From assembly GCF_003846185.1 (NCBI RefSeq), contig NZ_ML123034.1, forward strand, positions 752,890 to 816,889: a DNA stretch of 64,000 nucleotides, given 5' to 3'. Numbering within the stretch: position 1 is the first letter of the stretch; each line of letters begins with the position of its first letter. This document shows positions 1 to 64,000 of this stretch, piece by piece. This DNA is from Streptomyces sp. ADI96-02 (GTDB taxonomy: Bacteria > Actinomycetota > Actinomycetes > Streptomycetales > Streptomycetaceae). A program made the position numbers and the translations under genes. The notes under the pieces are model-generated. The model was not told the DNA's origin and ran no database searches. It was given only the letters and a program-made list of their open reading frames with translations.

Positions 1-301
1 CCTTATTCTCTTTCCCTGACCACGTCCTGCGGGCATGCCGAAAGAGGGTCGAGGTTAGGATCAGGTTTTGAAAGTCGCCGCCGACCCCCGACTCAATGCC
101 GTGTTGGGGTCAGGCAGGAGTACGACAGTACAGGCCGCCGACGCTCAGAGGCAAATCGTTTCCGGTGCACCTCTAGGTCCGCCAACCGGTAGGTCTCGGG
201 CGGAACCGGGACTTCGTATGACTTACGCTGCTGAGCAGTACGCCGTCCCCCCATCAGCCGTGACGGCGACACCCGAATCTCCACCCCCTGGGAGGCTCCC
301 C
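1..301. other. Upstream region of crr, no gene
   Basis: The IIA reading frame is open upstream to position 68, but that extension has no similarity to IIA proteins. A purine-rich ribosome site (GGGAGG near 291) sits just before the ATG at 302. I read this stretch as the crr promoter and leader region. I searched it by eye for a DasR-type site (TGGTCTAGACCA-like) and found only a weak CTCTAGGTCC fragment near 171, which I do not call. Confidence 0.5.
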
Positions 302-751
302 ATGACCAACGTGACGTCCCCTCTTGCCGGACGTGCCATCGGACTCACCGCGGTTCCCGACCCGGTCTTCTCCGGGGCCATGGTCGGTCCCGGCACCGCC
401 ATCGACCCCGTGCGCGAGTCCTCCGAGGCCGTCTCCCCGATCGACGGCATCGTCGTCTCCCTCCACCCCCACGCGTTCGTCGTCGTCGACGACCAGGGCC
501 ACGGGGTCCTGACGCACCTCGGCATCGACACCGTCCAGCTCAACGGCGAGGGCTTCGAGCTGCTCGTCAACAAGGGGGACACGGTGACCCGGGGCCAGAG
601 CATCGTGCGCTGGGACCCGGCCGGCGTCGAAGCCGCCGGCAAGTCGCCGATCTGCCCCGTCGTGGCCCTGGAAGCCACGCCGGACTCGCTCTCCGACGTC
701 ATGGAGACGGGCGACGTGAAGACCGGCGACACGCTCTTCGACTGGCAGTGA
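302..751 (+). CDS. crr: PTS glucose-type IIA component (Crr)
   Basis: A 149-aa cytoplasmic phosphocarrier of the phosphoenolpyruvate sugar phosphotransferase system. It passes phosphate from HPr to sugar-specific permeases. The phosphorylated histidine is visible as H72 in GVLTHLGID, and the second active-site histidine is H57 in SLHPHAF. The length and the all-beta biotin-like fold pattern (SPIDGIVV, VKTGDTLF) match stand-alone IIA-Glc proteins. The ATG at 302 is chosen over the longer frame because of the adjacent GGGAGG and because family similarity begins here. ptsI follows after 75 bp in the same direction, as in S. coelicolor, so the two are very likely an operon. Streptomyces crr-ptsI is known to be controlled by DasR in response to N-acetylglucosamine. 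Confidence 0.95.
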   Translation: MTNVTSPLAGRAIGLTAVPDPVFSGAMVGPGTAIDPVRESSEAVSPIDGIVVSLHPHAFVVVDDQGHGVLTHLGIDTVQLNGEGFELLVNKGDTVTRGQSIVRWDPAGVEAAGKSPICPVVALEATPDSLSDVMETGDVKTGDTLFDWQ

Positions 752-826
752 CCCCGCGGGCGCGGTAACGGCAAGGTGCACGACCACCGCGGTGGCACGC
801 TCACCGCACAACCGGAGACGGGTGAA

Positions 827-2497
827 ATGGAGACAACGCTGCGAGGCGTCGGCGTGAGCCACGGTGTGGCCATCGGCGAGGTTCGGCACATGGGCACGGC
901 GGTGCTGGAGCCGCCCGCCAAACAGATTCCCGCCGAGGAGGCCGGTCGCGAACAGGGGCGCGCCCGGCAGGCCGTGGACGCGGTCGCCGCCGATCTCGTC
1001 GCACGCGGGAACCTGGCCGGCGGCGAGGCCCAGCACGTGCTGGAGGCGCAGGCCATGATGGCCCAGGATCCCGAGCTGATGTCCGACGTGGAGCGGCGCA
1101 TCGCTGTGGGCAGCACGGCCGAGCGTGCCGTGTACGACGCGTTCGCCGCGTACCGGGCGCTGCTGGCGGGCGCCGGCGAGTACCTGGCCGGGCGGGTCGC
1201 CGACCTCGACGACGTACGGAACCGGATCGTGGCGCGGCTGCTCGGTGTGCCGATGCCCGGTGTGCCGGACAGCGACGAGCCGTACGTACTGATCGCGCGG
1301 GATCTCGCGCCGGCCGACACGGCGCTGCTCGACCCGACGTTGGTGCTCGGTTTCGTCACCGAGGAGGGCGGGCCGACCAGCCACAGCGCGATCCTGGCGC
1401 GGGCTCTCGGCGTTCCGGCGGTGGTGGCGCTCCCCGGCGCGGGTGAACTGGCCGAGGGCACGGTCGTCGCGGTGGACGGCAGTACGGGCGAGATCTTCGT
1501 GGACCCGAGTGCCGAGAAGCGTGCGGAGCTGGAGAGTGCGGCGGCTGCTCGCAGGGCCGCGCTGTCCGCCTCGACCGGGCCGGGCGCGACGTCGGACGGC
1601 CACAAGGTGCCGCTGCTCGCCAACGTCGGCGGTCCGGGCGATGTGCCCGCTGCCGTCGAGGCGGGCGCCGAGGGCGTCGGGCTGTTCCGCACGGAGTTCC
1701 TCTTCCTCGACGACAGCGAGCAGGCTCCGTCGGAGGAGAAGCAGGTCACCGCCTACCGTGCTGTGCTGGAGGCGTTTCCCGAGGGCCGGGTGGTCGTGCG
1801 GGTGTTGGACGCCGGTGCGGACAAGCCGCTGGACTTCCTGACCCCGGCGGACGAGCCGAACCCGGCGCTGGGCGTGCGGGGGCTGCGGAGTCTGCTCGAC
1901 CACCCCGAGGTGCTGCGGACCCAGCTGACCGCGCTGGCGAAGGCCGCCGAAGGGCTGCCGGTGTATCTGGAGGTCATGGCCCCGATGGTGGCCGACCGCG
2001 CCGATGCCAGGGCGTTCGCGGACGCGTGCCGGGAGGCCGGGCTGCGGGCGAAGTTCGGCGCGATGGTGGAGATTCCGTCCGCCGCCCTGCGGGCCCGGTC
2101 GATCCTGCAGGAGGTGGAGTTCCTGTCGCTGGGCACCAATGACCTGGCGCAGTACACCTTCGCCGCCGACCGCCAGGTGGGCGCGGTGTCGCGGCTCCAG
2201 GACCCGTGGCAGCCGGCGCTGCTGGACCTGGTGGCGCTGTCCGCCGAGGGGGCCAGGGCCGAGGGCAAGAGCTGCGGCGTCTGCGGCGAGGCGGCCTCGG
2301 ATCCGCTGCTGGCCTGTGTGCTGACCGGGCTGGGTGTCACCTCCCTGTCCATGGGCGCCGCGTCCATTCCGTATGTGCGGGCGGCGCTGGCCAAGTACAC
2401 GCTGGCGCAGTGCGAGCGTGCGGCCAACGCCGCCCGCTCGGCGGATTCCGCCGAGGAGGCGCGCAAAGCCGCCCAGGCGGTGCTGTCGGGCGAGTAG
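827..2497 (+). CDS. ptsI: PTS Enzyme I, phosphoenolpyruvate-protein phosphotransferase
   Basis: A 556-aa protein that takes phosphate from PEP and donates it to HPr, the first step of all PTS sugar uptake. The phosphohistidine loop GGPTSHSAILARA carries H186. The PEP-binding TIM barrel is recognisable from GLFRTEFLF, the SLGTNDLAQYTF segment and the CGVCGEAASDP catalytic cysteine loop. Length equals typical actinobacterial Enzyme I. The frame is open upstream to 776, but METTLRGVGVSHG is the conserved N-terminus and ACGGGTGAA/GGAG lies just before the ATG at 827. It follows crr with a short gap and ends at a hairpin shared with the convergent downstream gene. Confidence 0.95.
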   Translation: METTLRGVGVSHGVAIGEVRHMGTAVLEPPAKQIPAEEAGREQGRARQAVDAVAADLVARGNLAGGEAQHVLEAQAMMAQDPELMSDVERRIAVGSTAERAVYDAFAAYRALLAGAGEYLAGRVADLDDVRNRIVARLLGVPMPGVPDSDEPYVLIARDLAPADTALLDPTLVLGFVTEEGGPTSHSAILARALGVPAVVALPGAGELAEGTVVAVDGSTGEIFVDPSAEKRAELESAAAARRAALSASTGPGATSDGHKVPLLANVGGPGDVPAAVEAGAEGVGLFRTEFLFLDDSEQAPSEEKQVTAYRAVLEAFPEGRVVVRVLDAGADKPLDFLTPADEPNPALGVRGLRSLLDHPEVLRTQLTALAKAAEGLPVYLEVMAPMVADRADARAFADACREAGLRAKFGAMVEIPSAALRARSILQEVEFLSLGTNDLAQYTFAADRQVGAVSRLQDPWQPALLDLVALSAEGARAEGKSCGVCGEAASDPLLACVLTGLGVTSLSMGAASIPYVRAALAKYTLAQCERAANAARSADSAEEARKAAQAVLSGE

Positions 2498-2536
2498 GTC
2501 CGGTGTGGAGTGGAGCAGGAGGGGCTTTCCGCTGGG

Positions 2537-2554
2537 GCGGGAGGCCCCTCCCGC
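2537..2554. terminator. Hairpin between ptsI and convergent gene
   Basis: GCGGGAGG and CCTCCCGC form a compact inverted repeat 40 bp after the ptsI stop and just before the 3' end of the opposite-strand gene. Position between two converging genes fits a bidirectional terminator. There is no U-tract, which is normal for Streptomyces. Confidence 0.55.
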
Positions 2555-2587
2555 GGTGTGCGGGCGGTCCCGGTCGTTCGGGGGCCG

Positions 2588-3487
2588 TCAGTGGTGCCGC
2601 TGTGCCTCGTCGGCTCCGATGTCGAATCCCGCGCAGTACTCGACGCCGGATTCCGGGGAGACGGGCTCTCCGGTCTCGGCGTCGGTGCAGTAGGCGTTGA
2701 AGACCTCGCCGGCGGTGAGCGGGGAGAGGGCCCCGTGGGCGAGGCGCCAGCCGTGGACGCGGTCGGGGGTGTCGGGCGCGGTGGTGCGCAGGACGACGCC
2801 TCCGCGTGATTCCAGGGCGACGGCCACCGCGAGCACGGTGGCGAACTCCGCTCCTTCGGAGGTGTCCAGTCGCGCCGGCCCGCTGCCGTCGCGGTGGGTA
2901 TGGAGGACGGCCAGGAGCTGGTCCTTCTCCGTCGGGGTGCTGCAGACCAGGTGGTGGGTGCCCGGCCCGGCCGTCTCCAGCAGCCGGGTGAGGAGGTGGG
3001 ATGCCCGGTCGAAGGCAGCGCGTCCGATGTCCTGGCCGCAGTCGGCGCAGGGGCCGAGGTCGGCGAGGAGGAGTGTGGCGTACTCCCAGGTGGCCTGGCG
3101 GACCGCGCGGGAGACCAGGAGCGGGATGAGCTCGCTCAGCGGCTGTCCGGTGTAGGCGACGGTGGCCCCGGCGGCGGCGATCTCCGCGGTGAAGCGGCTG
3201 CGGCTGGCTCCCGCGTCGGCGTCGAGTCCGGTCTCGGCGCAGAACTCGGCGTAGTCGTCGGGGTCGAAGAGGGCGAGGGTGGTGTGCATGCCCTGGGCGG
3301 CGAGGGTCTTGAGCAGGCTCTCGACCTGCTGGAGGTAGACGGCGTGGTCGTCGAAGGTGAAGGTGCGGTAGCGGCGCATGGCCGCGAAGTCCTGCTCGTC
3401 GGCCAGCAGGCCGATGGTGCTGGGAGCTTCGCGGCGCAGGGCGCGTCGCATGCTGACGGTGTTCCTGGTGTGGCCGGTGTGCGCCAT
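2588..3487 (-). CDS. Hypothetical protein, converging on ptsI
   Basis: A 299-aa soluble protein of unknown function. It has no signal peptide or membrane segment. It contains a single CADC (C-x-x-C) pair near the middle in DLGPCADCGQDIG, followed by helix-rich sequence. The start is set at the ATG at 3487 rather than the upstream frame start at 3520, because AGGGGGAC lies 4-5 bases before it. It sits opposite ptsI, the position of an uncharacterised conserved gene in S. coelicolor as I remember it. Nothing in the sequence justifies a function. Coding potential is good and the frame has strong G/C third-position bias. Confidence 0.8.
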   Translation of the reverse strand: MAHTGHTRNTVSMRRALRREAPSTIGLLADEQDFAAMRRYRTFTFDDHAVYLQQVESLLKTLAAQGMHTTLALFDPDDYAEFCAETGLDADAGASRSRFTAEIAAAGATVAYTGQPLSELIPLLVSRAVRQATWEYATLLLADLGPCADCGQDIGRAAFDRASHLLTRLLETAGPGTHHLVCSTPTEKDQLLAVLHTHRDGSGPARLDTSEGAEFATVLAVAVALESRGGVVLRTTAPDTPDRVHGWRLAHGALSPLTAGEVFNAYCTDAETGEPVSPESGVEYCAGFDIGADEAQRHH

Positions 3488-3573
3488 GTGTCCCCCTGTG
3501 CGCGTCGAACTCTTGCTCACTCAGAGTAATCAGGGGGACTGACAACGGCTCCGTGCCCGGCGTCGGGCGGACC

Positions 3574-5553
3574 TCAGCCGCGGCGGCTGCGGGCCAGTTC
3601 GACGTAGAAGGGGAGCAGGGCGAGGTTGTCGACGGAGCCCGGGTTGACCGCCTTGGCCGGGTCGGTCCCCTGGAGGAGCCGTTTGACGGGTACTTCGAGG
3701 CGTTTGCCGGTGAGGGTGTGCGGGATGGCGGGCACCTCGATGACCTCGTCCGGCACATGGCGCGGGGAGAGGTTCTCGCGGATGGTGCGTTTGATGGCCG
3801 AACGGAGGCCGTCGTCGAGGGCGGCTCCGTCGGCGAGGTGCACGAAGAGGGGCATCCAGTAGCCGCCGTCGGGTTCCTCGATGCCGATGACGAGCGATTC
3901 GCGGATCTCGGGGAGCCGTTCGACGGCTTCGTAGATGTCTGCCGACCCCATCCGGACGCCCTGCCGGTTGAGGGTGGAGTCGGAGCGGCCGTGGATGACG
4001 ACGGAGCCGCGGTCGGTGACGGTGATCCAGTCGCCGTGGCGCCAGACGCCCGGGTAGGTGTCGAAGTAGCTGTCGTGGTAGCGGCGGCCGTCGGGGTCGT
4101 TCCAGAAGCGGATCGGCATGGAGGGCATCGGCGCGGTGACGACGAGTTCGCCGACCTCGTCGATGAGCGGCCGGCCGGCCGGGTCCCAGGACTGGAGGTC
4201 GGTGCCCAGGCAGGCGGCCTGGAGCTCGCCGATGTGGACGGGCAGGGTGGGGACTGCTCCGGCGAAGCAGCTGCAGACGTCGGTGCCGCCGCTGACGGAG
4301 GCGATCCAGAGGTCGTCGGCGACTTCGTCGTGGAGCCAGCGGAAGCCGTCGGGCGGGAGCGGGGAGCCGGTGGTGGCGACGCACTGGACGCGGGAGAGGT
4401 CGAAGTCGCGGCCGGGGTGGACGTCCGCCTTGCGGCAGGCCATGACGTACGCGGCGGAGGTGCCGAAGAAGGTGGCTCCGGTCTGTTCGGCGACCCGCCA
4501 CTGGGCGCTGACGTCGGGGTGGCCGGGGCTGCCGTCGTACAGGACGACGGTGGTGCCGGTGAGGAGGCCGGAGACGAGGAAGTTCCACATCATCCAGCCG
4601 GTGGAGGTGTACCAGAAGAAGCGGTCCTCGGGTCCGAGGTCGCAGTGGAGGCCGATCTGCTTGAAGTGTTCCAGCAGGATGCCGCCCTGGGACTGGACGA
4701 TGGCCTTGGGCAGGCCGGTGGTGCCGGAGGAGTAGAGGACCCAGAGCGGGTGGTCGAAGGGGACCTGTTCGAAGACCGGTTCGGTGTCGGTGGAGGTGAG
4801 GGCGGCCCAGGAGAGCGCGCCCTCGGGTGCGTCGGTGCCGAGCAGCGGGATGTGGACGACGGCCCGCAGGGTGGGGAGTTCGGCGCGGAGTTCGGCGACG
4901 GTGGCGGTGCGGTCGTGTTCCTTGCCGCCGTAGCGGTAGCCGTCGACGGCGAACAGCACGACGGGTTCGATCTGCTGGAAGCGGTCGAGGACGCTGCGGG
5001 CGCCGAAGTCGGGGGCGCACGAGGTCCAGACGCCTCCGACGGCGGCGGTGGCGAGGAAGGCGACGACGGCCTGCGGGACGTTGGGGAGGTAGCCGCTGAC
5101 CCGGTCGCCGGGCCGGACGCCCAGCGCGCGGAGTTCGGCGGCCAGGGAGCCGACCTGGCGGCGGAGCCCGGACCAGCTGACGGGGACCTGGGTGTGGGTC
5201 TCGTCGACGTGGAGCAGGGCCGACGTCTCCGCGCGGGCGGGGTCCTCGGCGGTGCGCAGGGCGTGTTCTGCGTAGTTCAGCGTGGCGCCGGGGAACCAGG
5301 TGGCGCCGGGCATCGCGCGGGTGGCCAGGGCGCTCTCGTACGGGGTGGAGAAGCGGACGTCGAACCAGTCGGCGACGGCTCTCCAGAAGGTGTCCAGCTC
5401 GTCGACCGACCAGCGGTGCAGTGCCGGGTAGCCGCCCTCGGCAGGGGCTCCGTACCGTTGCGCGGCCCAGCTCTGGAAGCGGGTGACGGCGGCGGTCGCG
5501 ACGCGGTCGGGGCCGGGCTGCCAGAGGGGGGCGTCGTGCACGGGTGAGGTCAT
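3574..5553 (-). CDS. Acetoacetyl-CoA synthetase (acetoacetate-CoA ligase)
   Basis: A 659-aa acyl-adenylate-forming enzyme of the ANL superfamily that converts acetoacetate, ATP and CoA to acetoacetyl-CoA. The P-loop motif is VLYSSGTTGLPKAIV. The length, the N-terminal ACAS_N-type segment (WQPGPDRVATAAVTRFQSW) and the C-terminal HGRSDSTLNRQGVRMGSADIY hinge agree with the acetoacetate-CoA ligase subgroup rather than acetyl-CoA synthetase. The ATG at 5553 is preferred over 5646, since GGGAGCAGCCCC precedes it and the extra N-terminus is low complexity. It is divergent from the GH31 gene. Likely role: use of acetoacetate from ketogenic amino acid or poly-hydroxybutyrate breakdown, or priming of polyketide supply (inference). 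Confidence 0.9.
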   Translation of the reverse strand: MTSPVHDAPLWQPGPDRVATAAVTRFQSWAAQRYGAPAEGGYPALHRWSVDELDTFWRAVADWFDVRFSTPYESALATRAMPGATWFPGATLNYAEHALRTAEDPARAETSALLHVDETHTQVPVSWSGLRRQVGSLAAELRALGVRPGDRVSGYLPNVPQAVVAFLATAAVGGVWTSCAPDFGARSVLDRFQQIEPVVLFAVDGYRYGGKEHDRTATVAELRAELPTLRAVVHIPLLGTDAPEGALSWAALTSTDTEPVFEQVPFDHPLWVLYSSGTTGLPKAIVQSQGGILLEHFKQIGLHCDLGPEDRFFWYTSTGWMMWNFLVSGLLTGTTVVLYDGSPGHPDVSAQWRVAEQTGATFFGTSAAYVMACRKADVHPGRDFDLSRVQCVATTGSPLPPDGFRWLHDEVADDLWIASVSGGTDVCSCFAGAVPTLPVHIGELQAACLGTDLQSWDPAGRPLIDEVGELVVTAPMPSMPIRFWNDPDGRRYHDSYFDTYPGVWRHGDWITVTDRGSVVIHGRSDSTLNRQGVRMGSADIYEAVERLPEIRESLVIGIEEPDGGYWMPLFVHLADGAALDDGLRSAIKRTIRENLSPRHVPDEVIEVPAIPHTLTGKRLEVPVKRLLQGTDPAKAVNPGSVDNLALLPFYVELARSRRG

Positions 5554-5768
5554 GGGGCTGCTCCCTGGCTGTACGGGTACGCGGGTGGGCGTGTCGCGCG
5601 CACGGGCTGGGGTGTGCGCGTGAGCGGCTGACAGGGACGATGCCATGTGATCGTCCGCGGCACCAGGGTGGGCCCGGGGCGGACGGGCGGCGGTGGGCCG
5701 CGCCGGCCCGGGTGAACGGGAGTTGAACGGGGCGTTCTGCGGCTCGGCCGGGTGGCAGGGTGTGCGCC

Positions 5769-8147
5769 ATGGACGGTCGTGGCCTGGTGCGTCGGGTGGG
5801 GTTGGTCGGTTCGGTGCGCGGGCTGCGCACGCTGCGCTCGGCGTGGCGGCGGCGGTCCGCCGACGCGCGGGCGCTGCCGCCGCGGGGTGCGGAGCGGGCC
5901 CGGACGCCGGGTCCGCTGACGGGTGCGAAGCCGGGGCCGGGCGGGGGCGTGGTGCGGTTCGCCCGTTCGGAGCTGCGGATCCGGGTGGCGGTGGGCGGCG
6001 CGGTGTTCTGGGCGTGGGACGGGGCGGGTCCCCTTCCGTCGTACGCCCTGGCGGGCGAGGCTCCGGCGCCGGATCCGCGGGCGGTGCTGGAGCCGGACAA
6101 GGACGGCGGCTGGCAGGTCGTGTCGGAGCGGCTGACGGTGGTGGTGTCGCGCGAGGGGGCGGTGGAGCTGCGGACGCCGGGCGGGGTGCTGCTGAGGCGG
6201 GAGCTGCCGCCGCGCTGGTGGGAGCCGGTGGGCGGGGGCGCGGTGCGCTGGGTGCAGCGCTCGGAGGTGCCGGCGGACGCGCGGTTCTTCGGGCTGGGCG
6301 GGCGGGCGTCGGGGCCCCGGTTGCGGGACGGGGTGTACGGGCTGTGGAACACCGATCCGGGCGGGCGCTTCGGCCCGCAGGACGATCCGCTGTATCTGAC
6401 GATGCCGGTGCAGGTGGTGGTGTCGGACGCGGGGACGCATCTGGCGTTCCACGACAACACCTGGGCGGGCCGGGTGGTGCTGCACGAGGGCGAGGAGGGC
6501 GCCGGGTCGGGGCACGACCGGCCGGGGACCAGTGAGGTGCGGATGGAGGGCGGTCCGCTGCGCTGCTGGGTGGTGACCGGGACGCCTGCCCGGGTGCTCC
6601 AGGGGTGGACGGCGCTGACCGGCGCTCCGGCGCTGCCGCCGTCCTGGGCGCTGGGTCCGCAGCACGCCCGGTGGGGGTTCGGCGGCGAGCGGGAGGTGCG
6701 GCGGGTGGTGGCCGGGTACCGGGAGCGGGGGCTCGCGCTGTCGGTGCTGCATCTGGACATCGACCACTACGACGCGCATCAGGTGTTCACGGTGGACCGG
6801 GAGCGGTTTCCGGCGCTGCCCGCGCTGGCGGAGGAGCTGCGCGGGGAGGGGGTGCGGCTGGTGTCGATCGTGGACCCGGCGGTGAAGGCCCGGCCGGGCG
6901 GCGCGGTGTTCGACGGGGGTGCGGCGGTCGGGGAGCGCGGGGCGTTCGTGCGGGACGCGACGGGCCGGGTGGTGGTGGGCGAGGTGTGGCCGGGGGCCTG
7001 CGTCTACCCGGACTTCACCGATCCGCTTGTGCGGGATTGGTGGGGATCTCTGTACGCGGAGCGGCTTGCGCAGGGCTTCTCGGGTGTCTGGCACGACATG
7101 AACGAGCCCGTCTCGTTCGCCGCCTTCGGCGATCCCTCGCTGCCGCGTTCGGCCCGGCACCGCCTGGAGGGGGCGGGCGGGGACCACCGGGAGGCGCACA
7201 ACGTCTACGGGCTCGCGATGGCGCGCGCCGGGTACGAGGGGCTGCTCCGGCTGCGTCCCGGGGAGCGGCCGTTCCTGTTCTCGCGGTCGGGCTGGGCGGG
7301 GCTGCAGCGGTACGGGGGCACCTGGTCCGGTGATGTGTCGACGGGGTGGCCGGGGCTGCGGGCCTCGTTGTCGCTGGTGCTGGGGCTGGGGCTGTGCGGG
7401 GTGCCGTACTCGGGTCCGGACGTGGGCGGGTTCGACGGGTTCCCGTCGCCGGAGCTGTATCTGCGGTGGTTCCAGCTGGGTGCGTATCTGCCGTTATTCC
7501 GGACGCATGCGGCGATCGGCGCGGGGCGGCGGGAGCCGTGGGAGTTCGGGGCCGAGGTGCTGGAGCACGCGCGGGCCGCGCTGGTGGAGCGGGAGCGGCT
7601 GCGCCCGTACTTCGTGACGCTGTCGCATCTGGCGCGGCTGTCGGGGGCTCCGTACGCGCGGCCGTTGTGGTGGGGGGCTCCGGGCGACCGGGCGCTGCGG
7701 GACTGCGAGGACGCCTTCCTGCTGGGCGACGCCCTGCTGGTGGCTCCGGTGCTGGAGCGCGGGGCGGTGCGGCGGGCGGTGCGGCTGCCCCGGGGGCGGT
7801 GGTACGACACGGCGACCGGGCGGGCGTACGAGGGGCCGGGGCAGGTGGTGCTCGACGCGCCGCCGTCGCGGATTCCGGTGCTGGCGCGGGCCGGGGCGGT
7901 GGTCCCGGTGCTCGGCGCGGACGGCGGGCTCCGGCTGGAGGTGTGGGCGCCCGCGCCGGGGCGCGCCGGGGGCGGGCTGGTGGTGCGGGACGCGGGCGAC
8001 GGATGGGAGCGGGCGGAGGTGGAGCGGTACACCTCGCGCCGGGAGGGCTCGCGTGTGGTGGTGGAGCGGGAGGGCGGTGCGGAGGTGGACCTGCCGGTAC
8101 GGGTGCGGGGGCTGGAGGGCGTTTCGCCGCCCGCGCCGGAGGGGTGA
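5769..8147 (+). CDS. Glycoside hydrolase family 31 alpha-glucosidase
   Basis: A 792-aa GH31 enzyme that probably cleaves terminal alpha-glucosidic bonds. The family 31 signature WHDMNEP is present, with the nucleophile predicted at D443. A second acidic segment, TWSGDVSTGWPGL, supplies the acid/base candidate at about D522. Upstream, GPQHARWGFGGEREVRRV and HLDIDHYDAHQVF match the conserved substrate-binding strands. No signal peptide is obvious, so it is probably intracellular and acts on imported oligosaccharides. The GTG at 5760 and the ATG at 5769 are both possible starts; I take the ATG. It is divergent from the acetoacetyl-CoA synthetase gene and converges with a NUDIX gene. Confidence 0.88.
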   Translation: MDGRGLVRRVGLVGSVRGLRTLRSAWRRRSADARALPPRGAERARTPGPLTGAKPGPGGGVVRFARSELRIRVAVGGAVFWAWDGAGPLPSYALAGEAPAPDPRAVLEPDKDGGWQVVSERLTVVVSREGAVELRTPGGVLLRRELPPRWWEPVGGGAVRWVQRSEVPADARFFGLGGRASGPRLRDGVYGLWNTDPGGRFGPQDDPLYLTMPVQVVVSDAGTHLAFHDNTWAGRVVLHEGEEGAGSGHDRPGTSEVRMEGGPLRCWVVTGTPARVLQGWTALTGAPALPPSWALGPQHARWGFGGEREVRRVVAGYRERGLALSVLHLDIDHYDAHQVFTVDRERFPALPALAEELRGEGVRLVSIVDPAVKARPGGAVFDGGAAVGERGAFVRDATGRVVVGEVWPGACVYPDFTDPLVRDWWGSLYAERLAQGFSGVWHDMNEPVSFAAFGDPSLPRSARHRLEGAGGDHREAHNVYGLAMARAGYEGLLRLRPGERPFLFSRSGWAGLQRYGGTWSGDVSTGWPGLRASLSLVLGLGLCGVPYSGPDVGGFDGFPSPELYLRWFQLGAYLPLFRTHAAIGAGRREPWEFGAEVLEHARAALVERERLRPYFVTLSHLARLSGAPYARPLWWGAPGDRALRDCEDAFLLGDALLVAPVLERGAVRRAVRLPRGRWYDTATGRAYEGPGQVVLDAPPSRIPVLARAGAVVPVLGADGGLRLEVWAPAPGRAGGGLVVRDAGDGWERAEVERYTSRREGSRVVVEREGGAEVDLPVRVRGLEGVSPPAPEG

Positions 8148-8205
8148 GCGGTGGCGGGGACCGGGTCGGCGGGCTCTCCCCCGCGACCGGCGCGGCCCGG
8201 TGGCG

Positions 8206-8787
8206 TCAGCGGTCGTCGTAGCGGCCGGCGAACCAGGCGGCCACGGCCCGGGTGTGCAGCGGAAAGGCGAGCTCGCGCGGGCCGGGCAGGATCTCGTATC
8301 CGGAGGTCTCGTCGGTGGGGGCCGGGGGTGGGAGGCTCGACCTCGGGCGTGGCGGCAGCAGGCCGAAGACCAGGAGGTGTCCGTCGGGGGCGCTGAGGAC
8401 GTCGGCCAGGCGCACGTCCTGGGCGTCGGCCTCGATCCCGGTCTCCTCGCGCAGTTCCCGTACGACGGCCCGGCGCCAGTCCTCGGCGTGGTCGATGAAG
8501 CCGCCCGGCAGGGCGGTGCCGCCCTTCCGCGGCTCGATGGTGCGGGTGATGGCGACCAGGCCGGTGCCGTCCGTTCCGGTGCCGTCCGTTCCGGTGACGG
8601 GGAGCAGGGCGACGGCCACGGGGAGCGGGTTGCGGTACGCGGTGGTTCCGCAGCGTGCGCAGGTGCGGGGCCAGGCGTCGGCGGCCGGGAGGCCGGTGTA
8701 CGGGGCGCCGCAGGCGGCGCAGTGGCTGTCCCCGGCGTACCGGGGCGGCTGCGGGCCGGAGGCGGGGCTCCGGCTGGTCTCGGACAC
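8206..8787 (-). CDS. NUDIX hydrolase with N-terminal zinc ribbon
   Basis: A 193-aa hydrolase of nucleoside diphosphate-type substrates. The N-terminus has two C-x-x-C pairs (HCAACGAP and TCARCGTT), a zinc ribbon as in NudC-like proteins. The NUDIX box is visible as GGFIDHAEDWRRAVVRELREETG, written here in two overlapping parts: GGFIDHAEDWRRA then VVRELREETG. The substrate cannot be read from sequence; NADH pyrophosphatase-like or RNA-cap-like activity is possible because of the zinc ribbon. The GTG at 8787 is chosen since homologous sequence starts there; the frame runs on upstream into the neighbouring gene as a shadow. It is divergent from the VanX-like gene. Confidence 0.85.
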   Translation of the reverse strand: MSETSRSPASGPQPPRYAGDSHCAACGAPYTGLPAADAWPRTCARCGTTAYRNPLPVAVALLPVTGTDGTGTDGTGLVAITRTIEPRKGGTALPGGFIDHAEDWRRAVVRELREETGIEADAQDVRLADVLSAPDGHLLVFGLLPPRPRSSLPPPAPTDETSGYEILPGPRELAFPLHTRAVAAWFAGRYDDR

Positions 8788-8877
8788 GGGCGGACTGTAT
8801 CCGACCCGTCCTTTCGCCGTCCTCCCCGTCCTCCCCGTCCTCTCGCCCGCGCCGCCGAGGTGGTGGACGATGTCGGC

Positions 8878-9687
8878 ATGACAGGAACGCGTACCGCTCC
8901 CCGTGCCCTCGCCACCGCTGCCGCCGCCCTGTTCGCCGTGACCGCCGTCCCGCCCGCGGCCGGGGCGCAGGAGGGGCCGAAGGCGCCCGAGGAGTTCGTC
9001 TCGCTGCGCTCGGTGGATCCGACGATCCTCCAGGACATGCGCTACGCCACGGCGCACAACTTCCTCGGTGAGCGGGTGGACGGCTACCGGCAGCCCCTGT
9101 GCGTCCTGACCCGGCCCGCGGCCCGTGCGCTGCACCGGGCGCAGGAGCGGCTGCTGCGCCGGGGGTACTCGCTGAAGGTGTACGACTGCTACCGGCCGCA
9201 GCGGGCGGTGGACCAGTTCGTCCGCTGGGCGCGGGATCCGGACGACCAGTCGATGAAGGCGGAGTTCTATCCGCGGGTCGACAAGTCCCGCCTGATCCCG
9301 GACGGGTACATCGCGGAGAAGTCCGGGCACAGCCGCGGCAGCACGGTCGATCTCACCCTGGTGCGACTCCCGGCCGCGCCGACCCGGCCGTACCGGCCCG
9401 GCGAGCGGCTGGTCCCCTGCTTCGCGCCGCAGGACAAGCGGTTCCCGGACAACTCGGTGGACATGGGGACCGGTTACGACTGCTTCGACGCCCTGTCCCA
9501 TACGGACGACCCGCGGATCGGGGGCGTTCAGCGCGCCAACCGGCAGTTCCTGAAGCGGACGCTGGGCGATCTCGGTTTCGTCAACCTGCCCGAGGAATGG
9601 TGGCACTTCACGTTCACACCGGAGACGTTCCCGGACACCTACTTCGACTTCCCGGTCTCCGAACGCTCGCTGAGCGGCGCCCGGTAG
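8878..9687 (+). CDS. Secreted D-Ala-D-Ala dipeptidase (VanX/M15D family)
   Basis: A 269-aa exported zinc dipeptidase. Residues 1-30 form a signal peptide (basic start TRTAPRA, hydrophobic alanine-rich core, AGAQ cleavage region). The M15 zinc-site motif SGHSRGSTVDLTL supplies H151 and D158, and EEWWHF supplies E240 and H243, matching the S-x-H-x-x-G-x-A-x-D and E-x-x-H pattern of VanX. The short VanX of vancomycin resistance is cytoplasmic and about 200 aa. This exported form is more likely a cell-wall peptide recycling or peptidoglycan D,D-dipeptidase. No vanHA genes are adjacent, so a resistance role is not supported by context. Confidence 0.88.
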   Translation: MTGTRTAPRALATAAAALFAVTAVPPAAGAQEGPKAPEEFVSLRSVDPTILQDMRYATAHNFLGERVDGYRQPLCVLTRPAARALHRAQERLLRRGYSLKVYDCYRPQRAVDQFVRWARDPDDQSMKAEFYPRVDKSRLIPDGYIAEKSGHSRGSTVDLTLVRLPAAPTRPYRPGERLVPCFAPQDKRFPDNSVDMGTGYDCFDALSHTDDPRIGGVQRANRQFLKRTLGDLGFVNLPEEWWHFTFTPETFPDTYFDFPVSERSLSGAR

Positions 9688-9826
9688 CCGGGAAAGGACC
9701 GCAGGGACGAGGGCCGTTCGGCGAACGGGCAACCGGGACCACCCCCGTGGGCTCCGGCAGCCCGTTCTTCGTCTCGGACGCGAAAGAGGCGTGTCCGGTT
9801 GCGCTTCGGGCGGTTACGGTGCCCGT

Positions 9827-10174
9827 ATGTCACAGCAGACGTTCGATTCGTACGAGGAATTCTGGCCGTACTACGTGGCGATGCACTCGCGTGCCGCCAC
9901 CCGCTGGGTCCATCTGACGGGCACGCTGACCGGGCTCTCGATCGCCGCGTACGGGCTGGCGCGGGGGCGCGCGCGGTATCTGGCCGCTCTGCCGCTGATC
10001 GGGTACGGGACGGCCTGGCCCGCGCACTTCCTGATCGAGAAGAACAACCCGGCCACGTTCGGGCATCCGGCTTGGTCGCTGCGGGGCGACGCGCAGATGA
10101 TCGGGATGATGCTCGCCGGGCGCGACGCGGAGCTGGCGGAGACCGCTGCGAAGTGGCTGGCCGAGCGCCGCTGA
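9827..10174 (+). CDS. DUF962 (Mpo1-like) small membrane protein
   Basis: A 115-aa protein with the DUF962 pattern: FDSYEEFWPYYVAMHSR, then WVHLTGTLTG and PAHFLIEKNNPATFGHP, with the conserved H-x-x-x-K/N-type histidines that are also seen in yeast Mpo1, an iron-dependent fatty acid alpha-oxidation dioxygenase. Two hydrophobic segments (TGLSIAAYGLA and YLAALPLIGYG) suggest a membrane hairpin. The ATG at 9827 fits the conserved N-terminus MSQQTFDSYEEF. The enzymatic role in bacteria is unproven. It stands alone, between the dipeptidase and the DUF35/thiolase pair. Confidence 0.82.
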   Translation: MSQQTFDSYEEFWPYYVAMHSRAATRWVHLTGTLTGLSIAAYGLARGRARYLAALPLIGYGTAWPAHFLIEKNNPATFGHPAWSLRGDAQMIGMMLAGRDAELAETAAKWLAERR

Positions 10175-10300
10175 GCCGGCCCGTCGAGGCGTTCGGCGGA
10201 GGATTTTCGCGCCGGGGTGGGCGAGCCGCGCCTCTCGCCGGGCGCGGTTCCCCGTGGCACACTTCTGACGTTCCGTCAGCTCTGTTGCCGGGGAGGGGCT

Positions 10301-10774
10301 TTGTCGCGCACACGCACACCCGTGGTGGCCGGATGGTTCACCGAGGACGTCTCCGAGGAGGACTTCCGGCTGCTGGGCACCCGCTGTTCGGCCTGCCGGT
10401 CGGTCCACTTCCCCCGCGAGGACGGCCGCTGCCGGAACCCCGGCTGCCCGGGTGGTGAGCTGGAGGAGGTGCCGCTGTCGAAGCACGGCACGGTCTGGTC
10501 GTGCACCGACTCCCGCTACCGGCCCCCGCCCCCGTACGCCTCCGACCCCGGCGTCCCGTGGACGCCGTTCACCCTGGTCGCCGTCGAGCTGGCCGCCGAG
10601 CGGATGGTGGTGCTGGGGCAGGCCGCGCCCGGGGTGGGCGTGGCCGATGTGCCCGTGGGCTCGACGGTGGAGGTCGTGCCCGGCGAGCCGGCCGGCTGCG
10701 CGGCGGCGGACGGCGGGTGCGCGACGTGGCACTGGCGGCCCGTCGCGCGCGCCGAGGGGCCGGGTGCGCCATGA
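10301..10774 (+). CDS. DUF35 zinc-ribbon/OB-fold protein, thiolase partner
   Basis: A 157-aa protein with an N-terminal rubredoxin-like zinc ribbon (CSACRSVHFPREDGRCRNPGC, i.e. C-x-x-C followed by C-x-x-x-x-C) and a C-terminal OB fold (GTVWSCTDSR to EVVPGEP). DUF35 proteins act as obligate partners of SCP2-type thiolases and HMG-CoA synthases, channelling acyl-CoA. The start is a TTG at 10301 because GGGAGGGG lies 5 bases upstream; no ATG is better placed. Its TGA overlaps the ATG of the thiolase (ATGA), so the two are translationally coupled. This is the arrangement of Ltp2/ChsH2-type aldolases in steroid side-chain degradation. Confidence 0.85.
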   Translation: MSRTRTPVVAGWFTEDVSEEDFRLLGTRCSACRSVHFPREDGRCRNPGCPGGELEEVPLSKHGTVWSCTDSRYRPPPPYASDPGVPWTPFTLVAVELAAERMVVLGQAAPGVGVADVPVGSTVEVVPGEPAGCAAADGGCATWHWRPVARAEGPGAP

Positions 10775-11961
10775 ACGGCGACGTGGCGGTGCTCGGGGCC
10801 GGCATGCACCCCTGGGGCAAGTGGGGCCGGAGCTTCGTGGAGTACGGCCGGGCGGCGGCCGAGGCCGCTCTCGCGGACGCGGGCGTCGGCTGGCCCCGGG
10901 TGCGCTCGGTGGTCGGGGCGCAGACGGTCCGCGGCGGCTATCCCGGGTACGTGGCCGGGGCGACGTTCGCACGGGCGCTGGGATGGCAGGGCGCCACGGT
11001 GACGTCCGTGTACGCCGCGTGCGCCTCGGGGGCGCAGGCGATCGGCGCGGCGCGGGCCCAGATCCTGGCGGGGCTGGCGGACGTGGTCCTCGTGGTGGGG
11101 GCCGACGCCGCGCCCAAGGGGTTCTTCGCCCCGGCGGGCGGGGAGCGGCCGGACGACCCCGACTGGCTGCGCTTCCGGCTGCTCGGGGCGACGAACCCGG
11201 CGTACTTCGGGCTGTTCGCGCGTCGCCGTATGGCGCTGTACGGCGACTGTCCGGAGGACTTCGCGCTCGTCAAGGTGAAGAACGCGGCGATGGGCGCGCT
11301 CAACGCCCACGCCCGCTACCGGAAGCCGGTGACGGCGGCCGAGGTGGCGGCGTCCGCGATGGTCGCCGATCCCCTCCGGCTGCTGGACATCTGCGCCACC
11401 TCCGACGGCGCGGCGGCGCTGGTGCTGTCCAGCATGGACTTCGCCCGCCGGTCCGGAGCGGCCGATCCGGTCCGCATCAGGGCGGTCTCCACCGTGACGC
11501 CGACCTTCCCCCGGACGGTGCTGGACCTGCCGGACATCGGCACCGACTCGGCGGTCGCCGTGGACCCGCCGGCGGAGTCCTTCCGCGCCTCCATCGCCCG
11601 TGCCGCCTACGAGGAGGCCGGCGTGGGGCCGGAGGACCTGTCCCTGGCGGAGGTGTACGACCTGTCCACCGCCCTGGAGCTGGAGTGGTACGAGGACATC
11701 GGGCTCTGTCGGCCGGGTGAGGGCGCGAAGCTCCTGCGGGAGGGGGCGACAACGCTCGGCGGCCGTGTCCCCGTCAACGCGAGCGGTGGACTGGCCTCGT
11801 TCGGGGAGGCCGTGCCCGCGCAGGCCATCGCGCAGGTCTGCGAGCTGACGTGGCAGTTGCGCGCCCGGGCCGGGGACCGGCAGGTGGAGGGCGCGCGGGT
11901 CGGTATCGCCGCGAACCAGGGGCTGTTCGGGCACGGTTCGGCGGTGGTGGCGGTGCGCTGA
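10771..11961 (+). CDS. SCP2-type thiolase / lipid-transfer protein
   Basis: A 396-aa thiolase-superfamily protein lacking the classic C-terminal acetyl-CoA acetyltransferase signature. The nucleophile region SVYAACASGAQAIGAA carries the cysteine, and the C-terminus has NASGGLASFGEAVPAQ and ANQGLFGHGSAVVA. These are typical of SCP-x/Ltp proteins that cleave or make C-C bonds of CoA esters, often as retro-aldolases with a DUF35 partner. It overlaps the upstream DUF35 gene by ATGA, so they very probably form one complex. No steroid or acyl-CoA pathway genes are adjacent; the substrate is unknown. A strong hairpin follows. Confidence 0.85.
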   Translation: MNGDVAVLGAGMHPWGKWGRSFVEYGRAAAEAALADAGVGWPRVRSVVGAQTVRGGYPGYVAGATFARALGWQGATVTSVYAACASGAQAIGAARAQILAGLADVVLVVGADAAPKGFFAPAGGERPDDPDWLRFRLLGATNPAYFGLFARRRMALYGDCPEDFALVKVKNAAMGALNAHARYRKPVTAAEVAASAMVADPLRLLDICATSDGAAALVLSSMDFARRSGAADPVRIRAVSTVTPTFPRTVLDLPDIGTDSAVAVDPPAESFRASIARAAYEEAGVGPEDLSLAEVYDLSTALELEWYEDIGLCRPGEGAKLLREGATTLGGRVPVNASGGLASFGEAVPAQAIAQVCELTWQLRARAGDRQVEGARVGIAANQGLFGHGSAVVAVR

Positions 11962-11971
11962 GCGCCGGACC

Positions 11972-12011
11972 GTGCGGCCGGTACCCGTGTCGGCGGGGGT
12001 ACCGGCCGCAC
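11972..12011. terminator. 15-bp perfect hairpin, bidirectional terminator
   Basis: GTGCGGCCGGTACCC (11972-11986) and GGGTACCGGCCGCAC (11997-12011) pair perfectly around a 10-nt loop. It lies between the convergent 3' ends of the thiolase and cvnD genes. Confidence 0.85.
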
Positions 12012-12021
12012 GCGTCGGCTC

Positions 12022-12627
12022 TCAGGTGGCGACGGGCGCGCGGGCGCGCGCCGCACGCTCCAGGGCGTGCTCGACCACCGCGACCAGCACGTCGCGCGAG
12101 GAGGAGAAGTCCCGCGCGTCGCACAGGAGCACCGGCACCTCGGGGTCCAGGTCGAGGGCGGCCCGCACCGTCTCGGACGGGAAGCGGTCGGCTCCTTCGA
12201 AGCAGTTGACGGCCACCGTGAACGGGATCGACCGGCGCTCGAAGTAGTCGACCGCGGCGAAGCAGTCCTCCAGCCGCCGGGTGTCGGCGAGGACGACGGC
12301 TCCCAGGGCGCCCTGGGCCAGTTCGTCCCAGAGGAACCAGAAGCGGTGCTGCCCCGGCGTGCCGAACAGGTAGAGCACCAGGTCCTCGCGGAGCGTGATC
12401 CGCCCGAAGTCCATCGCCACCGTGGTGGTGGTCTTCTCCTCGACGCCGGCCAGGTCGTCCACCGGGCGGCCCGCCTCGGTCAGCCGTTCCTCCGTGCGCA
12501 GCGGCCGGATCTCGCTGACCGCCGCGACCATCGTCGTCTTGCCCACGCCGAATCCGCCCGCCACCAGGATTTTCAGCGTAACGGGCTCGACGGGCCGCTT
12601 CGTGCGGCTAGAGCGCCCGAAGGCCAT
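12022..12627 (-). CDS. cvnD: Conservon small GTP-binding protein CvnD
   Basis: A 201-aa Ras-like GTPase of the Streptomyces conservon family. G1 is AGGFGVGKTT (residues 23-32), and the switch/G3 region FGTPGQHRF replaces the classic DxxG. The usual NKxD is replaced by VNCFEGAD, as is common in this family. It overlaps the upstream cvnC stop by 20 bp. Conservon GTPases associate with the roadblock protein CvnB and the kinase-like CvnA at the membrane to act like a bacterial G-protein-coupled signalling complex affecting differentiation and secondary metabolism (known for Cvn9 and Cvn1). The signal for this copy is unknown. Confidence 0.93.
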   Translation of the reverse strand: MAFGRSSRTKRPVEPVTLKILVAGGFGVGKTTMVAAVSEIRPLRTEERLTEAGRPVDDLAGVEEKTTTTVAMDFGRITLREDLVLYLFGTPGQHRFWFLWDELAQGALGAVVLADTRRLEDCFAAVDYFERRSIPFTVAVNCFEGADRFPSETVRAALDLDPEVPVLLCDARDFSSSRDVLVAVVEHALERAARARAPVAT

Positions 12628-13045
12628 TGATCACCTCGCGAAGAATGTTCACGTCCGGCAGTTCGGCCGGCGGAACGGGGCGGGTCACGTGCACCAGTTC
12701 GTCCTCGACGAGGTCGCCGACCAGGACCCGCACCACACCGACCGGGAGGTCGAGGCCCGCGGCGAGCTCGGCGATGGACTGGGGCGTATCGCTGCAGAGT
12801 TCTACGATCCGGACGTGTTCGGGCGCGAGCGTCTGGTCCCGGCCGGGATCGTCCGCGGCCGGTTCGGGCACCACAAGGGCGATCAGGTCGAGCCGGTGGC
12901 GGGTGGCACTGCTGGTACGCCCCCGGGTCATGGCGTACGGGCGGACCACCGGCCCCGCCTCCGCGTCGTACCACCGCGAGGACTGCGGATCGATGGGGCC
13001 GGGCGAGGATCCGGGGTCCGCGCCCCGGGGGGAGTCAGCGCTCAT
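12608..13045 (-). CDS. cvnC: Conservon DUF742 protein CvnC
   Basis: A 145-aa DUF742 protein. It shows the conserved VRPYAMTRGRT start of the domain, the RIVELCSDTPQSIAELAA helix-turn-helix-like segment and the family C-terminus LPDVNILREVINGLRAL. DUF742 proteins are the third member of every conservon, between the roadblock protein and the GTPase. The gene starts 9 bp after cvnB ends and its end overlaps cvnD. The predicted winged-helix fold suggests a scaffold or DNA-binding role that has not been shown. Confidence 0.93.
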   Translation of the reverse strand: MSADSPRGADPGSSPGPIDPQSSRWYDAEAGPVVRPYAMTRGRTSSATRHRLDLIALVVPEPAADDPGRDQTLAPEHVRIVELCSDTPQSIAELAAGLDLPVGVVRVLVGDLVEDELVHVTRPVPPAELPDVNILREVINGLRAL

Positions 13046-13054
13046 GCCGGACCC

Positions 13055-13513
13055 TCACCCCCCGGCGGGCAGACCGGTCGTCCGCGGGGCGTTGGCCAGG
13101 TGGGCCCCCACGCGCTTGACCATCAACGTCATCTCGTACGCCACCTGGCCCACGTCGGAGTCGGATTCGGCCAGGACGGCGAGGCAGCTGCCGTCGCCGG
13201 CGGCGGTGATGAAGAGGAACGCCTCGTCCAGTTCGACGACGGTCTGGCGGACCCGGCCGGCGTCGAAGTGGCGTCCCACGCCCTTGGCGAGGCTGTGGAA
13301 CCCGGAGGCGACGGCGGCCAGATGCTCGCTGTCCTCCCGGGTCAGGTCCTGCGAGGCGCCGGTGGCGAGCCCGTCGCTGGAGAGCACCAGCGCCTTGCGG
13401 ATGCTGGCGACGCGCTGGACGAGTTCGTCGAGCAGCCAGTTCAGTTCGCCCGAGCCGTGGCGTGCGGAGCCCTGGCGTGCGGAGTCGGGTGCTGCGGCGT
13501 TCGGTGCGGTCAT
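13055..13513 (-). CDS. cvnB: Conservon roadblock/LC7 protein CvnB
   Basis: A 152-aa roadblock/LC7 domain protein. The core runs from LNWLLDELVQRVASI through KALVLSSDGLA to EMTLMVKRVGAHLAN. Roadblock proteins act as GTPase-activating or docking partners (MglB-like) for small GTPases such as CvnD. The ATG overlaps the cvnA stop (ATGA), so synthesis is coupled. The extra 25 N-terminal residues are alanine-rich and contain a short QGSARHGSG repeat. Confidence 0.93.
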   Translation of the reverse strand: MTAPNAAAPDSARQGSARHGSGELNWLLDELVQRVASIRKALVLSSDGLATGASQDLTREDSEHLAAVASGFHSLAKGVGRHFDAGRVRQTVVELDEAFLFITAAGDGSCLAVLAESDSDVGQVAYEMTLMVKRVGAHLANAPRTTGLPAGG

Positions 13514-16374
13514 CGACCGTCCCCTCCCGGAGTGGTTCCTGGTGCTGTTCCGCCGGGGCCGTTCGCGTCCTCGGCGTTCTGCCGACGACCGCGCTGCCAG
13601 CCGCGTTGGAGTGAGGCCATGCGGTTGCGTACGTCGTCCGCGTCCCGGTCGAAGTCGTCGGCCGTGTCCACGGGCGCCCGGTGCGGAGTCCGGTCTGCGG
13701 AGTCCTCACGGAGCTGGGGGGCGAGGCTGGCCTGCCGGACCCGCCGGGGCAGGCCGCCCACGGTGTCGGGCGCGGCCGGGCCGTCCGGCGCGGAGGCGGC
13801 CTCGCGGGGCGTCTCGGCGGGGCGGGGCTCGCGCGGTGTGGGCGGCGGGTGGGAAGCGCCGCCGGCAGCGGCGGGGCCGGCGGTCTCCTCGGCGCGCTCC
13901 GTGCCCTCGGTGCGGTCGCCGCCGGTGTGGGCGACCGGTCCGGTCGCGGCGCGCGGCTCGGCCGCCGCGCCGCCCCGGTCCGGGTGGCCGACGCGGCGGC
14001 CCCCGTCGGTGACGAGTGTCGGGGGCTTGCGGCGGGGCAGCGGCACCGGTCCGGCCGGGCGCATGGGACGGACCTCGGCGGTGGGGCCCTCCCCGTGGTC
14101 GCGGGCGTGCTGGTCGCGGTCGGCGGCGCGACGCGGTTCGCGGGCGCGGAAGATGCCGCCGTGCCCGCTCTCGGTGTCCTCCAGGTCGCGGACGCCGTCG
14201 AGCACCGGGCCGAGGGCCGGGTCCAGGGAGCGGTCCAGCGGTTCGCCGGGGAAGTCCAGCCCTCCCACGGGGGCCTCCAGTTCGACCGGGCCGTCCAGGA
14301 CGCCCGAGCCCGTGCGCTGGGTGGGGACCGGGGCGAGCACGGCGGACCGGCCGGCCGCCCGGCGGTCTCCGGGCGCCCGCGGACCGTCGCGGCGGGAGCC
14401 GTCGGCGTCGTCGCGGCGGCCGGAGCCGATCGCCCGCTCGGCGCGGCGGTCGAGGCGGAAGCCGGTGCCGTGGGTGTCGGGGGCGTCGGTGAGCAGGTCG
14501 GCGGGGATGAACACGACGGCCGTGGTGCCTCCGTACGGCGATTTCTGGAGGGAGACCCGGACGTTCTGCCGCTGGGCGAGGCGGCTGACCACGAAGAGGC
14601 CGAGCCGGTCGGTGTCGGAGAGTTCGAAGTCGGGGGTCTCGGAGAGCCGGAGGTTGGCGTCGAGCAGCACGTCCGCCGGCATGCCGAGGCCGCGGTCGTG
14701 GATTTCGAGGGTGAAGCCGTTGGAGACGCGTTCGCCGTGCACCTGGACCGCGGTGTGCGGGGGCGAGAAGACGGTGGCGTTCTCCAGGAGTTCGGCGATC
14801 AGGTGGGTGAGGTCGGCCACGGCGGGGCCGCCCACTCCGATGCGGGGCAGCCGGCGGACCTCGACGCGCTCGTAGTCCTCGACCTCGGCGACGGCGGCCC
14901 GGACCACGTCCATCAGCTGGATCGGCTTGCGCCACTGCCGGGAGGGGGCGGCTCCGGAGAGGATCACGAGCCCTTCGGCGTGCCGCCGCATGCGGGTCGT
15001 GAGGTGGTCCAGGCGGAACAGGTCGGCGAGCTCGTCGCTGCTCTCGGTGCGGCGCTCCATGGCGTCCAGCAGGGTGAGCTGGCGGTGCAGCAGGACCTGG
15101 TTGCGGCGGGCGAGGTTGACGAAGACCTCGGAGACGCCGCGGCGCATGTCGGCCTGTTTGACGGCGGCCTCGACGGCGGCCCGCTGGAGGGTGTTGAGGG
15201 CCTGGCCGACCTGCCCGATCTCGTCGGGCCCGTGGCTGAGGTGCGGGGCCTCGGTCTCGACGTCGATCTGCTCGCCCGCGGCCAGCCGGCGCATGACGCT
15301 CGGGAGGCGGACGCCGGAGACCTCGTGGGCGTCCTTGCGGAGCCGGGACAGGTCGCGTACGAGCCGGCGGGCGATGCGTACGGAGACGAAGATCGAGACG
15401 ATCAGGGCCAGGAAACCGAGGACTCCGGCGATCCCGGCCTGGACCAGGACCCGGATTCCGGCCGGTTTGGCACGGTCGTGGAAGCGGTGGCCCATCTCGG
15501 TGTAGTCGGCGGCCAGCCGGTCCAGGACGGGCGGGGCCGCCTCCTGCCAGCGTTCCGCGTCGACGGGGCCGGGGCGGTTCGCGGGGCCGGCGGCGATGAG
15601 GGCGTTCTCGGCGGTGCGCAGCGGTTCGGCGGCCGGGCTGTCCCAGAAGAGTTCGACGCGCCGGCGTTCGCCGGCGGGGAGGTTTTCGAGACTCAGGTCG
15701 TAGAGCATCTCGCGCTGGGCCACCAGGCCCGATATCCGGCGCAGTTCGGTGGTGGTGAACCGCCCGGCGATGAGGCCCGAGGCGACCAGCGCGTCCTCGC
15801 GGGCGAGCATCTCGCGAGCCCGGGAGATGCCGACCAGGGCCCGCACCTGCTGGTCCACCGTGAGGTTCTCCGTGGTGCGGAGCCCGTTGAGGAAGCGGTG
15901 CGAGGGGTCGATCAGGCCGTTGTAGAAGTCCATGGCCTTGGCCCGGCTGATGGTGCGCTTCTCGACCGAGGCGCGCAGCGACTCCAGTCCGTCGGCAGCG
16001 CTCAGGATGGCGTCCAGGCGGGTGCGAGCGGCTCCGTCCAACTCTTCGCGGACGTCCGGGCGGCGGGCGCTGTCCCGGACGTCCGCGACGACCCGGTCCG
16101 TGGCGGCGCGCCGGCGGAGCAGAAGGGGCAGGGCGTCGGAGGCCCGCGGATCGGCGAGGAAGACCAGGGTCTGGCGGCGTTCCGCCTGGATCGCCTGGAC
16201 CGCGCCCTCCAGCGGATGGCCGATGTTCCTCATGACGGGGCCCACGCTCATCAAGTCGTGGGCCTGGCGGCCGGTGACGTACGTGGCCAGGACCCAGAGA
16301 CCGGTGAGCGAGACGAGCGGCACCAGCAGCAATGCCACGATCTTCCTGCGGATGGACCTCCCGCGAAAGCGCAT
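13510..16374 (-). CDS. cvnA: Conservon sensor histidine kinase-like protein CvnA
   Basis: A 954-aa membrane sensor. Residues ~8-35 form the first transmembrane helix (KIVALLLVPLVSLTGLWVLA). An extracytoplasmic nitrate/nitrite-sensing-type helical domain follows to ~310, then a second helix (GIAGVLGFLALIVSIFVSV) and a HAMP linker. A DHp-like region (NLARRNQVLLHRQLTLLDAM) precedes an HATPase_c domain with ENATVFSPP (N box) and DRGLGMP (G1 box). The last ~330 residues are low complexity, rich in Pro, Arg and Asp, and probably disordered. The ATG at 16374 is used because GGGGGAGG lies immediately upstream; the GTG at 16386 overlaps that site. It heads the conservon operon. Confidence 0.92.
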   Translation of the reverse strand: MRFRGRSIRRKIVALLLVPLVSLTGLWVLATYVTGRQAHDLMSVGPVMRNIGHPLEGAVQAIQAERRQTLVFLADPRASDALPLLLRRRAATDRVVADVRDSARRPDVREELDGAARTRLDAILSAADGLESLRASVEKRTISRAKAMDFYNGLIDPSHRFLNGLRTTENLTVDQQVRALVGISRAREMLAREDALVASGLIAGRFTTTELRRISGLVAQREMLYDLSLENLPAGERRRVELFWDSPAAEPLRTAENALIAAGPANRPGPVDAERWQEAAPPVLDRLAADYTEMGHRFHDRAKPAGIRVLVQAGIAGVLGFLALIVSIFVSVRIARRLVRDLSRLRKDAHEVSGVRLPSVMRRLAAGEQIDVETEAPHLSHGPDEIGQVGQALNTLQRAAVEAAVKQADMRRGVSEVFVNLARRNQVLLHRQLTLLDAMERRTESSDELADLFRLDHLTTRMRRHAEGLVILSGAAPSRQWRKPIQLMDVVRAAVAEVEDYERVEVRRLPRIGVGGPAVADLTHLIAELLENATVFSPPHTAVQVHGERVSNGFTLEIHDRGLGMPADVLLDANLRLSETPDFELSDTDRLGLFVVSRLAQRQNVRVSLQKSPYGGTTAVVFIPADLLTDAPDTHGTGFRLDRRAERAIGSGRRDDADGSRRDGPRAPGDRRAAGRSAVLAPVPTQRTGSGVLDGPVELEAPVGGLDFPGEPLDRSLDPALGPVLDGVRDLEDTESGHGGIFRAREPRRAADRDQHARDHGEGPTAEVRPMRPAGPVPLPRRKPPTLVTDGGRRVGHPDRGGAAAEPRAATGPVAHTGGDRTEGTERAEETAGPAAAGGASHPPPTPREPRPAETPREAASAPDGPAAPDTVGGLPRRVRQASLAPQLREDSADRTPHRAPVDTADDFDRDADDVRNRMASLQRGWQRGRRQNAEDANGPGGTAPGTTPGGDGR

Positions 16375-16879
16375 GGCCTCCCCCACATCGGCCCCGCACC
16401 GCGGGGGTGGACTTCTCCCGGTCGTCCCTCGACCCTGCCCCGATTCCCGCCGTGCGTACCCTGGCGTGTCGGACGAAGGCGGGTGAGGGGCCGTCCTGCG
16501 TCAATAAACGGCGTGAGCCTACTACTGACACAGAGACAACTCGACGACGCGTCCGGATGATTTTCGGCCCGGCGCAGCGTTGTTGACCATGAGTTGTCCT
16601 GGTATTGCCGGAGATCAATTTCGCGAAAGCGACAGAGGATCTCCGCCGGACCTCCGAATACGGGCACGCGCCAGTTGGCCGGAATTCTTCCTTCGGTGGC
16701 GTGCCGGCGGCCTGGAGGAGGGTCGCGGGGAATCTTCGGAGCCGGTGGTTCGTCCATATGTACGGGGTAGACGCAGAGCGGGGGCGTGCGCGGTACGGCG
16801 GACTCCATCCGCCCGCGTAGAACCGGCGCAAGCCGGGCAGCCACCCTGAAGTCGGACAGTGGTGGGGAGTTGAAGGTCC
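16375..16879. other. Divergent intergenic region, cvnA and membrane protein gene
   Basis: About 500 bp with visibly lower GC than its surroundings near 16,490-16,700. It must carry the conservon promoter to the left and the promoter for the 157-aa gene to the right. A 71-codon frame (16605-16820, +) is open but has no ribosome site and mixed third positions, so I do not call it. No repeats or RNA genes are evident. Confidence 0.5.
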
Positions 16880-17353
16880 TTGAGCACGCAGGAGCGCGGC
16901 AGCACCGGAGCACCGGTCGGCGCCGCGGGGGCGGACGTCGCGGGCGGGGCGCGGATTCCGCGGCAGTTGTGGGTGGAGGAGCCGGCGGCCAGGCGGCGCA
17001 TGCCCGATGCGGTGCGGACGGCCGCGGTGCGGGCCGTCCTGGCCACGTCGCTGACGATCATCCAGGCGATGATCGCCTTTCTGAGCACGGTGACCGGCTC
17101 CTGGCTGGCCTTCCCGATGGTGCTGAGCAGTGTGGCGAGCACGGTGGTGGCCACCTGGGCGGTGCTGGACGTGTGGGTGACCCGCCAGGTGTGGAACCAG
17201 CGCAACGGCGTCGTGTCGGTGCCGAGCAGCACGGCGCGGCAGATGCGGCGCGAGCGGCGCAGGGCGCAGAAGGCGGCGCGCGCCGCCGACCGGGACGGCC
17301 CGGCCGGGGGCATACGCGACCGGCTGAAGGCCGACGGCCTCTCGCGCGCCTGA
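16880..17353 (+). CDS. Hypothetical small membrane protein
   Basis: A 157-aa protein. Residues ~50-95 contain two hydrophobic segments (AVLATSLTIIQAMIAFLS and WLAFPMVLSSVASTVVATWAV), predicted as transmembrane helices with a short loop. The C-terminal 40 residues are strongly basic (RQMRRERRRAQKAARAADR) and probably cytoplasmic. The start is a TTG at 16880 with GGTGGGGAG about 10 bases upstream; no ATG or GTG gives a better fit. It is divergent from the conservon and faces the SMC-like gene. The function is unknown. Confidence 0.72.
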   Translation: MSTQERGSTGAPVGAAGADVAGGARIPRQLWVEEPAARRRMPDAVRTAAVRAVLATSLTIIQAMIAFLSTVTGSWLAFPMVLSSVASTVVATWAVLDVWVTRQVWNQRNGVVSVPSSTARQMRRERRRAQKAARAADRDGPAGGIRDRLKADGLSRA

Positions 17354-17453
17354 GCGCGCCGTCCCCGTCCCAGCGCCTCGGCTCCTTCCCGGGGTGAAGC
17401 GCCGGGGTGAGGAGCGCCGGGGCGGGGGCGGGCTCCTCGCCGCTTCGGGACCC

Positions 17454-20400
17454 CTACGCTCCGCGCCGCGCCGGCACTCCCGGCCCCTCGGCGGTGGTCG
17501 CTTCGCTCCGCTTGAACATGCGGGTCGCCGTGATCTCGCCGTGGACGGTCTCTCCGTCCGGGTCCTGCTGCGGCAGCCCCGGACGCAGGTGCTCCTCCAC
17601 GCTGATGTACTTCAGGCCCGCCCTCAGGTCCGCGTCGTTGCGCAACCGGATGACCAGCGGGAACTCGGCGAGAGCCGTCGTGTCGAACAGCCCCGTGGTG
17701 TAGAGCAGCTGCACGCCCAGCGCGTCCGACACCGCGCGCTGGAGCTCCAGCAGGTAGGTCGCGTTGGCCCGGCCGATCGGGTTGTCCAGGAACAGCGTCC
17801 CGGCGTGCCGGTGCCGGTCGCGGCCCCGGTCGTTGCTGCGCAGCGCCGCCATGGTGCAGTACAGGGCGATCGCGGCGGTGAGCAGCTGACCGCCGGAGAA
17901 GACGTCGCCCATCTGCCCGACCGGGACGCGCTCGGCGCGGAGCACGGCGTCCGGTTTGAGGATCTCGACCGCGATGCCCTTGGGCCGCAGAGCCGCCTCG
18001 ACGCCCCGCAGCAGCAGCGACATGCCGTCCCTGCGCAGGTCGGAGTTCTTCTTGAGGGCGGCGTGGGTCGCCTCGTCGACGACCTCGCCGAGGCGTTCGG
18101 TGAGGGTGGCCTGGTCGGGCTCCTCGAAGCGGATCCGCAGGAACTCCTGCCCCGACCACTCCCCCAGGCCCTCCGGCAGCTGGGACAGGCGCTGGGCGGA
18201 GCGCAGCGTGGTGAGGGCCGATTCGACCAGGCCGCGCAGCCGGTCGACGATGGAATCGCGGTTGCGCTCCAGCTGGACCAGTTCGTCGGTGAGCACGCGC
18301 AGGCGCGGGGCGAAGGCGTCGGCCCACTTCCGGGCGTGTTCGGGCAGCGCCGAGGCCGGCAGTTCGCGGATCTGCTGGCGGGCGGGCGTGCGCACCTGCT
18401 CGTACCGGGTGGAGTTGGCGTGGCGTACGAGTACGTCGCTCGCCTCCCGTACGGCGCTCTCGGCCGCCGAGAGGTCTGCGCCGCAGCCGCGCAGGGAGCG
18501 GCGGGCCTCGGCGGCGGAGCGGCGGGCCTCCTCCAGCGTGCCGGGGTACGGCTCGGGCTCCTCGCTGCCCTCCTCCGGGCCGTGGTCGCGCAGGAGGTCG
18601 CGCAGGAGCGCGGCCGTCTCGTCGAAGCCGCCGGCGGAGTCCTCGGCGGTGCGGTGGGCGTGCAGCAGTTCGCTGTGGGCGGCGCGGGCGGTGTCCAGGG
18701 CCGCGGTGGCGGAGGCCAGTTCGGCGGTGGCGGTGCGCAGAAGGGCCTGGGCCTGTTCGGCGTCGGCGGGGACGAGCTCGTCGGGCAGCTCGGTGTGCCG
18801 GGCCCGCTCGTCGTCGGGCGCGAGCCGTTCGGCTTCGCCGCGCAGACGGCCGAGCTGCTCGCTGGCGGCCGAGGCCCTGGTCTCCAGGAGCTGGACGAGG
18901 GATTCGGCGCGGGCGGCGGCGGCCTGGCGGGAGGGGCCGTCGGCCCCGTCGGTGCCCTCCAGGAGCTGGGCGGCGCGGACCCGGACCTTGTTGGTGAGGC
19001 GGTCGAGCTCGGCCAGGGCGGCGCTCTCGTCGCTCTCGGCGCGGGCCTGCTCGGCGCGCAGGTCCGCGCCGACGCCGACCTTCTCGTACAGCTGGGAGGC
19101 GGCGCGGTACGCCTCGCGCAGGGTGGGCAGCGCGGTGCGGGACCGTGCTCCCTCGGGCTCCGGGAGGACTTCCGGGACGCCGGCGATCTCGGCGCGTTCG
19201 GCGCGCAGGGCGCGGGCGGTTCGGCGGGCGTCGTCGCCGGCGCGCTGGGCGGCCCTGCGGTCCTCGTCGGCGGCGCGGGCGAGGTCGAGGCAGACGGCGG
19301 CGCGGGACTCGGACTCGGCGGCCTCGTCGACCAGTTCACGCAGCCGCGCCTGCCAGCCCGACCGCTCGCGCAGGCGGTGGGCGAGCCCGGCGAGGGCGTC
19401 GGCGACGCGGCGGGCGCGCTGCGCGGCCTCCTGGCGTTCGTCGCGGACGCGGGCGGTCTCGGCTGCGCTCTCGTCGGCCTCGGCGCGGGCCGTGCGGGCC
19501 TCGGCCAGCACGGCGTCGGCGTGCTCGGCCGCCGTTCGGGCGGTGGCGGCGGCCGTGGCCAGTTCGGCGAGCATGCCGGGCGGGCAGTCGGCGCGCCAGG
19601 AGCCGATCCGGGCGGCCAGGGCGCGGTCGCCGGAGAGCCGGGCGGCGAGGGACCTGATGTCCTCGTCGCGGGCGGCGGCCCGGCTGCGCAGGGCGTGGCG
19701 CTCCTCGTCGGCGGCGTGTTCGTCGTGCATGGCCGGGTTCGGCGGCACGAGGAAGACGCCGTCGGCCTGGGCGCCGGATCCGGAGCCGGCGTCGGGGACG
19801 GGGGCCAGCAGGGCGGCGGCCGTGCCGACGGCGACGGCCGAGCGGGGCAGCAGGGCGGCGCTGCCGAGGACGTCGCGGGCGCGGGTGTGGGCGTCGGGGT
19901 CGGTGATGACCACGCCGTCGACGAGCTCCGGGCGGGCGGCGAGGACGGCGGCGTGGTCGGCCGGGTCCACGGCCTGGGCCAGGTAGCGCCAGCCGGGCAG
20001 GGCGGGGATGCCGTGCTCGCCCAGGTACTCGACGGTGGCCAGCACGTCGGGGCCGGGAGGCAGCAGGCCGCCCTCGCCGAGGGCGCCGAGGATGCGGGCG
20101 TCGTCGGCGGCGGCGGTGCGCAGGTCGAAGAGGCGGCGTTCGGCGGCGGTGACGGCGTGGTCGAGGAGGTCGCGCAGTTCGTCGGCGGAGCGGTCGAACT
20201 CCTCGGCGCTCAGCGGCCGGTGGGCCGGGGAGCGCTGGTCGGGGAGGGCAGGCGCGCGGTCCTGGGCGGGCTCGGCGGCCGTGCCGTCGCCGCCGCGGGC
20301 GCGGTCCGCTCCGGTCCGGGCCGGTCCGGCCGTCCGGTCGGCGGCTTCCCGGCGCGGGTGCGGGACGCCGGTGGCGGAGGGCAGGCCGAGGAGGTCGGCG

Positions 20401-22220
20401 AGGCGGAGGTCGGCGGCGATGGATTCGGCGGCCCGCAGCTCGGCCTCGTGGGACTGCCCGGCGGACGCGGCGGCGTCGGCGGCGCGGGCGGCGGCCAGTT
20501 CGGCGCGGCTCTCGGCGGCGGCGGCTTCGCGGGCGCGGTCGGCGGTCCCGCGGGTGGCTTCGCGGGCGGTGTCCCAGGCGGCGACGGCGGACTGCTCGGC
20601 GTCGCTGGCGGCGAGGGCGGCGCGGGCCGGGTCGGCGTCGGGCGCGGTGTCGTCGAGCCAGCCGGCCCGGACGGCTTCGGCGGTCTCCTGCTCGACCTCG
20701 GCGAGGCGCTGGCGCAGGTGTCCGGCCTCGCTGCGGGCGCGCTGGGCCTCGGTCGCGGCGACGGTGGCGTCGCGGTGGGCGCGTTCGCCGGCGGCCTGGA
20801 GGGTGTCGGAGCGCTCCTCCTCCTCGTTGGCGACGCGCTCGCCCTCCTCGGCGGCGGTGTGCAGGGCCCGTACGAGGTCGGCGGCGGCGGTGGCACGGGC
20901 GGCGAGGGCCGGGGCGGCGTCGCGCTCCGCCTCGCGGATGGCGACGGCGACCCTGGCGGAGCGGTCGGCGGCGGCGCGGTGGCGCAGGACGGCCTCGGCG
21001 GCCTGCCAGGCCGCGTGCAGGGTGCGGGCCTCGACCAGTTCGCGGCGTCCGGCGGCGGCGCTCTTCTCGGCGGCGGCCAGCGCCAGGGAGGCGTGGCGGA
21101 AGGCGAGTTCGGCGGCGATGCGGTCGCGGCGGCCCCGTGCGGCCTCGGCTTCGGTGACGCTGTGGGCGGCGGCCGTGACCCGCTCGGCGAGTTCGCCGGT
21201 ACGGCCGCGTTCTCCGGCGGCGCGCGCGGTGAGGCGGCGGGCGAGGGTGCGGGTGCGGCGTTCGGCGGCGGCGTGGACGTCCCGGGTGCGGGCGCGGGCG
21301 GCGGTGGCGTCGACGATGCGGCCGAGCAGGTCGACCGAGCCGGCGGTGAAGTCGCGTTCGGCGGTCAGTTCGGCGCGGCGGCCCAGTTTGTTGCCGAAGC
21401 CGCTGACCAGGTCGGCGAGGCCGTCGGTGTCGCGGGTGTCGGTGACGGCGCGCAGCAGCAGGTCGGTGAAGTCGGAGTCCTTCTTGACGGCGAAGAGGCC
21501 GGCCGCCTCGCCCTCGTCGGCGTTCATCTCGCGCTGGTAGCGGAAGAGTTCGGGGTCGAGTCCGAGGTCGCCGAGGTGTTCGTTCCAGCGGTCGTGGATC
21601 TCCTCCCAGTGCACGTCGAGGTGCTGGTAGAACTTGCCGGCGTCCATCAGGGCGTCGCGGAAGCCCTTCATGGTGCGGCGTCTGCCGCGGGCCGCGGAGA
21701 CGCCTTCGGCGGGGCGTCCGACGGCGGACGCCTCGGCGACGGGGAGGTTGTCCAGGCTGAGTCCGGGGCCGGGGCGGAAGGAGTACCAGGCCTCGGCGAA
21801 CTTGCGGGGGTCGTTGGAGACCTGGCGGCCCCGCCATTCGCTGACCTTGCCGACGACGACGCATTCCCCGGTGCGGGTGTGCTGCCACTCCAGGGCGACG
21901 TGGCCGCAGTCGTCCGCGAGGAGGAACTTGCGCAGCACGCCGGAGCTGGCGCCGCCCAGGGTGTTGCGGTGACCGGGGAGCATCACCGAGAAGATCAGCT
22001 TGAGCAGGACGGACTTGCCGCCGCCGTTCTCCAGGAAGAGGACGCCGGCGGGGGCCGGGCGGCGCGGCGGTCCGACCGGTTCGTCCTCGAAGAACTCCGC
22101 CTGGGCGGGCGCGGGGTCGGGGACGGGTGCGCCGACGCCGCGCAGGTCGAGGACGGTGTCGGCGTAGCGCGCACCGGCAGGTCCGATGGAGTAGAGGCGG
22201 ACCCGGGACAACTCGTACAT
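17454..22220 (-). CDS. SMC-like coiled-coil ATPase (MukB/MksB-type)
   Basis: A 1588-aa ABC-type ATPase with split head domains joined by long coiled coils, the layout of MukB, MksB and JetC. The N-terminal head contains LFLENGGGKSVLLK, with the P-loop lysine at K69; the first glycine of the usual G-x-N-G-x-G-K-S is a leucine. Coiled coil occupies about 230-1400, interrupted near 700-800 by a hinge-like globular segment (LPGWRYLAQAV, VDGVVITDPD). The C-terminal head has the signature FSGGQ (1441-1445) and Walker B GTLFLDNPIG with D1479. The residue after the aspartate is asparagine (N1480), where a catalytic glutamate is usual. It is the last gene of a three-gene operon (genes at 24769 and 23184 precede it). 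Confidence 0.85.
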   Translation of the reverse strand: MYELSRVRLYSIGPAGARYADTVLDLRGVGAPVPDPAPAQAEFFEDEPVGPPRRPAPAGVLFLENGGGKSVLLKLIFSVMLPGHRNTLGGASSGVLRKFLLADDCGHVALEWQHTRTGECVVVGKVSEWRGRQVSNDPRKFAEAWYSFRPGPGLSLDNLPVAEASAVGRPAEGVSAARGRRRTMKGFRDALMDAGKFYQHLDVHWEEIHDRWNEHLGDLGLDPELFRYQREMNADEGEAAGLFAVKKDSDFTDLLLRAVTDTRDTDGLADLVSGFGNKLGRRAELTAERDFTAGSVDLLGRIVDATAARARTRDVHAAAERRTRTLARRLTARAAGERGRTGELAERVTAAAHSVTEAEAARGRRDRIAAELAFRHASLALAAAEKSAAAGRRELVEARTLHAAWQAAEAVLRHRAAADRSARVAVAIREAERDAAPALAARATAAADLVRALHTAAEEGERVANEEEERSDTLQAAGERAHRDATVAATEAQRARSEAGHLRQRLAEVEQETAEAVRAGWLDDTAPDADPARAALAASDAEQSAVAAWDTAREATRGTADRAREAAAAESRAELAAARAADAAASAGQSHEAELRAAESIAADLRLADLLGLPSATGVPHPRREAADRTAGPARTGADRARGGDGTAAEPAQDRAPALPDQRSPAHRPLSAEEFDRSADELRDLLDHAVTAAERRLFDLRTAAADDARILGALGEGGLLPPGPDVLATVEYLGEHGIPALPGWRYLAQAVDPADHAAVLAARPELVDGVVITDPDAHTRARDVLGSAALLPRSAVAVGTAAALLAPVPDAGSGSGAQADGVFLVPPNPAMHDEHAADEERHALRSRAAARDEDIRSLAARLSGDRALAARIGSWRADCPPGMLAELATAAATARTAAEHADAVLAEARTARAEADESAAETARVRDERQEAAQRARRVADALAGLAHRLRERSGWQARLRELVDEAAESESRAAVCLDLARAADEDRRAAQRAGDDARRTARALRAERAEIAGVPEVLPEPEGARSRTALPTLREAYRAASQLYEKVGVGADLRAEQARAESDESAALAELDRLTNKVRVRAAQLLEGTDGADGPSRQAAAARAESLVQLLETRASAASEQLGRLRGEAERLAPDDERARHTELPDELVPADAEQAQALLRTATAELASATAALDTARAAHSELLHAHRTAEDSAGGFDETAALLRDLLRDHGPEEGSEEPEPYPGTLEEARRSAAEARRSLRGCGADLSAAESAVREASDVLVRHANSTRYEQVRTPARQQIRELPASALPEHARKWADAFAPRLRVLTDELVQLERNRDSIVDRLRGLVESALTTLRSAQRLSQLPEGLGEWSGQEFLRIRFEEPDQATLTERLGEVVDEATHAALKKNSDLRRDGMSLLLRGVEAALRPKGIAVEILKPDAVLRAERVPVGQMGDVFSGGQLLTAAIALYCTMAALRSNDRGRDRHRHAGTLFLDNPIGRANATYLLELQRAVSDALGVQLLYTTGLFDTTALAEFPLVIRLRNDADLRAGLKYISVEEHLRPGLPQQDPDGETVHGEITATRMFKRSEATTAEGPGVPARRGA

Positions 22221-22272
22221 GGCGGCGGACTCTCGTCGTTCGGTGAGCGGGCGGCGGCGTGGGGCTCGGGAC

Positions 22273-23184
22273 TCAGGCGTGGAAGGGCAGGCCGGCGTCG
22301 GTGGCCAGCTCCGGGTCGTCGGGGTCGGGCGGCGGCAGCAGGGTGGCGGAGCCGTCGGTGACGGGGACCACGCCCAGCTCCAGCAGTTCGGCCATGGCGG
22401 CGCCGCCCGCCATGTCGCGGACCTGGAGCTGGTAGCGGGCGGTGGTGCGGTAGGCGCCGCCCGCGTCGTCGCCGGTGCGCTGGAGGAAGCCGGAGTCGGT
22501 GAGGAAGGCGACGGCCTTGCCGATGATGCCGGTGGTGGAGCCGGCGAGCCGCCGGGCGTCCTTGGTGGCGCCGGTGGAGCTGCGCCGGGCGTAGATCCGC
22601 CAGCCCGCTTCGAGGCCGGGCGCGTCGGTGGCCGGGTCGGAGTTGTCGCCCTGCTCGTCGGCGCGCTCCTCGAGGCGGCGGCAGGTCTGGCGTACGAAGG
22701 CGTCGACGCCGTTGACGGTGATGCGGCCGATGTAGGCGTCGTCGGCGAGGTCCTCGGGGCGCGGGAAGGCCAGGGCGGCGACGGCGAGGTGGGCGAGGCC
22801 GTGCAGGAAGCGGTCGGCGGCGTCGGAGGAGGCGCGGCGGGCGTAGTCGCCCATGCGGACGGCGAAGACGGAGTCCTCGCCCGCGGTGACGGCCATCCCG
22901 GCGCGCGGCGAGACCTCCAGGACGATGAGGCCGAGCCCGGTGGCGACGGCGTCGGCGAGGCGGGCGAAGGCGCTCTCCTCCCGGTAGCGGCGGAGCAGTT
23001 CGGCGTACTCGGCGTCGCGGGCGGGCACCAGCTTGGGCTGGAGCCCGAAGGAGACCAGCCGGGCGGCGTCGGCGGCGTCGGCCGGGGTGACGGGCGACGG
23101 GCCGGGCGGCTCGGCGGAGTCCGCGGCGTACGCGGTCGGGGGTTCGGCCCACGCGTCGTGGTGCTCGGCGTCGTGGTCGCTCAC
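22273..23184 (-). CDS. MukE/MksE/JetB-like condensin subunit (inferred)
   Basis: A 303-aa protein between a larger helical protein and the SMC-like gene, the same position and size class as MukE/MksE/JetB. It has the composition of tandem winged helices: a long helical N-terminal half (LLRRYREESAFARLADAVA), then TGIIGKAVAFLTDSGFLQRTGDDAGGAYRTTARYQLQ, a typical wHTH ending in a beta hairpin and the DMAGGAAMAELLELG helix. The GTG at 23184 follows GAGGAG. The spacing to the SMC gene is 52 bp. The assignment rests on order, length and fold pattern, not on a strong sequence signature. Confidence 0.7.
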   Translation of the reverse strand: MSDHDAEHHDAWAEPPTAYAADSAEPPGPSPVTPADAADAARLVSFGLQPKLVPARDAEYAELLRRYREESAFARLADAVATGLGLIVLEVSPRAGMAVTAGEDSVFAVRMGDYARRASSDAADRFLHGLAHLAVAALAFPRPEDLADDAYIGRITVNGVDAFVRQTCRRLEERADEQGDNSDPATDAPGLEAGWRIYARRSSTGATKDARRLAGSTTGIIGKAVAFLTDSGFLQRTGDDAGGAYRTTARYQLQVRDMAGGAAMAELLELGVVPVTDGSATLLPPPDPDDPELATDAGLPFHA

Positions 23185-23239
23185 GGCTGGGACTCCTCGG
23201 TGCGGAAGGTGTGCGGGTGCTGCGGGCGGGCGGGTCCGG

Positions 23240-24769
23240 TCACGAGGCGTCCTTGCGGTCGGCGGCCATCCCGGCGGCGTCCAGGAGGGCGGTGCCGACG
23301 ATCAGGTCCGCGCCGCCGAACTCCGGGTCCGTGAGCTCCGTGCCGTCGTCGACCGCGAACAGCAGGCGGCGTTCGCCCTGCCGGTAGGCGGTGCCGACCG
23401 GCGGGCTGGCGGCGTGGACGGCGAGGAGCGCGACGAGGTAGGCGAGGTCGGCGTCGCCGGTGCCGCGGGCCTCGGCGAGCAGTCCGGAGAGCCGGCGGGG
23501 CGCGTCGTGCTCCAGGTCGAGCAGGGCCGTCGCACGGGCCAGTTGGTCCTCGCTGAACCGGCTGTCGTCCGGGGTGGCGATGAGGTCGGGCTCGGGCATC
23601 TCGGCGCCCAGGTGCTCGCGCTCCAGGGGCGGGGTGAGCAGCAGGTCGACCAGGTCGGCGACGCGGACGGCGGTGGGTGTGCGCAGTCCGGTGCCGCGGG
23701 CGAAGAAGGCGTCGGTGGCGCGCAGGGACTGCTCGACGGGCAGCGGCAGGAGCGGGGCGAGGAGTTGGCCGTAGAGGTCGAGCCCGGTGCGGGCGGCCGG
23801 GGCGGCGAACGCCTGCCGGTCCTGTTCGGCGCGGAAGAGCGGCCCGGCCTCCAGCAGCCGGGACTGGAGCTGGGTGTGGCGGCGGATGCAGTCCTTGACG
23901 ATGTCGACGAGCTCGGCGGCGCGGCGCTTGTGCTCGGGGTCCTCGGCCTCGTCGCGGGCCTTGCGGATGTTGGTGAGGATCGCGTTCTCGTGGCGGTAGC
24001 GGTCGGCTACGTGGTCGAGTGCTTCGGCGATCATGTCGGGGACGGTGTTGAGCCAGTCGACGGCGCGCACGTTGCGCCGGGTGGCCTCCAGGGTGCGGCG
24101 CAGCGTCTCGGCGTACTGCACGGTGCGGTAGCGGGCCTGTTCGGCGGCGAGTTGGGCGTCGGCGAGCCGGCCGCGGCTGATCAGGACCTCCAGCTTGACC
24201 TCGGCGGCGATCTGGGCGCTGGTGACGTCGGTGTCCAGTGCGCCGACCAGGACGTTGACCGCTTCGTCGGTGGCGCGGAGGTAGACGCTGCCGCCGTATC
24301 CCGGGACCTCCTCGATCAGCTTGAAGTCGTAGTCCCGGCGTACGTAGACGCCGTCGGGTCCGAAGGTGCCGTAGACGGCCCGGAAGCCGCGGTCGACGCT
24401 GCCGACGTTGATCAGGTTCTCCAGGACCCAGCGGGCGACGCGTTCGTGTTCGGCGACGGGGCGGTCCGGGGCCTGGGCGCCGACCCGGGGCAGCAGTCTG
24501 GCCACTATCTGCTCGTGGTCGGCGCCGGTGTCGAAGTCCATGTTGAGCGTGACGTGGTCGATGGCCGCGAGGGCGACTTCGGCCATGGCGTAGACGGTGT
24601 ACTCGCCGGCCAGGTTCGCCTTGCGCACGTCGAGGTCGTGCAGCGGCGCCGTGCACGCGAGCGCGCGCAGCCGGCGGGAGAGCCCCTCGTCGGCGGCGGG
24701 GCCCGGGGCGGGCCGCGGGCCCCCGCTGAGCTGCGGCGCAGCGGTTTCGGTGTAGGCAGGCGAAGTCAC
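23240..24769 (-). CDS. MukF/MksF/JetA-like kleisin subunit (inferred)
   Basis: A 509-aa, mostly helical soluble protein, first in the operon with the MukE-like and SMC-like genes. Order and size match the kleisin MukF/MksF/JetA. Helical stretches such as QARYRTVQYAETLRRTL and KRRAAELVDIVKDCIRRHTQL resemble the central coiled region of MksF. The C-terminal part (QGERRLLFAVDDGTEL, DPEFGGADLIVGTALLDA) would be the winged-helix SMC-cap-binding domain (inference). The start is uncertain: GTG at 24769 is used, but the frame is open to 24844 and the ribosome site is weak. The gap to the next gene is 55 bp. Confidence 0.68.
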   Translation of the reverse strand: MTSPAYTETAAPQLSGGPRPAPGPAADEGLSRRLRALACTAPLHDLDVRKANLAGEYTVYAMAEVALAAIDHVTLNMDFDTGADHEQIVARLLPRVGAQAPDRPVAEHERVARWVLENLINVGSVDRGFRAVYGTFGPDGVYVRRDYDFKLIEEVPGYGGSVYLRATDEAVNVLVGALDTDVTSAQIAAEVKLEVLISRGRLADAQLAAEQARYRTVQYAETLRRTLEATRRNVRAVDWLNTVPDMIAEALDHVADRYRHENAILTNIRKARDEAEDPEHKRRAAELVDIVKDCIRRHTQLQSRLLEAGPLFRAEQDRQAFAAPAARTGLDLYGQLLAPLLPLPVEQSLRATDAFFARGTGLRTPTAVRVADLVDLLLTPPLEREHLGAEMPEPDLIATPDDSRFSEDQLARATALLDLEHDAPRRLSGLLAEARGTGDADLAYLVALLAVHAASPPVGTAYRQGERRLLFAVDDGTELTDPEFGGADLIVGTALLDAAGMAADRKDAS

Positions 24770-25018
24770 GTGGGACAGATTAGGTCCTCGCACCGACAAC
24801 GGTCGAAACGGCGCTAATGCGACCGGTGCCGGGCCGTCCCGCACCCCGCGCGGGCGCGGAGTCCGGGGGGAAGCCTACGGGGTGAGCGGCCGTCGGGTCC
24901 GGCCGGGCCGGGTGCCCGGCGGGGGCGCCTCCGGGCGCGACGGGTATCCGGTGAGTGCGCGTCCTGCGGGCCGGGCCCGCAGGACGCGTCCGCCGACGGC
25001 CCTCCCGCCGCCCCGGCG

Positions 25019-26437
25019 TCAGACGGCGGGGGCGTCCGGCCCGATCCGGCTGCGTACGGCGGTCTGCACCTCGGCCTCCTCGGCCGGGTCGGCCGCGAGG
25101 CGGCGCAGCCGTTCGGCCACGCGGATGTCGCCGGTCTCCGCGTGGAGGGCGGCCACCTCGCGGGTGGTCTCCTCGCAGTCCCAGAGGCATTCGACCGCGA
25201 ATCCGGTCGGGAAGGAGGGATCGGTGGCGGCCAGGGCGCGGGCGGCCCGGCCGCGCAGGTGCGAGGACGACGTCTCGCGGTAGACGTGGCGCAGCACGGG
25301 TGCGGCGCAGTCGATGCCGAGGCGTCCGGCGCCGTCGACGAGCGTCCACAGCGTCGGGGTGTCGGGGCCTTCGCCGCGTACGGCTTCGCGGAGTGCGCCG
25401 AGGACATGGGGAGCGTCCTGGGCGGCCCCGCGACGGGCGAGGATTCCGGCGGCGGAGGCGCCGAGGGCGTCCGGGCGGCGGGCCCAGCGCCGGGCGCGCT
25501 CGACGGCGTCGCCGCCGGCCATCCGCTCGAAGGCGGCGACGGCCGCGTCGGCGACGGTGCGGACGGGGCTGAGGGCCGCGGCTTCGACGAGGTCGAGGAC
25601 GGCTGGGTCGGCCGCCTCGGCGAGGTAGTGCAGCGCGGCGCAGCGGGCGCCCTCCGGTCCGCCGCGGGCTGCTTCGAGGATGGCGGGGCGGTCGTCGGGG
25701 CCGGCGACGGCGGCGAGGCAGCGGGCGGCGGGCACGTGCAGTTCGCTGCCGCGTTCCAGTGCCTGCTGGGCCCAGTCGAAGACGGCCTGGACGCTCCAGC
25801 CGGGGCGGGGACCTCCGGGTCGCATCTGGCGCTGCCATCGGTCGAACGAACCCTGCTCGGTGGCCGCCCGCACGCGGGCCCCGACCGCCTCGCGCGGATC
25901 GTCCGCCCACAGCCGCCAGGGCCGGGGTTCGAAGGAGTCCCGGACGGCGGCGGCGAGTTCGGCGCCGCCCTCGGCGGTGGAGGGGAAGCGGCCGAGGACG
26001 GGCAGGGCGAGGGAGCGCAGACCGGCGTCGTCGTCGCGCAGGGCGAGCTCGTCCAGCGCCCACGCCCAGTTGGCTCCGCCGGCCGCGTAGCGGCGGAGCA
26101 GGGCCAGGGCGTCGCCGCGCCCGTACGAGGCGAGGTGGCCCAGGACGGAGAGCGCCAGCCCGGTGCGCGTGTCGTCGGTGTCGACCAGGTCGTCAGGGTC
26201 GAAGAGGTGCCGCTCGATCTCTTCGACGCCGCCGTCGAGGTCGAGGTAGAGGCGCGCGTAGTAGAGGGAGCGGTTCTCCACCTGCCAGTCGTGACGGGGA
26301 TCGCTCACGACGCAGTGGTTGAGGGCCGCCAGGGCCTCGGGGCGCGGTGCGGCGAGCGCGTGGAGCGTGCCGTCGCCGCGGCCCCTCTGCAGCAGGCCGA
26401 GCAGGGTGCCGCTCGGCGCTATGAACGGATCGAACAT
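25019..26437 (-). CDS. HEAT-repeat protein upstream of the condensin operon
   Basis: A 472-aa alpha-helical repeat protein. Roughly eight to ten 30-residue helix pairs are visible, such as AARCLAAVAGPDDRPAILEA, RCAALHYLAEAADPAVLDLV and TVADAAVAAFERMAGGDAVE. This is a HEAT/PBS-lyase-like solenoid that normally mediates protein-protein contacts. The start is the ATG at 26437 preceded by GTGAGGCC; the frame is open to 26470. It lies 250 bp upstream of, and in the same direction as, the MukF-like gene, so it may be part of that functional set, but a separate promoter is equally possible. No toprim or nuclease motif is present, so it is not a JetD/MksG homologue. Confidence 0.8.
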   Translation of the reverse strand: MFDPFIAPSGTLLGLLQRGRGDGTLHALAAPRPEALAALNHCVVSDPRHDWQVENRSLYYARLYLDLDGGVEEIERHLFDPDDLVDTDDTRTGLALSVLGHLASYGRGDALALLRRYAAGGANWAWALDELALRDDDAGLRSLALPVLGRFPSTAEGGAELAAAVRDSFEPRPWRLWADDPREAVGARVRAATEQGSFDRWQRQMRPGGPRPGWSVQAVFDWAQQALERGSELHVPAARCLAAVAGPDDRPAILEAARGGPEGARCAALHYLAEAADPAVLDLVEAAALSPVRTVADAAVAAFERMAGGDAVERARRWARRPDALGASAAGILARRGAAQDAPHVLGALREAVRGEGPDTPTLWTLVDGAGRLGIDCAAPVLRHVYRETSSSHLRGRAARALAATDPSFPTGFAVECLWDCEETTREVAALHAETGDIRVAERLRRLAADPAEEAEVQTAVRSRIGPDAPAV

Positions 26438-26726
26438 GGAAGAAGGCCTCACATCAAGCTGTCGACGCAACCGGGACTGTGCAGTGCCCCGCGCCCGAGG
26501 GCACGGGGAGGTGTCCGGGGGACACCTCTACGCCGCGCAGTGACATGATCGGCCGACCGCCGTCTTCCGCCTGGTGTAGCGCATCTTCCTCTGCCTCTCG
26601 TCGGTGGCCCTGGGCGGGCCCGCGACGTCATGATGACCCAGCCATTTCGCCACCGCGACCACATTTACGACGGACCGGTCACCGGACCGCACCGCGGACG
26701 CGCCCCCGAGCGCGCCCGTCGCCGCC

Positions 26727-27119
26727 TCAGCGGGCACCGAAGCGTTCCAGCAGGGCGGTCTTGCCGAACATCCGGGCGGTGTCCCGTGCGGACGGCGTTC
26801 CGGCGGCCGGGTCGGCGCCCGCGGCCAGCAGGGCGTCGATGACGGCGTCCTCGCCCTTGAAGACGGCTCCGGCCAGCGGGGTCTGGCCGCGGTCGTTGGC
26901 CCGGTCGGGGTCGGCGCCGCGGGCGACGAGGGCGGTGACCGCCTCGGCGTGCCCGTGGTAGGCGGCGAGCATCAGCAGGGTGTGGCCGTGGTCGTTGGTG
27001 AGGTTCACGGGGACGCCCGCGTCGACGTAGGCGGCGAGCGCCGCCGTGTCCCCGGTGCGGGCCAGGTCGTAGACCTTGGTCGCCAGCTCGACCACCTCGG
27101 GATCGGGGGTTTCGCTCAT
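26727..27119 (-). CDS. Ankyrin-repeat protein
   Basis: A 130-aa protein made almost wholly of three to four ankyrin repeats. The repeat consensus is clear in DHGHTLLMLAAYHGHAEAV, DRGQTPLAGAVFKGEDAV and the D-A-G-V/G-A-D-P loops between them. It has no signal peptide and is probably a cytoplasmic binding protein. AAGGAAGG lies 11 bases upstream of the ATG at 27119. In other bacteria small ankyrin proteins are often linked to catalases or toxins, but neither occurs here. Confidence 0.9.
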   Translation of the reverse strand: MSETPDPEVVELATKVYDLARTGDTAALAAYVDAGVPVNLTNDHGHTLLMLAAYHGHAEAVTALVARGADPDRANDRGQTPLAGAVFKGEDAVIDALLAAGADPAAGTPSARDTARMFGKTALLERFGAR

Positions 27120-27442
27120 CGGACGGACCGCCTTCCTTGACTGCTTCGGCGGCGGGTGCCGCCGCTGTTGACCTGGCACGGAGTACGGCTCGGGCCGTAC
27201 GGGTGAATCGACAGGGTACTGCTCCGGGACCGACATGGGCCGGGCCGCGGGCGGCAAGGGATCACCGCGGGCGGTCCCGCCGCGCAGGGACGGCGCGATA
27301 CCGCTCCCGGCGGCGCGATTCGCTCCGCCGGTCAGGTGAAAATATGATCCTTTCACCCTTTCGCACCTTTAATCGTATAGATACTTCCTGTGATCCTGGA
27401 AGGACTCATGGTGACCGTCCCCCTCAACCAGGAGAACCGCTC

Positions 27443-27637
27443 ATGATCCTTTCCATCTCGGGCGTGGTACTGCTCGCCATCGTCGTCTTCCTGTTCTTCA
27501 AGAAGGACGGGCTCAAGGCCTCGCACGCCATCGTGTGCGCCCTGTTCGGCTTCTACCTGGCCGGCACCGCCATCGCGCCGAGCATCACGGCCGGCGGGGC
27601 GAGCCTCGCCGGACTGCTGGGCGGGATCAAGTTCTGA
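27443..27637 (+). CDS. 64-aa membrane protein paired with FtsK-like gene
   Basis: A 64-aa very hydrophobic protein. Helix 1 is ISGVVLLAIVVFLFFKK and helix 2 is AIVCALFGFYLAGTAIAPSI, with a glycine-rich tail GGASLAGLLGGIKF. It has an excellent ribosome site (CCAGGAGAACCGCTC then ATG). It is 73 bp upstream of the FtsK/SpoIIIE-like gene in the same direction. I recall near-identical small proteins next to FtsK-like genes in other Streptomyces chromosomes, so it is likely a conserved partner. The function is unknown. Confidence 0.85.
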   Translation: MILSISGVVLLAIVVFLFFKKDGLKASHAIVCALFGFYLAGTAIAPSITAGGASLAGLLGGIKF

Positions 27638-27642
27638 CGCTC

Positions 27643-27700
27643 CACGACCGCTTCCGCCCCTTCACGACCCGCTTCCGCCCCTTCAGGTTCCACCCCTTCA
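27643..27700 (+). repeat. Degenerate tandem repeat between paired genes
   Basis: Three tandem units ending in CCCCTTCA (27643-27664, 27665-27685, 27686-27700) fill most of the gap before the GTG at 27711. The first two share CGCTTCCGCCCCTTCA exactly. Confidence 0.8.
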
Positions 27701-27710
27701 GGAGACAGAC

Positions 27711-29345
27711 GTGGCCCGGCGACCACTCCCCCGCATTCTGAGCAGCGGCAGCGTTTCGATCACTCGCGGCAGAGAGATCGCGCGCACGACCGCCGACAAC
27801 GCCACCGACGTGCTCCATCCGCTGATCACGATCGTGCGTGGTCTGCGGCTGCTGGCCGTGTCCGGCCGGCGCAGGTGGGCCGCGACGCCCAGGGAACGGC
27901 GCGGTCCCAAGCTGTTCCTCGCCGCCGCCTGCGTGCTGGTTCTGGCGCTCATCCCCTACGGGACCATCCTGGCCCTGGTCACGGTGATGGGCGCCGCCGC
28001 ATGGAGGGGGAGGGAGCGGACCCCGGCGAAGACCGGCCCCGACGAGGCCGAGTCCGCACGGCTGCGCGCCCTGTACGAGGCGCTCGTGCCGTACTTCTCG
28101 GTGCCCGACGACCCCGGCCCGCTGTTCTCCCACGGCGGAGACTGGGACAAACCCTTCGACGCGTACGCGTTCGACGGCGACGGGCGGATCAGCCGCCTGG
28201 GGATCTCCTACCCGCCGTACTTCACCGACGGCGAGGCCGCCGCCCGCTCCCGTGTCGAGCAGGTGCTGCACGCCAAGTCGGGGCGCGGACGCGAGTACCG
28301 CTTCGACTGGGACGAGGAGGCCAACCGGCTCGTGATGACGGTGCTGGAGGCGCTGCCGGCCTCGATCGCCGCCCAGCGCTTCGTCACGGCCCCCGGCGAG
28401 ACGGTCCTGGGCTTCACCGATCCGGACGCGGTACGGCGCACGGTGCCCGTGGTGGACGGCGACGCGACCGCGGACGCCTCCCCCGTCGTCTGGCGGACCG
28501 GCGCCCGCTCCACCGAGCCGCACCTGCTGGCCGTCGGGCATCCGGGCGCCGGACTCACCACCCTGGTCCGCTCCATCGCCCTGCAGTCCCTCCAGCACGG
28601 GGACGTCGTGGTCGTCGACGGCAGCGGCACCGGCGAGTACGCGGCCCTGGCCGGACGCCGGGGCGTCCTCGCCGTCGAGTCCGGCCTGACCGGCGCGCTG
28701 GCCACCCTGGAGTGGGCCGCGCACGAGACGGAGCGCCGGCTCATCGCCGCCAACCGCGCCCGGCAGGCGGGCCATCCGCTCCCCGACGACATCGGACGAC
28801 CGCTCTGGATCCTGCTGGACCGCCCGGCGGCCCTCGGCCACCTCGCCGCGGCCGACGGCAGGCCCGACCCGCGCGACCTGCTCCAGGTGCCGCTGCGGCA
28901 CGGCCGGGCGGCCGGCGTCACCGTCGTCCTGGCCGATCAGTTCGACGCCCTGGAGACGCTGACCGAGACCGTGCGGACCCACACCCGCGCCCGTGCGGTC
29001 CTCGGCCCGGCCTCCCGCGAGCAGATCGCCGCCGTCCTCGGCGCCGAACCGCACACCACGCCGCCGCCGGAGATGCCGGCGGGCCGGGGCTACGCGCGCC
29101 TGGGCACCGGCCCGGTGCTGCGGCTCCAGGTCCCGGCCACCCCGGACCCGTACGACGACGCCACCAGCCAGGCGCACCGGCAGGCGGTGCTCGACCTGCT
29201 GCCGGAGCGGGACAGCACCGCCGCGGGGGCCTCCGGCCACCGGGCGGACGACGGCGCGACGGAGCAGGTCCCCGTGGCGGCGCTGCCGCCCGTCCGGCCG
29301 GCCGAGCCGCCGGCCCACGCGCAGCCGGCCGCCGCCGAGGGCTGA
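27711..29345 (+). CDS. FtsK/SpoIIIE-like protein with degenerate P-loop
   Basis: A 544-aa protein. Residues ~65-100 contain one or two membrane helices (LFLAAACVLVLALIPYG, ILALVTVMGAAAW). The rest resembles a SpoIIIE/FtsK ATPase domain: VGHPGAGLTTLVRSIALQSL in the Walker A position, VVVVDGSGTGEY, and RPLWILLDRPAALGHLAAADG in the Walker B position. The P-loop lysine is replaced by leucine (G-A-G-L-T-T), so nucleotide binding may be lost or altered. It starts with GTG behind TCAGGAGACAGAC and is probably co-transcribed with the 64-aa gene. It has no translocation gamma-domain motif that I can see. The C-terminal 60 residues are Pro/Ala-rich. Confidence 0.8.
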   Translation: MARRPLPRILSSGSVSITRGREIARTTADNATDVLHPLITIVRGLRLLAVSGRRRWAATPRERRGPKLFLAAACVLVLALIPYGTILALVTVMGAAAWRGRERTPAKTGPDEAESARLRALYEALVPYFSVPDDPGPLFSHGGDWDKPFDAYAFDGDGRISRLGISYPPYFTDGEAAARSRVEQVLHAKSGRGREYRFDWDEEANRLVMTVLEALPASIAAQRFVTAPGETVLGFTDPDAVRRTVPVVDGDATADASPVVWRTGARSTEPHLLAVGHPGAGLTTLVRSIALQSLQHGDVVVVDGSGTGEYAALAGRRGVLAVESGLTGALATLEWAAHETERRLIAANRARQAGHPLPDDIGRPLWILLDRPAALGHLAAADGRPDPRDLLQVPLRHGRAAGVTVVLADQFDALETLTETVRTHTRARAVLGPASREQIAAVLGAEPHTTPPPEMPAGRGYARLGTGPVLRLQVPATPDPYDDATSQAHRQAVLDLLPERDSTAAGASGHRADDGATEQVPVAALPPVRPAEPPAHAQPAAAEG

Positions 29346-29406
29346 CCGGTCCACCGTCCCGCCGGGCGGGCGGCTCCCCGCGCGCCCGGCCGCCGCCGTA
29401 CGGCGC

Positions 29407-30903
29407 TCAGGCCACGAAACTGCGGGGCGCGTCGGCCCCGGCGCCCGCTCCCGACCGCACGAGGTCGACGGCCGCGGCCAGCCGCACCGCCGCCTCCTCG
29501 GCCACCGGCCCGCCGACGGTGAACGGCAGCCGCACGTATCCCTCGAAGGCCCCGTCCACCCCGAACCGGGGGCCCGACGGCACCCGGACGCCGACCCGCT
29601 CCCCCGCCACGGCCAGCCGCGAGCCGGAGAGTCCGCCGGTGCGCACCCAGAGCGTCAGCCCGCCCCGCGGCACCGCGAACTCCCAGTCCGGCAGCTCGCG
29701 GCGCACCGCCGCGACCAGGGCGTCGCGGTTCTCCCGCGCCTGCTCCCGCCGCACCTGAACCGCCTCCTCCCAGCCGCCCGTGCCCATCAGCCAGTTGATC
29801 GCGAGCTGTTCCAGGACCGGGGTGCCCATGTCCGCGTAGGCGCGGGCCGCCACCAGGCTGCGCACCACGTCCGGCGCGGCCCGCACCCAGCCGATCCGCA
29901 TGCCGGCCCAGAACGCCTTGCTGGCCGAACCCACGGTCAGCACCGTGCTCCCGGCCGGGTCGAAGGCGCAGACCCGGCGCGGCATGGCGACGGGGTCCAG
30001 GCGCAGCTCGTTCATCGTCTCGTCGACGACCAGCACCGTGCCGGCGGACCGGGCCGCGTCCACCAGGTCCCGGCGCTGCTGCTCGTCGGCGAGCGCGCCG
30101 GTCGGGTTGTGGAAGTCGGCCACCACGTAGGCGAGCCGGGGCGCGGCGTCCCGCAGGACCTGCCGCCACCGGTTCATGTCCCAGCCCCGGAGGCCCTCAC
30201 CCATCGCGACCGGGACCAGGCGGGCCCCGGTCTCGCGCATCAGCTGGAGGATGTTGGCGTAACTGGGGGACTCGACGGCGATCCGCTCGCCGCGGCCCGC
30301 GAAGAGGTGGCAGATCGCGTCGATGGCGCCCATCGCCCCGGTGGTGACCATGATCTGCTCCGGCATGGTCGGGACGCCGAGCGCGGTGTAGCGGTCGGCG
30401 ATCGTCTGCCGCAGCGCGGGCAGTCCGGCCGGGTAGTCGCCGTGCGTGTGGGCGTACGGCGGCAGTTCGTCCAGCGCGCCCCGCACGGCGCGGGTGAGCC
30501 AGGGTTCCGGTGCGGGCAGCGAGGCGCAGCCCAGGTCGATCATCGAGCCGAGCGATTCCGGCGGCAGCGGTTCCAGGCCTCGCGCGGGCAGCGGGTTGCC
30601 GGCCGGCACGGCGGTCCAGCTGCCCGCCCCGCGCCGCGACTCCAGGAAGCCCTCGGCCCGCAGGGCCTCGTAGGCGGCGGCGACGGTGGTGCGGCTGACG
30701 GAGAGCGCGAGGGCCAGTTCGCGTTCGGCGGGCAGTCGGGCGGCGACCGGGACCCGGCCCTCCAGCACGAGCAGGCGTACCCCGTCGGCGAGGGCCCGGT
30801 AGGCGGGCGGCTTCCGGCCGCCGGGGCCCGTCGGGCGGCTCTGCTGGGCGCGGAGTTGCCGGGCGAGCTGGGCCGCCCCTACCGTCGAAGTCCACTGAGC
30901 CAT
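29407..30903 (-). CDS. MocR/PdxR-family GntR-aminotransferase regulator
   Basis: A 498-aa transcription factor. An N-terminal GntR winged helix (residues ~35-100: YRALADGVRLLVLEGRVP, RLPAERELALALSVSRTTV) is fused to a fold-type-I aminotransferase domain. The PLP-binding lysine is K329 in GSASKAFWAGMRIGW, and the ADFHNPTG motif is intact, so PLP binding is expected. It is divergent from a YczE-type membrane protein gene, the arrangement seen for many MocR regulators that control a linked YczE/YitT protein. Three AGTCCAC repeats lie in and around the intergenic region and are the best operator candidates. Confidence 0.92.
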   Translation of the reverse strand: MAQWTSTVGAAQLARQLRAQQSRPTGPGGRKPPAYRALADGVRLLVLEGRVPVAARLPAERELALALSVSRTTVAAAYEALRAEGFLESRRGAGSWTAVPAGNPLPARGLEPLPPESLGSMIDLGCASLPAPEPWLTRAVRGALDELPPYAHTHGDYPAGLPALRQTIADRYTALGVPTMPEQIMVTTGAMGAIDAICHLFAGRGERIAVESPSYANILQLMRETGARLVPVAMGEGLRGWDMNRWRQVLRDAAPRLAYVVADFHNPTGALADEQQRRDLVDAARSAGTVLVVDETMNELRLDPVAMPRRVCAFDPAGSTVLTVGSASKAFWAGMRIGWVRAAPDVVRSLVAARAYADMGTPVLEQLAINWLMGTGGWEEAVQVRREQARENRDALVAAVRRELPDWEFAVPRGGLTLWVRTGGLSGSRLAVAGERVGVRVPSGPRFGVDGAFEGYVRLPFTVGGPVAEEAAVRLAAAVDLVRSGAGAGADAPRSFVA

Positions 30904-30981
30904 CGAAATCAGTCCACCTTCCTCGAATTGGCCATGGTTGGTGGCCGATCCCCTGCCACAGGGTGACACGCAGCAGTCCAC
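30889..30981. promoter_or_regulatory. Three AGTCCAC repeats, candidate MocR operator
   Basis: AGTCCAC occurs at 30889-30895 (inside the first codons of the regulator), 30911-30917 (just upstream of its ATG) and 30975-30981 (25-30 bp before the divergent gene). MocR regulators usually bind direct repeats of this length between themselves and the target. Binding is inferred. Confidence 0.55.
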
Positions 30982-31005
30982 TATCACCACAGCAGGGGGC
31001 ACCTC

Positions 31006-31710
31006 ATGTCCAGGACCACCGCCGACGGCTCCACCCACCTCACCCGACGGCTGGTCCAGCTGTACGCCGGCCTGACGCTGTACGGGGCGAGCGCGGCGCT
31101 CCTGGTGCGGGCGGAGCTGGGTCTGGAGCCGTGGGGCGTGCTGCACCAGGGCCTCGCGGAGCGGACCGGCGTCTCGATCGGGGTCGTCTCGATCGCCGTC
31201 GGCGCGGTCGTGCTGCTGCTGTGGATACCGATGCGGCAGCGCCCCGGGCTGGGCACCGTGTCGAACGTGTTCGTGGTCGGCCTGGCGATGGACGGGACGC
31301 TCGCGCTCGTCGGCGACCTCGACGGGCTCGGGCTGCGGATTCCCGCGATGGCCGTGGGCGTCGTGCTGAACGGTCTGGCGACCGGGCTCTACATCACGGC
31401 CCGCTTCGGCCCCGGCCCCCGTGACGGCCTGATGACCGGGCTGCACCGGGTCACCGGCCGGTCGGTGCGGCTGGTGCGCACCGCGCTGGAGGTGGCCGTG
31501 GTGGCGACCGGTTTCGCGCTGGGCGGCTCCGTGGGCGTGGGCACGGTGCTGTACGCCTTGGCGATAGGCCCGCTGGCCCAGCTGTCCCTGCGGCTGTTCG
31601 CGCTCCCCGCGCGGGGCGGGGCCGCCGCCCCCGTGGCGGGCGGAGCGCCGTCCGCCGGTTCCGGCCCCGTTGCCGCCCCGGCGTCCGGGCAGGCCATACT
31701 GCCGCAGTGA
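31006..31710 (+). CDS. YczE/YitT-family integral membrane protein
   Basis: A 234-aa protein with about five membrane helices (VQLYAGLTLYGASAALLV, VSIAVGAVVLLLWI, VSNVFVVGLAMDGTLAL, AMAVGVVLNGLATGLYI, VVATGFALGGSVGVGTVLYA). The LGLEPWGVLHQGLAERTG loop and the GPGPRDGLMTGL motif are the signatures of the YczE/YyaS/YitT family. The substrate is unknown. It is divergent from the MocR regulator and probably controlled by it. The GDPD gene follows with a GTGA overlap. The last 35 residues are Ala/Gly/Pro-rich. Confidence 0.88.
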   Translation: MSRTTADGSTHLTRRLVQLYAGLTLYGASAALLVRAELGLEPWGVLHQGLAERTGVSIGVVSIAVGAVVLLLWIPMRQRPGLGTVSNVFVVGLAMDGTLALVGDLDGLGLRIPAMAVGVVLNGLATGLYITARFGPGPRDGLMTGLHRVTGRSVRLVRTALEVAVVATGFALGGSVGVGTVLYALAIGPLAQLSLRLFALPARGGAAAPVAGGAPSAGSGPVAAPASGQAILPQ

Positions 31711-32471
31711 ACCCGAGCCGTCACCCCTATCTCGACCATCCGGCGCCGATCGCCTTCGCCCACCGCGGCGGGGCGGCGGACGGCGTGGAGAACACCGCGT
31801 CGGCCTTCCGCCGGGCCGCCGCGGCGGGCTACCGCTACTTCGAGACCGATGTGCACACCACGGCGGACGGCCGGCTGGTCGCCTTCCACGACGCGACCCT
31901 GGACCGGGTCACCGACGCACGGGGCAGGATCGACGCCCTGCCGTGGAGCGAGGTGCGCCGGGCCCGGGTGGCGGGCCGCGAACCGCTTCCGCTGTTCGAG
32001 GAGTTGCTGGAGGAGTTTCCGGCGGCCCGCTGGAACGTGGACCTCAAGGCGGAGTCGGCGCTGATCCCTCTGCTGGAGCTGATCCGCCGTGCCGACGCCT
32101 GGGACCGGGTCTGCGTCGGCTCCTTCTCCGAGGCCCGGGTCGCCCGCGCGCACCGCCTGGCCGGGCCGCGCCTGGCCACCTCGTACGGGGTGCGCGGGGT
32201 GCTGGCGCTGCGGGCCCGCTCGTACGGGATTCCGGCGCCGCTGCGGGCCGGGGCGGTGTGCGCGCAGGTCCCGGAGAGGCAGAGCGGGATCCGGGTGGTC
32301 GACGGGCGGTTCGTCCGCACGGCTCACGCCCTCGGACTCCAGGTGCACGTCTGGACCGTCAACGAGCCGGACCGGATGGCGGCACTTCTGGACCTCGGCG
32401 TGGATGGCATCATGACCGATCACATCGAGACGCTGCGTACGGTGCTGAGCGAGCGGGGGGCATGGGCCTGA
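31707..32471 (+). CDS. Glycerophosphodiester phosphodiesterase
   Basis: A 254-aa GDPD that hydrolyses glycerophosphodiesters to glycerol-3-phosphate and an alcohol. The metal and catalytic motif FAHRGGAADGVENTASAF (H17-type His, Glu of ENT) is at the start, followed by FETDVHTTADG and the catalytic HDATLDR histidine. The C-terminus QVHVWTVNEPDRMAALLDLGVDGIMTDH is typical. No signal peptide is present. The GTG start overlaps the TGA of the upstream membrane protein, so translation is coupled. Confidence 0.93.
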   Translation: MNPSRHPYLDHPAPIAFAHRGGAADGVENTASAFRRAAAAGYRYFETDVHTTADGRLVAFHDATLDRVTDARGRIDALPWSEVRRARVAGREPLPLFEELLEEFPAARWNVDLKAESALIPLLELIRRADAWDRVCVGSFSEARVARAHRLAGPRLATSYGVRGVLALRARSYGIPAPLRAGAVCAQVPERQSGIRVVDGRFVRTAHALGLQVHVWTVNEPDRMAALLDLGVDGIMTDHIETLRTVLSERGAWA

Positions 32472-32517
32472 CGCCGTGCCCGTCCGCGTCCGCAGGGGAC
32501 GACCGAGGGGGCGCGGG

Positions 32518-33891
32518 TTGAGCACCGGGACCACAGGGACGGCCGATCCGGCCGGCCGGCCGGAGGACGACCGGTCGGCGGCGGCCCGCAAGCGGGAGCA
32601 GCGCGGCTGGTACTTCTACGACTTCGCCTGCTCCGTCTACTCCACCAGCGTGCTGACGGTCTTCCTCGGCCCCTACCTGACGTCGATCGCCCAGGCCGCC
32701 GCCGGGCCGGACGGTTACGTGCACCCGCTGGGCATACCCGTGCGCGCGGGCTCGCTGTTCGCGTACTCCGTATCGGCGTCCGTGGTGGCGGCGGTGATCC
32801 TGATGCCGGTCGTGGGGGCGGCGGCGGACCGCACGGGCCGCAAGAAGCCGCTGCTGGCGGCAGCCGCGTACACGGGGGCGGCGGCGACGGCGGGGATGTT
32901 CTTCCTGGACGGGCACCGCTATCTGCTGGGCGCGTTCCTGCTGATCGTGGCGAACGCGTCGATCTCCGTGTCGATGGTGCTCTACAACGCCTATCTGCCG
33001 CAGATCGCCGGCCCGGAGGAGCGGGACGCGGTCTCCTCGCGCGGCTGGGCCTTCGGCTACACCTCGGGCGCGCTGGTGCTGGTCCTCAACCTCATCCTGT
33101 ACACGGGCCACGAGTCGTTCGGGCTGGCGGAGTCCGACGCGGTGCGGATCTGCCTGGCCTCGGCCGGTGTGTGGTGGGGCGCGTTCACGCTCGTGCCACT
33201 GCGGCGGCTGCGCGACCGCCGGGTGGAGCCGGGCGGCGGGGGCGCGGTCGGATCGGGCTGGAAGCAGTTGCTGGCGACGCTGCGCGACATGCGCCGCCAT
33301 CCGCTGACGCTCTCCTTCCTCCTCGCCTACCTCGTCTACAACGACGGGGTCCAGACGGTGATCTCGCAGGCCTCGCTGTACGGCTCGCAGGAGCTGGGGC
33401 TGGACCAGACGACGCTGATCACGGCGGTGCTGCTGGTGCAGATCCTGGCGGTGGCCGGCGCGCTCGGCATGGGGCGGCTCGCCCGGACGTACGGCGCGAA
33501 GCCCACGATCCTGGCCTCGCTGGTCGTCTGGACGCTGATCCTGATCGCGGCCTACCTGCTGCCCGCCGGGGCGCCCGTCTTCTTCTACGTGCTCGCCGCC
33601 GCCATCGGGCTGGTGCTGGGCGGCAGCCAGGCGCTGTCGCGCTCGCTGTTCTCGCATCTGGTGCCGCGGGGCAAGGAGGCGGAGTACTTCTCGGCGTACG
33701 AGATGAGCGACCGCGGACTGAGCTGGCTGGGGCCGCTGGTGTTCGGTCTGGCGTACCAGTTGACGGGCAGCTACCGGGAGGCGATCATCTCGCTGATCGT
33801 GTTCTTCGCGCTCGGCGCGGTGCTGCTCGCACGGGTCCCGGTCCGGCGTGCGGTGGAGGCCGCCGGCAACCCCGTGCCGCAGCGGATTTAG
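32518..33891 (+). CDS. MFS permease, UMF1/Atg22-like
   Basis: A 457-aa transporter with about twelve membrane helices. WYFYDFACSVYSTSVLTVFL and the AYLVYNDGVQTVI loop are characteristic of the Atg22/UMF1 subgroup of the major facilitator superfamily, thought to export amino acids or small solutes. The start is a TTG at 32518 placed after GAGGGGG; the earlier frame start at 32476 lies in the region overlapping the end of the GDPD gene. A few bases separate it from the GDPD, so the YczE, GDPD and MFS genes probably form one transcript. The substrate cannot be told. Confidence 0.88.
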   Translation: MSTGTTGTADPAGRPEDDRSAAARKREQRGWYFYDFACSVYSTSVLTVFLGPYLTSIAQAAAGPDGYVHPLGIPVRAGSLFAYSVSASVVAAVILMPVVGAAADRTGRKKPLLAAAAYTGAAATAGMFFLDGHRYLLGAFLLIVANASISVSMVLYNAYLPQIAGPEERDAVSSRGWAFGYTSGALVLVLNLILYTGHESFGLAESDAVRICLASAGVWWGAFTLVPLRRLRDRRVEPGGGGAVGSGWKQLLATLRDMRRHPLTLSFLLAYLVYNDGVQTVISQASLYGSQELGLDQTTLITAVLLVQILAVAGALGMGRLARTYGAKPTILASLVVWTLILIAAYLLPAGAPVFFYVLAAAIGLVLGGSQALSRSLFSHLVPRGKEAEYFSAYEMSDRGLSWLGPLVFGLAYQLTGSYREAIISLIVFFALGAVLLARVPVRRAVEAAGNPVPQRI

Positions 33892-34067
33892 ACGTTGAAG
33901 TCAAAGGCCGGTAGTATACGTCTTTGGCCTGCCCGGAGGATTCCTTACTGCGAGTGGAAGCAGCTCAACCGTTGGTGAGAACGTCCACCAGAGGTGACAA
34001 ACCGGGCATCGGTGGGTATTCAACCCAGACAAAGCAGCGGCACGACGGGCGACGCATGACCGGCAAC

Positions 34068-34094
34068 GGGAATCTTTACCGCCGACCGGACGTT
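34068..34094 (+). promoter_or_regulatory. SigR-type promoter of rbpA
   Basis: GGGAAT (34068-34073), 18 bases, then GTT (34092-34094): an exact match to the consensus of the disulphide-stress sigma factor SigR (GGGAAT-N18-GTT). It lies 62 bp before the rbpA ATG. rbpA of S. coelicolor is an established SigR target, so the match is expected biologically. Confidence 0.88.
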
Positions 34095-34156
34095 GACCGG
34101 ATGACGACGACAGCGACATTTTGTCCTGTGGGCGACAAGCCCGGGAGGCACGATTC

Positions 34157-34510
34157 ATGAGTGAGCGAGCTCTCCGCGGCACGCGACTTGTGGTTACCAG
34201 CTACGAGACGGACCGCGGCATCGATCTGGCCCCACGCCAGGCGGTGGAGTACGCATGCCAGAACGGACATCGATTCGAGATGCCGTTCTCGGTGGAGGCG
34301 GAAATTCCGCCGGAGTGGGAGTGCAAGGCGTGCGGCGCCCAGGCACTCCTGGTGGACGGGGACGGCCCCGAGGAGAAGAAGGGCAAGCCGGCGCGCACGC
34401 ACTGGGACATGCTCATGGAGCGGCGCACCCGCGAGGAGCTGGAGGAGGTGCTGGCCGAGAGGCTGGCGGTTCTGCGCTCCGGAGCCATGAACATCGCCGT
34501 ACACCCGCGG
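34157..34510 (+). CDS. rbpA: RNA polymerase-binding protein RbpA, native stop missing
   Basis: Encodes RbpA, which binds RNA polymerase and SigHrdB-type sigma factors and stabilises the open complex. The visible 118 residues cover the core domain (LVVTSYETDRGIDLAPRQA, CQNGHRFEMPF, EWECKACGAQAL), the basic linker EEKKGKPARTHWD and the sigma-interaction helices RRTREELEEVLAERL ending SGAMNIAVHPR. Normal RbpA stops about six residues later. Here the codons after HPR differ (L-C-A-S-G) and the frame stays open to 36226, antisense to fxsA and ppm1, which would give 689 aa. I end the feature at the last family-like residue. ATG at 34157 follows GGGAGGCACGATTC. Confidence 0.9.
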
Positions 34511-34531
34511 CTCTGTGCGTCCGGCCGGGTG

Positions 34532-35143
34532 TCAGGGGGTCAGCGGAGGGCGGGGGCCGGGAGGGTCGTCCTCGGAACGGCCGTCGGCCCGGTCGCCGTC
34601 CTGGCGGATGACCTCGCCCTGGACCACCTTTCCGTCCGGCCGGCGCATGCGGGCCTGCTGGAAGGCGTCGGAGAGGGAGCCGGGCGCCGCCCCGGACGCG
34701 GCACGCATCCGTCGCTCCAGCGAGCGCTCCGCGGCGCGGCTGATCATGGTGCGTACCGGGGGGATCAGCAGGAGCAGGCCGGCCGCGTCGGAGATCAGGC
34801 CGGGGATCAGGAGGAGCAGTCCGCCCAGCATGAGCATCCCGTTGCCCCTGCTGCCGGCGGGGGCGGCGGTCGGCGGGGCCTCGGCCGCGCCGGGCTGCCC
34901 CGGCATCTGCTGGAGCGTCTCGGTCAGGTTCCGGAAGGCGCGCCGCCCGGCCCGCTTGATGACCGCGGTGCCGAGGACGGCTCCGGCCACCAGGATCAGC
35001 AGGACGGTCAGGCCGCCCGCCGCCGAGGCGACCATGATCAGGAGCCAGATCTCCAGCACCAGCCAGGCCGCGAGGGCCAGGGGCACGAATCTGCGGGCGC
35101 GGGAGCGCCGGGGGCGGTTCGGGGGCTCGGTGCCGGTCGTCAT
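34532..35143 (-). CDS. fxsA: FxsA family membrane protein
   Basis: A 203-aa FxsA-type protein. Helices are FVPLALAAWLVLEIWLLIMV, GGLTVLLILVAGAVLGTAV and GMLMLGGLLLLIPGLISDAAGLLLLI. The GLLLLIPG/DAAGLLLLIPP block is the family signature. FxsA suppresses F-plasmid exclusion of phage T7 in E. coli; its role in actinobacteria is unknown. The ATG at 35143 follows ACTGGGGGT. It converges on rbpA with only 21 bp between the last conserved rbpA codon and the fxsA stop, which is too little for a normal terminator. Confidence 0.9.
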   Translation of the reverse strand: MTTGTEPPNRPRRSRARRFVPLALAAWLVLEIWLLIMVASAAGGLTVLLILVAGAVLGTAVIKRAGRRAFRNLTETLQQMPGQPGAAEAPPTAAPAGSRGNGMLMLGGLLLLIPGLISDAAGLLLLIPPVRTMISRAAERSLERRMRAASGAAPGSLSDAFQQARMRRPDGKVVQGEVIRQDGDRADGRSEDDPPGPRPPLTP

Positions 35144-35245
35144 ACCCCCAGTGTGCCCGTACGGCGGCGGAAGCGGCGTGACGGGGTGATCATGGACCGG
35201 CTCCGGTGGCCTGCGGGCCTTCCGCCGGAGCACCGGGCGACCGGG

Positions 35246-36013
35246 TCACGGGCTCCTGCGGCCGAGGACCTTGTTCGCGCGGGAGGTGATGCCCCAGCCG
35301 GTGACCCGCCACAGAGCCTCGACGAGGATGTCGCGGCTCATCTTCGAGTCGCCGATCTCGCGGTCCACGAAGGTGATGGGGACCTCGACGACGTGGTAGC
35401 CCGACTCGACGGAACGGCGGGCGAGGTCGACCTGGAAGCAGTACCCCTGCGAGGCGACCTCGTCGAGCCCGAGGCCCTTGAGCGTCTCCGTGCGGAAGGC
35501 CCGGTAGCCGCCGGTCACGTCGCGGACCGAGAGGCCGAGCGCCAGGCGGGAGTAGAGGCTGCCGCCGCGGGAGATCACCTCGCGGCTCTTGGGCCAGTTG
35601 ACGACGCGTCCGCCCGGCACCCAGCGCGATCCCAGGACCAGGTCGGCGCCCTTGAGGGCGGTGAGCAGGCGGGGCAGTTCCTCGGGCTGGTGGGAGCCGT
35701 CGGCGTCCATCTCGACGAGTACGCCGTAGCCGTGCTCGGAGCCCCAGGCGAAGCCCGCGAGGTAGGCGGCGCCGAGCCCTTCCTTGCCCTTGCGGTGCAG
35801 GACGTGCACCTGGTCGTCGGCCGCCGCGATCTCGTCGGCCGCCTTGCCGGTGCCGTCGGGGCTGTTGTCGTCGGCCACCAGGATGTCGGCGTCCGGCACC
35901 GCGGTGCGTACCCGGTCGACGATCGGCCTGATGTTCTCGACCTCGTTGTAGGTCGGAATGATCACCAGGACCTTGCCGAGCGGGCCGAACCGCCTCTGAC
36001 CGCCGTCGTTCAC
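35246..36013 (-). CDS. ppm1: Polyprenol monophosphomannose synthase
   Basis: A 255-aa GT2 glycosyltransferase that makes polyprenol-phosphate mannose from GDP-mannose. The N-terminal VLVIIPTYNEVENI, the nucleotide-binding VADDNSPDGTG and the DxD motif MDADGSHQPEELP are intact. The length matches the catalytic domain of DPMS without the N-acyltransferase or GtrA domains. Streptomyces Ppm1 supplies mannose for protein O-mannosylation by Pmt and is needed for phage phiC31 infection in S. coelicolor. The GTG at 36013 is used with AAGGGG upstream. It sits next to fxsA and rbpA as in that species. Confidence 0.92.
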   Translation of the reverse strand: MNDGGQRRFGPLGKVLVIIPTYNEVENIRPIVDRVRTAVPDADILVADDNSPDGTGKAADEIAAADDQVHVLHRKGKEGLGAAYLAGFAWGSEHGYGVLVEMDADGSHQPEELPRLLTALKGADLVLGSRWVPGGRVVNWPKSREVISRGGSLYSRLALGLSVRDVTGGYRAFRTETLKGLGLDEVASQGYCFQVDLARRSVESGYHVVEVPITFVDREIGDSKMSRDILVEALWRVTGWGITSRANKVLGRRSP

Positions 36014-36553
36014 TGCTGCCCCTTAAAGTCCGTACACAGGGGGACACCATATCGACCGCGCGGGCCCCGGCGTCCGACGCGGTCACACGTGCGGGTGAGC
36101 CGGTCCGGGCAGATCGACGGAACTGCGGACAGATGGACGGACGGAACTGCGGATCGGGGCCCGGCGCCCTTCGGGCCGACCTGGGACCCGCTGGCTGCGG
36201 GTCGACCGAGAGCCGTTGTCTACTGAACGTCCGGGCCCCACCCGGGTCGCACCCTCCGTCCGGCTGAAACCTTCCCTCGCCCCCGAGCCGCGGGCGCTGA
36301 ACCTGGCTGTCAGCGGTGGTGAGCCGGTGCGGCACACCACCCCCTGACTCAGCGGGCGTTCGACGACTGCGTGGAGGTTCGACCGGTCGGACGTCCTGTG
36401 GTGGACCCGGCCGAACCTACCGGCCTCCCGCCGCTTTCTGTCAACACCCGCGCGACCTGCGGTTTTGCGTCAAAACCGCTGGTCAGTGCGGAAGCGGGGC
36501 AGGTCGCGGACGGGCGTGGCGGCCATCGATCGGCGGTACGGAACGGCGAGACC
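36014..36553. other. Intergenic region before ppm1
   Basis: About 540 bp between the amidohydrolase stop and the ppm1 start, both on the minus strand. It contains the ppm1 promoter region, two copies of GACGGAACTGCGGA (near 36115 and 36147) and a hairpin at 36459-36479. Open frames here are unsupported. Confidence 0.6.
36459..36479 (-). terminator. Perfect 9-bp hairpin after the amidohydrolase gene
   Basis: GCGGTTTTG and CAAAACCGC pair perfectly around a 3-nt loop, about 75 bp downstream (on the minus strand) of the amidohydrolase stop. The AT-rich inner stem is unusual for this GC-rich background. Confidence 0.65.
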
Positions 36554-38200
36554 TCACCCGTTCGGCCGTACGTAGACAGTTTGTCCGGAGACCACCGTTC
36601 GCAGACAGACCGGAAGGTCGGCCCCGGGCGTGAGGTCGGGCAGGCCGGGCGTGCCGGAGCGCGGGTCGGTGGACCAGCGGGCGACCCGGTCGTCCGGGGC
36701 CTGGACCAGCAGTTCGGCGGTCCGCCAGACGGCGTAGTCGGCGGGCGCTCCGGGCACCAGGGTCCCGGCGTCGTCGCGGCCGGCGGCGCGCCAGCCGCCG
36801 CGGGTGTGGGCGGTGAACCCCGCCCGGACCGAGATGCGGTGCTCGGGAGTGCGGTGGTGGGCGGCGGCCCGCACGGCGCCCCAGGGGTCGAGCGGGGTGA
36901 CCGGGCTGTCGGAGCCGAAGGCGAGCGGCACGCCGGCGCGCAGCAGCGCCGCGTACGGGTTCAGGGTGGCGGCGCGCTCCGCGCCCAGACGCTGGGCGTA
37001 CATGCCCTCGGGTCCGCCCCAGGCCGCGTCGAACGCGGGCTGGACGGATGCGGTCAGGCCCAGCTCGGCGAAGGCCGCGACGGTCTCGGGCGTCAGCATC
37101 TCGGCGTGTTCCACACGGTGGCGGGCGGCCCGGATCCTGGCCGGGCCGAGCGTGTCGGCGGCGGCCCTGACGCCCTCCACGACCGAGGTGACGGCCGCGT
37201 CGCCGATGGCGTGGAAGCCCGCCTGGAGGCCGGCCTCGGTGCAGGCGGTGACGTGGGCGGCGATCCGGGCCGCGTCCACGTGCGCGGTCCCGGTGTGGCC
37301 GGCGTCGGCGTAGGGCGCGTGCAGGCAGGCGGTGTGCGAGCCGAGCGAGCCGTCGACGAACAGGTCGCCGGCGGCCCCGATCGCGCCGAGTTCCCGGATG
37401 CGCCGGGCTCCCTTCGCGTCGCCGATCTCCTCGGCCCAGAGCCCCAGGACGCGGGGGCCGGGCCGCTCGGCGGCGAGTGCGAGGAGCCCGGTGAAGTCCT
37501 CCTCGTCGGAGATCTCGGGGCCGCCGCACTCGTGGACCGAGCCGATGCCGAGGGAGGCGGCGTGGTCGAGCGCGGCCCGCTGCGCCGCCTCCCGCAGGCG
37601 TGGCGACAGAGCGCGGTGCGCGGCGGCCCGTACGGCGTGGTGGGCGGCGCCCGTCAGCGGCGCGTCAGGGTGATATCCGGCCATCGCGGTCACGCCGGGG
37701 ACCCGGTCCAGCAGGGCCGTGGTGACGACGGCGGAGTGGACGTCGACGCGGGGCAGGTATAGTGCCCGGCCGCCGGACGCCACGTCCAGCTCGGCGCGCG
37801 AGGGGTGGCGGCCCTCGGGCCAGCGGGCGGAGTCCCAGCCGTGGCCGAGCAGCACCTCGTCGGCGCCGTGCCCGTCCGCGAACGCGCGGACGAGGCCGAG
37901 GGCTTCGGGGAGCGTACGGGCCGCCGAGAGATCCAGTCCGGTCAGGGCCAGGCCGGTCGCGGTGGTGTGCACATGGGCGTCGGTGAAGGCGGGCGTGACC
38001 AGGGCCCCGTCGAGGTCGACCACTTCGTCGACACCGCCCGCGAAGGCGTCGGCCGCCCCTTCCGATCCCACCCAGGCGACGCGCCCGGCCTCCACGACCA
38101 TCGCGGTGGCGAACGGGTCGGCCGGACTGTGGACGTCGCCTCCGCGCAGCAGCACGGTGCGGTGTTCGGGGGCGCTCTGGGGGGCGGTGCTCTCGCTCAT
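36554..38200 (-). CDS. Amidohydrolase, YtcJ-like
   Basis: A 548-aa metal-dependent hydrolase of the amidohydrolase superfamily. Metal ligands are visible in TPAFTDAHVHTTATG, then the FHAIGDAAVTSVVEG histidine and the VEHAEMLTPE histidine, and AFGSDSPVTPLDPW carries the final aspartate. This set matches the YtcJ/NfdA branch, which acts on N-substituted amides or formamides. No signal peptide is found. The ATG at 38200 begins MSESTAPQ; the longer frame to 38455 is not needed. The Lrp/AsnC regulator gene lies immediately upstream in the same direction, so it may regulate this gene. Confidence 0.88.
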   Translation of the reverse strand: MSESTAPQSAPEHRTVLLRGGDVHSPADPFATAMVVEAGRVAWVGSEGAADAFAGGVDEVVDLDGALVTPAFTDAHVHTTATGLALTGLDLSAARTLPEALGLVRAFADGHGADEVLLGHGWDSARWPEGRHPSRAELDVASGGRALYLPRVDVHSAVVTTALLDRVPGVTAMAGYHPDAPLTGAAHHAVRAAAHRALSPRLREAAQRAALDHAASLGIGSVHECGGPEISDEEDFTGLLALAAERPGPRVLGLWAEEIGDAKGARRIRELGAIGAAGDLFVDGSLGSHTACLHAPYADAGHTGTAHVDAARIAAHVTACTEAGLQAGFHAIGDAAVTSVVEGVRAAADTLGPARIRAARHRVEHAEMLTPETVAAFAELGLTASVQPAFDAAWGGPEGMYAQRLGAERAATLNPYAALLRAGVPLAFGSDSPVTPLDPWGAVRAAAHHRTPEHRISVRAGFTAHTRGGWRAAGRDDAGTLVPGAPADYAVWRTAELLVQAPDDRVARWSTDPRSGTPGLPDLTPGADLPVCLRTVVSGQTVYVRPNG

Positions 38201-38289
38201 GGGACCAGTCTCGCGCCTGCCCGCGCCCGCCCGGACCGCGACCCCCGCCCCAGCCCTCCGGACCGGCGGCGCGCCCGTCCGGCAACCGG

Positions 38290-38730
38290 TCAGATGTGCG
38301 GCGGCCGGGCCTCGTACGGGGTGGACAGGACGACGGTGGTCCGGGTGGACACGCCGGCGAGCGAGCGGATCCGGGTGAGCAGGTGCTCCAGCTCCAGGGG
38401 GCTGGCCACGCGCACCTTGAGGATGTAGTTCTCGTCGCCGGCGACGCTGTGGCACGCCTCCAGCTCGGACACCCCGGCAAGCCGCTCCGCGATGTCGTCG
38501 GGCGCGCTGGGGTCGAACGGTTTCACCGAGATGAACGCGGTGAGGGGCAGCCCGACGGCCTCGGGGTCGACCACCGCGGCATAGCCGCGGATCACCCCGC
38601 GCTGCTCCAGCCGGCGGACGCGCTGATGAACGGCCGAGGTGGACAGGCCCGTGGCCTTGCCCAGGTCGGTGTAGCTCATCCGCCCGTCCTTGACGAGCAA
38701 CTCAACAATCTGACGGTCCAGCTCCTCCAT
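38290..38730 (-). CDS. Lrp/AsnC-family transcriptional regulator
   Basis: A 146-aa regulator. The N-terminal helix-turn-helix (MEELDRQIVELLVKDGRMSY, LSTSAVHQRVRRLEQRGVIRGY) is followed by a C-terminal RAM ligand-binding domain (PLTAFISVKP, CHSVAGDENYILKVRV). The length is normal for the family. It lies 90 bp upstream of the amidohydrolase gene on the same strand. The ligand is probably an amino acid but cannot be predicted. Confidence 0.94.
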   Translation of the reverse strand: MEELDRQIVELLVKDGRMSYTDLGKATGLSTSAVHQRVRRLEQRGVIRGYAAVVDPEAVGLPLTAFISVKPFDPSAPDDIAERLAGVSELEACHSVAGDENYILKVRVASPLELEHLLTRIRSLAGVSTRTTVVLSTPYEARPPHI

Positions 38731-38931
38731 GCGGTCAACCTATTGCCCCGGGTCCCTCCCGGCACAGTCGAACGGGTCAGGGTTCCCCGCCTGAGGGCTT
38801 CATGTGACGAACGCCACAGAGCGAGGGGTGGGTAGTGGAGGGTCCCGAGGTTACGGGCGACGCGCGACGGGAAGTGCTTGCTGTGGCCGAGGCCGAGACG
38901 CCTTGTCGGCCCACCCGAGGGGGGATTTTCC

Positions 38932-39327
38932 ATGCAGAGCCTGAAGCTCACCGGACGCACCGAACCGGAGCCCGTCGATCCGGACGACGACGGCGACGAC
39001 GTCTACGACATGTTCGAAATGGTCCGGGTGATCTGCCCGGACTGCGCCCGGCCGATCGCGCTGCCGGCCGACGAGGACGTCCTTCCGGAGCACGCCCGGT
39101 GCCCCTCCCCGTGGAACCCGTTCGTCCTCACCGTCTGCGCCGGCACCGGCCGCAACGCCGCCGACGCCCGGCCCGCCGACGCGTCGCCGGAGCTCCAGGA
39201 GCAGGAGACCGGACTGCTGCTGACGCTGCCCCAGACGCTCGACTGGCGGATGCAGCCGTTCTCCCACGCGGGCGGACCCGGCTCCCGGCCGCTGCGGGTG
39301 CCGCAGATGCGGCGCGAGGCGGCCTGA
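38932..39327 (+). CDS. Hypothetical protein with an acidic N-terminus and C-x-x-C
   Basis: A 131-aa soluble protein of unknown function. It has an acidic stretch (DPDDDGDDVYDMFE) followed by a possible zinc or redox site: VICPDCARPIAL and HARCPSPWNPF. The remainder is not recognisable. A very strong ribosome site (GAGGGGGGATTTTCC) precedes the ATG at 38932, so expression is likely high. It converges on the acyl-CoA dehydrogenase gene. Confidence 0.8.
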   Translation: MQSLKLTGRTEPEPVDPDDDGDDVYDMFEMVRVICPDCARPIALPADEDVLPEHARCPSPWNPFVLTVCAGTGRNAADARPADASPELQEQETGLLLTLPQTLDWRMQPFSHAGGPGSRPLRVPQMRREAA

Positions 39328-39340
39328 GCCGAGCACACCC

Positions 39341-39368
39341 CGCGCCGGCGTCCGGGGACGCCGGCGGG
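39341..39368. terminator. GC-rich hairpin between convergent genes
   Basis: CCGGCGTCC and GGACGCCGG pair perfectly (outer CCCCGC/GCGGGG nearly so) between the 3' ends of the 131-aa gene and the acyl-CoA dehydrogenase gene. Confidence 0.65.
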
Positions 39369-39412
39369 GCCGCGCCCGTACCGGTGTCCTCGGACGCCGC
39401 GGCCGTCGCGGG

Positions 39413-40585
39413 TCAGCGCGTTTCGGGACCCGCGAGGTGGCGGGCGATGACCATGCGCTGGATCTGGTTGGTGCCTTCGACGATCTGGAGCACCTTGGCC
39501 TCGCGCATCAGCCGCTCGACCGGGAAGTCGAGCGTGTAGCCGTATCCGCCGAGCACCTGGACGGCGTCGGTCGTCACCCGCATCGCCGCGTCCGTGCAGA
39601 AGAGCTTCGCCATGGCCGCCTGGCGTGAGAAGGGCCGGCCCGCGTCCCGCAGCCGTGCGGCCTCCAGGTAGAGCGCGCGGCCGGCCTCGATCTGGGTGGC
39701 CATGTCGGCGAGCATGAAGCGCAGGCCCTGGAAGTCCGCGATGGGACGGCCGAACTGGCGGCGTCCGGTGGCGTATCCGACGGCCTCGTCCAGCGCGGCC
39801 TGGGCGACGCCGACGGCGCAGGCGGCGATGCCGAGGCGGCCGGAGTCGAGCGCGGACAGGGCGATCGCGAAGCCCTGGCCCTCGTCCCCGATGCGGCGGT
39901 CGTCGCCGACCCGTACGCCGTCGAAGTTGAGCTGGGCCGTGGGCGAGCCCTTCATGCCCATCTTCTTCTCGGGGACGGCGGCGTTCAGCCCCTCGGCGTC
40001 GCCGGGGACCAGGAAGGCCGTGATCCCGCGCGGGCCCTCGGCCCCGGTACGGGCCAGCACGGTGCAGAAGTCGGCGACCCCGCCGTGCGTGATCCACGCC
40101 TTGGTGCCGGTGAGGACCCAGTCGTCGCCGTCCCGGACGGCCTTGGTCCGCAGGGAGGCGGCGTCGGAGCCGGAGGCGGGCTCGGAGAGGCAGTAGGCCC
40201 CCAGCAGGCCGCCGGTCAGCATCGCCGGAAGGTGCGCGGCCTTCTGCTCCTCGGTGCCGTATCCGGCGAGCGCGTGGCAGGCCAGGGAGTGGACGCTGAC
40301 GCCGAGGCCGACGGTGAGGCGGGCCGCGGCCAGCTCCTCCAGGACCTGGAGGTAGACCTCGTAGGGCTGGTCGCCGCCGCCGTGGGCGGAGCCGTAGGGC
40401 AGTGCGAGGAGCCCGGACTCGGAGAGGAGGGTGAAGACCTCGCGGGGGAAGTGTCCGGCGTCCTCCTCCTCGGCCGCCCGGGGAGCGATCTCCTTGGACG
40501 CGATGTCGCGCACGAGCGCGACGAGCTGCCGGGACTCCTCGGTGGGCAAACGGCGTTCCACCGGCTGCGGGGCACGGTCGGACAT
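39413..40585 (-). CDS. Acyl-CoA dehydrogenase
   Basis: A 390-aa FAD-dependent dehydrogenase that introduces the alpha-beta double bond of acyl-CoAs. The first signature is YCLSEPASGSDAASLRTKA and the second is QVLGGYGYTLDFPVERLMREAK, ending in VEGTNQIQRMVIARHLAGP. The length is typical for short/branched-chain type enzymes. It is divergent from the chitinase gene. No electron-transfer flavoprotein or other beta-oxidation gene is adjacent. Confidence 0.93.
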   Translation of the reverse strand: MSDRAPQPVERRLPTEESRQLVALVRDIASKEIAPRAAEEEDAGHFPREVFTLLSESGLLALPYGSAHGGGDQPYEVYLQVLEELAAARLTVGLGVSVHSLACHALAGYGTEEQKAAHLPAMLTGGLLGAYCLSEPASGSDAASLRTKAVRDGDDWVLTGTKAWITHGGVADFCTVLARTGAEGPRGITAFLVPGDAEGLNAAVPEKKMGMKGSPTAQLNFDGVRVGDDRRIGDEGQGFAIALSALDSGRLGIAACAVGVAQAALDEAVGYATGRRQFGRPIADFQGLRFMLADMATQIEAGRALYLEAARLRDAGRPFSRQAAMAKLFCTDAAMRVTTDAVQVLGGYGYTLDFPVERLMREAKVLQIVEGTNQIQRMVIARHLAGPETR

Positions 40586-40774
40586 GACGGCGCTCTCCTC
40601 CCTGTCGGGCGTTGCGGCGGGCGCGCGCGGGGTGTGCGCGGCGCTGCCGAGCGGTCTCCCGGCGCGGACCCGGGATGTGCAGACTGCCCAGCCGATCCTG
40701 CCCTCCCGGGTCGCGGGAGGTGTCGGGCAGCGGCTGTGGCGGGTCGAGTATGCCCGATCGGAAGGCTTACGTCA

Positions 40775-40802
40775 CCAGGTCCCCGGACGGCCGGGGACCT
40801 GG
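40775..40802. promoter_or_regulatory. Perfect 12-bp palindrome between divergent genes
   Basis: CCAGGTCCCCGG (40775-40786), ACGG, then CCGGGGACCTGG (40791-40802). It lies between the start codons of the acyl-CoA dehydrogenase and chitinase genes, so it is not a 3'-end terminator. An operator or 5'-UTR structure is more likely. The bound factor is unknown. Confidence 0.6.
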
Positions 40803-40847
40803 GGAAAGAGGTTCGGCCGCCGGCGGTCCGGTTCCAACCATTGACCA

Positions 40848-40863
40848 ACTGGTCTAGTCCTCC
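40848..40863 (+). promoter_or_regulatory. DasR-like site (dre) upstream of the chitinase gene
   Basis: ACTGGTCTAGTCCTCC. The left half ACTGGTCTAG is a full match to the DasR consensus A(C/G)TGGTCTAGACCA(C/G)T; the right half is degenerate. DasR, the N-acetylglucosamine regulator, is known to control Streptomyces chitinase genes and the pts genes. It is about 100 bp before the chitinase ATG. Confidence 0.75.
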
Positions 40864-40962
40864 TACGGTTCCAGCGAGCGCTCACCGCGTTCATGCCAAG
40901 CCGGGGCCGGCCCCGGCCCGGCGCATCCCCCACGCACCAGCCCTCCCCCACGAGGAGCAACC

Positions 40963-42246
<1,284 letters not shown>

Positions 42247-42302
42247 ACGCCATCGGCGATCGGCGACCGGCTACGGGCGGAGCCGTACACGGCGGAAGGA
42301 AC

Positions 42303-42334
42303 AGGGGCGGGGCGCCGGCGGGCGCTCCGCCCCT
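42303..42334 (+). terminator. Hairpin after the chitinase gene
   Basis: AGGGGCGGGGCGCC (42303-42316) and GGCGCTCCGCCCCT (42321-42334) pair over 14 bp with a GGCG loop and one G-T wobble, 56 bp after the stop. Confidence 0.75.
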
Positions 42335-42383
42335 TCGCGTCGCGGCCCGGAGCGCGGGCGCCCGCGCGGGCGGGGACCACAGC

Positions 42384-42446
42384 TGCCGTCGCGGGCGGGA
42401 CCACGGGTGCCGTCGCGGGCGGGACCACGGGTGCCGTCGCGGGCGG
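42384..42446 (+). repeat. 24-bp tandem repeat array
   Basis: Two exact 24-bp units (42384-42407 and 42408-42431) and a partial third (to 42446), each with TGCCGTCGCGGGCGGGACCA at its core, preceded by a diverged copy from about 42363. The array is in the 412-bp non-coding gap between the chitinase terminator and the megasynthase start. Confidence 0.85.
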
Positions 42447-42658
42447 AGTCAGACTCAGGGCTCAGGGCGTCTCCTCCCGCCGGTGGATTCTCGGCGGTCC
42501 GCGTGTTCCTAAGATCGTTCCGGAGAGCCGCCCGCGTCACCGGCGTGGCCGTGCTCGTCGTGAAGGCCGACGAGCAGGAGCACGGCGGCGATTGACAGGT
42601 CGTCACAGAACGGGTGCGCGCGTGGAGACGTGCGCCGCGCGGCCGACGGGGGGCAGAA

Positions 42659-45600
42659 ATGATCAGTGCGCACGCCACACTCGCGCAGAACGGGCCGATG
42701 GACGACATGACGCTGACCCACCTCCTGCTGGACGCGGCTGCCGAGGCGCCCGAGCAGGTCATCGTCCACGTCCGCGGCGACGGCGACGGCGACGGCGACG
42801 GCGGAGAACTGGTCGTCACATTCCGTGAGTTGCTGGCCGCGTCGCTGCGCGTGGCCGGCGGATTCCGGGCTGCGGGCGTCGCGCCGGGCACCCGCGTGCC
42901 GCTGCTCGCCGACCGCAGCGAGGACTTCCAGCCGATGTTCTGGGGCGCGCTGGCGGCCGGGCTCGTCCCCGTACCGCTGGCTCCGGACGCCCGCCGGCTC
43001 CTGCCCGTGTGGGAGCACCTGGACCGGCCGCCCGTGGTGGTGGACGCGGCCTGCGCGTCGCTGCTGGCCGAACTCCCCGACGAGGTGCGGGCGCTGAGCC
43101 TGGACGTCCTGCGGGAGGGACCGGCGCTTTGGGAACCGGTCGGCGTGGGGGGCGAGGAGGTCGCCTTCCTCCAGTTCTCCTCGGGCAGTACGGGCGCGCC
43201 GAAGGGCGTCGAGGTGACGCACGCGGGCGTGCTGGCCAATCTGGAGCAGATACGGGCGGCGTCGGCGCTGGGCGCGGACGACGTACTGGTCAGCTGGATG
43301 CCGTACTTCCACGACATGGGGCTGATCGGTACGCATCTCGCGCCGCTGGCCGCCCGCGCCAAGCAGGTGAAGATCGGGCCGCTGTCGTTCGCCAAGCGGC
43401 CCCGGGCGTGGTTCGAGGTGGCGCACCGGCACCGGGCGACCGTGCTCTCCGCCGCCAACTTCGCCCTGGCGCTGGCCGTGCGGCGCGTCCCCGGCGAGGC
43501 GATGGCGGGGCTGGACCTCTCCAGCGTCCGGCTGGTGCTGGTCGGGGCCGAGCCTATCGCGCCGGCCGTGTGGCGGGCGTTCGCGTGCCGGACGCGGGCG
43601 GCGGGCCTGCCCCCGACGGCCCTCCAGCCGGTGTACGGGCTGGCCGAGGCGACGCTGGCGGTGACCTTCCCGCCGTTGGGCGAGGTGGCCGAGCCGCTGG
43701 CCCTGGACCGGGCCGCGCTGAGCCGGGGGCGGGCCGTGGACCGCGCGCCGGGCGACGGCACGGTGGAGCTGATGGACGTCGGCCGCCCGGTGGCGGACAC
43801 CATCGTGCGGATCGTCGACGACGCGGGCCGCCCGCTCGGCGACCGCCGGGTCGGGCACATCGCGGTCCGCGGTCCGCAGCTCGCCCGCGGTTACCACGGT
43901 CTCGCCGACGCGAGCGCGGACGCCTTCGCGGACGGCTGGCTGCGCACCGGGGACCTCGGCTTCCTGCGGGACGGGCGGCTGTGCGTGACCGGTCGCCACA
44001 AGGACGTGCTGTTCCTGAACGGCCGCACGTTCCACGCCCCGGACACGGAGGAGGTGGCGGCGGCCACGCCGGGGCTGCCCGCCGGCGCTCCGGCGGTGTT
44101 CGGGTCCACCGATCCGGTCACCGGTTCGGAACGCGTGGTGGTCCTGATCCCGTGGGCCCGGCCGCCGAAGGACGCGGGCGAGGTTCTGGACCGGGTCGCC
44201 GTCCGGGTCCGCGAGGCCCTGGCCCACGACGACGTGCGGGTGCTGGCGCTGCCGCCGGGCGCGTTCCCCCGTACGACCAGCGGAAAGCTGCAACGGCAGC
44301 TGTTGCGGGCTCGTTTCGAGGCGGATGAACTCCCGGGCGGCGGCAACGCCGTCTCCGCCGCCGCCTTCTCCTCCCAGGGGCCCGTCGGCGCTCGTCCGGG
44401 GCCCGCCGTCCCGGCTGCGGCGGTGGCCGGAGGTGGGTCGCGGGCTCCCCGTTCACGCAAGGGCGCGGAACGGGCCGTACGGGAGGTGTGGGGCCGTGTC
44501 CTGAACCTGCCCGGCGAGGCCGTCGGACGGAACGACCGGTTCGCCGGGCTGGGCGGGACGTCGCTGAAGGCGATGGAGGTGCTCGCGGCGCTGGAGGAGG
44601 TCTTCTCGACCACCCTTCCGCCGGCGGTGATGCGCGACCACGACACGGTCGCCGCGCTCGCGGAACACCTCCTCAGCGCCGCCGGGCCCGCGCTGCCGCA
44701 GGCGGAGGCGGAGGCGGTGCCACCGTCTCGGGCTCAGGGCGAGCCTGATGCTCCGACGTACGCGGCGGCGGGCGGCCGGAGGAGCGCGGCGCCGACCGCC
44801 GTCATCGGCATGGCCTGTCGCTTTCCCGGCGCCGCGACGCCCGACGCCTTCTGGGACCTGCTCGTCGACGGGCACGACGCCGTCACGCCCGTGCCTCCCG
44901 GGCGCTGGGAACCTGAGACGGGGGCGGGGGCGACGTCGGGGGCAGCCGATACCGGGGCGGCGGCCGATGCCAGGGGCGATGCCGATGCTGGGGCTGGGGC
45001 CGGGGCCGGGGCGGGATCGGGAACTGCGGCCTCGGCGGAGGACAGGCGTGGGACGGCACGCTGGGGAGCGTTCCTGGACGATCCGGCCGCTTTCGACGCC
45101 GCGTACTTCGGGATCGGCGGGGACGAGGCCCGCGCACTCGACCCGCAGGCCCGGCTCTTCCTCGAACTCGCCCACGAGGCCCTGGAACGCGCGGGCTACG
45201 CGGGCCCGCGCCGACGCGACCGCCGGATCGGCGTCTTCGCCGCCGTCGGGGAGAGCGGCTACCGGGAGGTTCTGGACCGGGCGGCGGAGGCCGGTGCGCC
45301 GCTCTCCGCCGCCGCGCTCACCGGAAACCTGCCCAACCTGGTCGCCGCCCGCGTAGCGCAGTGCCTCGATCTCGACGGCCCCGCGCTGGCGGTCGACACC
45401 GCCTGCTCCTCGGGCCTCGTGGCGCTGCATCTGGCCCGGCGCAGTCTCCTGGACGGAGAGTGCGACCTCGCCGTGGTGGGCGGAGTCAACCTCCACCTCA
45501 CCTCCACCGGCCACCGCCTCCTGGAAGCGGCGCAGGCCCTGTCCCCGACCGGGCGCAGCCGCGCCTTCAGCGGCGCGGCCGACGGTTTCGTCCCCGGCGA

Positions 45601-48600
45601 GGGCGGTGCGGCCCTGGTGCTGACGCGTCTCGACGCGGCCCGGCTCGCCGACGATCCCGTACTCGCGGTGGTCCGGGGAACGGCCGTCAACAACGACGGC
45701 AGGTCGCTCAGCCTCATGGCGCCCAACCCGCTGCGCCAGCGCGAGGTCATCACCCGGGCGTACGAGGAGTCCGGGGTCGACCCGGCCTCCGTGAGCTATG
45801 TGGAGGCGCACGGGACGGGCACCCCCGTCGGCGACCCGATCGAACTGCGGTCCCTGGCCCACGCGTTCCCCGTGCCGTCGGGCGGAGAGCCGCGCCTGCT
45901 CGGTTCGGTGAAGACCAACTTCGGCCACCTGCTGAACGCGGCGGCCCTGCCTGCACTGGTCAAGGTCGTCCTGGCGCTGGGCCACCGCAGGCTGCCCGCC
46001 TCGCTGCACCATCTGCCGGCCTCCCCGGCCCTCGGCCCGGTCGGCTTCTCCGTGGTGACCGAGACGCGCGAGTGGACGTCGTCCGGACCTCTCGTAGCCG
46101 GGATCAACGCCTTCGGATTCGGCGGCACCAACGCCCATGCCATCCTCGAACAGGCCCCGCCCCCGTCATCCACCGCCCCGCGCGACGACGCCGGCCCCCA
46201 CCTGCTGACGCTGTCGGCCCGCAGCGCGGCGGGGCTGCGGGTGGCCGCCGCGAACCTCGCGGACCGCCTGCGGAGTCGTCCGCCACTGAGCGAGGGCGAC
46301 GTCTGCCGGACCGCGAGCACGTCCCGGGACGACGGCCCGTACCGGCTGGCCGTCGTCGCCGACGGCGATCTACGGGAGCGGCTGGCGGCGCTCACGGCCG
46401 CTGCGCCGCAGCCGTCGCAGCCGCAGCCGCAGCCGTACGGAATGTCCGGCGGACCGGGTCGGTCCGGTGCGTTCACGCCGGGCGAGGTCCGTTCCCGGCC
46501 GCGGGTGGTCCTGCTGTTCCCGGGACAGGGGACCCCGCGCCTCGGCCGCGAAGGCGGTCTGTACCGCACGGCGCCGATGTTCCGCGAAACCCTGGACGAG
46601 GCGTCCGCGCTCGTCGGCCCGCTGCACGGCCGGAGCCTGCTGGACTGGTGTCTGGACCCGGACCCAACCCCGGAGCCGGCCTCGGAGTCGGAAACGGAAG
46701 CCGGACCGGACGCGGAACCGGACGCGGAACCGGAGCGCCGGGCGTTGACGACGGAGGTGGCGCAGCCGCTGCTCGTCGCGACCGGTGTGGCCCTCGCCCG
46801 TCAGATGCGGAGCTGGGGCGTGGAGCCCGACGCGGTCGCCGGGCACAGCGTCGGCGAGATCGCCGCCGCTTGCGCGGCGGGGATGCTGAGCCTGTCGGAG
46901 GCCATGCGCTTCGCAGCCGAACGCGGTCGTCTCATGGGAGCGTTCACGGAGCCCGGCGCGATGCTCGCGGTACGCGGCGGCGACGAAGAGGCGGCGGCCT
47001 TGGTGGCCGCCGCGGGCGGCGCACTGGCCGTGGCCGCGTACAACGGTCCGGGCCTGCTCGTCCTGTCGGGTGCGGTGGCGGCCGTCGAGGAGGCGGCCCG
47101 TGCCTTGGACGCGCGGGGCGTCGCCGTACGCCGGCTGCGGGTCTCCCGGGCCTTCCACTCGCCGCTCATGGGGCCGATCGCCGATCCCCTCTCCGACGCG
47201 GCCCGTGGCCTCGCCCCGCGCGCCGGGGTCCTTCCGCTGCTGAGCACGGTGACCGCCGAGTGGCAGCCGGTGCTGGACCCGGAGTACCTGCGGGACCACG
47301 CCCTGCGGCCGGTGCTGTTCGGCGCGGCGGTGGAGCGGCTGATCCGGGAGGGGTACGACACGTTCGTCGAGGTCGGGCGCGGCGCGAGTCTGGCCGGGGC
47401 GGTGCGCGCGGCGGCCCGGCGCGGTGCGCCGGACCGCTCGGGGCCCCCGGACGACAGGACGGACCGCTTCGGCCCGTCGGACGACACGACGGACCACTTC
47501 GAACCTGCGGACGGCAGGGCGGCGGACGGCCGGGGCGGTGCCGAGGAGGCCGCCGCCCGCGTGACGGTGGTGCCCGCCCTGCCGGACCACGGCACGGCCG
47601 GCGGAGCGCGGCGGCCGGGCGGTGAGGGGCGCGGGGAGCTGCTGGCCACCCTCGGCCGCCTCTGGACTCTCGGGACACCGCTGGACCGTACGGTGCTCGA
47701 TGCCGGTCGCCGCCATGTTCCGCTGCCGCCCTACCCCTTCCAGCGCAGCCGGTACTGGCCGCTGCCGCCGTCCCGCCCGCTGCTCCACCGGGTCGGCTGG
47801 CAGGAGTCCGGCACGCCCCCGACTTGCGCCGGAGTCGGCTCGGTGCTCCTGACAGGGCCCGACGCCGCAGCCGTCGACTCGCTCGGCGAACAACTCACGG
47901 CCGAGGGCGTCCGCCTGCGACCGAAGGACGGCACTCCGCCCGACGCCGTGGTCCTGGTGGCCGGGCCGGCTCCCGCCCTCACGGACGCGGACGCCCTCGA
48001 CCGGGCGCAGGACGCCGCGCTGTCGGCCTTCCGGACGGCGCTCGCGCTGCTCGACGACAGCGGCGCGCACCGGCTGCTGGTGCTGACCGAGGACGTCCAC
48101 GTCACGGGTGCGGCGACGGAACGGCCGCGCCCGGTCCACGCCGTCCTGCACGGACTCCTCATGGCCCTGTCGCAGGAGACGCCGGGCCTGGCGGCGACCT
48201 CACTCGACCTCTGTTCGGCGGACACGGCGGCGGACCGGCTGACGGCCGTGCTCTTCGAACTGCGCGAGGAACTGCCGGCAGGACTGCGGGTCGACCGGAC
48301 CGCCGAGCCCGTGACCGCCGTCGCCTGGCGGGCGGGACGCCGCCTGCTGCGGACCGTCACACCCCTCGCCGTCACACCACTCGCCGTCACACCGCTCACG
48401 GGCACACCGCATGCCGGTGCGCCGCATGCCCTCACCCCGCTCACCGGCACGACGCCGTCCCCGCTGCCACCGGACGGCAGCTTCCTCATCACCGGAGGCG
48501 GGGGCGGGATCGGGGCCGCGCTCGCCCGGGAACTCGCCACGCTCGGCCGCCCGACGCTCGTCCTCGCCGGGCGATCACCCCGACCGCCCGCCGGGCTGAT

Positions 48601-51600
48601 CGAGGAGCTGACCGCGCTCGGCGCCACGGTCGACTACCGCGCGGCCGACGTATCGGTGGAACAGGACGTCGACGCTCTGCTCGCCGGACTGCCCGGCCTG
48701 GACGCGGTCTTCCACGCGGCCGGGGTGGTACGTCCGGGAACCCTGCGGAACAAGACCGCCGAGGAGATGACGCGGGTCCTCGCCGCCAAGACGCGCGGCA
48801 GTCTGCTGCTCTCCCTGGCCCTGCGGCGACACGGGCTGAGCCCGGACGTGTGCGTGGCGTTCTCCTCGGTCTCCGCCGTCCTGCCCGGCCTGGCGGGCGC
48901 GCTGGGCGACTACGCGGCGGCGAACGCCTTCCTGGACGCCTTCGCCGCCTCGGAGCGCCGGGCCGGCAGGCCCTGGCAGTCCGTGAACCTCGCCGCGGTC
49001 GCCGGAACCGGGCTGGCGGCCGGACTGCGTACGGACTCGGGGCCGGGGACGGGGACGGGAAGGGGAAGGGGAAGCGGTGCGCGGACGTATTCGGCACCGG
49101 TTTCCGTCTCCGCCTCCTCCGCCGCGTCGCGTGCGGGGAGCCGGCCCCTGACGACCGCCGACGCGCTGGCGGCGCTGCGTACGGCGTCCGGAATCGACGC
49201 GGCCCACCTGATGATCGCCGACCTGACGCCGCCGCCCTCGCCGGTGACGTCGGTCGGGGCCGTTCCCGATCCGGCCGGAACCTCGGCGGTCGTCGAGGCC
49301 CCCGTACCCGTAACGGACCGAACGCCTTCCGGAATCGAGGCCACGAGACCGGCCTCGGCCGGACCGGGCCACGCCCCGCTGCTGCGGCGTCTGATCGCCG
49401 CTGCGCTGCGCCTGCCGACCGCCGCGGACGTCAGCGAGGACGAGCCGTTCCTGTCCCTGGGGCTGGACTCACTCGCCGCCGTCGACCTCGTCAAACAGCT
49501 CGAACACGAGCTGGACGCCTCGCTGCCCGCCACCCTCTTCTTCGAGTACCGGACCGTACGCGAACTGGCGGCACACCTGGACGCGTCGCTCAGTACGGGC
49601 AGGAACACCGGGGCGAGCACGGGCGCGGGCACGAACACCGGGGCGAGCACCGGCGCGGGCGCGGGCACGAACACCGGCGCGAGCACGGGCACGGGCACGG
49701 GCACGGGCGCGGTCGTCGCGGACGGCACGCCGTTCGCGCTCACCCCGCTGCAACTGGCCTTCCACGCCGGGGGCCGCCTCCACCCGGACATACCGGCGCG
49801 CGGTTACGTACGCCAGAGCGTCAGCGGCCCGTTGGACGAAGGTCTGCTGGCGCGGGCGCTCGCCGCGCTCGCGGAACGGCACCCCATGGTGCGCCTCCGC
49901 ATCACCACAGCTCCGGCCGAGGACGGCAGGACGGTCCCGGTCCAGTACGTCGCTCCGTCAGCGCCCCTGTCCGACTGGTACGAGGTCCGCGCGTGCCCGG
50001 AGGGCGTCGAGAAGCTGGAAACCGAGCTGGCCAACCGGCCCTTCGACCTCTCCGCCGAGCCGCCGCTGCGGGCGGTACTGGCGCGGGAGAACCCCGACCT
50101 GGCCCATCTGGTGCTCGTGCTGCACCACGCGGCCGGTGACGGATACAGCCTCAACGTCCTGGGCTCGGAACTCTGGTCGCTCTACACCGACCTCGCCCTG
50201 GACCGCGAGCCCTCCCTGCCCGCGCCCGGCGCCGACTTCGCGCGGTACACGGCCGTGGCCGCCGAGGAGCGTTCGTCCGCCGCCTTCGCCGCCGACGAGC
50301 GCCACTGGGCCGAGCGGCTGGCCTCCCGGCACGAAGTCCTGCGGTTGCCCTACGACGGCGATCCGGCCGACGCTCCGTCAGCTCCGCTTCTCACCCATCC
50401 GAGCGCGCTCGCACCGGAGCCGGCCGCCGCGCTGCGCGAGCTGGCCGCCGCACACGGCGTGAGCCTGTTCCATCTCGTGCTCGCCGTCCACGTGCGCTGC
50501 CTGGCGCGGTGGAGCGGGCAGCGCGAGATCGCGGTGAACATCGCCCGCGCCCGGCGCGAGACCCGCCTGCCCGGCCTGGACCGGCTCGTCGGCCCGCTCG
50601 CGGACACGCTGCCCCTGCTGTGCTCGGCCGATCCGGACGAGCCGGCTCCGGCGCTGGCGGAGCGGTTGCGGGACATCTGGCTGGAGACCGAGCGCCACGC
50701 CACACCCGCCGGCCTCGACCTGGTACGGCTCCTGCCCGGGGGCGACGGGCCGCGCACGGTGAGCCCGGCGGGCTTCAGCTTCGCCCGCTTCCCGGCCGCC
50801 CGCGACGCGCGGTGCCCGGTGACCGTACGGGCCACGGCGGCCGGAACCGCCACTGCGGCGACCCGGCTGAGCCTGCTGTGCTGGGAGGACGGGACGACGC
50901 TGCGCTTCTCCTGGAACTTCCCCGTACGGCTGTTCGCCCCGGCCACGGTGGCGCGGCTGGCCCGCGACTTCGAGGCCGAGCTGATCGCGCTCGCCGGGCG
51001 GCGGACCGCGCAGTCCCAGCAGTCCACGCAGTCCCAGCAGTCCACGCAGGCCACACGGACCGTGCAGACCGCACGGATCGCGCGGACCGCACCGGCCCCG
51101 GGGTCCGAGGCGGTCCCGGTGTCTCGCCGGGACACCGGATCCGCCACGATCGTGGACCGGCTCCTCGCCCGGTTCCGTACGGTCCCGGACGCGGTCGCCG
51201 TCGACACCGGCGCCTCGACGTTGACGTACGCGCAGCTCGACCGGGCCTCACGCGCGCTCGCCGACCGGCTCGTCGGTCGCGGCGTCCGTCCCGGAAGCCT
51301 GGTCGCGCTGCTCACCGCGCCGGGCGCCGACACCGTGACAGCGGTCGTCGCCGTGATGCGGGCGGGCGCCGGCTGGGTCCCGCTGGACGCCGACCACCCG
51401 ACGGCCCGTCTGGCGGACCAGATCGCACGGTCCGGCGTCCGTACGGTGGTCTGCCACGCGGCCACCCGCGCGGCGGCCGACGCTCTTGACGGCGTGGTGC
51501 TGGTACCGCTCGACGAGGCGTCACCCGCCGCCCCGGCCGCACCGAACGGGCGCGTCGACGCCGACACCACGGCGTACGTGATCTTCACCTCCGGCTCCAC

Positions 51601-54600
51601 GGGCCGGCCCAAGGCCGTGCCGATCACCTACCGGTCGATGGAGAACTACCTCGACTGGGCCGTCCGCACCTTCGGGTACGACCGGGACGACCGCCTGGCA
51701 CAGACGGCGTCGATCTGCTTCGACGCGTCGGTCCGGCAACTGCTGGCCCCGCTGCTCGTCGGGGCGACGGTGGTGGCGGTCCCCCGGGGTCTGGTCCGCG
51801 ATCCCGACCTGCTGCTGACGCACGTGGAGCGCACCCGGATCACGGTGTGGAGCTCCGTCCCCACCCTCTGGGAGCAGTTGCTGACGGCGGCCGAGGAACG
51901 GGTACGGCGCGGCCTTCCACGACCGGACCTCTCGGCCCTGCGGTGGATCCACGTCGGCGGCGAAGCCCTCCCGCCGACGCATGTCCGCCGCTGGTACGAC
52001 CTGTTCGGCGGCGGTCAGCGCGTCGCGAACCTGTACGGGCCGACCGAGTCGACCATCAACGCCACCTGCCACATCATCGACGCCCGGCCCGGCGACCACG
52101 TGCACCGCCTGCCGATCGGCCGGCCGGTCGCCGGCGCCGAGGTGCGGGTGGCCGGCCCGGACGGTGAACCTCGGAAGCCGGGCGAGGCGGGTGAACTGCT
52201 CATCGCGGGAGTGGGACTGACCGCCGGTTATCTGGGCGAACCGGCGCTCACCGAAGCCGCGTTCACCCGGCAGGCAGGGCGGCGCTGGTACCGCAGCGGC
52301 GACCTGGTCCGGTCGGCGGCGGACGGCACGCTGGAATTCCTCGGGCGGCTGGACGACCAGGTGAAGGTGCGCGGCCACCGGGTCGAGCCGGGCGAGGTCG
52401 AGGCGGTCCTCCAGACGCATCCGGACATCGCGCGGGCCGTCGTGCTGGTACGGGACGGCCGACTCGTCGCGTTCGTCACGGCCAGGCCGGGGACGAAGGC
52501 GGCCGACGCCGTCGCGCTGCGGGTGCACCTGGCGCGGACCCTGCCGCCGTACATGCTTCCGGCCCGCATCACCCGTGTCGACGAACTGCCGCTCACGGGG
52601 ACGGGCAAGGTCGACCGCCAACGCCTGCTCGCGACGACGGCGACGCCTACGGCTACGGCTACGGCTACGGACACGGACACGGACACGGGTACGGCTACCG
52701 CCGCCGCTGTCGCTTCGGCCGACGCTGCGAACGGAAACGGCGTCCCGGACCGCACCTCCCGCCGGACGCCGCCGAGGACCGCGACCGAGGTGCGGCTGGC
52801 CGGTATCTGGTCGGCGCTGCTCCAGGTCGGCGAGGTCTGCCGCGAGGACGACTTCTTCGCCCTGGGCGGCGACTCGCTGCTCGTGCTGGAGGTGTTCGCC
52901 CGGCTGGCTGAGCGGGGCGGCCCGCTGCCCCGGCCGACCGTCGTCTACCGTCACCGCACGCTCGCGGCCCTCGCCGCCGAGGTGGACGCGGCGGCCCGTA
53001 CCGAGGTCGCGAACGCGGACACGCCCGCGCGGGCAGCGGCGACCACGAGCGGCGCGCCGACGACGGGCGGCGGCGAGCACCACCCCGGCCCGACGCCCTA
53101 CCCGCTCACCCCCGGCCAGCGCGGCTTCCTCCTCGCCGAGGCGATCGCACCGGGCGCGGGTTCGTCCTGGCTGACACGGCTGCGCCTGCGCGGACCGCTG
53201 GACCCCGGCCGCTTCCAGGCCGCGGTCGACACGCTCGTCGCCCGGCACGCCATGCTGCGTACGGTCTTTCCAGCCGGGGCCCGCCCGGCCGTCCAGCAGG
53301 AGCTTCCGGCCTCGCTGCGCCTGCCGGTCGACTTCGAGACGCTCGCCGGGCCGCACCAGGTGGAGGAGCGGATCACCGCCGAGCGGGCGCGCCGCTTCGA
53401 ACTCTGGGCCTGGCCGCTGCTGCGGCTGCGCCTCCTGACGATCGCGCCGGACGAGCACGTCCTGGTGGTGCACGCCCACCACATCATCGGCGACGGCTAC
53501 AGCGCCGCCCTCCTGGTGCGGGAGCTGATGGCCGTGTACGACGCGGCGACCCGCTCCGAACGTGCCGAACTTCCCGTGCCGCGCAGTACGTTCCGCGACT
53601 ACGCCGTACATCTCGCGGGGCGCGCGGAGAACGCGGACGGCACGGAGGGTCCGATCGGCACGGAGGGCACGGACGGTACGGAGGGCACGGACGGTACGGA
53701 GGGCACGGACGGCACGGAGGGCACGGACGGCCCCGAGGGCCAGGAGGCGGCGGCCCGGTGGGCTTGGCTCAGCGCCCCCTACCACCGCCCTGAACTGCGG
53801 GCCGAGGGCACGGACGGCGTGGCGCGGACCGGTGACGCGGTCTCCTCGGACGACCGGATGCGGACCGGCGTACGCCACGCGCCCTTCCACTCCCGCGGGT
53901 TCGACGTCGGGACCGGACAGGTGGACGCGCTGCGGCGGCTGGCGTCCGATGCCGGGGCCACGCTGTACGCGCCGCTGCTCACCGCCTACTACCGGGCGCT
54001 GGCGGCGAGGACGGGTCGGGCGGATCTGGTCCTGGGGCTCGCCGTGAGCGGCCGGGACCATCCGCTGCCGGACGTGAACCGGGTCTTCGGCCCGTTCGCC
54101 ACGGCCGTGCCCGTACGGCCGGCCGGTCCGGGCTCCGGCCGCCCCGCCGGCGCGGACTTCGGTGACGACCTGCGGCGGATGGCCGCCGAGGCCGTCGCGG
54201 CGCGTACGCACGACGGCGCGGTGCCGAGTCTTCCCAGCGGCCTGCCGCTGACCTCGCAGTTCTTCTTCACGTTCCTGGACTTCTCCGCGCTGGGGCCGGA
54301 GAGCGGACAGACGCTGACCGTGACGCGGGACGACGACGCCGACAGCGAGTTCACGCCGCCTGCGATCGGTACGGACGTGTTCCTGGCCGCGCGCCTGGAC
54401 GCGGGCCGCCTGCGGGTCACCGTGCGGGCCTCGGCCGGGGCGCTCTCGGCGCGGGAGCTGGCCGACCTCGCGGACGCGGTGCGCGACGGCCTGGCGGAGG
54501 CGACCGCTCGCCCGGCGGAGGACCGACTCACCCTGGCGCCGGGCGCCTTGGAGCAGGAGTCCGCCGCACGGCGGGCGGGAGAGGTGGACGCGGCGCTCGT

Positions 54601-55717
54601 CGGATATCTGCCGTCCCCGGCCCACCTGGCCCGCCTGGCCGGTGTGCCCGCCACGGCGCTGCCCCGCGAGGAGCTGCGGAGCCTCCTCTTCCCCGACGGC
54701 CGGCCGAGGCTCCTCGAAACGCTGAGCACCCCGCTCGGCCGCTCCGGTTTCGTCGGAGTCCCGCTCTTCGCGGACGAGCTCGCGGCGGGTGAGTCCCTGC
54801 TCGGGCACACCGTGCGGGGCGTGGAACTCGCTTCGTCCCTCGGCGCGCGGTCCGTGTCGCTCGCCGGCATGATCCCGTCCCTGACCGGCTACGGCTTCGA
54901 TGTCGCCCGCGCCCTCGGCGGCGAAGCGCCGGCGGTGACCGTCACGACCGGCCACGGGACGACGGTGGTGTCGGTCGTCAAGACCGTGCACGCCGCGCTG
55001 GCCGCCGCCGGTCAGGATCTGGGCGACCTCACGGTCGCGTTCGTGGGGCTCGGCTCGATCGGCTCCTCGTCGCTGGAACTGCTGCTGAGCAGGGCCGCGC
55101 GCCCGCCGGCCCGTCTGCTGCTCTGCGACGTCCCGGGCAGCGGCCCGCGTCTGAAGGAGCTGACGGTGAGCCTGCGCGAACGTGTGGCGGTCGGCCCGGT
55201 GGAGGCGGTGGAGTCCGCCGGCGGTCTTCCGCCGGAGGTGTACGGCGCGGACCTGATCGTCACCGCGGTCAGCGGCGGCGGCGCTCTGCTCGACATCGAC
55301 CGCCTGCGGCCGGGGACCACCGTGGTCGACGACTCCTTCCCGCACTGCTTCGACACGGGGCGTGCGATCGAACGGATGCGGGAGAAGCGTGACGTGCTCG
55401 TCGTCGGCGGCGGACTCCTCGACGCCGGCGCGGGCGAACGCCGGGCCGCCGACGGCCTGCCCGCCGCCGCGGCGGCCGGACACCTCGCCCAGCCGTGGCT
55501 TCCCGGCACGATCGCATCCTGCCGGCTGGAATCCCTGCTGCACGCGGCCGGTGCGGGCGCGCCCGCGGTACGCGGCCCGGTCGACGGGCCGACAGGGCTG
55601 GCCCACTGGGCGGCTGCGGAGGCGACCGGCACCCGCGCCGCGCCGCTGCACCTGCTCGGCCACGTCGTCGACACGGACGCGCTCAGGGGGTTCAGCCGCT
55701 TCAGCCGCCGCGGCTGA
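42659..55717 (+). CDS. Hybrid FAAL-PKS-NRPS megasynthase with AAR-like reductase
   Basis: A 4352-aa assembly line. Order: fatty acyl-AMP ligase (~20-560, FSSGSTGAPKGV); ACP1 (S635); KS (~710-1165, C916, H1051, H1090); AT (~1285-1586, S1397 in GHSVG, AFHS at 1499-1501 indicating malonyl-CoA); KR (~1940-2125, S2072/Y2085/N2089, no LDD motif); ACP2 (S2271); condensation domain (~2357-2790, HHAAGDG); adenylation domain (~2830-3330, FTSGSTGRPKAV); PCP (S3406); second condensation domain (~3480-3960, HHIIGDG); C-terminal domain (~3975-4352) aligned with acyl-ACP reductase (TTG at 4096-4098, GLGSIG at 4130-4135, C4288). No TE or SDR-type reductase. The ATG at 42659 follows GGGGGGCAGAA. Likely product: a 3-hydroxyacyl amino acid derivative, perhaps an aldehyde (inference). 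Several simple-sequence insertions occur. Confidence 0.9.
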   Translation: MISAHATLAQNGPMDDMTLTHLLLDAAAEAPEQVIVHVRGDGDGDGDGGELVVTFRELLAASLRVAGGFRAAGVAPGTRVPLLADRSEDFQPMFWGALAAGLVPVPLAPDARRLLPVWEHLDRPPVVVDAACASLLAELPDEVRALSLDVLREGPALWEPVGVGGEEVAFLQFSSGSTGAPKGVEVTHAGVLANLEQIRAASALGADDVLVSWMPYFHDMGLIGTHLAPLAARAKQVKIGPLSFAKRPRAWFEVAHRHRATVLSAANFALALAVRRVPGEAMAGLDLSSVRLVLVGAEPIAPAVWRAFACRTRAAGLPPTALQPVYGLAEATLAVTFPPLGEVAEPLALDRAALSRGRAVDRAPGDGTVELMDVGRPVADTIVRIVDDAGRPLGDRRVGHIAVRGPQLARGYHGLADASADAFADGWLRTGDLGFLRDGRLCVTGRHKDVLFLNGRTFHAPDTEEVAAATPGLPAGAPAVFGSTDPVTGSERVVVLIPWARPPKDAGEVLDRVAVRVREALAHDDVRVLALPPGAFPRTTSGKLQRQLLRARFEADELPGGGNAVSAAAFSSQGPVGARPGPAVPAAAVAGGGSRAPRSRKGAERAVREVWGRVLNLPGEAVGRNDRFAGLGGTSLKAMEVLAALEEVFSTTLPPAVMRDHDTVAALAEHLLSAAGPALPQAEAEAVPPSRAQGEPDAPTYAAAGGRRSAAPTAVIGMACRFPGAATPDAFWDLLVDGHDAVTPVPPGRWEPETGAGATSGAADTGAAADARGDADAGAGAGAGAGSGTAASAEDRRGTARWGAFLDDPAAFDAAYFGIGGDEARALDPQARLFLELAHEALERAGYAGPRRRDRRIGVFAAVGESGYREVLDRAAEAGAPLSAAALTGNLPNLVAARVAQCLDLDGPALAVDTACSSGLVALHLARRSLLDGECDLAVVGGVNLHLTSTGHRLLEAAQALSPTGRSRAFSGAADGFVPGEGGAALVLTRLDAARLADDPVLAVVRGTAVNNDGRSLSLMAPNPLRQREVITRAYEESGVDPASVSYVEAHGTGTPVGDPIELRSLAHAFPVPSGGEPRLLGSVKTNFGHLLNAAALPALVKVVLALGHRRLPASLHHLPASPALGPVGFSVVTETREWTSSGPLVAGINAFGFGGTNAHAILEQAPPPSSTAPRDDAGPHLLTLSARSAAGLRVAAANLADRLRSRPPLSEGDVCRTASTSRDDGPYRLAVVADGDLRERLAALTAAAPQPSQPQPQPYGMSGGPGRSGAFTPGEVRSRPRVVLLFPGQGTPRLGREGGLYRTAPMFRETLDEASALVGPLHGRSLLDWCLDPDPTPEPASESETEAGPDAEPDAEPERRALTTEVAQPLLVATGVALARQMRSWGVEPDAVAGHSVGEIAAACAAGMLSLSEAMRFAAERGRLMGAFTEPGAMLAVRGGDEEAAALVAAAGGALAVAAYNGPGLLVLSGAVAAVEEAARALDARGVAVRRLRVSRAFHSPLMGPIADPLSDAARGLAPRAGVLPLLSTVTAEWQPVLDPEYLRDHALRPVLFGAAVERLIREGYDTFVEVGRGASLAGAVRAAARRGAPDRSGPPDDRTDRFGPSDDTTDHFEPADGRAADGRGGAEEAAARVTVVPALPDHGTAGGARRPGGEGRGELLATLGRLWTLGTPLDRTVLDAGRRHVPLPPYPFQRSRYWPLPPSRPLLHRVGWQESGTPPTCAGVGSVLLTGPDAAAVDSLGEQLTAEGVRLRPKDGTPPDAVVLVAGPAPALTDADALDRAQDAALSAFRTALALLDDSGAHRLLVLTEDVHVTGAATERPRPVHAVLHGLLMALSQETPGLAATSLDLCSADTAADRLTAVLFELREELPAGLRVDRTAEPVTAVAWRAGRRLLRTVTPLAVTPLAVTPLTGTPHAGAPHALTPLTGTTPSPLPPDGSFLITGGGGGIGAALARELATLGRPTLVLAGRSPRPPAGLIEELTALGATVDYRAADVSVEQDVDALLAGLPGLDAVFHAAGVVRPGTLRNKTAEEMTRVLAAKTRGSLLLSLALRRHGLSPDVCVAFSSVSAVLPGLAGALGDYAAANAFLDAFAASERRAGRPWQSVNLAAVAGTGLAAGLRTDSGPGTGTGRGRGSGARTYSAPVSVSASSAASRAGSRPLTTADALAALRTASGIDAAHLMIADLTPPPSPVTSVGAVPDPAGTSAVVEAPVPVTDRTPSGIEATRPASAGPGHAPLLRRLIAAALRLPTAADVSEDEPFLSLGLDSLAAVDLVKQLEHELDASLPATLFFEYRTVRELAAHLDASLSTGRNTGASTGAGTNTGASTGAGAGTNTGASTGTGTGTGAVVADGTPFALTPLQLAFHAGGRLHPDIPARGYVRQSVSGPLDEGLLARALAALAERHPMVRLRITTAPAEDGRTVPVQYVAPSAPLSDWYEVRACPEGVEKLETELANRPFDLSAEPPLRAVLARENPDLAHLVLVLHHAAGDGYSLNVLGSELWSLYTDLALDREPSLPAPGADFARYTAVAAEERSSAAFAADERHWAERLASRHEVLRLPYDGDPADAPSAPLLTHPSALAPEPAAALRELAAAHGVSLFHLVLAVHVRCLARWSGQREIAVNIARARRETRLPGLDRLVGPLADTLPLLCSADPDEPAPALAERLRDIWLETERHATPAGLDLVRLLPGGDGPRTVSPAGFSFARFPAARDARCPVTVRATAAGTATAATRLSLLCWEDGTTLRFSWNFPVRLFAPATVARLARDFEAELIALAGRRTAQSQQSTQSQQSTQATRTVQTARIARTAPAPGSEAVPVSRRDTGSATIVDRLLARFRTVPDAVAVDTGASTLTYAQLDRASRALADRLVGRGVRPGSLVALLTAPGADTVTAVVAVMRAGAGWVPLDADHPTARLADQIARSGVRTVVCHAATRAAADALDGVVLVPLDEASPAAPAAPNGRVDADTTAYVIFTSGSTGRPKAVPITYRSMENYLDWAVRTFGYDRDDRLAQTASICFDASVRQLLAPLLVGATVVAVPRGLVRDPDLLLTHVERTRITVWSSVPTLWEQLLTAAEERVRRGLPRPDLSALRWIHVGGEALPPTHVRRWYDLFGGGQRVANLYGPTESTINATCHIIDARPGDHVHRLPIGRPVAGAEVRVAGPDGEPRKPGEAGELLIAGVGLTAGYLGEPALTEAAFTRQAGRRWYRSGDLVRSAADGTLEFLGRLDDQVKVRGHRVEPGEVEAVLQTHPDIARAVVLVRDGRLVAFVTARPGTKAADAVALRVHLARTLPPYMLPARITRVDELPLTGTGKVDRQRLLATTATPTATATATDTDTDTGTATAAAVASADAANGNGVPDRTSRRTPPRTATEVRLAGIWSALLQVGEVCREDDFFALGGDSLLVLEVFARLAERGGPLPRPTVVYRHRTLAALAAEVDAAARTEVANADTPARAAATTSGAPTTGGGEHHPGPTPYPLTPGQRGFLLAEAIAPGAGSSWLTRLRLRGPLDPGRFQAAVDTLVARHAMLRTVFPAGARPAVQQELPASLRLPVDFETLAGPHQVEERITAERARRFELWAWPLLRLRLLTIAPDEHVLVVHAHHIIGDGYSAALLVRELMAVYDAATRSERAELPVPRSTFRDYAVHLAGRAENADGTEGPIGTEGTDGTEGTDGTEGTDGTEGTDGPEGQEAAARWAWLSAPYHRPELRAEGTDGVARTGDAVSSDDRMRTGVRHAPFHSRGFDVGTGQVDALRRLASDAGATLYAPLLTAYYRALAARTGRADLVLGLAVSGRDHPLPDVNRVFGPFATAVPVRPAGPGSGRPAGADFGDDLRRMAAEAVAARTHDGAVPSLPSGLPLTSQFFFTFLDFSALGPESGQTLTVTRDDDADSEFTPPAIGTDVFLAARLDAGRLRVTVRASAGALSARELADLADAVRDGLAEATARPAEDRLTLAPGALEQESAARRAGEVDAALVGYLPSPAHLARLAGVPATALPREELRSLLFPDGRPRLLETLSTPLGRSGFVGVPLFADELAAGESLLGHTVRGVELASSLGARSVSLAGMIPSLTGYGFDVARALGGEAPAVTVTTGHGTTVVSVVKTVHAALAAAGQDLGDLTVAFVGLGSIGSSSLELLLSRAARPPARLLLCDVPGSGPRLKELTVSLRERVAVGPVEAVESAGGLPPEVYGADLIVTAVSGGGALLDIDRLRPGTTVVDDSFPHCFDTGRAIERMREKRDVLVVGGGLLDAGAGERRAADGLPAAAAAGHLAQPWLPGTIASCRLESLLHAAGAGAPAVRGPVDGPTGLAHWAAAEATGTRAAPLHLLGHVVDTDALRGFSRFSRRG
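49585..49722 (+). repeat. Thr/Gly/Ala linker repeat inside the megasynthase
   Basis: Codons for N-T-G-A-S-T-G-A-G-type units repeat between ACP2 and the first condensation domain. It is in frame and probably a flexible linker. The DNA units are near-identical (ACGAACACCGG, GCGAGCAC). Confidence 0.85.
53640..53735 (+). repeat. 18-bp repeat coding TEGTDG inside condensation domain 2
   Basis: About five units encoding T-E-G-T-D-G are inserted inside the second condensation domain, after residues RAEN. The DNA repeats nearly exactly. It falls after the HHxxxDG motif and before the GFDVGTGQV helix, a loop position. Confidence 0.85.
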
Positions 55718-55725
55718 CTCCGCAA

Positions 55726-55759
55726 CCCCGGCCCTCGGCGCGTGCGTCTGCGGCCGGGG
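55726..55759. terminator. Hairpin after the megasynthase gene
   Basis: CCCCGGCC (55726-55733) pairs with GGCCGGGG (55752-55759) across an 18-nt loop, between the converging megasynthase and methyltransferase genes. Confidence 0.45.
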
Positions 55760-55776
55760 CTCGCCCCGGTGGGAAT

Positions 55777-56625
55777 TCAGCCTCCCGGGCGAGTCCCGCC
55801 GGCGTCGCACAGCCGGGCCGTCGCGACGTGCACGGTGAACGCGCAGGGCACGCGCCCGTCCGGCGCCGTCAGGTGGCGCACCTCGGTGGAGAACGCCTCG
55901 CGCAGCCGGTCGACCCGTTCCGCGTCCAGCGGCCCGAGGTCGTAGAGGCCCGACAGGGCGGCCCACACCTGCCCGACCGGACCGCTCAGATCGATCGGAA
56001 CGGTCTCCCACTCCACCGGGGCGAATCCCGCCGGGCCGAGGATCTCGTCGAGCCCTTCGCGATGCCGCGTCCTCCGGTCCCCCAGCGGCGGGATGCGCTG
56101 GGCGGCGGGCGCCTCCGCGATCGTGCGCCGCAGCAGCCGGACGAAGAGTTCGTACGCCCCTTCGCCCACGGCCCCGCCTCCCAGCACGCACGCCAGCAGG
56201 CCCCCGGGCGACAGCACCCGGGCCGTCTCGGCCGCCACGTGGTCGATCTCGCTCATCACCATCAGCGCCATATGGGAGACACAGGCGTCGAAACTGCCGT
56301 CGGCGAAGGGGAGTTGCTGAGCCCGGCCCTCCACCAGGGCCGCCCCGGCCAGACCCGGCCGGCACCGTGCCCAGGCCAGGGACCGCGCGGAGAGGTCGAG
56401 GCCGGCGAGCCGCCGTACGCCCGCCCGGGCCAGGAGCTCCAGCACCAGGCCGTCTCCGCAGCCGAGGTCCAGCACGCGGGTGCTCCCCGCCACGCGATCG
56501 CTCAGGATCTCGTAGCTGGACCGGCCGTCCGGGGCGCGCCCCCGGCCGAACGCCTCGGCGGTCACCGCCGGGTGCTCGGCGTGGAAGGCGCGCAGGAACT
56601 CTTCCTGGGATGCGGTGGTCGTCAC
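55777..56625 (-). CDS. SAM-dependent class I methyltransferase
   Basis: A 282-aa methyltransferase. Motif I is STRVLDLGCGDGLVLELLARAG, shown in part as VLDLGCGDGLVLELL, followed by the acidic GLDLSARSLAWAR loop, LPFADGSFDACVSHMALM (motif II/III) and ARVLSPGGLLACVLGG. The GTG at 56625 is used. It converges on the megasynthase, with a 59-bp gap. Such genes often methylate products of a neighbouring pathway, but the opposite direction and lack of other tailoring genes leave the link open. The substrate is unknown; the sequence gives no N-, O- or C-specific hint. Confidence 0.88.
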   Translation of the reverse strand: MTTTASQEEFLRAFHAEHPAVTAEAFGRGRAPDGRSSYEILSDRVAGSTRVLDLGCGDGLVLELLARAGVRRLAGLDLSARSLAWARCRPGLAGAALVEGRAQQLPFADGSFDACVSHMALMVMSEIDHVAAETARVLSPGGLLACVLGGGAVGEGAYELFVRLLRRTIAEAPAAQRIPPLGDRRTRHREGLDEILGPAGFAPVEWETVPIDLSGPVGQVWAALSGLYDLGPLDAERVDRLREAFSTEVRHLTAPDGRVPCAFTVHVATARLCDAGGTRPGG

Positions 56626-56666
56626 GTCGCCAACCTAACGCCCGACTCACCCGGTCGGCGGACCCG

Positions 56667-57695
56667 TCAGACCGCGGACCGCTCACCGGCCGGGCGGCGG
56701 CGCAGCGCGGTCTGCTGGACGGCCGGCGGGTCGTACGCCATGTCGAGGGCTCCGACGTCGGTGCCGGGGGGCACGACGGCGTCGATCCGGTCGAGGATCT
56801 CGTCGCTCAGGACGGTGCCGCTCCCGGCGAGGAGGTCGTCGAGATGGGCCATGGTGCGGGGCCCGATGATGGCGGAGGTGACGCCGGGGTGGCTGATCGC
56901 GAAGGCCGTCGCCAGGTGTGTCAGCGGCATCCCGGCCTCCGCGGCGAGCAGGATGAGCTGCTCGACGGCGTCGAGGCGGTGTTCGTCGCTCAGGTGCCGG
57001 AAGCCGAATCCGGCCCGGTGGGTGTCGTTCTGCCCGCCCTTGCGGTACCGCCCGGTGAGCAGGCCGCCCGCGAGCGGGCTCCAGACCAGGGCGCCCATCC
57101 CGTAACGCTCGCACACGGGCAGGACCTCGCGTTCGATGCCCCGGTTGAGGATCGAGTACGGCGGCTGCTCGGTGCGGAAGCGCTCCAGGCCGCGCCGTTC
57201 GGCGGCCCACTGGGCCTCGACGATGTCCGACGCGGGAACGCTGGAGGCGCCGATGGCCCGGACCTTGCCCGCGCGCACCAGGTCGGTGAGGGCCGAAAGG
57301 GTCTCCTCGACGTCGGTCTCCGGATCGGGGCGGTGGATCTGGTAGAGGTCGACGTGGTCGGTGCCGAGCCGGCGCAGCGAGTCGTCGAGCGCGCGCACCA
57401 GCCAGCGGCGCGAGCTGCCCTGCTGGTTGGGGTCGTCGCCCATGGGCAGACGCGCCTTGGTGGCGAGCACGACGTTGTCGCGGCGGCCCCTGAGCGCCTT
57501 GCCGACGATCTCCTCGGACTCCCCCCGGCCGTACATGTCGGCGGTGTCGACGAAGTTGACCCCGGCGTCCAGCGCCTTGTGGATGATGCGGACCGCGTCG
57601 TCGTGGTCGGGGTTGCCCAGGGCTCCGAACATCATCGCGCCCAGGCAGTAGGGGCTGACCTTGATCCCGGTGCGGCCCAGCGTGCGGTACCTCAT
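56667..57695 (-). CDS. Aldo/keto reductase
   Basis: A 342-aa NADPH-dependent aldo/keto reductase. The family motifs are RYRTLGRTGIKVSPYCLGAM, then VDTADMYGRGESEEIVG (catalytic D and Y), VVLATKARL (K) and DLYQIHRPDPETDVEE (H). The C-terminus SAIIGPRTMAHLDDLLAG binds the cofactor. It starts at ATG 57695 after GAGGAG; the ORF is open further upstream as a shadow. It lies 42 bp upstream of the methyltransferase start on the same strand, so they may share a transcript. It is divergent from the secreted protease gene. Confidence 0.9.
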   Translation of the reverse strand: MRYRTLGRTGIKVSPYCLGAMMFGALGNPDHDDAVRIIHKALDAGVNFVDTADMYGRGESEEIVGKALRGRRDNVVLATKARLPMGDDPNQQGSSRRWLVRALDDSLRRLGTDHVDLYQIHRPDPETDVEETLSALTDLVRAGKVRAIGASSVPASDIVEAQWAAERRGLERFRTEQPPYSILNRGIEREVLPVCERYGMGALVWSPLAGGLLTGRYRKGGQNDTHRAGFGFRHLSDEHRLDAVEQLILLAAEAGMPLTHLATAFAISHPGVTSAIIGPRTMAHLDDLLAGSGTVLSDEILDRIDAVVPPGTDVGALDMAYDPPAVQQTALRRRPAGERSAV

Positions 57696-58089
57696 GGTGC
57701 TCCTCGGGGCTCGGGGAGCGCGCCGCGGCGCGGCACGCTCAGGTAACCATGCTGGCCGTCGCACGATCACCCCGCTCGTCGACGGACCGCCGCCGTACGG
57801 AGCCGCAAGCGGAGAGGCCCTGACTGGCGGCGCCCTCGGCCCTCGCCCGCCGTGGTGAACGTACGCGACACCCGGCACCGGCTCACCGGGCCGCACACAC
57901 CCTTGACGCGCTGTCAACTGTGCTGCCGGCAGAGCCGGCCCGCACCTGGGAAAGGCGCACGTACCATCGGTGCGGACTCAGACGTGACGCGAAGCCGGCG
58001 TCACCGCAGTCCTTCCACTCCCCGCGGCGTCCCTCTCCTGGGTACCGCACGCGTAACCCTCACCCAGTCAGAAAGCTCTGTTGTCAACC
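57696..58089. other. Divergent intergenic region before the secreted protease
   Basis: About 394 bp holding both promoters. Inverted repeats seen: TTGAC-GCGCT-GTCAA (57903-57917), and GCCGGC-AGA-GCCGGC just after it (near 57925-57939). No gene is recognised. Confidence 0.5.
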
Positions 58090-61000
58090 ATGTCAAGATA
58101 CAGACCCGTCCGCGCTGTGCGGCGGCGCATACTCGGCGGAATCGCCGCCGCGACGGCCGTCACGGCCGTCCTGGCCACCTCAGGCCCGCTGTCCTGGGCG
58201 AGCACCTCCTCCGCCCCGGCCCCGTCGACCGCCCCGGCGGGGCAGCGGTCCGTGCAGACGGGGGAGCGGACGACCGCCGGCGCGCGGGAGTTCGGGCAGA
58301 GGAATCAGAGGAGGGCGACGGCGGCGACGCCCGTCGTCCCCGCTCGGGCCGCTGCTCCGGCGCAGAAGGCGAAGGACGCCGACGTCCCGGGCGACTTCAC
58401 CTCCTGGGCGCAGTTGTTCCGTGTGCAGGACGAGATGAACGAGACCGCCCATGCGCTGGAGGAATCGGCGGGGCAGAACGGCGGGCAGGGGTTCGCCGGT
58501 GTGATCGCCGCGCCGGAGAAGAAGCGGGTCACCCTGTACTGGCGGGGCGCGCTGACGCCGGCCGCCAAGGCCGCCATCGCGGACAGCGCCACGCCGGTGG
58601 TGGTCGAGCAGGCCCCGTACACGGCCGAGGAACTGTCGCAGGCGTCGGCCCGGGTGTCGCGGCTGGCCGGTGCCGCCGGGGTCCGGCTCACCGAGATCAT
58701 CAGGCCGCAGGACGCGAGCGGACTGAAGGCGTCGGTGGAGGGGGACGAGGCCGAGGCGACCCGGCTGAAGAAGGCCGTGACCGCGGCCGGCCTGGGAGTG
58801 CCGGTGAGCGTCGCCGCGGGCGGAAAGGTCCACACCAGCCTGAGCAGGTCGGACGACCAGGGGCTCGGGGGCGCGCAGATGGTCTCCCCGGTCTGCAGCA
58901 CGGCGTTCGCCGTCACCTACGGGGGAGCTGACGCGATGCTGACCGCCGATCACTGCTTCCCCCGCGGCTACGGCGACGAGAGGCACTCCGTCGGACCCAG
59001 CGGTCAGCCGAACGGCCCGGCCTTCGGAAGCCGGGTCTCGCCCAAGCACTGGGACGAGAAGTCGTACGCGTACATCGATGTCGCCGTGCTGGACCAGCGC
59101 AATGGGACCGAGTACTACCCCGGGATCTGGACCGGCGGGAGGGCCGGCTCTCCGACGTCCACGCAGACAGAGGCAGATGTCACCGCCGCCCAGAAGCCGG
59201 TGGAGGGGAACTACGTCTGTCAGTCCGGCGCCCGTTCGGGCGAGGTGTGCAATATCAGGATCACGGCCCGCGTCGACATGTACACGGCCAGTGCCACCGA
59301 CAGCCAGGGCAACTCGACGATAACGCCCTACGGGAACGGCTGGCAGGCGAAGAAACAGGCCACCGCGAGCGACCCCAGCACCATCGCGGGGCGGCGCGGC
59401 GACAGCGGCGGCCCCGTCTACCTCTCCGCGGGGAAGGACGCCGGGACCGGCCGGACGGTGACAGCGACAGGCATCGTCTCGGCAGGCATGGGCACGCCCT
59501 TCGTCTGTGAGACCGTCAACGGCGGAACCACCAGCTGCTTCAAAACGATCATCTTCGTCGGGATCGACGTGGCTCTCAACGCTCTCGACACAGCTCGACC
59601 GACCGCGTTGACGGCCACCGACGCCAACAACACCGGTGTCAGGAAGGCGGTGCACTTCAGGGGGCAGGAGTCGAATCAGGGTTCACCCATGTCGCCCGAG
59701 CCGGCCCTTCACGCCCAGTTGGTGAGCGAGAGCGGTGTCACGCTCGCCTACGACGCGGTGAAAGACGAATACGACGGCTCCATCATGGGCTACGACCGCG
59801 CCAAGTGGGAATTGCATCAGGCGCCCGACGGCAGCTGGAAGTTCCAGAACCTCGCCCACCCGAACCTGTTTCTCGCACCTGGCGACGACTCGGGATACCG
59901 GCTCGTCCCCGCGGGGGGCTCCTTCTTCCAGCTACGGCACGGGGACATCTGCGTCGCGGCCGAGTCGGTGATGGGCATGGCCAACATCGGAGACATCTGG
60001 TCGATGGGATGTGACAGCAGCAAGAGCTCCCAGCGGTTCAGGCTGGTGCCGCTGGGCGATGCCACGTTCGGGGCCCTGGATCCGGTGCCTCCCGCCGAAC
60101 GCACCACGAGAACCCCCGCCGTGAAGCCCGCGTCCGGCCCCGGGCTCGCCGTGATGCCGCTGGGCGACTCGATCACCCTGGGCGTGGGCAGCACCACGCG
60201 CACCGGCTACCGGCCCCTGCTGGCACGCCGTCTCGCCGACACCACGGACGCCCTGCGGTTCGTCGGCTCCCTGCGGGACGCCGACGGCACTCGTCACGAG
60301 GGCCACTCGGGCTGGCGCATCGACCAGCTCCAGGCGAACATCGGGCCCTGGCTGACCGAGGCGAAGCCCAATGTCGTGCTGATGCACATCGGCACCAACG
60401 ACATGGACCGCGACCACCAGGTCAGCACCGCGCCCCAGCGCCTGGGCGCCCTCATCGACCAGATCCACGCGGCCTCGCCCGACACCGCGGTCGTCGTCGC
60501 CTCCCTCGTCCCCGCGGCCGAACCCGCCGTCCAGTCCCGGGTCACCGCCTACAACCGGGCGATCCCCGGCATCATCGCCGACCGGGCCGCCAGGGGCTAC
60601 CGGATCACCCAGGTCAGCATGGACAGCCTCACCACCGCCGACCTGAATGACAGTCTCCACCCCAACAACGCGGGCTACCAGAAGATGACCGAATCCTTCC
60701 TCGGCGGGATCGCGACCCTCTCCCGCAACGGCTGGATCAAGGAAAAAATCGAGGTCAAGCCCCTTCCGCCCCAGCAGCCCGCCACCGTCGGCGACTACGA
60801 CGTCGACATCAACGGCGACGGCCGGGCCGACTACCTCGTCGTCGACGACAACGGCGCCGTCCGCGCCTACACCAACACCGCCGGCGCCAACGGCGCCGTG
60901 AAGTGGACCGACCAGGGCTACATCGCCTCCGGCTCCACCGCCTGGACCGGTGGCCAGGTCCGCTTCGCCGACGTCGGCGGCGACGCCCGCGCCGACTACC

Positions 61001-61623
61001 TCGTCGTGGAACCCAACGGCGCGACCCGCGCCTTCGTCAACCAGGGCGGCGACGGTCGCGGCGGATGGGAGTACCAGGGCTACGTCGCCTCCGGCTCCGC
61101 CTCCTGGACCGGTGGCCAGGTCCGCTTCGCCGACGTCGGCGGCGACGCCCGCGCCGACTACCTGATCGTCGGCCCCGACGGGGCCACCCGTGCCTTCCTC
61201 ACCACCACCAACGCCACCACCGGCTCCGTCAAACTGGTCGACCAGGGCGTCATCGCCTCCGGCTCCGCCTCCTGGACCGGCGACCGGGTCCGCTTCGCCG
61301 ACATCGGCGGCGACGCCCGTGCCGACTACCTGATCGTGGAACCCAACGGCGCGACCCGCGCCTTCGTCAACCAGGGCGGCGACGGTCGCGGCGGATGGGA
61401 CGACCGCGGCACCGTCGCCTCGGGCTCCACGGCCTGGACCGGGAGCCAGGTCCGCTTCGCCGACGTCGGCGGGGACGGCCGGGCCGACTACCTGATCGTC
61501 GACGACAACGGCGCCATCCGCGCCTTCACCAACACCGGCACCCCCACCGGCCCCGTCAAGTGGACCGACCAGGGCGTCATCGCCACGGGCACGGGGGCGC
61601 CCGGCAGCCGGATCCGCATCTAG
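58090..61623 (+). CDS. Secreted protease-SGNH hydrolase-VCBS fusion protein
   Basis: A 1177-aa exported protein. Residues 1-40 form a signal peptide (RAVRRRILGGIAAATAVTAV). Residues ~230-500 form a chymotrypsin-like serine protease: H288 in LTADHCFP, D330 in YAYIDVAVLD and S439 in RRGDSGGPVYL. Residues ~510-680 look like a beta-trefoil/ricin-type binding segment (VHFRGQESN to QRFRLVP). Residues ~685-895 form an SGNH/GDSL hydrolase: S694 in LGDSITLG, N770 in IGTNDM, D854 and H857 in DSLHPNN. Residues ~905-1177 hold about five VCBS/FG-GAP repeats (DINGDGRADYLVV, DVGGDARADYLIV). The ATG at 58090 is used; a TTG at 58081 is possible. Likely role: degradation of an esterified polymer outside the cell (inference). 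Confidence 0.9.
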   Translation: MSRYRPVRAVRRRILGGIAAATAVTAVLATSGPLSWASTSSAPAPSTAPAGQRSVQTGERTTAGAREFGQRNQRRATAATPVVPARAAAPAQKAKDADVPGDFTSWAQLFRVQDEMNETAHALEESAGQNGGQGFAGVIAAPEKKRVTLYWRGALTPAAKAAIADSATPVVVEQAPYTAEELSQASARVSRLAGAAGVRLTEIIRPQDASGLKASVEGDEAEATRLKKAVTAAGLGVPVSVAAGGKVHTSLSRSDDQGLGGAQMVSPVCSTAFAVTYGGADAMLTADHCFPRGYGDERHSVGPSGQPNGPAFGSRVSPKHWDEKSYAYIDVAVLDQRNGTEYYPGIWTGGRAGSPTSTQTEADVTAAQKPVEGNYVCQSGARSGEVCNIRITARVDMYTASATDSQGNSTITPYGNGWQAKKQATASDPSTIAGRRGDSGGPVYLSAGKDAGTGRTVTATGIVSAGMGTPFVCETVNGGTTSCFKTIIFVGIDVALNALDTARPTALTATDANNTGVRKAVHFRGQESNQGSPMSPEPALHAQLVSESGVTLAYDAVKDEYDGSIMGYDRAKWELHQAPDGSWKFQNLAHPNLFLAPGDDSGYRLVPAGGSFFQLRHGDICVAAESVMGMANIGDIWSMGCDSSKSSQRFRLVPLGDATFGALDPVPPAERTTRTPAVKPASGPGLAVMPLGDSITLGVGSTTRTGYRPLLARRLADTTDALRFVGSLRDADGTRHEGHSGWRIDQLQANIGPWLTEAKPNVVLMHIGTNDMDRDHQVSTAPQRLGALIDQIHAASPDTAVVVASLVPAAEPAVQSRVTAYNRAIPGIIADRAARGYRITQVSMDSLTTADLNDSLHPNNAGYQKMTESFLGGIATLSRNGWIKEKIEVKPLPPQQPATVGDYDVDINGDGRADYLVVDDNGAVRAYTNTAGANGAVKWTDQGYIASGSTAWTGGQVRFADVGGDARADYLVVEPNGATRAFVNQGGDGRGGWEYQGYVASGSASWTGGQVRFADVGGDARADYLIVGPDGATRAFLTTTNATTGSVKLVDQGVIASGSASWTGDRVRFADIGGDARADYLIVEPNGATRAFVNQGGDGRGGWDDRGTVASGSTAWTGSQVRFADVGGDGRADYLIVDDNGAIRAFTNTGTPTGPVKWTDQGVIATGTGAPGSRIRI
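61004..61400 (+). repeat. 67-bp exact repeat in VCBS coding region
   Basis: Positions 61004-61070 and 61334-61400 are identical and 330 bp apart (two repeat units). They encode the E-P-N-G-A-T-R-A-F-V-N-Q-G-G-D-G-R-G-G-W segment. The identity shows recent duplication or gene conversion among the repeats. Confidence 0.9.
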
Positions 61624-61676
61624 GGCCTGTTGATCCCCCCGGACGGTCTTTCCCTCCGGTGACCCGCGCGACACCA

Positions 61677-61725
61677 GGGCCTCCGGGCCTCCCGGGACTC
61701 AGTTCCCCGGGAGGCCCGGAGGCCC
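61677..61725. terminator. Perfect 20-bp hairpin, bidirectional terminator
   Basis: The 20-nt arms 61677-61696 and 61706-61725 are exactly complementary (GGGCCTCC... and ...GGAGGCCC) with a 9-nt loop. They lie between the converging protease-fusion and TetR genes, 54 bp after the first stop. Confidence 0.9.
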
Positions 61726-61732
61726 TTCGACG

Positions 61733-62446
61733 TCAGCAGCCGCGGTGCTCAGCCTGCGGCTTCGGCTCGGCTTCGGCTTCGGCGGCCCGGCCCTCTCTCG
61801 TGACGAGCCCGCCGGGCGGGTGGTCGTACGTGCCCTCGTCGCGCTGCGGCAGAGGGGCCGGGGGCGGAGGGAGGGGGCTGGCTCCGGCGGGGCGCAGGGA
61901 GTCCAGGATGAGCACGATGTAGCGGCGCCAGCCCTCGGTCTCGGGGGCCATGTTCCACAGGACGCTGATGAGCATCCCCGTGATCTTCTCCATGTCGGCG
62001 GGGACCAGATCGGCCCGGATGACACCGGCCGCCTGCCCGCGCCGGACGAGCAGCACCTGCGCGTCGGTGTACGGGGCGGTGACCTCCGCGGTGAGGGCAC
62101 CGGCGTCGTTGGCCGCGGCCACGATGTCGCGCTCACGGGCCACCAGCGACAGCGTCGACTCCAGCAGCGTGACCAGGCCGCGCCAGGGGTCCTCGTCGCC
62201 CAGCGCCCGCTCGATGGCCGGGGAGAGCTGCTCCGCCATGCTCTGCTTGAGCGCGGCCTTGACCAGGGTCTCCTTGTTCGAGAACCGGCGGTACAGCGTG
62301 GCGATGCCCACGCCGGCGCGATGGGCGATGTCTTCGAGCATCGCGTCGGGGCCGATCTCGGCGTACACCTCCCGAGCGGCTTTCAGGATCCTCTCGGAAT
62401 TGCGCGCGGCGTCCGCGCGCAGCTGCCGTCCGGCATCGGTCGCCAT
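61733..62446 (-). CDS. TetR-family transcriptional regulator
   Basis: A 237-aa TetR regulator. The N-terminal helix-turn-helix is RILKAAREVYAEIG, DAMLEDIAHRAGVGIATLYRRF, SNKETLVKAAL. The C-terminal ligand domain ends with an extra tail of about 40 residues rich in Pro, Arg and Glu. The ATG at 62446 starts MATDAGRQ; the longer frame to 62539 is not used. It is divergent from the ferredoxin/reductase genes. Three palindromic copies of the same operator-like sequence lie upstream, so it likely represses itself and the divergent genes. Confidence 0.93.
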   Translation of the reverse strand: MATDAGRQLRADAARNSERILKAAREVYAEIGPDAMLEDIAHRAGVGIATLYRRFSNKETLVKAALKQSMAEQLSPAIERALGDEDPWRGLVTLLESTLSLVARERDIVAAANDAGALTAEVTAPYTDAQVLLVRRGQAAGVIRADLVPADMEKITGMLISVLWNMAPETEGWRRYIVLILDSLRPAGASPLPPPPAPLPQRDEGTYDHPPGGLVTREGRAAEAEAEPKPQAEHRGC

Positions 62447-62465
62447 GGCCCTAAGGGTAGCAGCC

Positions 62466-62627
62466 GATAGCCGGCTATCACTGACCGCCCGCCGGGAGCA
62501 AGCGCCTCCGGTACGGCGCGCCGCACGACCCCTGCCCACGGAGAGGATCTACGCCCACTGCCGATATCCGATAGTTGACTATCGATTCAACGTGAGGTTG
62601 ACTGCGGCCAAGCGGTAGTTGGCTATC
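62466..62627. promoter_or_regulatory. Three TetR operator-like palindromes
   Basis: GATAGCCGGCTATC (62466-62479, perfect palindrome), GATAGTTGACTATC (62570-62583, one central mismatch pair) and GGTAGTTGGCTATC (62614-62627). The last two lie in a 22-bp direct repeat with two differences (TAGTTGACTATCGATTCAAC). They flank the divergent promoters of the TetR and ferredoxin genes. Confidence 0.85.
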
Positions 62628-62756
62628 GCTTCAACGTCCGTCGCGTGGGGCTCGCTCCCGACGGACCGGTTGGTCGGCAGGTCCCGTCCGTCCGTCGCTC
62701 TCCGGATACGGCTCCGGAGGCGGCGCGGAACGCGGCCCGAATGGAGGAGGTTCCCG

Positions 62757-62954
62757 ATGAAGGTGGAAGTCGACGCTCCGAAGTGCGTCGGTTCCGGGCA
62801 GTGCGTGCTGCTCGCCCCTGAGGTCTTCGATCAGCGCGACGAGGACGGCATGGTCGTGCTGCTGGACGAGACGCCCCCGCCGGGGGTGCACGACATGGTC
62901 CGCGAGTCGGCGATGGTCTGCCCGGCCGCGGCCATCCACGTGGCGGAGTCGTGA
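62757..62954 (+). CDS. 3Fe-4S ferredoxin
   Basis: A 65-aa ferredoxin with KCVGSGQCVLLAPEVFDQ and SAMVCPAAAIHVAES. The C-x5-C...C-P spacing is that of single-cluster 3Fe-4S ferredoxins that feed electrons to cytochrome P450s. The ATG at 62757 has GGAGGAGG just upstream; the ORF is open to 62619 but only as leader. It overlaps the next gene by GTGA and is controlled by the divergent TetR. A P450 is expected nearby but is not in this window. Confidence 0.94.
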   Translation: MKVEVDAPKCVGSGQCVLLAPEVFDQRDEDGMVVLLDETPPPGVHDMVRESAMVCPAAAIHVAES

Positions 62955-64000
62955 ACCGGATCGTGATCGTCGGGGCCTCCGCGGGCGGGCTGGCGACCGC
63001 GGAGGCGCTGCGCGGGTCGGGGTACGAGGGCGGGATCACGCTCATCGGCGACGAGCCGCATCTGCCGTACGACCGGCCCCCGCTGTCGAAGCGGATCCTG
63101 ACCGGCACGGAGCGGCCGAGCGGGCTCGCCCTGCGCCGGAAGGAGCACATCGGCGCCCTGGGGCTGGACCTGCGCCTCGGGGCGAGGGCGACCGGGCTGG
63201 ACATGGCCGCCCGGACGGTGCGACTGGCCGACGGAGCCGTCGTCCCGTACGAGGCACTCGTCGTCGCGACGGGCGTGCGCGCCCGCCGACTGCCGGGATC
63301 CGGCCACCTGTCCGGCCGTATGACCGGTTCGCACACGCTGCGCACCGTCGAGGACGCCCTGAGGCTCAAGGCGCGGCTCCTCCCGGGGCGGCGGCTGGTG
63401 ATCGTCGGCGCCGGATTCGTCGGCGCCGAGGTGGCGGCGGTGGCACGGGGGCTCGGAGTGGAGGTGACCGTGCTGGAATCGGCCCCGGTCCCGATGGCAC
63501 AGGCCATCGGCGGTCAGGCCGGACAACTGCTGGCCCGGGCGCACCTCGACCACGGCGTCCGCCTGCGCACCGGGGCCGCGGTCGCCGAGATCCTGAGCAC
63601 CGACGGCCATGTCACGGGGGTCGCCCTCGCCGACGGAAGCGTGATCCCGGCCGACGACGTGCTGGTCGCCGTCGGCTCGCTCCCCAACACCGAATGGCTC
63701 CACGGCAGCGGGCTCACCCTCGACGACGGGCTGGTGTGCGACGAGTTCAGCGCCGCCGCTCCCGGCGTGTACGGGGTCGGGGACGCAGCACGCTGGCACA
63801 ACCCGCTGTTCGGCACGACGATGCGCATCGAACACCGCACCAACGCCGCTGAGCAGGCCATCGCCGTCGCCCGCAACCTGCTCGCCCCGGAACCGGCCCT
63901 GCGCCGACCGTACGCACCCGTGCCGTACTTCTGGTCCGACCAGTACGACATGAAAGCCCAGGCGTACGGATTCCTGCGCGGCCACGACGAAGCGGCCGTC
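62951..64000 (+). CDS. FAD-dependent ferredoxin reductase (cut by window end)
   Basis: A class-I NAD(P)H:ferredoxin reductase, 350 codons seen and running off the right edge. It begins MNRIVIVGASAGGLATAEAL (GTG start), with the FAD-binding G-x-S/G-x-x-G loop, then RPPLSKRILTG and the NAD-binding RRLVIVGAGFVGAEVA. DDVLVAVGSLPNTEWL and VYGVGDAARW are the typical last motifs. It shares a GTGA overlap with the ferredoxin stop, so the two are one redox pair, most likely for a P450. The C-terminus is absent. Confidence 0.93.
   Translation, partial: MNRIVIVGASAGGLATAEALRGSGYEGGITLIGDEPHLPYDRPPLSKRILTGTERPSGLALRRKEHIGALGLDLRLGARATGLDMAARTVRLADGAVVPYEALVVATGVRARRLPGSGHLSGRMTGSHTLRTVEDALRLKARLLPGRRLVIVGAGFVGAEVAAVARGLGVEVTVLESAPVPMAQAIGGQAGQLLARAHLDHGVRLRTGAAVAEILSTDGHVTGVALADGSVIPADDVLVAVGSLPNTEWLHGSGLTLDDGLVCDEFSAAAPGVYGVGDAARWHNPLFGTTMRIEHRTNAAEQAIAVARNLLAPEPALRRPYAPVPYFWSDQYDMKAQAYGFLRGHDEAAV

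Follow-up and report, generated by a model that had tools for sequence, protein, structure and literature searches.

A TAD-family terminal domain preceded by a condensation domain in a Streptomyces PKS-NRPS megasynthase

How does a modular synthase release its product when it ends in neither a thioesterase nor an SDR-type thioester reductase? The question is raised by a single gene in the window, i.e., the 64,000-nucleotide stretch of Streptomyces sp. ADI96-02 DNA analyzed here. The initial annotation had read the end of its product as an AAR-type acyl-ACP reductase domain and knew of no described example in a modular synthase.

Architecture of the megasynthase gene

The reading frame (42614-55717, + strand) is open along its entire length, and its start is most plausibly the ATG (Table 1). 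Matches to Pfam and NCBIfam give the order FAAL-like ligase, carrier, KS, AT, KR, carrier, C, A, PCP, and second C, followed by 379 residues without a Pfam family. The loading domain is probably of the FAAL type, scoring 396 to 433 bits against the best FAAL-type models, none of them above the curated cut-off (Pfam/NCBIfam), and the KR is of the SDR type. The adenylation domain code, approximately DARSIVLIN as read by eye at the GrsA positions, gave no confident substrate. In the Pfam scan of the protein, the terminal domain matched no family at an E value of 0.1, including NAD_binding_4 and thioesterase, and both were thus rejected as terminal domains. Here the initial annotation was right, and every motif that it had quoted, including the GLGSIG loop and C4288, is present; its account lacked the C domain that stands between the PCP and the terminal domain.

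Table 1. Features of the megasynthase gene (positions within the window)
Feature	Position	Strand	Remarks
Megasynthase, single gene	42659..55717	+	4352 aa from ATG at 42659; 4367 aa from GTG at 42614
Fatty acyl-AMP ligase-like loading domain	42812..44323	+	Family matches
Carrier protein after FAAL-like domain	44552	+	GGTSL
PKS module, one: KS, AT, KR	44816..49003	+	KS with DTACSS; left edge approximate
Carrier protein of PKS module	49382..49579	+	LGLDSL
NRPS module: condensation domain C1 and adenylation domain	49820..52609	+	HHAAGDG of C1 at 50123
Last PCP, carrier-protein signature	52865..52879	+	GGDSL
Terminal condensation domain C2, between PCP and TAD	53051..54493	+	HHIIGDG at 53477; edges approximate
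TAD-family terminal domain	54578..55717	+	TTGH at 54944; GLGSIG at 55046; DDSFPH at 55328; conserved Cys (C4288) codon at 55520-55522

The coding sequence of C2 also contains an 18-bp tandem repeat (TEGTDG-like) at 53634-53740, which probably accounts for collagen-like matches. An antisense open frame of 1721 aa (51521-56686, - strand) overlaps the end of the megasynthase and is of the kind expected at 74% G+C.

Family assignment of the terminal domain

The terminal approximately 380 residues belong to the TAD family, as a sister group to the TAD of carmabin biosynthesis, and AAR is a sister family. We read TAD as "terminal amidation domain" on the basis of PDB entry titles and PMC10949194. 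Over its full length, the window domain resembles the solved TAD significantly in both sequence and fold. A single-sequence fold prediction, with a pLDDT of 37, was uninformative. Its C4288 aligns with Cys2238 of the carmabin TAD, the position being cysteine in 42 of 43 alignment rows with one gap, and lies also at the position of the catalytic C294 of AAR, so that the catalytic-type cysteine recognized by the initial annotation stands. A GxGSxG loop and an Asp closing strand 2 predict an NAD(H) site.

In four trees of 36, 54, 49, and 51 rows, the TAD side, window included, was split from a side comprising AAR, PigE, and free-standing proteins with support of 100/100 each time. Signatures of the TAD side are [TS][TS]GH, Asp after strand 2, and DDSxP; those of the AAR side are TTGN or TTGS (TSGN in PigE) and DGG or DVA, with Gly/Ala-Arg after strand 2 in AAR and the free-standing proteins and His-Arg in PigE. 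The TAD-side signatures are not exclusive, since TTGH, Asp, and DDSFP also occur in P0218, which forms a long branch within the AAR side. AAR, PigE, P0207, and P0218 are all long branches, and the placement of PigE within the AAR side varies between builds. Within the TAD side, the carmabin subtype forms a clade of 29 rows (98-100/99) and the window subtype a clade of 12 rows (97/95 and 97/97) that includes a protein named from a myxobacterial MAG and is not resolved in the trees keeping the long branches. P0213, and P0207 where included, also have CxxE and fall outside the window-subtype clade or are not resolved.

The AAR equivalog model TIGR04058 scored the terminal domain at 16.6 bits against a cut-off of 449.7, which together with the tree position rules out membership in the AAR family. 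The initial annotation's AAR label is therefore right at the superfamily level, where homology to AAR was borne out, and wrong at the family level. The best match in the NCBIfam library, a scan of which showed no TAD model, was PigE (39.3 bits, E = 2.5e-10; cut-off, 850); as PigE lies on the AAR side of the trees, this match counts against a TAD reading with amide release.

The preceding condensation domain and the distribution of the gene

In the window domain the motif reads SCRLE and the domain upstream is C, where the carmabin type has Cys-x-x-Ser/Ala and a PCP. Of 371 significant relatives, the 120 listed are long proteins (2742 to 4376 residues, a few marked partial). In all 120, the GGDS[LM] signature of the last PCP comes first, the C-domain motif HHxxxDG follows at 250 to 480 residues before the TAD, and the TAD has the cysteine motif SCRxESL. 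All 17 loci compared, the window's among them, show this C motif; they include Couchioplanes and three Herbidospora, and one locus (L018) has a stop codon within the TAD match. Epimerization was rejected as the identity of C2, since its PDB matches favor C domains: tyrocidine synthetase 3 matched at 4.5e-20, versus 3e-6 for tyrocidine synthetase A entry 2xhg, which we take to be the epimerization domain of that protein.

The CxxE kept by the window subtype is shared with AAR, PigE, and the free-standing proteins related to them; carmabin-type TADs show CxxS or CxxA instead. Among 336 domain-bearing proteins, the window's own included, the 201 with CxxE had an upstream C domain in 120 cases, a PCP in none, neither in 10, and too little upstream sequence in 71, and of the 108 with CxxS or CxxA, 70 had a PCP, none had a C domain, 7 had neither by the patterns used, and 31 had too little sequence; these counts are to be read as a consistent association and not as independent events, given the different queries, length filters, and shared descent. 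In the other 27, a motif residue was missing or different, and an upstream domain was found in 14 (13 PCP and 1 C). The C-TAD arrangement with CxxE is thus a new variant within a family that was itself already described.

Several relatives depart from this order. In P0274 and P0315 the TAD is followed by an NAD_binding_4 thioester reductase, and in P0286 by a thioesterase in the same protein, orders that do not fit the TAD as the sole release domain in those three. P0293 is docking (TubC_N)-C-PCP-TAD and P0304 docking (TubC_N)-TAD alone, which suggests that some TADs may work in trans. The conserved C2 of the window type would require an acceptor, and as the TADs of P0293 and P0304 stand in proteins that lack an A domain, an acceptor in trans is plausible. 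P0335 is a MupA-type luciferase-like monooxygenase fused to a TAD. On Pantoea stewartii plasmid pCN101 (L045:4594-15146), a free-standing TAD-family protein, annotated as hypothetical, has a MupA-type luciferase-like monooxygenase on one side and, on the other, an NRPS with two AMP-binding stretches, a C domain, and two carriers.

The organism-named relatives among the matches listed were Streptomyces. Of 41 relatives surveyed, window included, 3 carried the domain, all three among the 25 of the same genus; it is hence common in named Streptomyces but confined to a minority of the sampled species. Matches occurred in 38 of 396 genomes of the phylum, 4 with megasynthases and 34 with short frames (281 to 458 codons), a survey in which misses are likely since, in the rows listed, at most four candidates were scored per genome. 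The short frames are AAR/PigE-like and belong to Actinomycetota genomes of 0.8 to 2.8 Mb, with one of 4.2 Mb; L019-L044 are 26 of these 34. Seven placed in the trees carry TTGN or TTGS and an NADPH-type Arg, and one frame tested matched PigE at 3e-59 and TIGR04058 at 3e-34, both below the cut-offs.

A conserved gene cluster around the megasynthase was rejected after comparison of neighbors at 11 named loci and of flanks in 17 sets. At the named loci, whose sequence outside the megasynthase is limited to 10 kb downstream, none of the window's neighbors (GH18, methyltransferase, aldo-keto reductase, GDSL lipase, and others) turned up next to the gene, and in Streptomyces fungicidicus the gene stands alone amid hydrogenase-maturation, tellurite-resistance, and catalase genes. 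In the flank comparison the window had one weak shared pair, its aldo-keto reductase frame (56670-57977, - strand), whose counterpart near the megasynthase of genome G146 is 35% identical over about 320 residues, possibly by chance, since the family is common. Between G007 and G167 the shared flanking genes are genuine; the pairs linking these two genomes to G200 are megasynthase shadow frames.

Release chemistry and known systems

We propose that C4288 of this TAD-family domain, with its predicted NAD(H) site, likely accepts the finished chain and that the domain likely releases a primary amide, a proposal that we regard as evenly balanced. The FAAL-like domain would load a fatty acid, the PKS module would add one unit and then reduce it, and the NRPS module would add one amino acid. 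C2 may then hand the chain onward or carry out one more elongation with an aminoacyl-PCP that comes in trans or belongs to the other protomer. In contrast to the PCP-TAD order, the window domain stands behind a C domain that looks active, so its substrate may have a source other than the adjacent PCP. Transfer of the thioester to C4288 would be followed by a redox step involving NAD(H), either a net reduction to the aldehyde or redox neutral, and ammonia would give the amide, which is suggested by the nearest pathways. The predicted product is a small molecule of a fatty acid plus amino acid.

The main rival is reductive release, in which C4288 and NADH reduce the thioester to an aldehyde that is released or cyclizes, as in AAR and as proposed for PtTamH. 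The CxxE motif, which could mean reductase chemistry, speaks for it together with the PigE match and the kinship with AAR; however, the window domain lies on the TAD side, carries TTGH, DDS, and NAD-type signatures that are absent from AAR, and scores far below the TIGR04058 cut-off, so that we consider aldehyde release possible, with appreciable weight, but do not favor it. It is improbable that C2 itself releases the chain by condensation with a free amine, leaving the TAD only to supply or modify the nucleophile or the released product. The intact HHxxxDG in all the long relatives and loci listed and the C-type character of C2 would fit such a role, but the cysteine and active-site signatures of the TAD are equally conserved, and the cysteine of the solved TAD is, by its PDB entry title, in a disulfide with a CoA derivative. 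That the terminal domain is a functionless relic is most improbable given active-site residues conserved at 69 to 78% identity over the 120 listed proteins.

Beyond amide release, the C-TAD tandem might be a separate release device, a terminal module whose A and PCP domains have been lost. Its C domain would take an aminoacyl-carrier that acts in trans or sits on the other protomer, and the CxxE TAD would release the product through NAD(H)-dependent reactions different from those of the carmabin TAD. We consider this idea rather doubtful; if true, it would imply a widespread one-gene lipopeptide pathway in Streptomyces and relatives. The C-TAD family represents a second TAD subtype, in Streptomyces, a common laboratory genus; it combines the CxxE known from AAR with a conserved upstream C domain, and its assignment corrects an AAR label that would predict another product class. 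As no conserved cluster was found, work on the single protein could decide between amide and aldehyde and clarify the role of the extra C domain. A 2025 paper from the Smith laboratory reportedly presents a structure for a putative terminal amidation domain.

Literature listings on AAR, NRPS, and release yielded no such domain beyond PMC9594044 and PMC10949194, and passages of PMC12403116 and PMC10127204 describe none. Contrary to the initial annotation, then, described relatives exist. In hectoramide (HcaD) and vatiamide (VatR), a terminal amidation domain ends the NRPS instead of a TE, and PMC10949194 hypothesizes ammonolysis by this enzyme, placed after a PCP, in hectoramide, vatiamide, and carmabin biosynthesis. 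The same paper states, as of 2024, that the amidation mechanism had not been studied, yet structures have since been solved. By the table there, the HcaD and VatR domains directly follow a PCP, where the window has a C domain; the likeness is one of description. Cyanobacterial AAR (6jzu, 6jzy, 6jzz, and 6jzq) is a free enzyme with NADPH (title of 6jzy), TTGN, and DGG, in a clade separate from that of the window. The thioester reductase domains of PtTamH (tambjamine) and PigE (prodigiosin) are AAR-type domains fused to a transaminase; PtTamH, likened by description, has a putative catalytic Cys, and PigE has a Cys with CxxE and, unlike the window domain, lies on the AAR side of the trees. The closest system is the carmabin TAD, a cyanobacterial NRPS domain with structures released in February 2025 (PDB 9e4s, 9e4u, 9e4x, 9e50, and 9e56): that type has GCxxS, and its relatives follow a PCP where the upstream domain is recognized, whereas the window type has SCxxE and follows a C domain.
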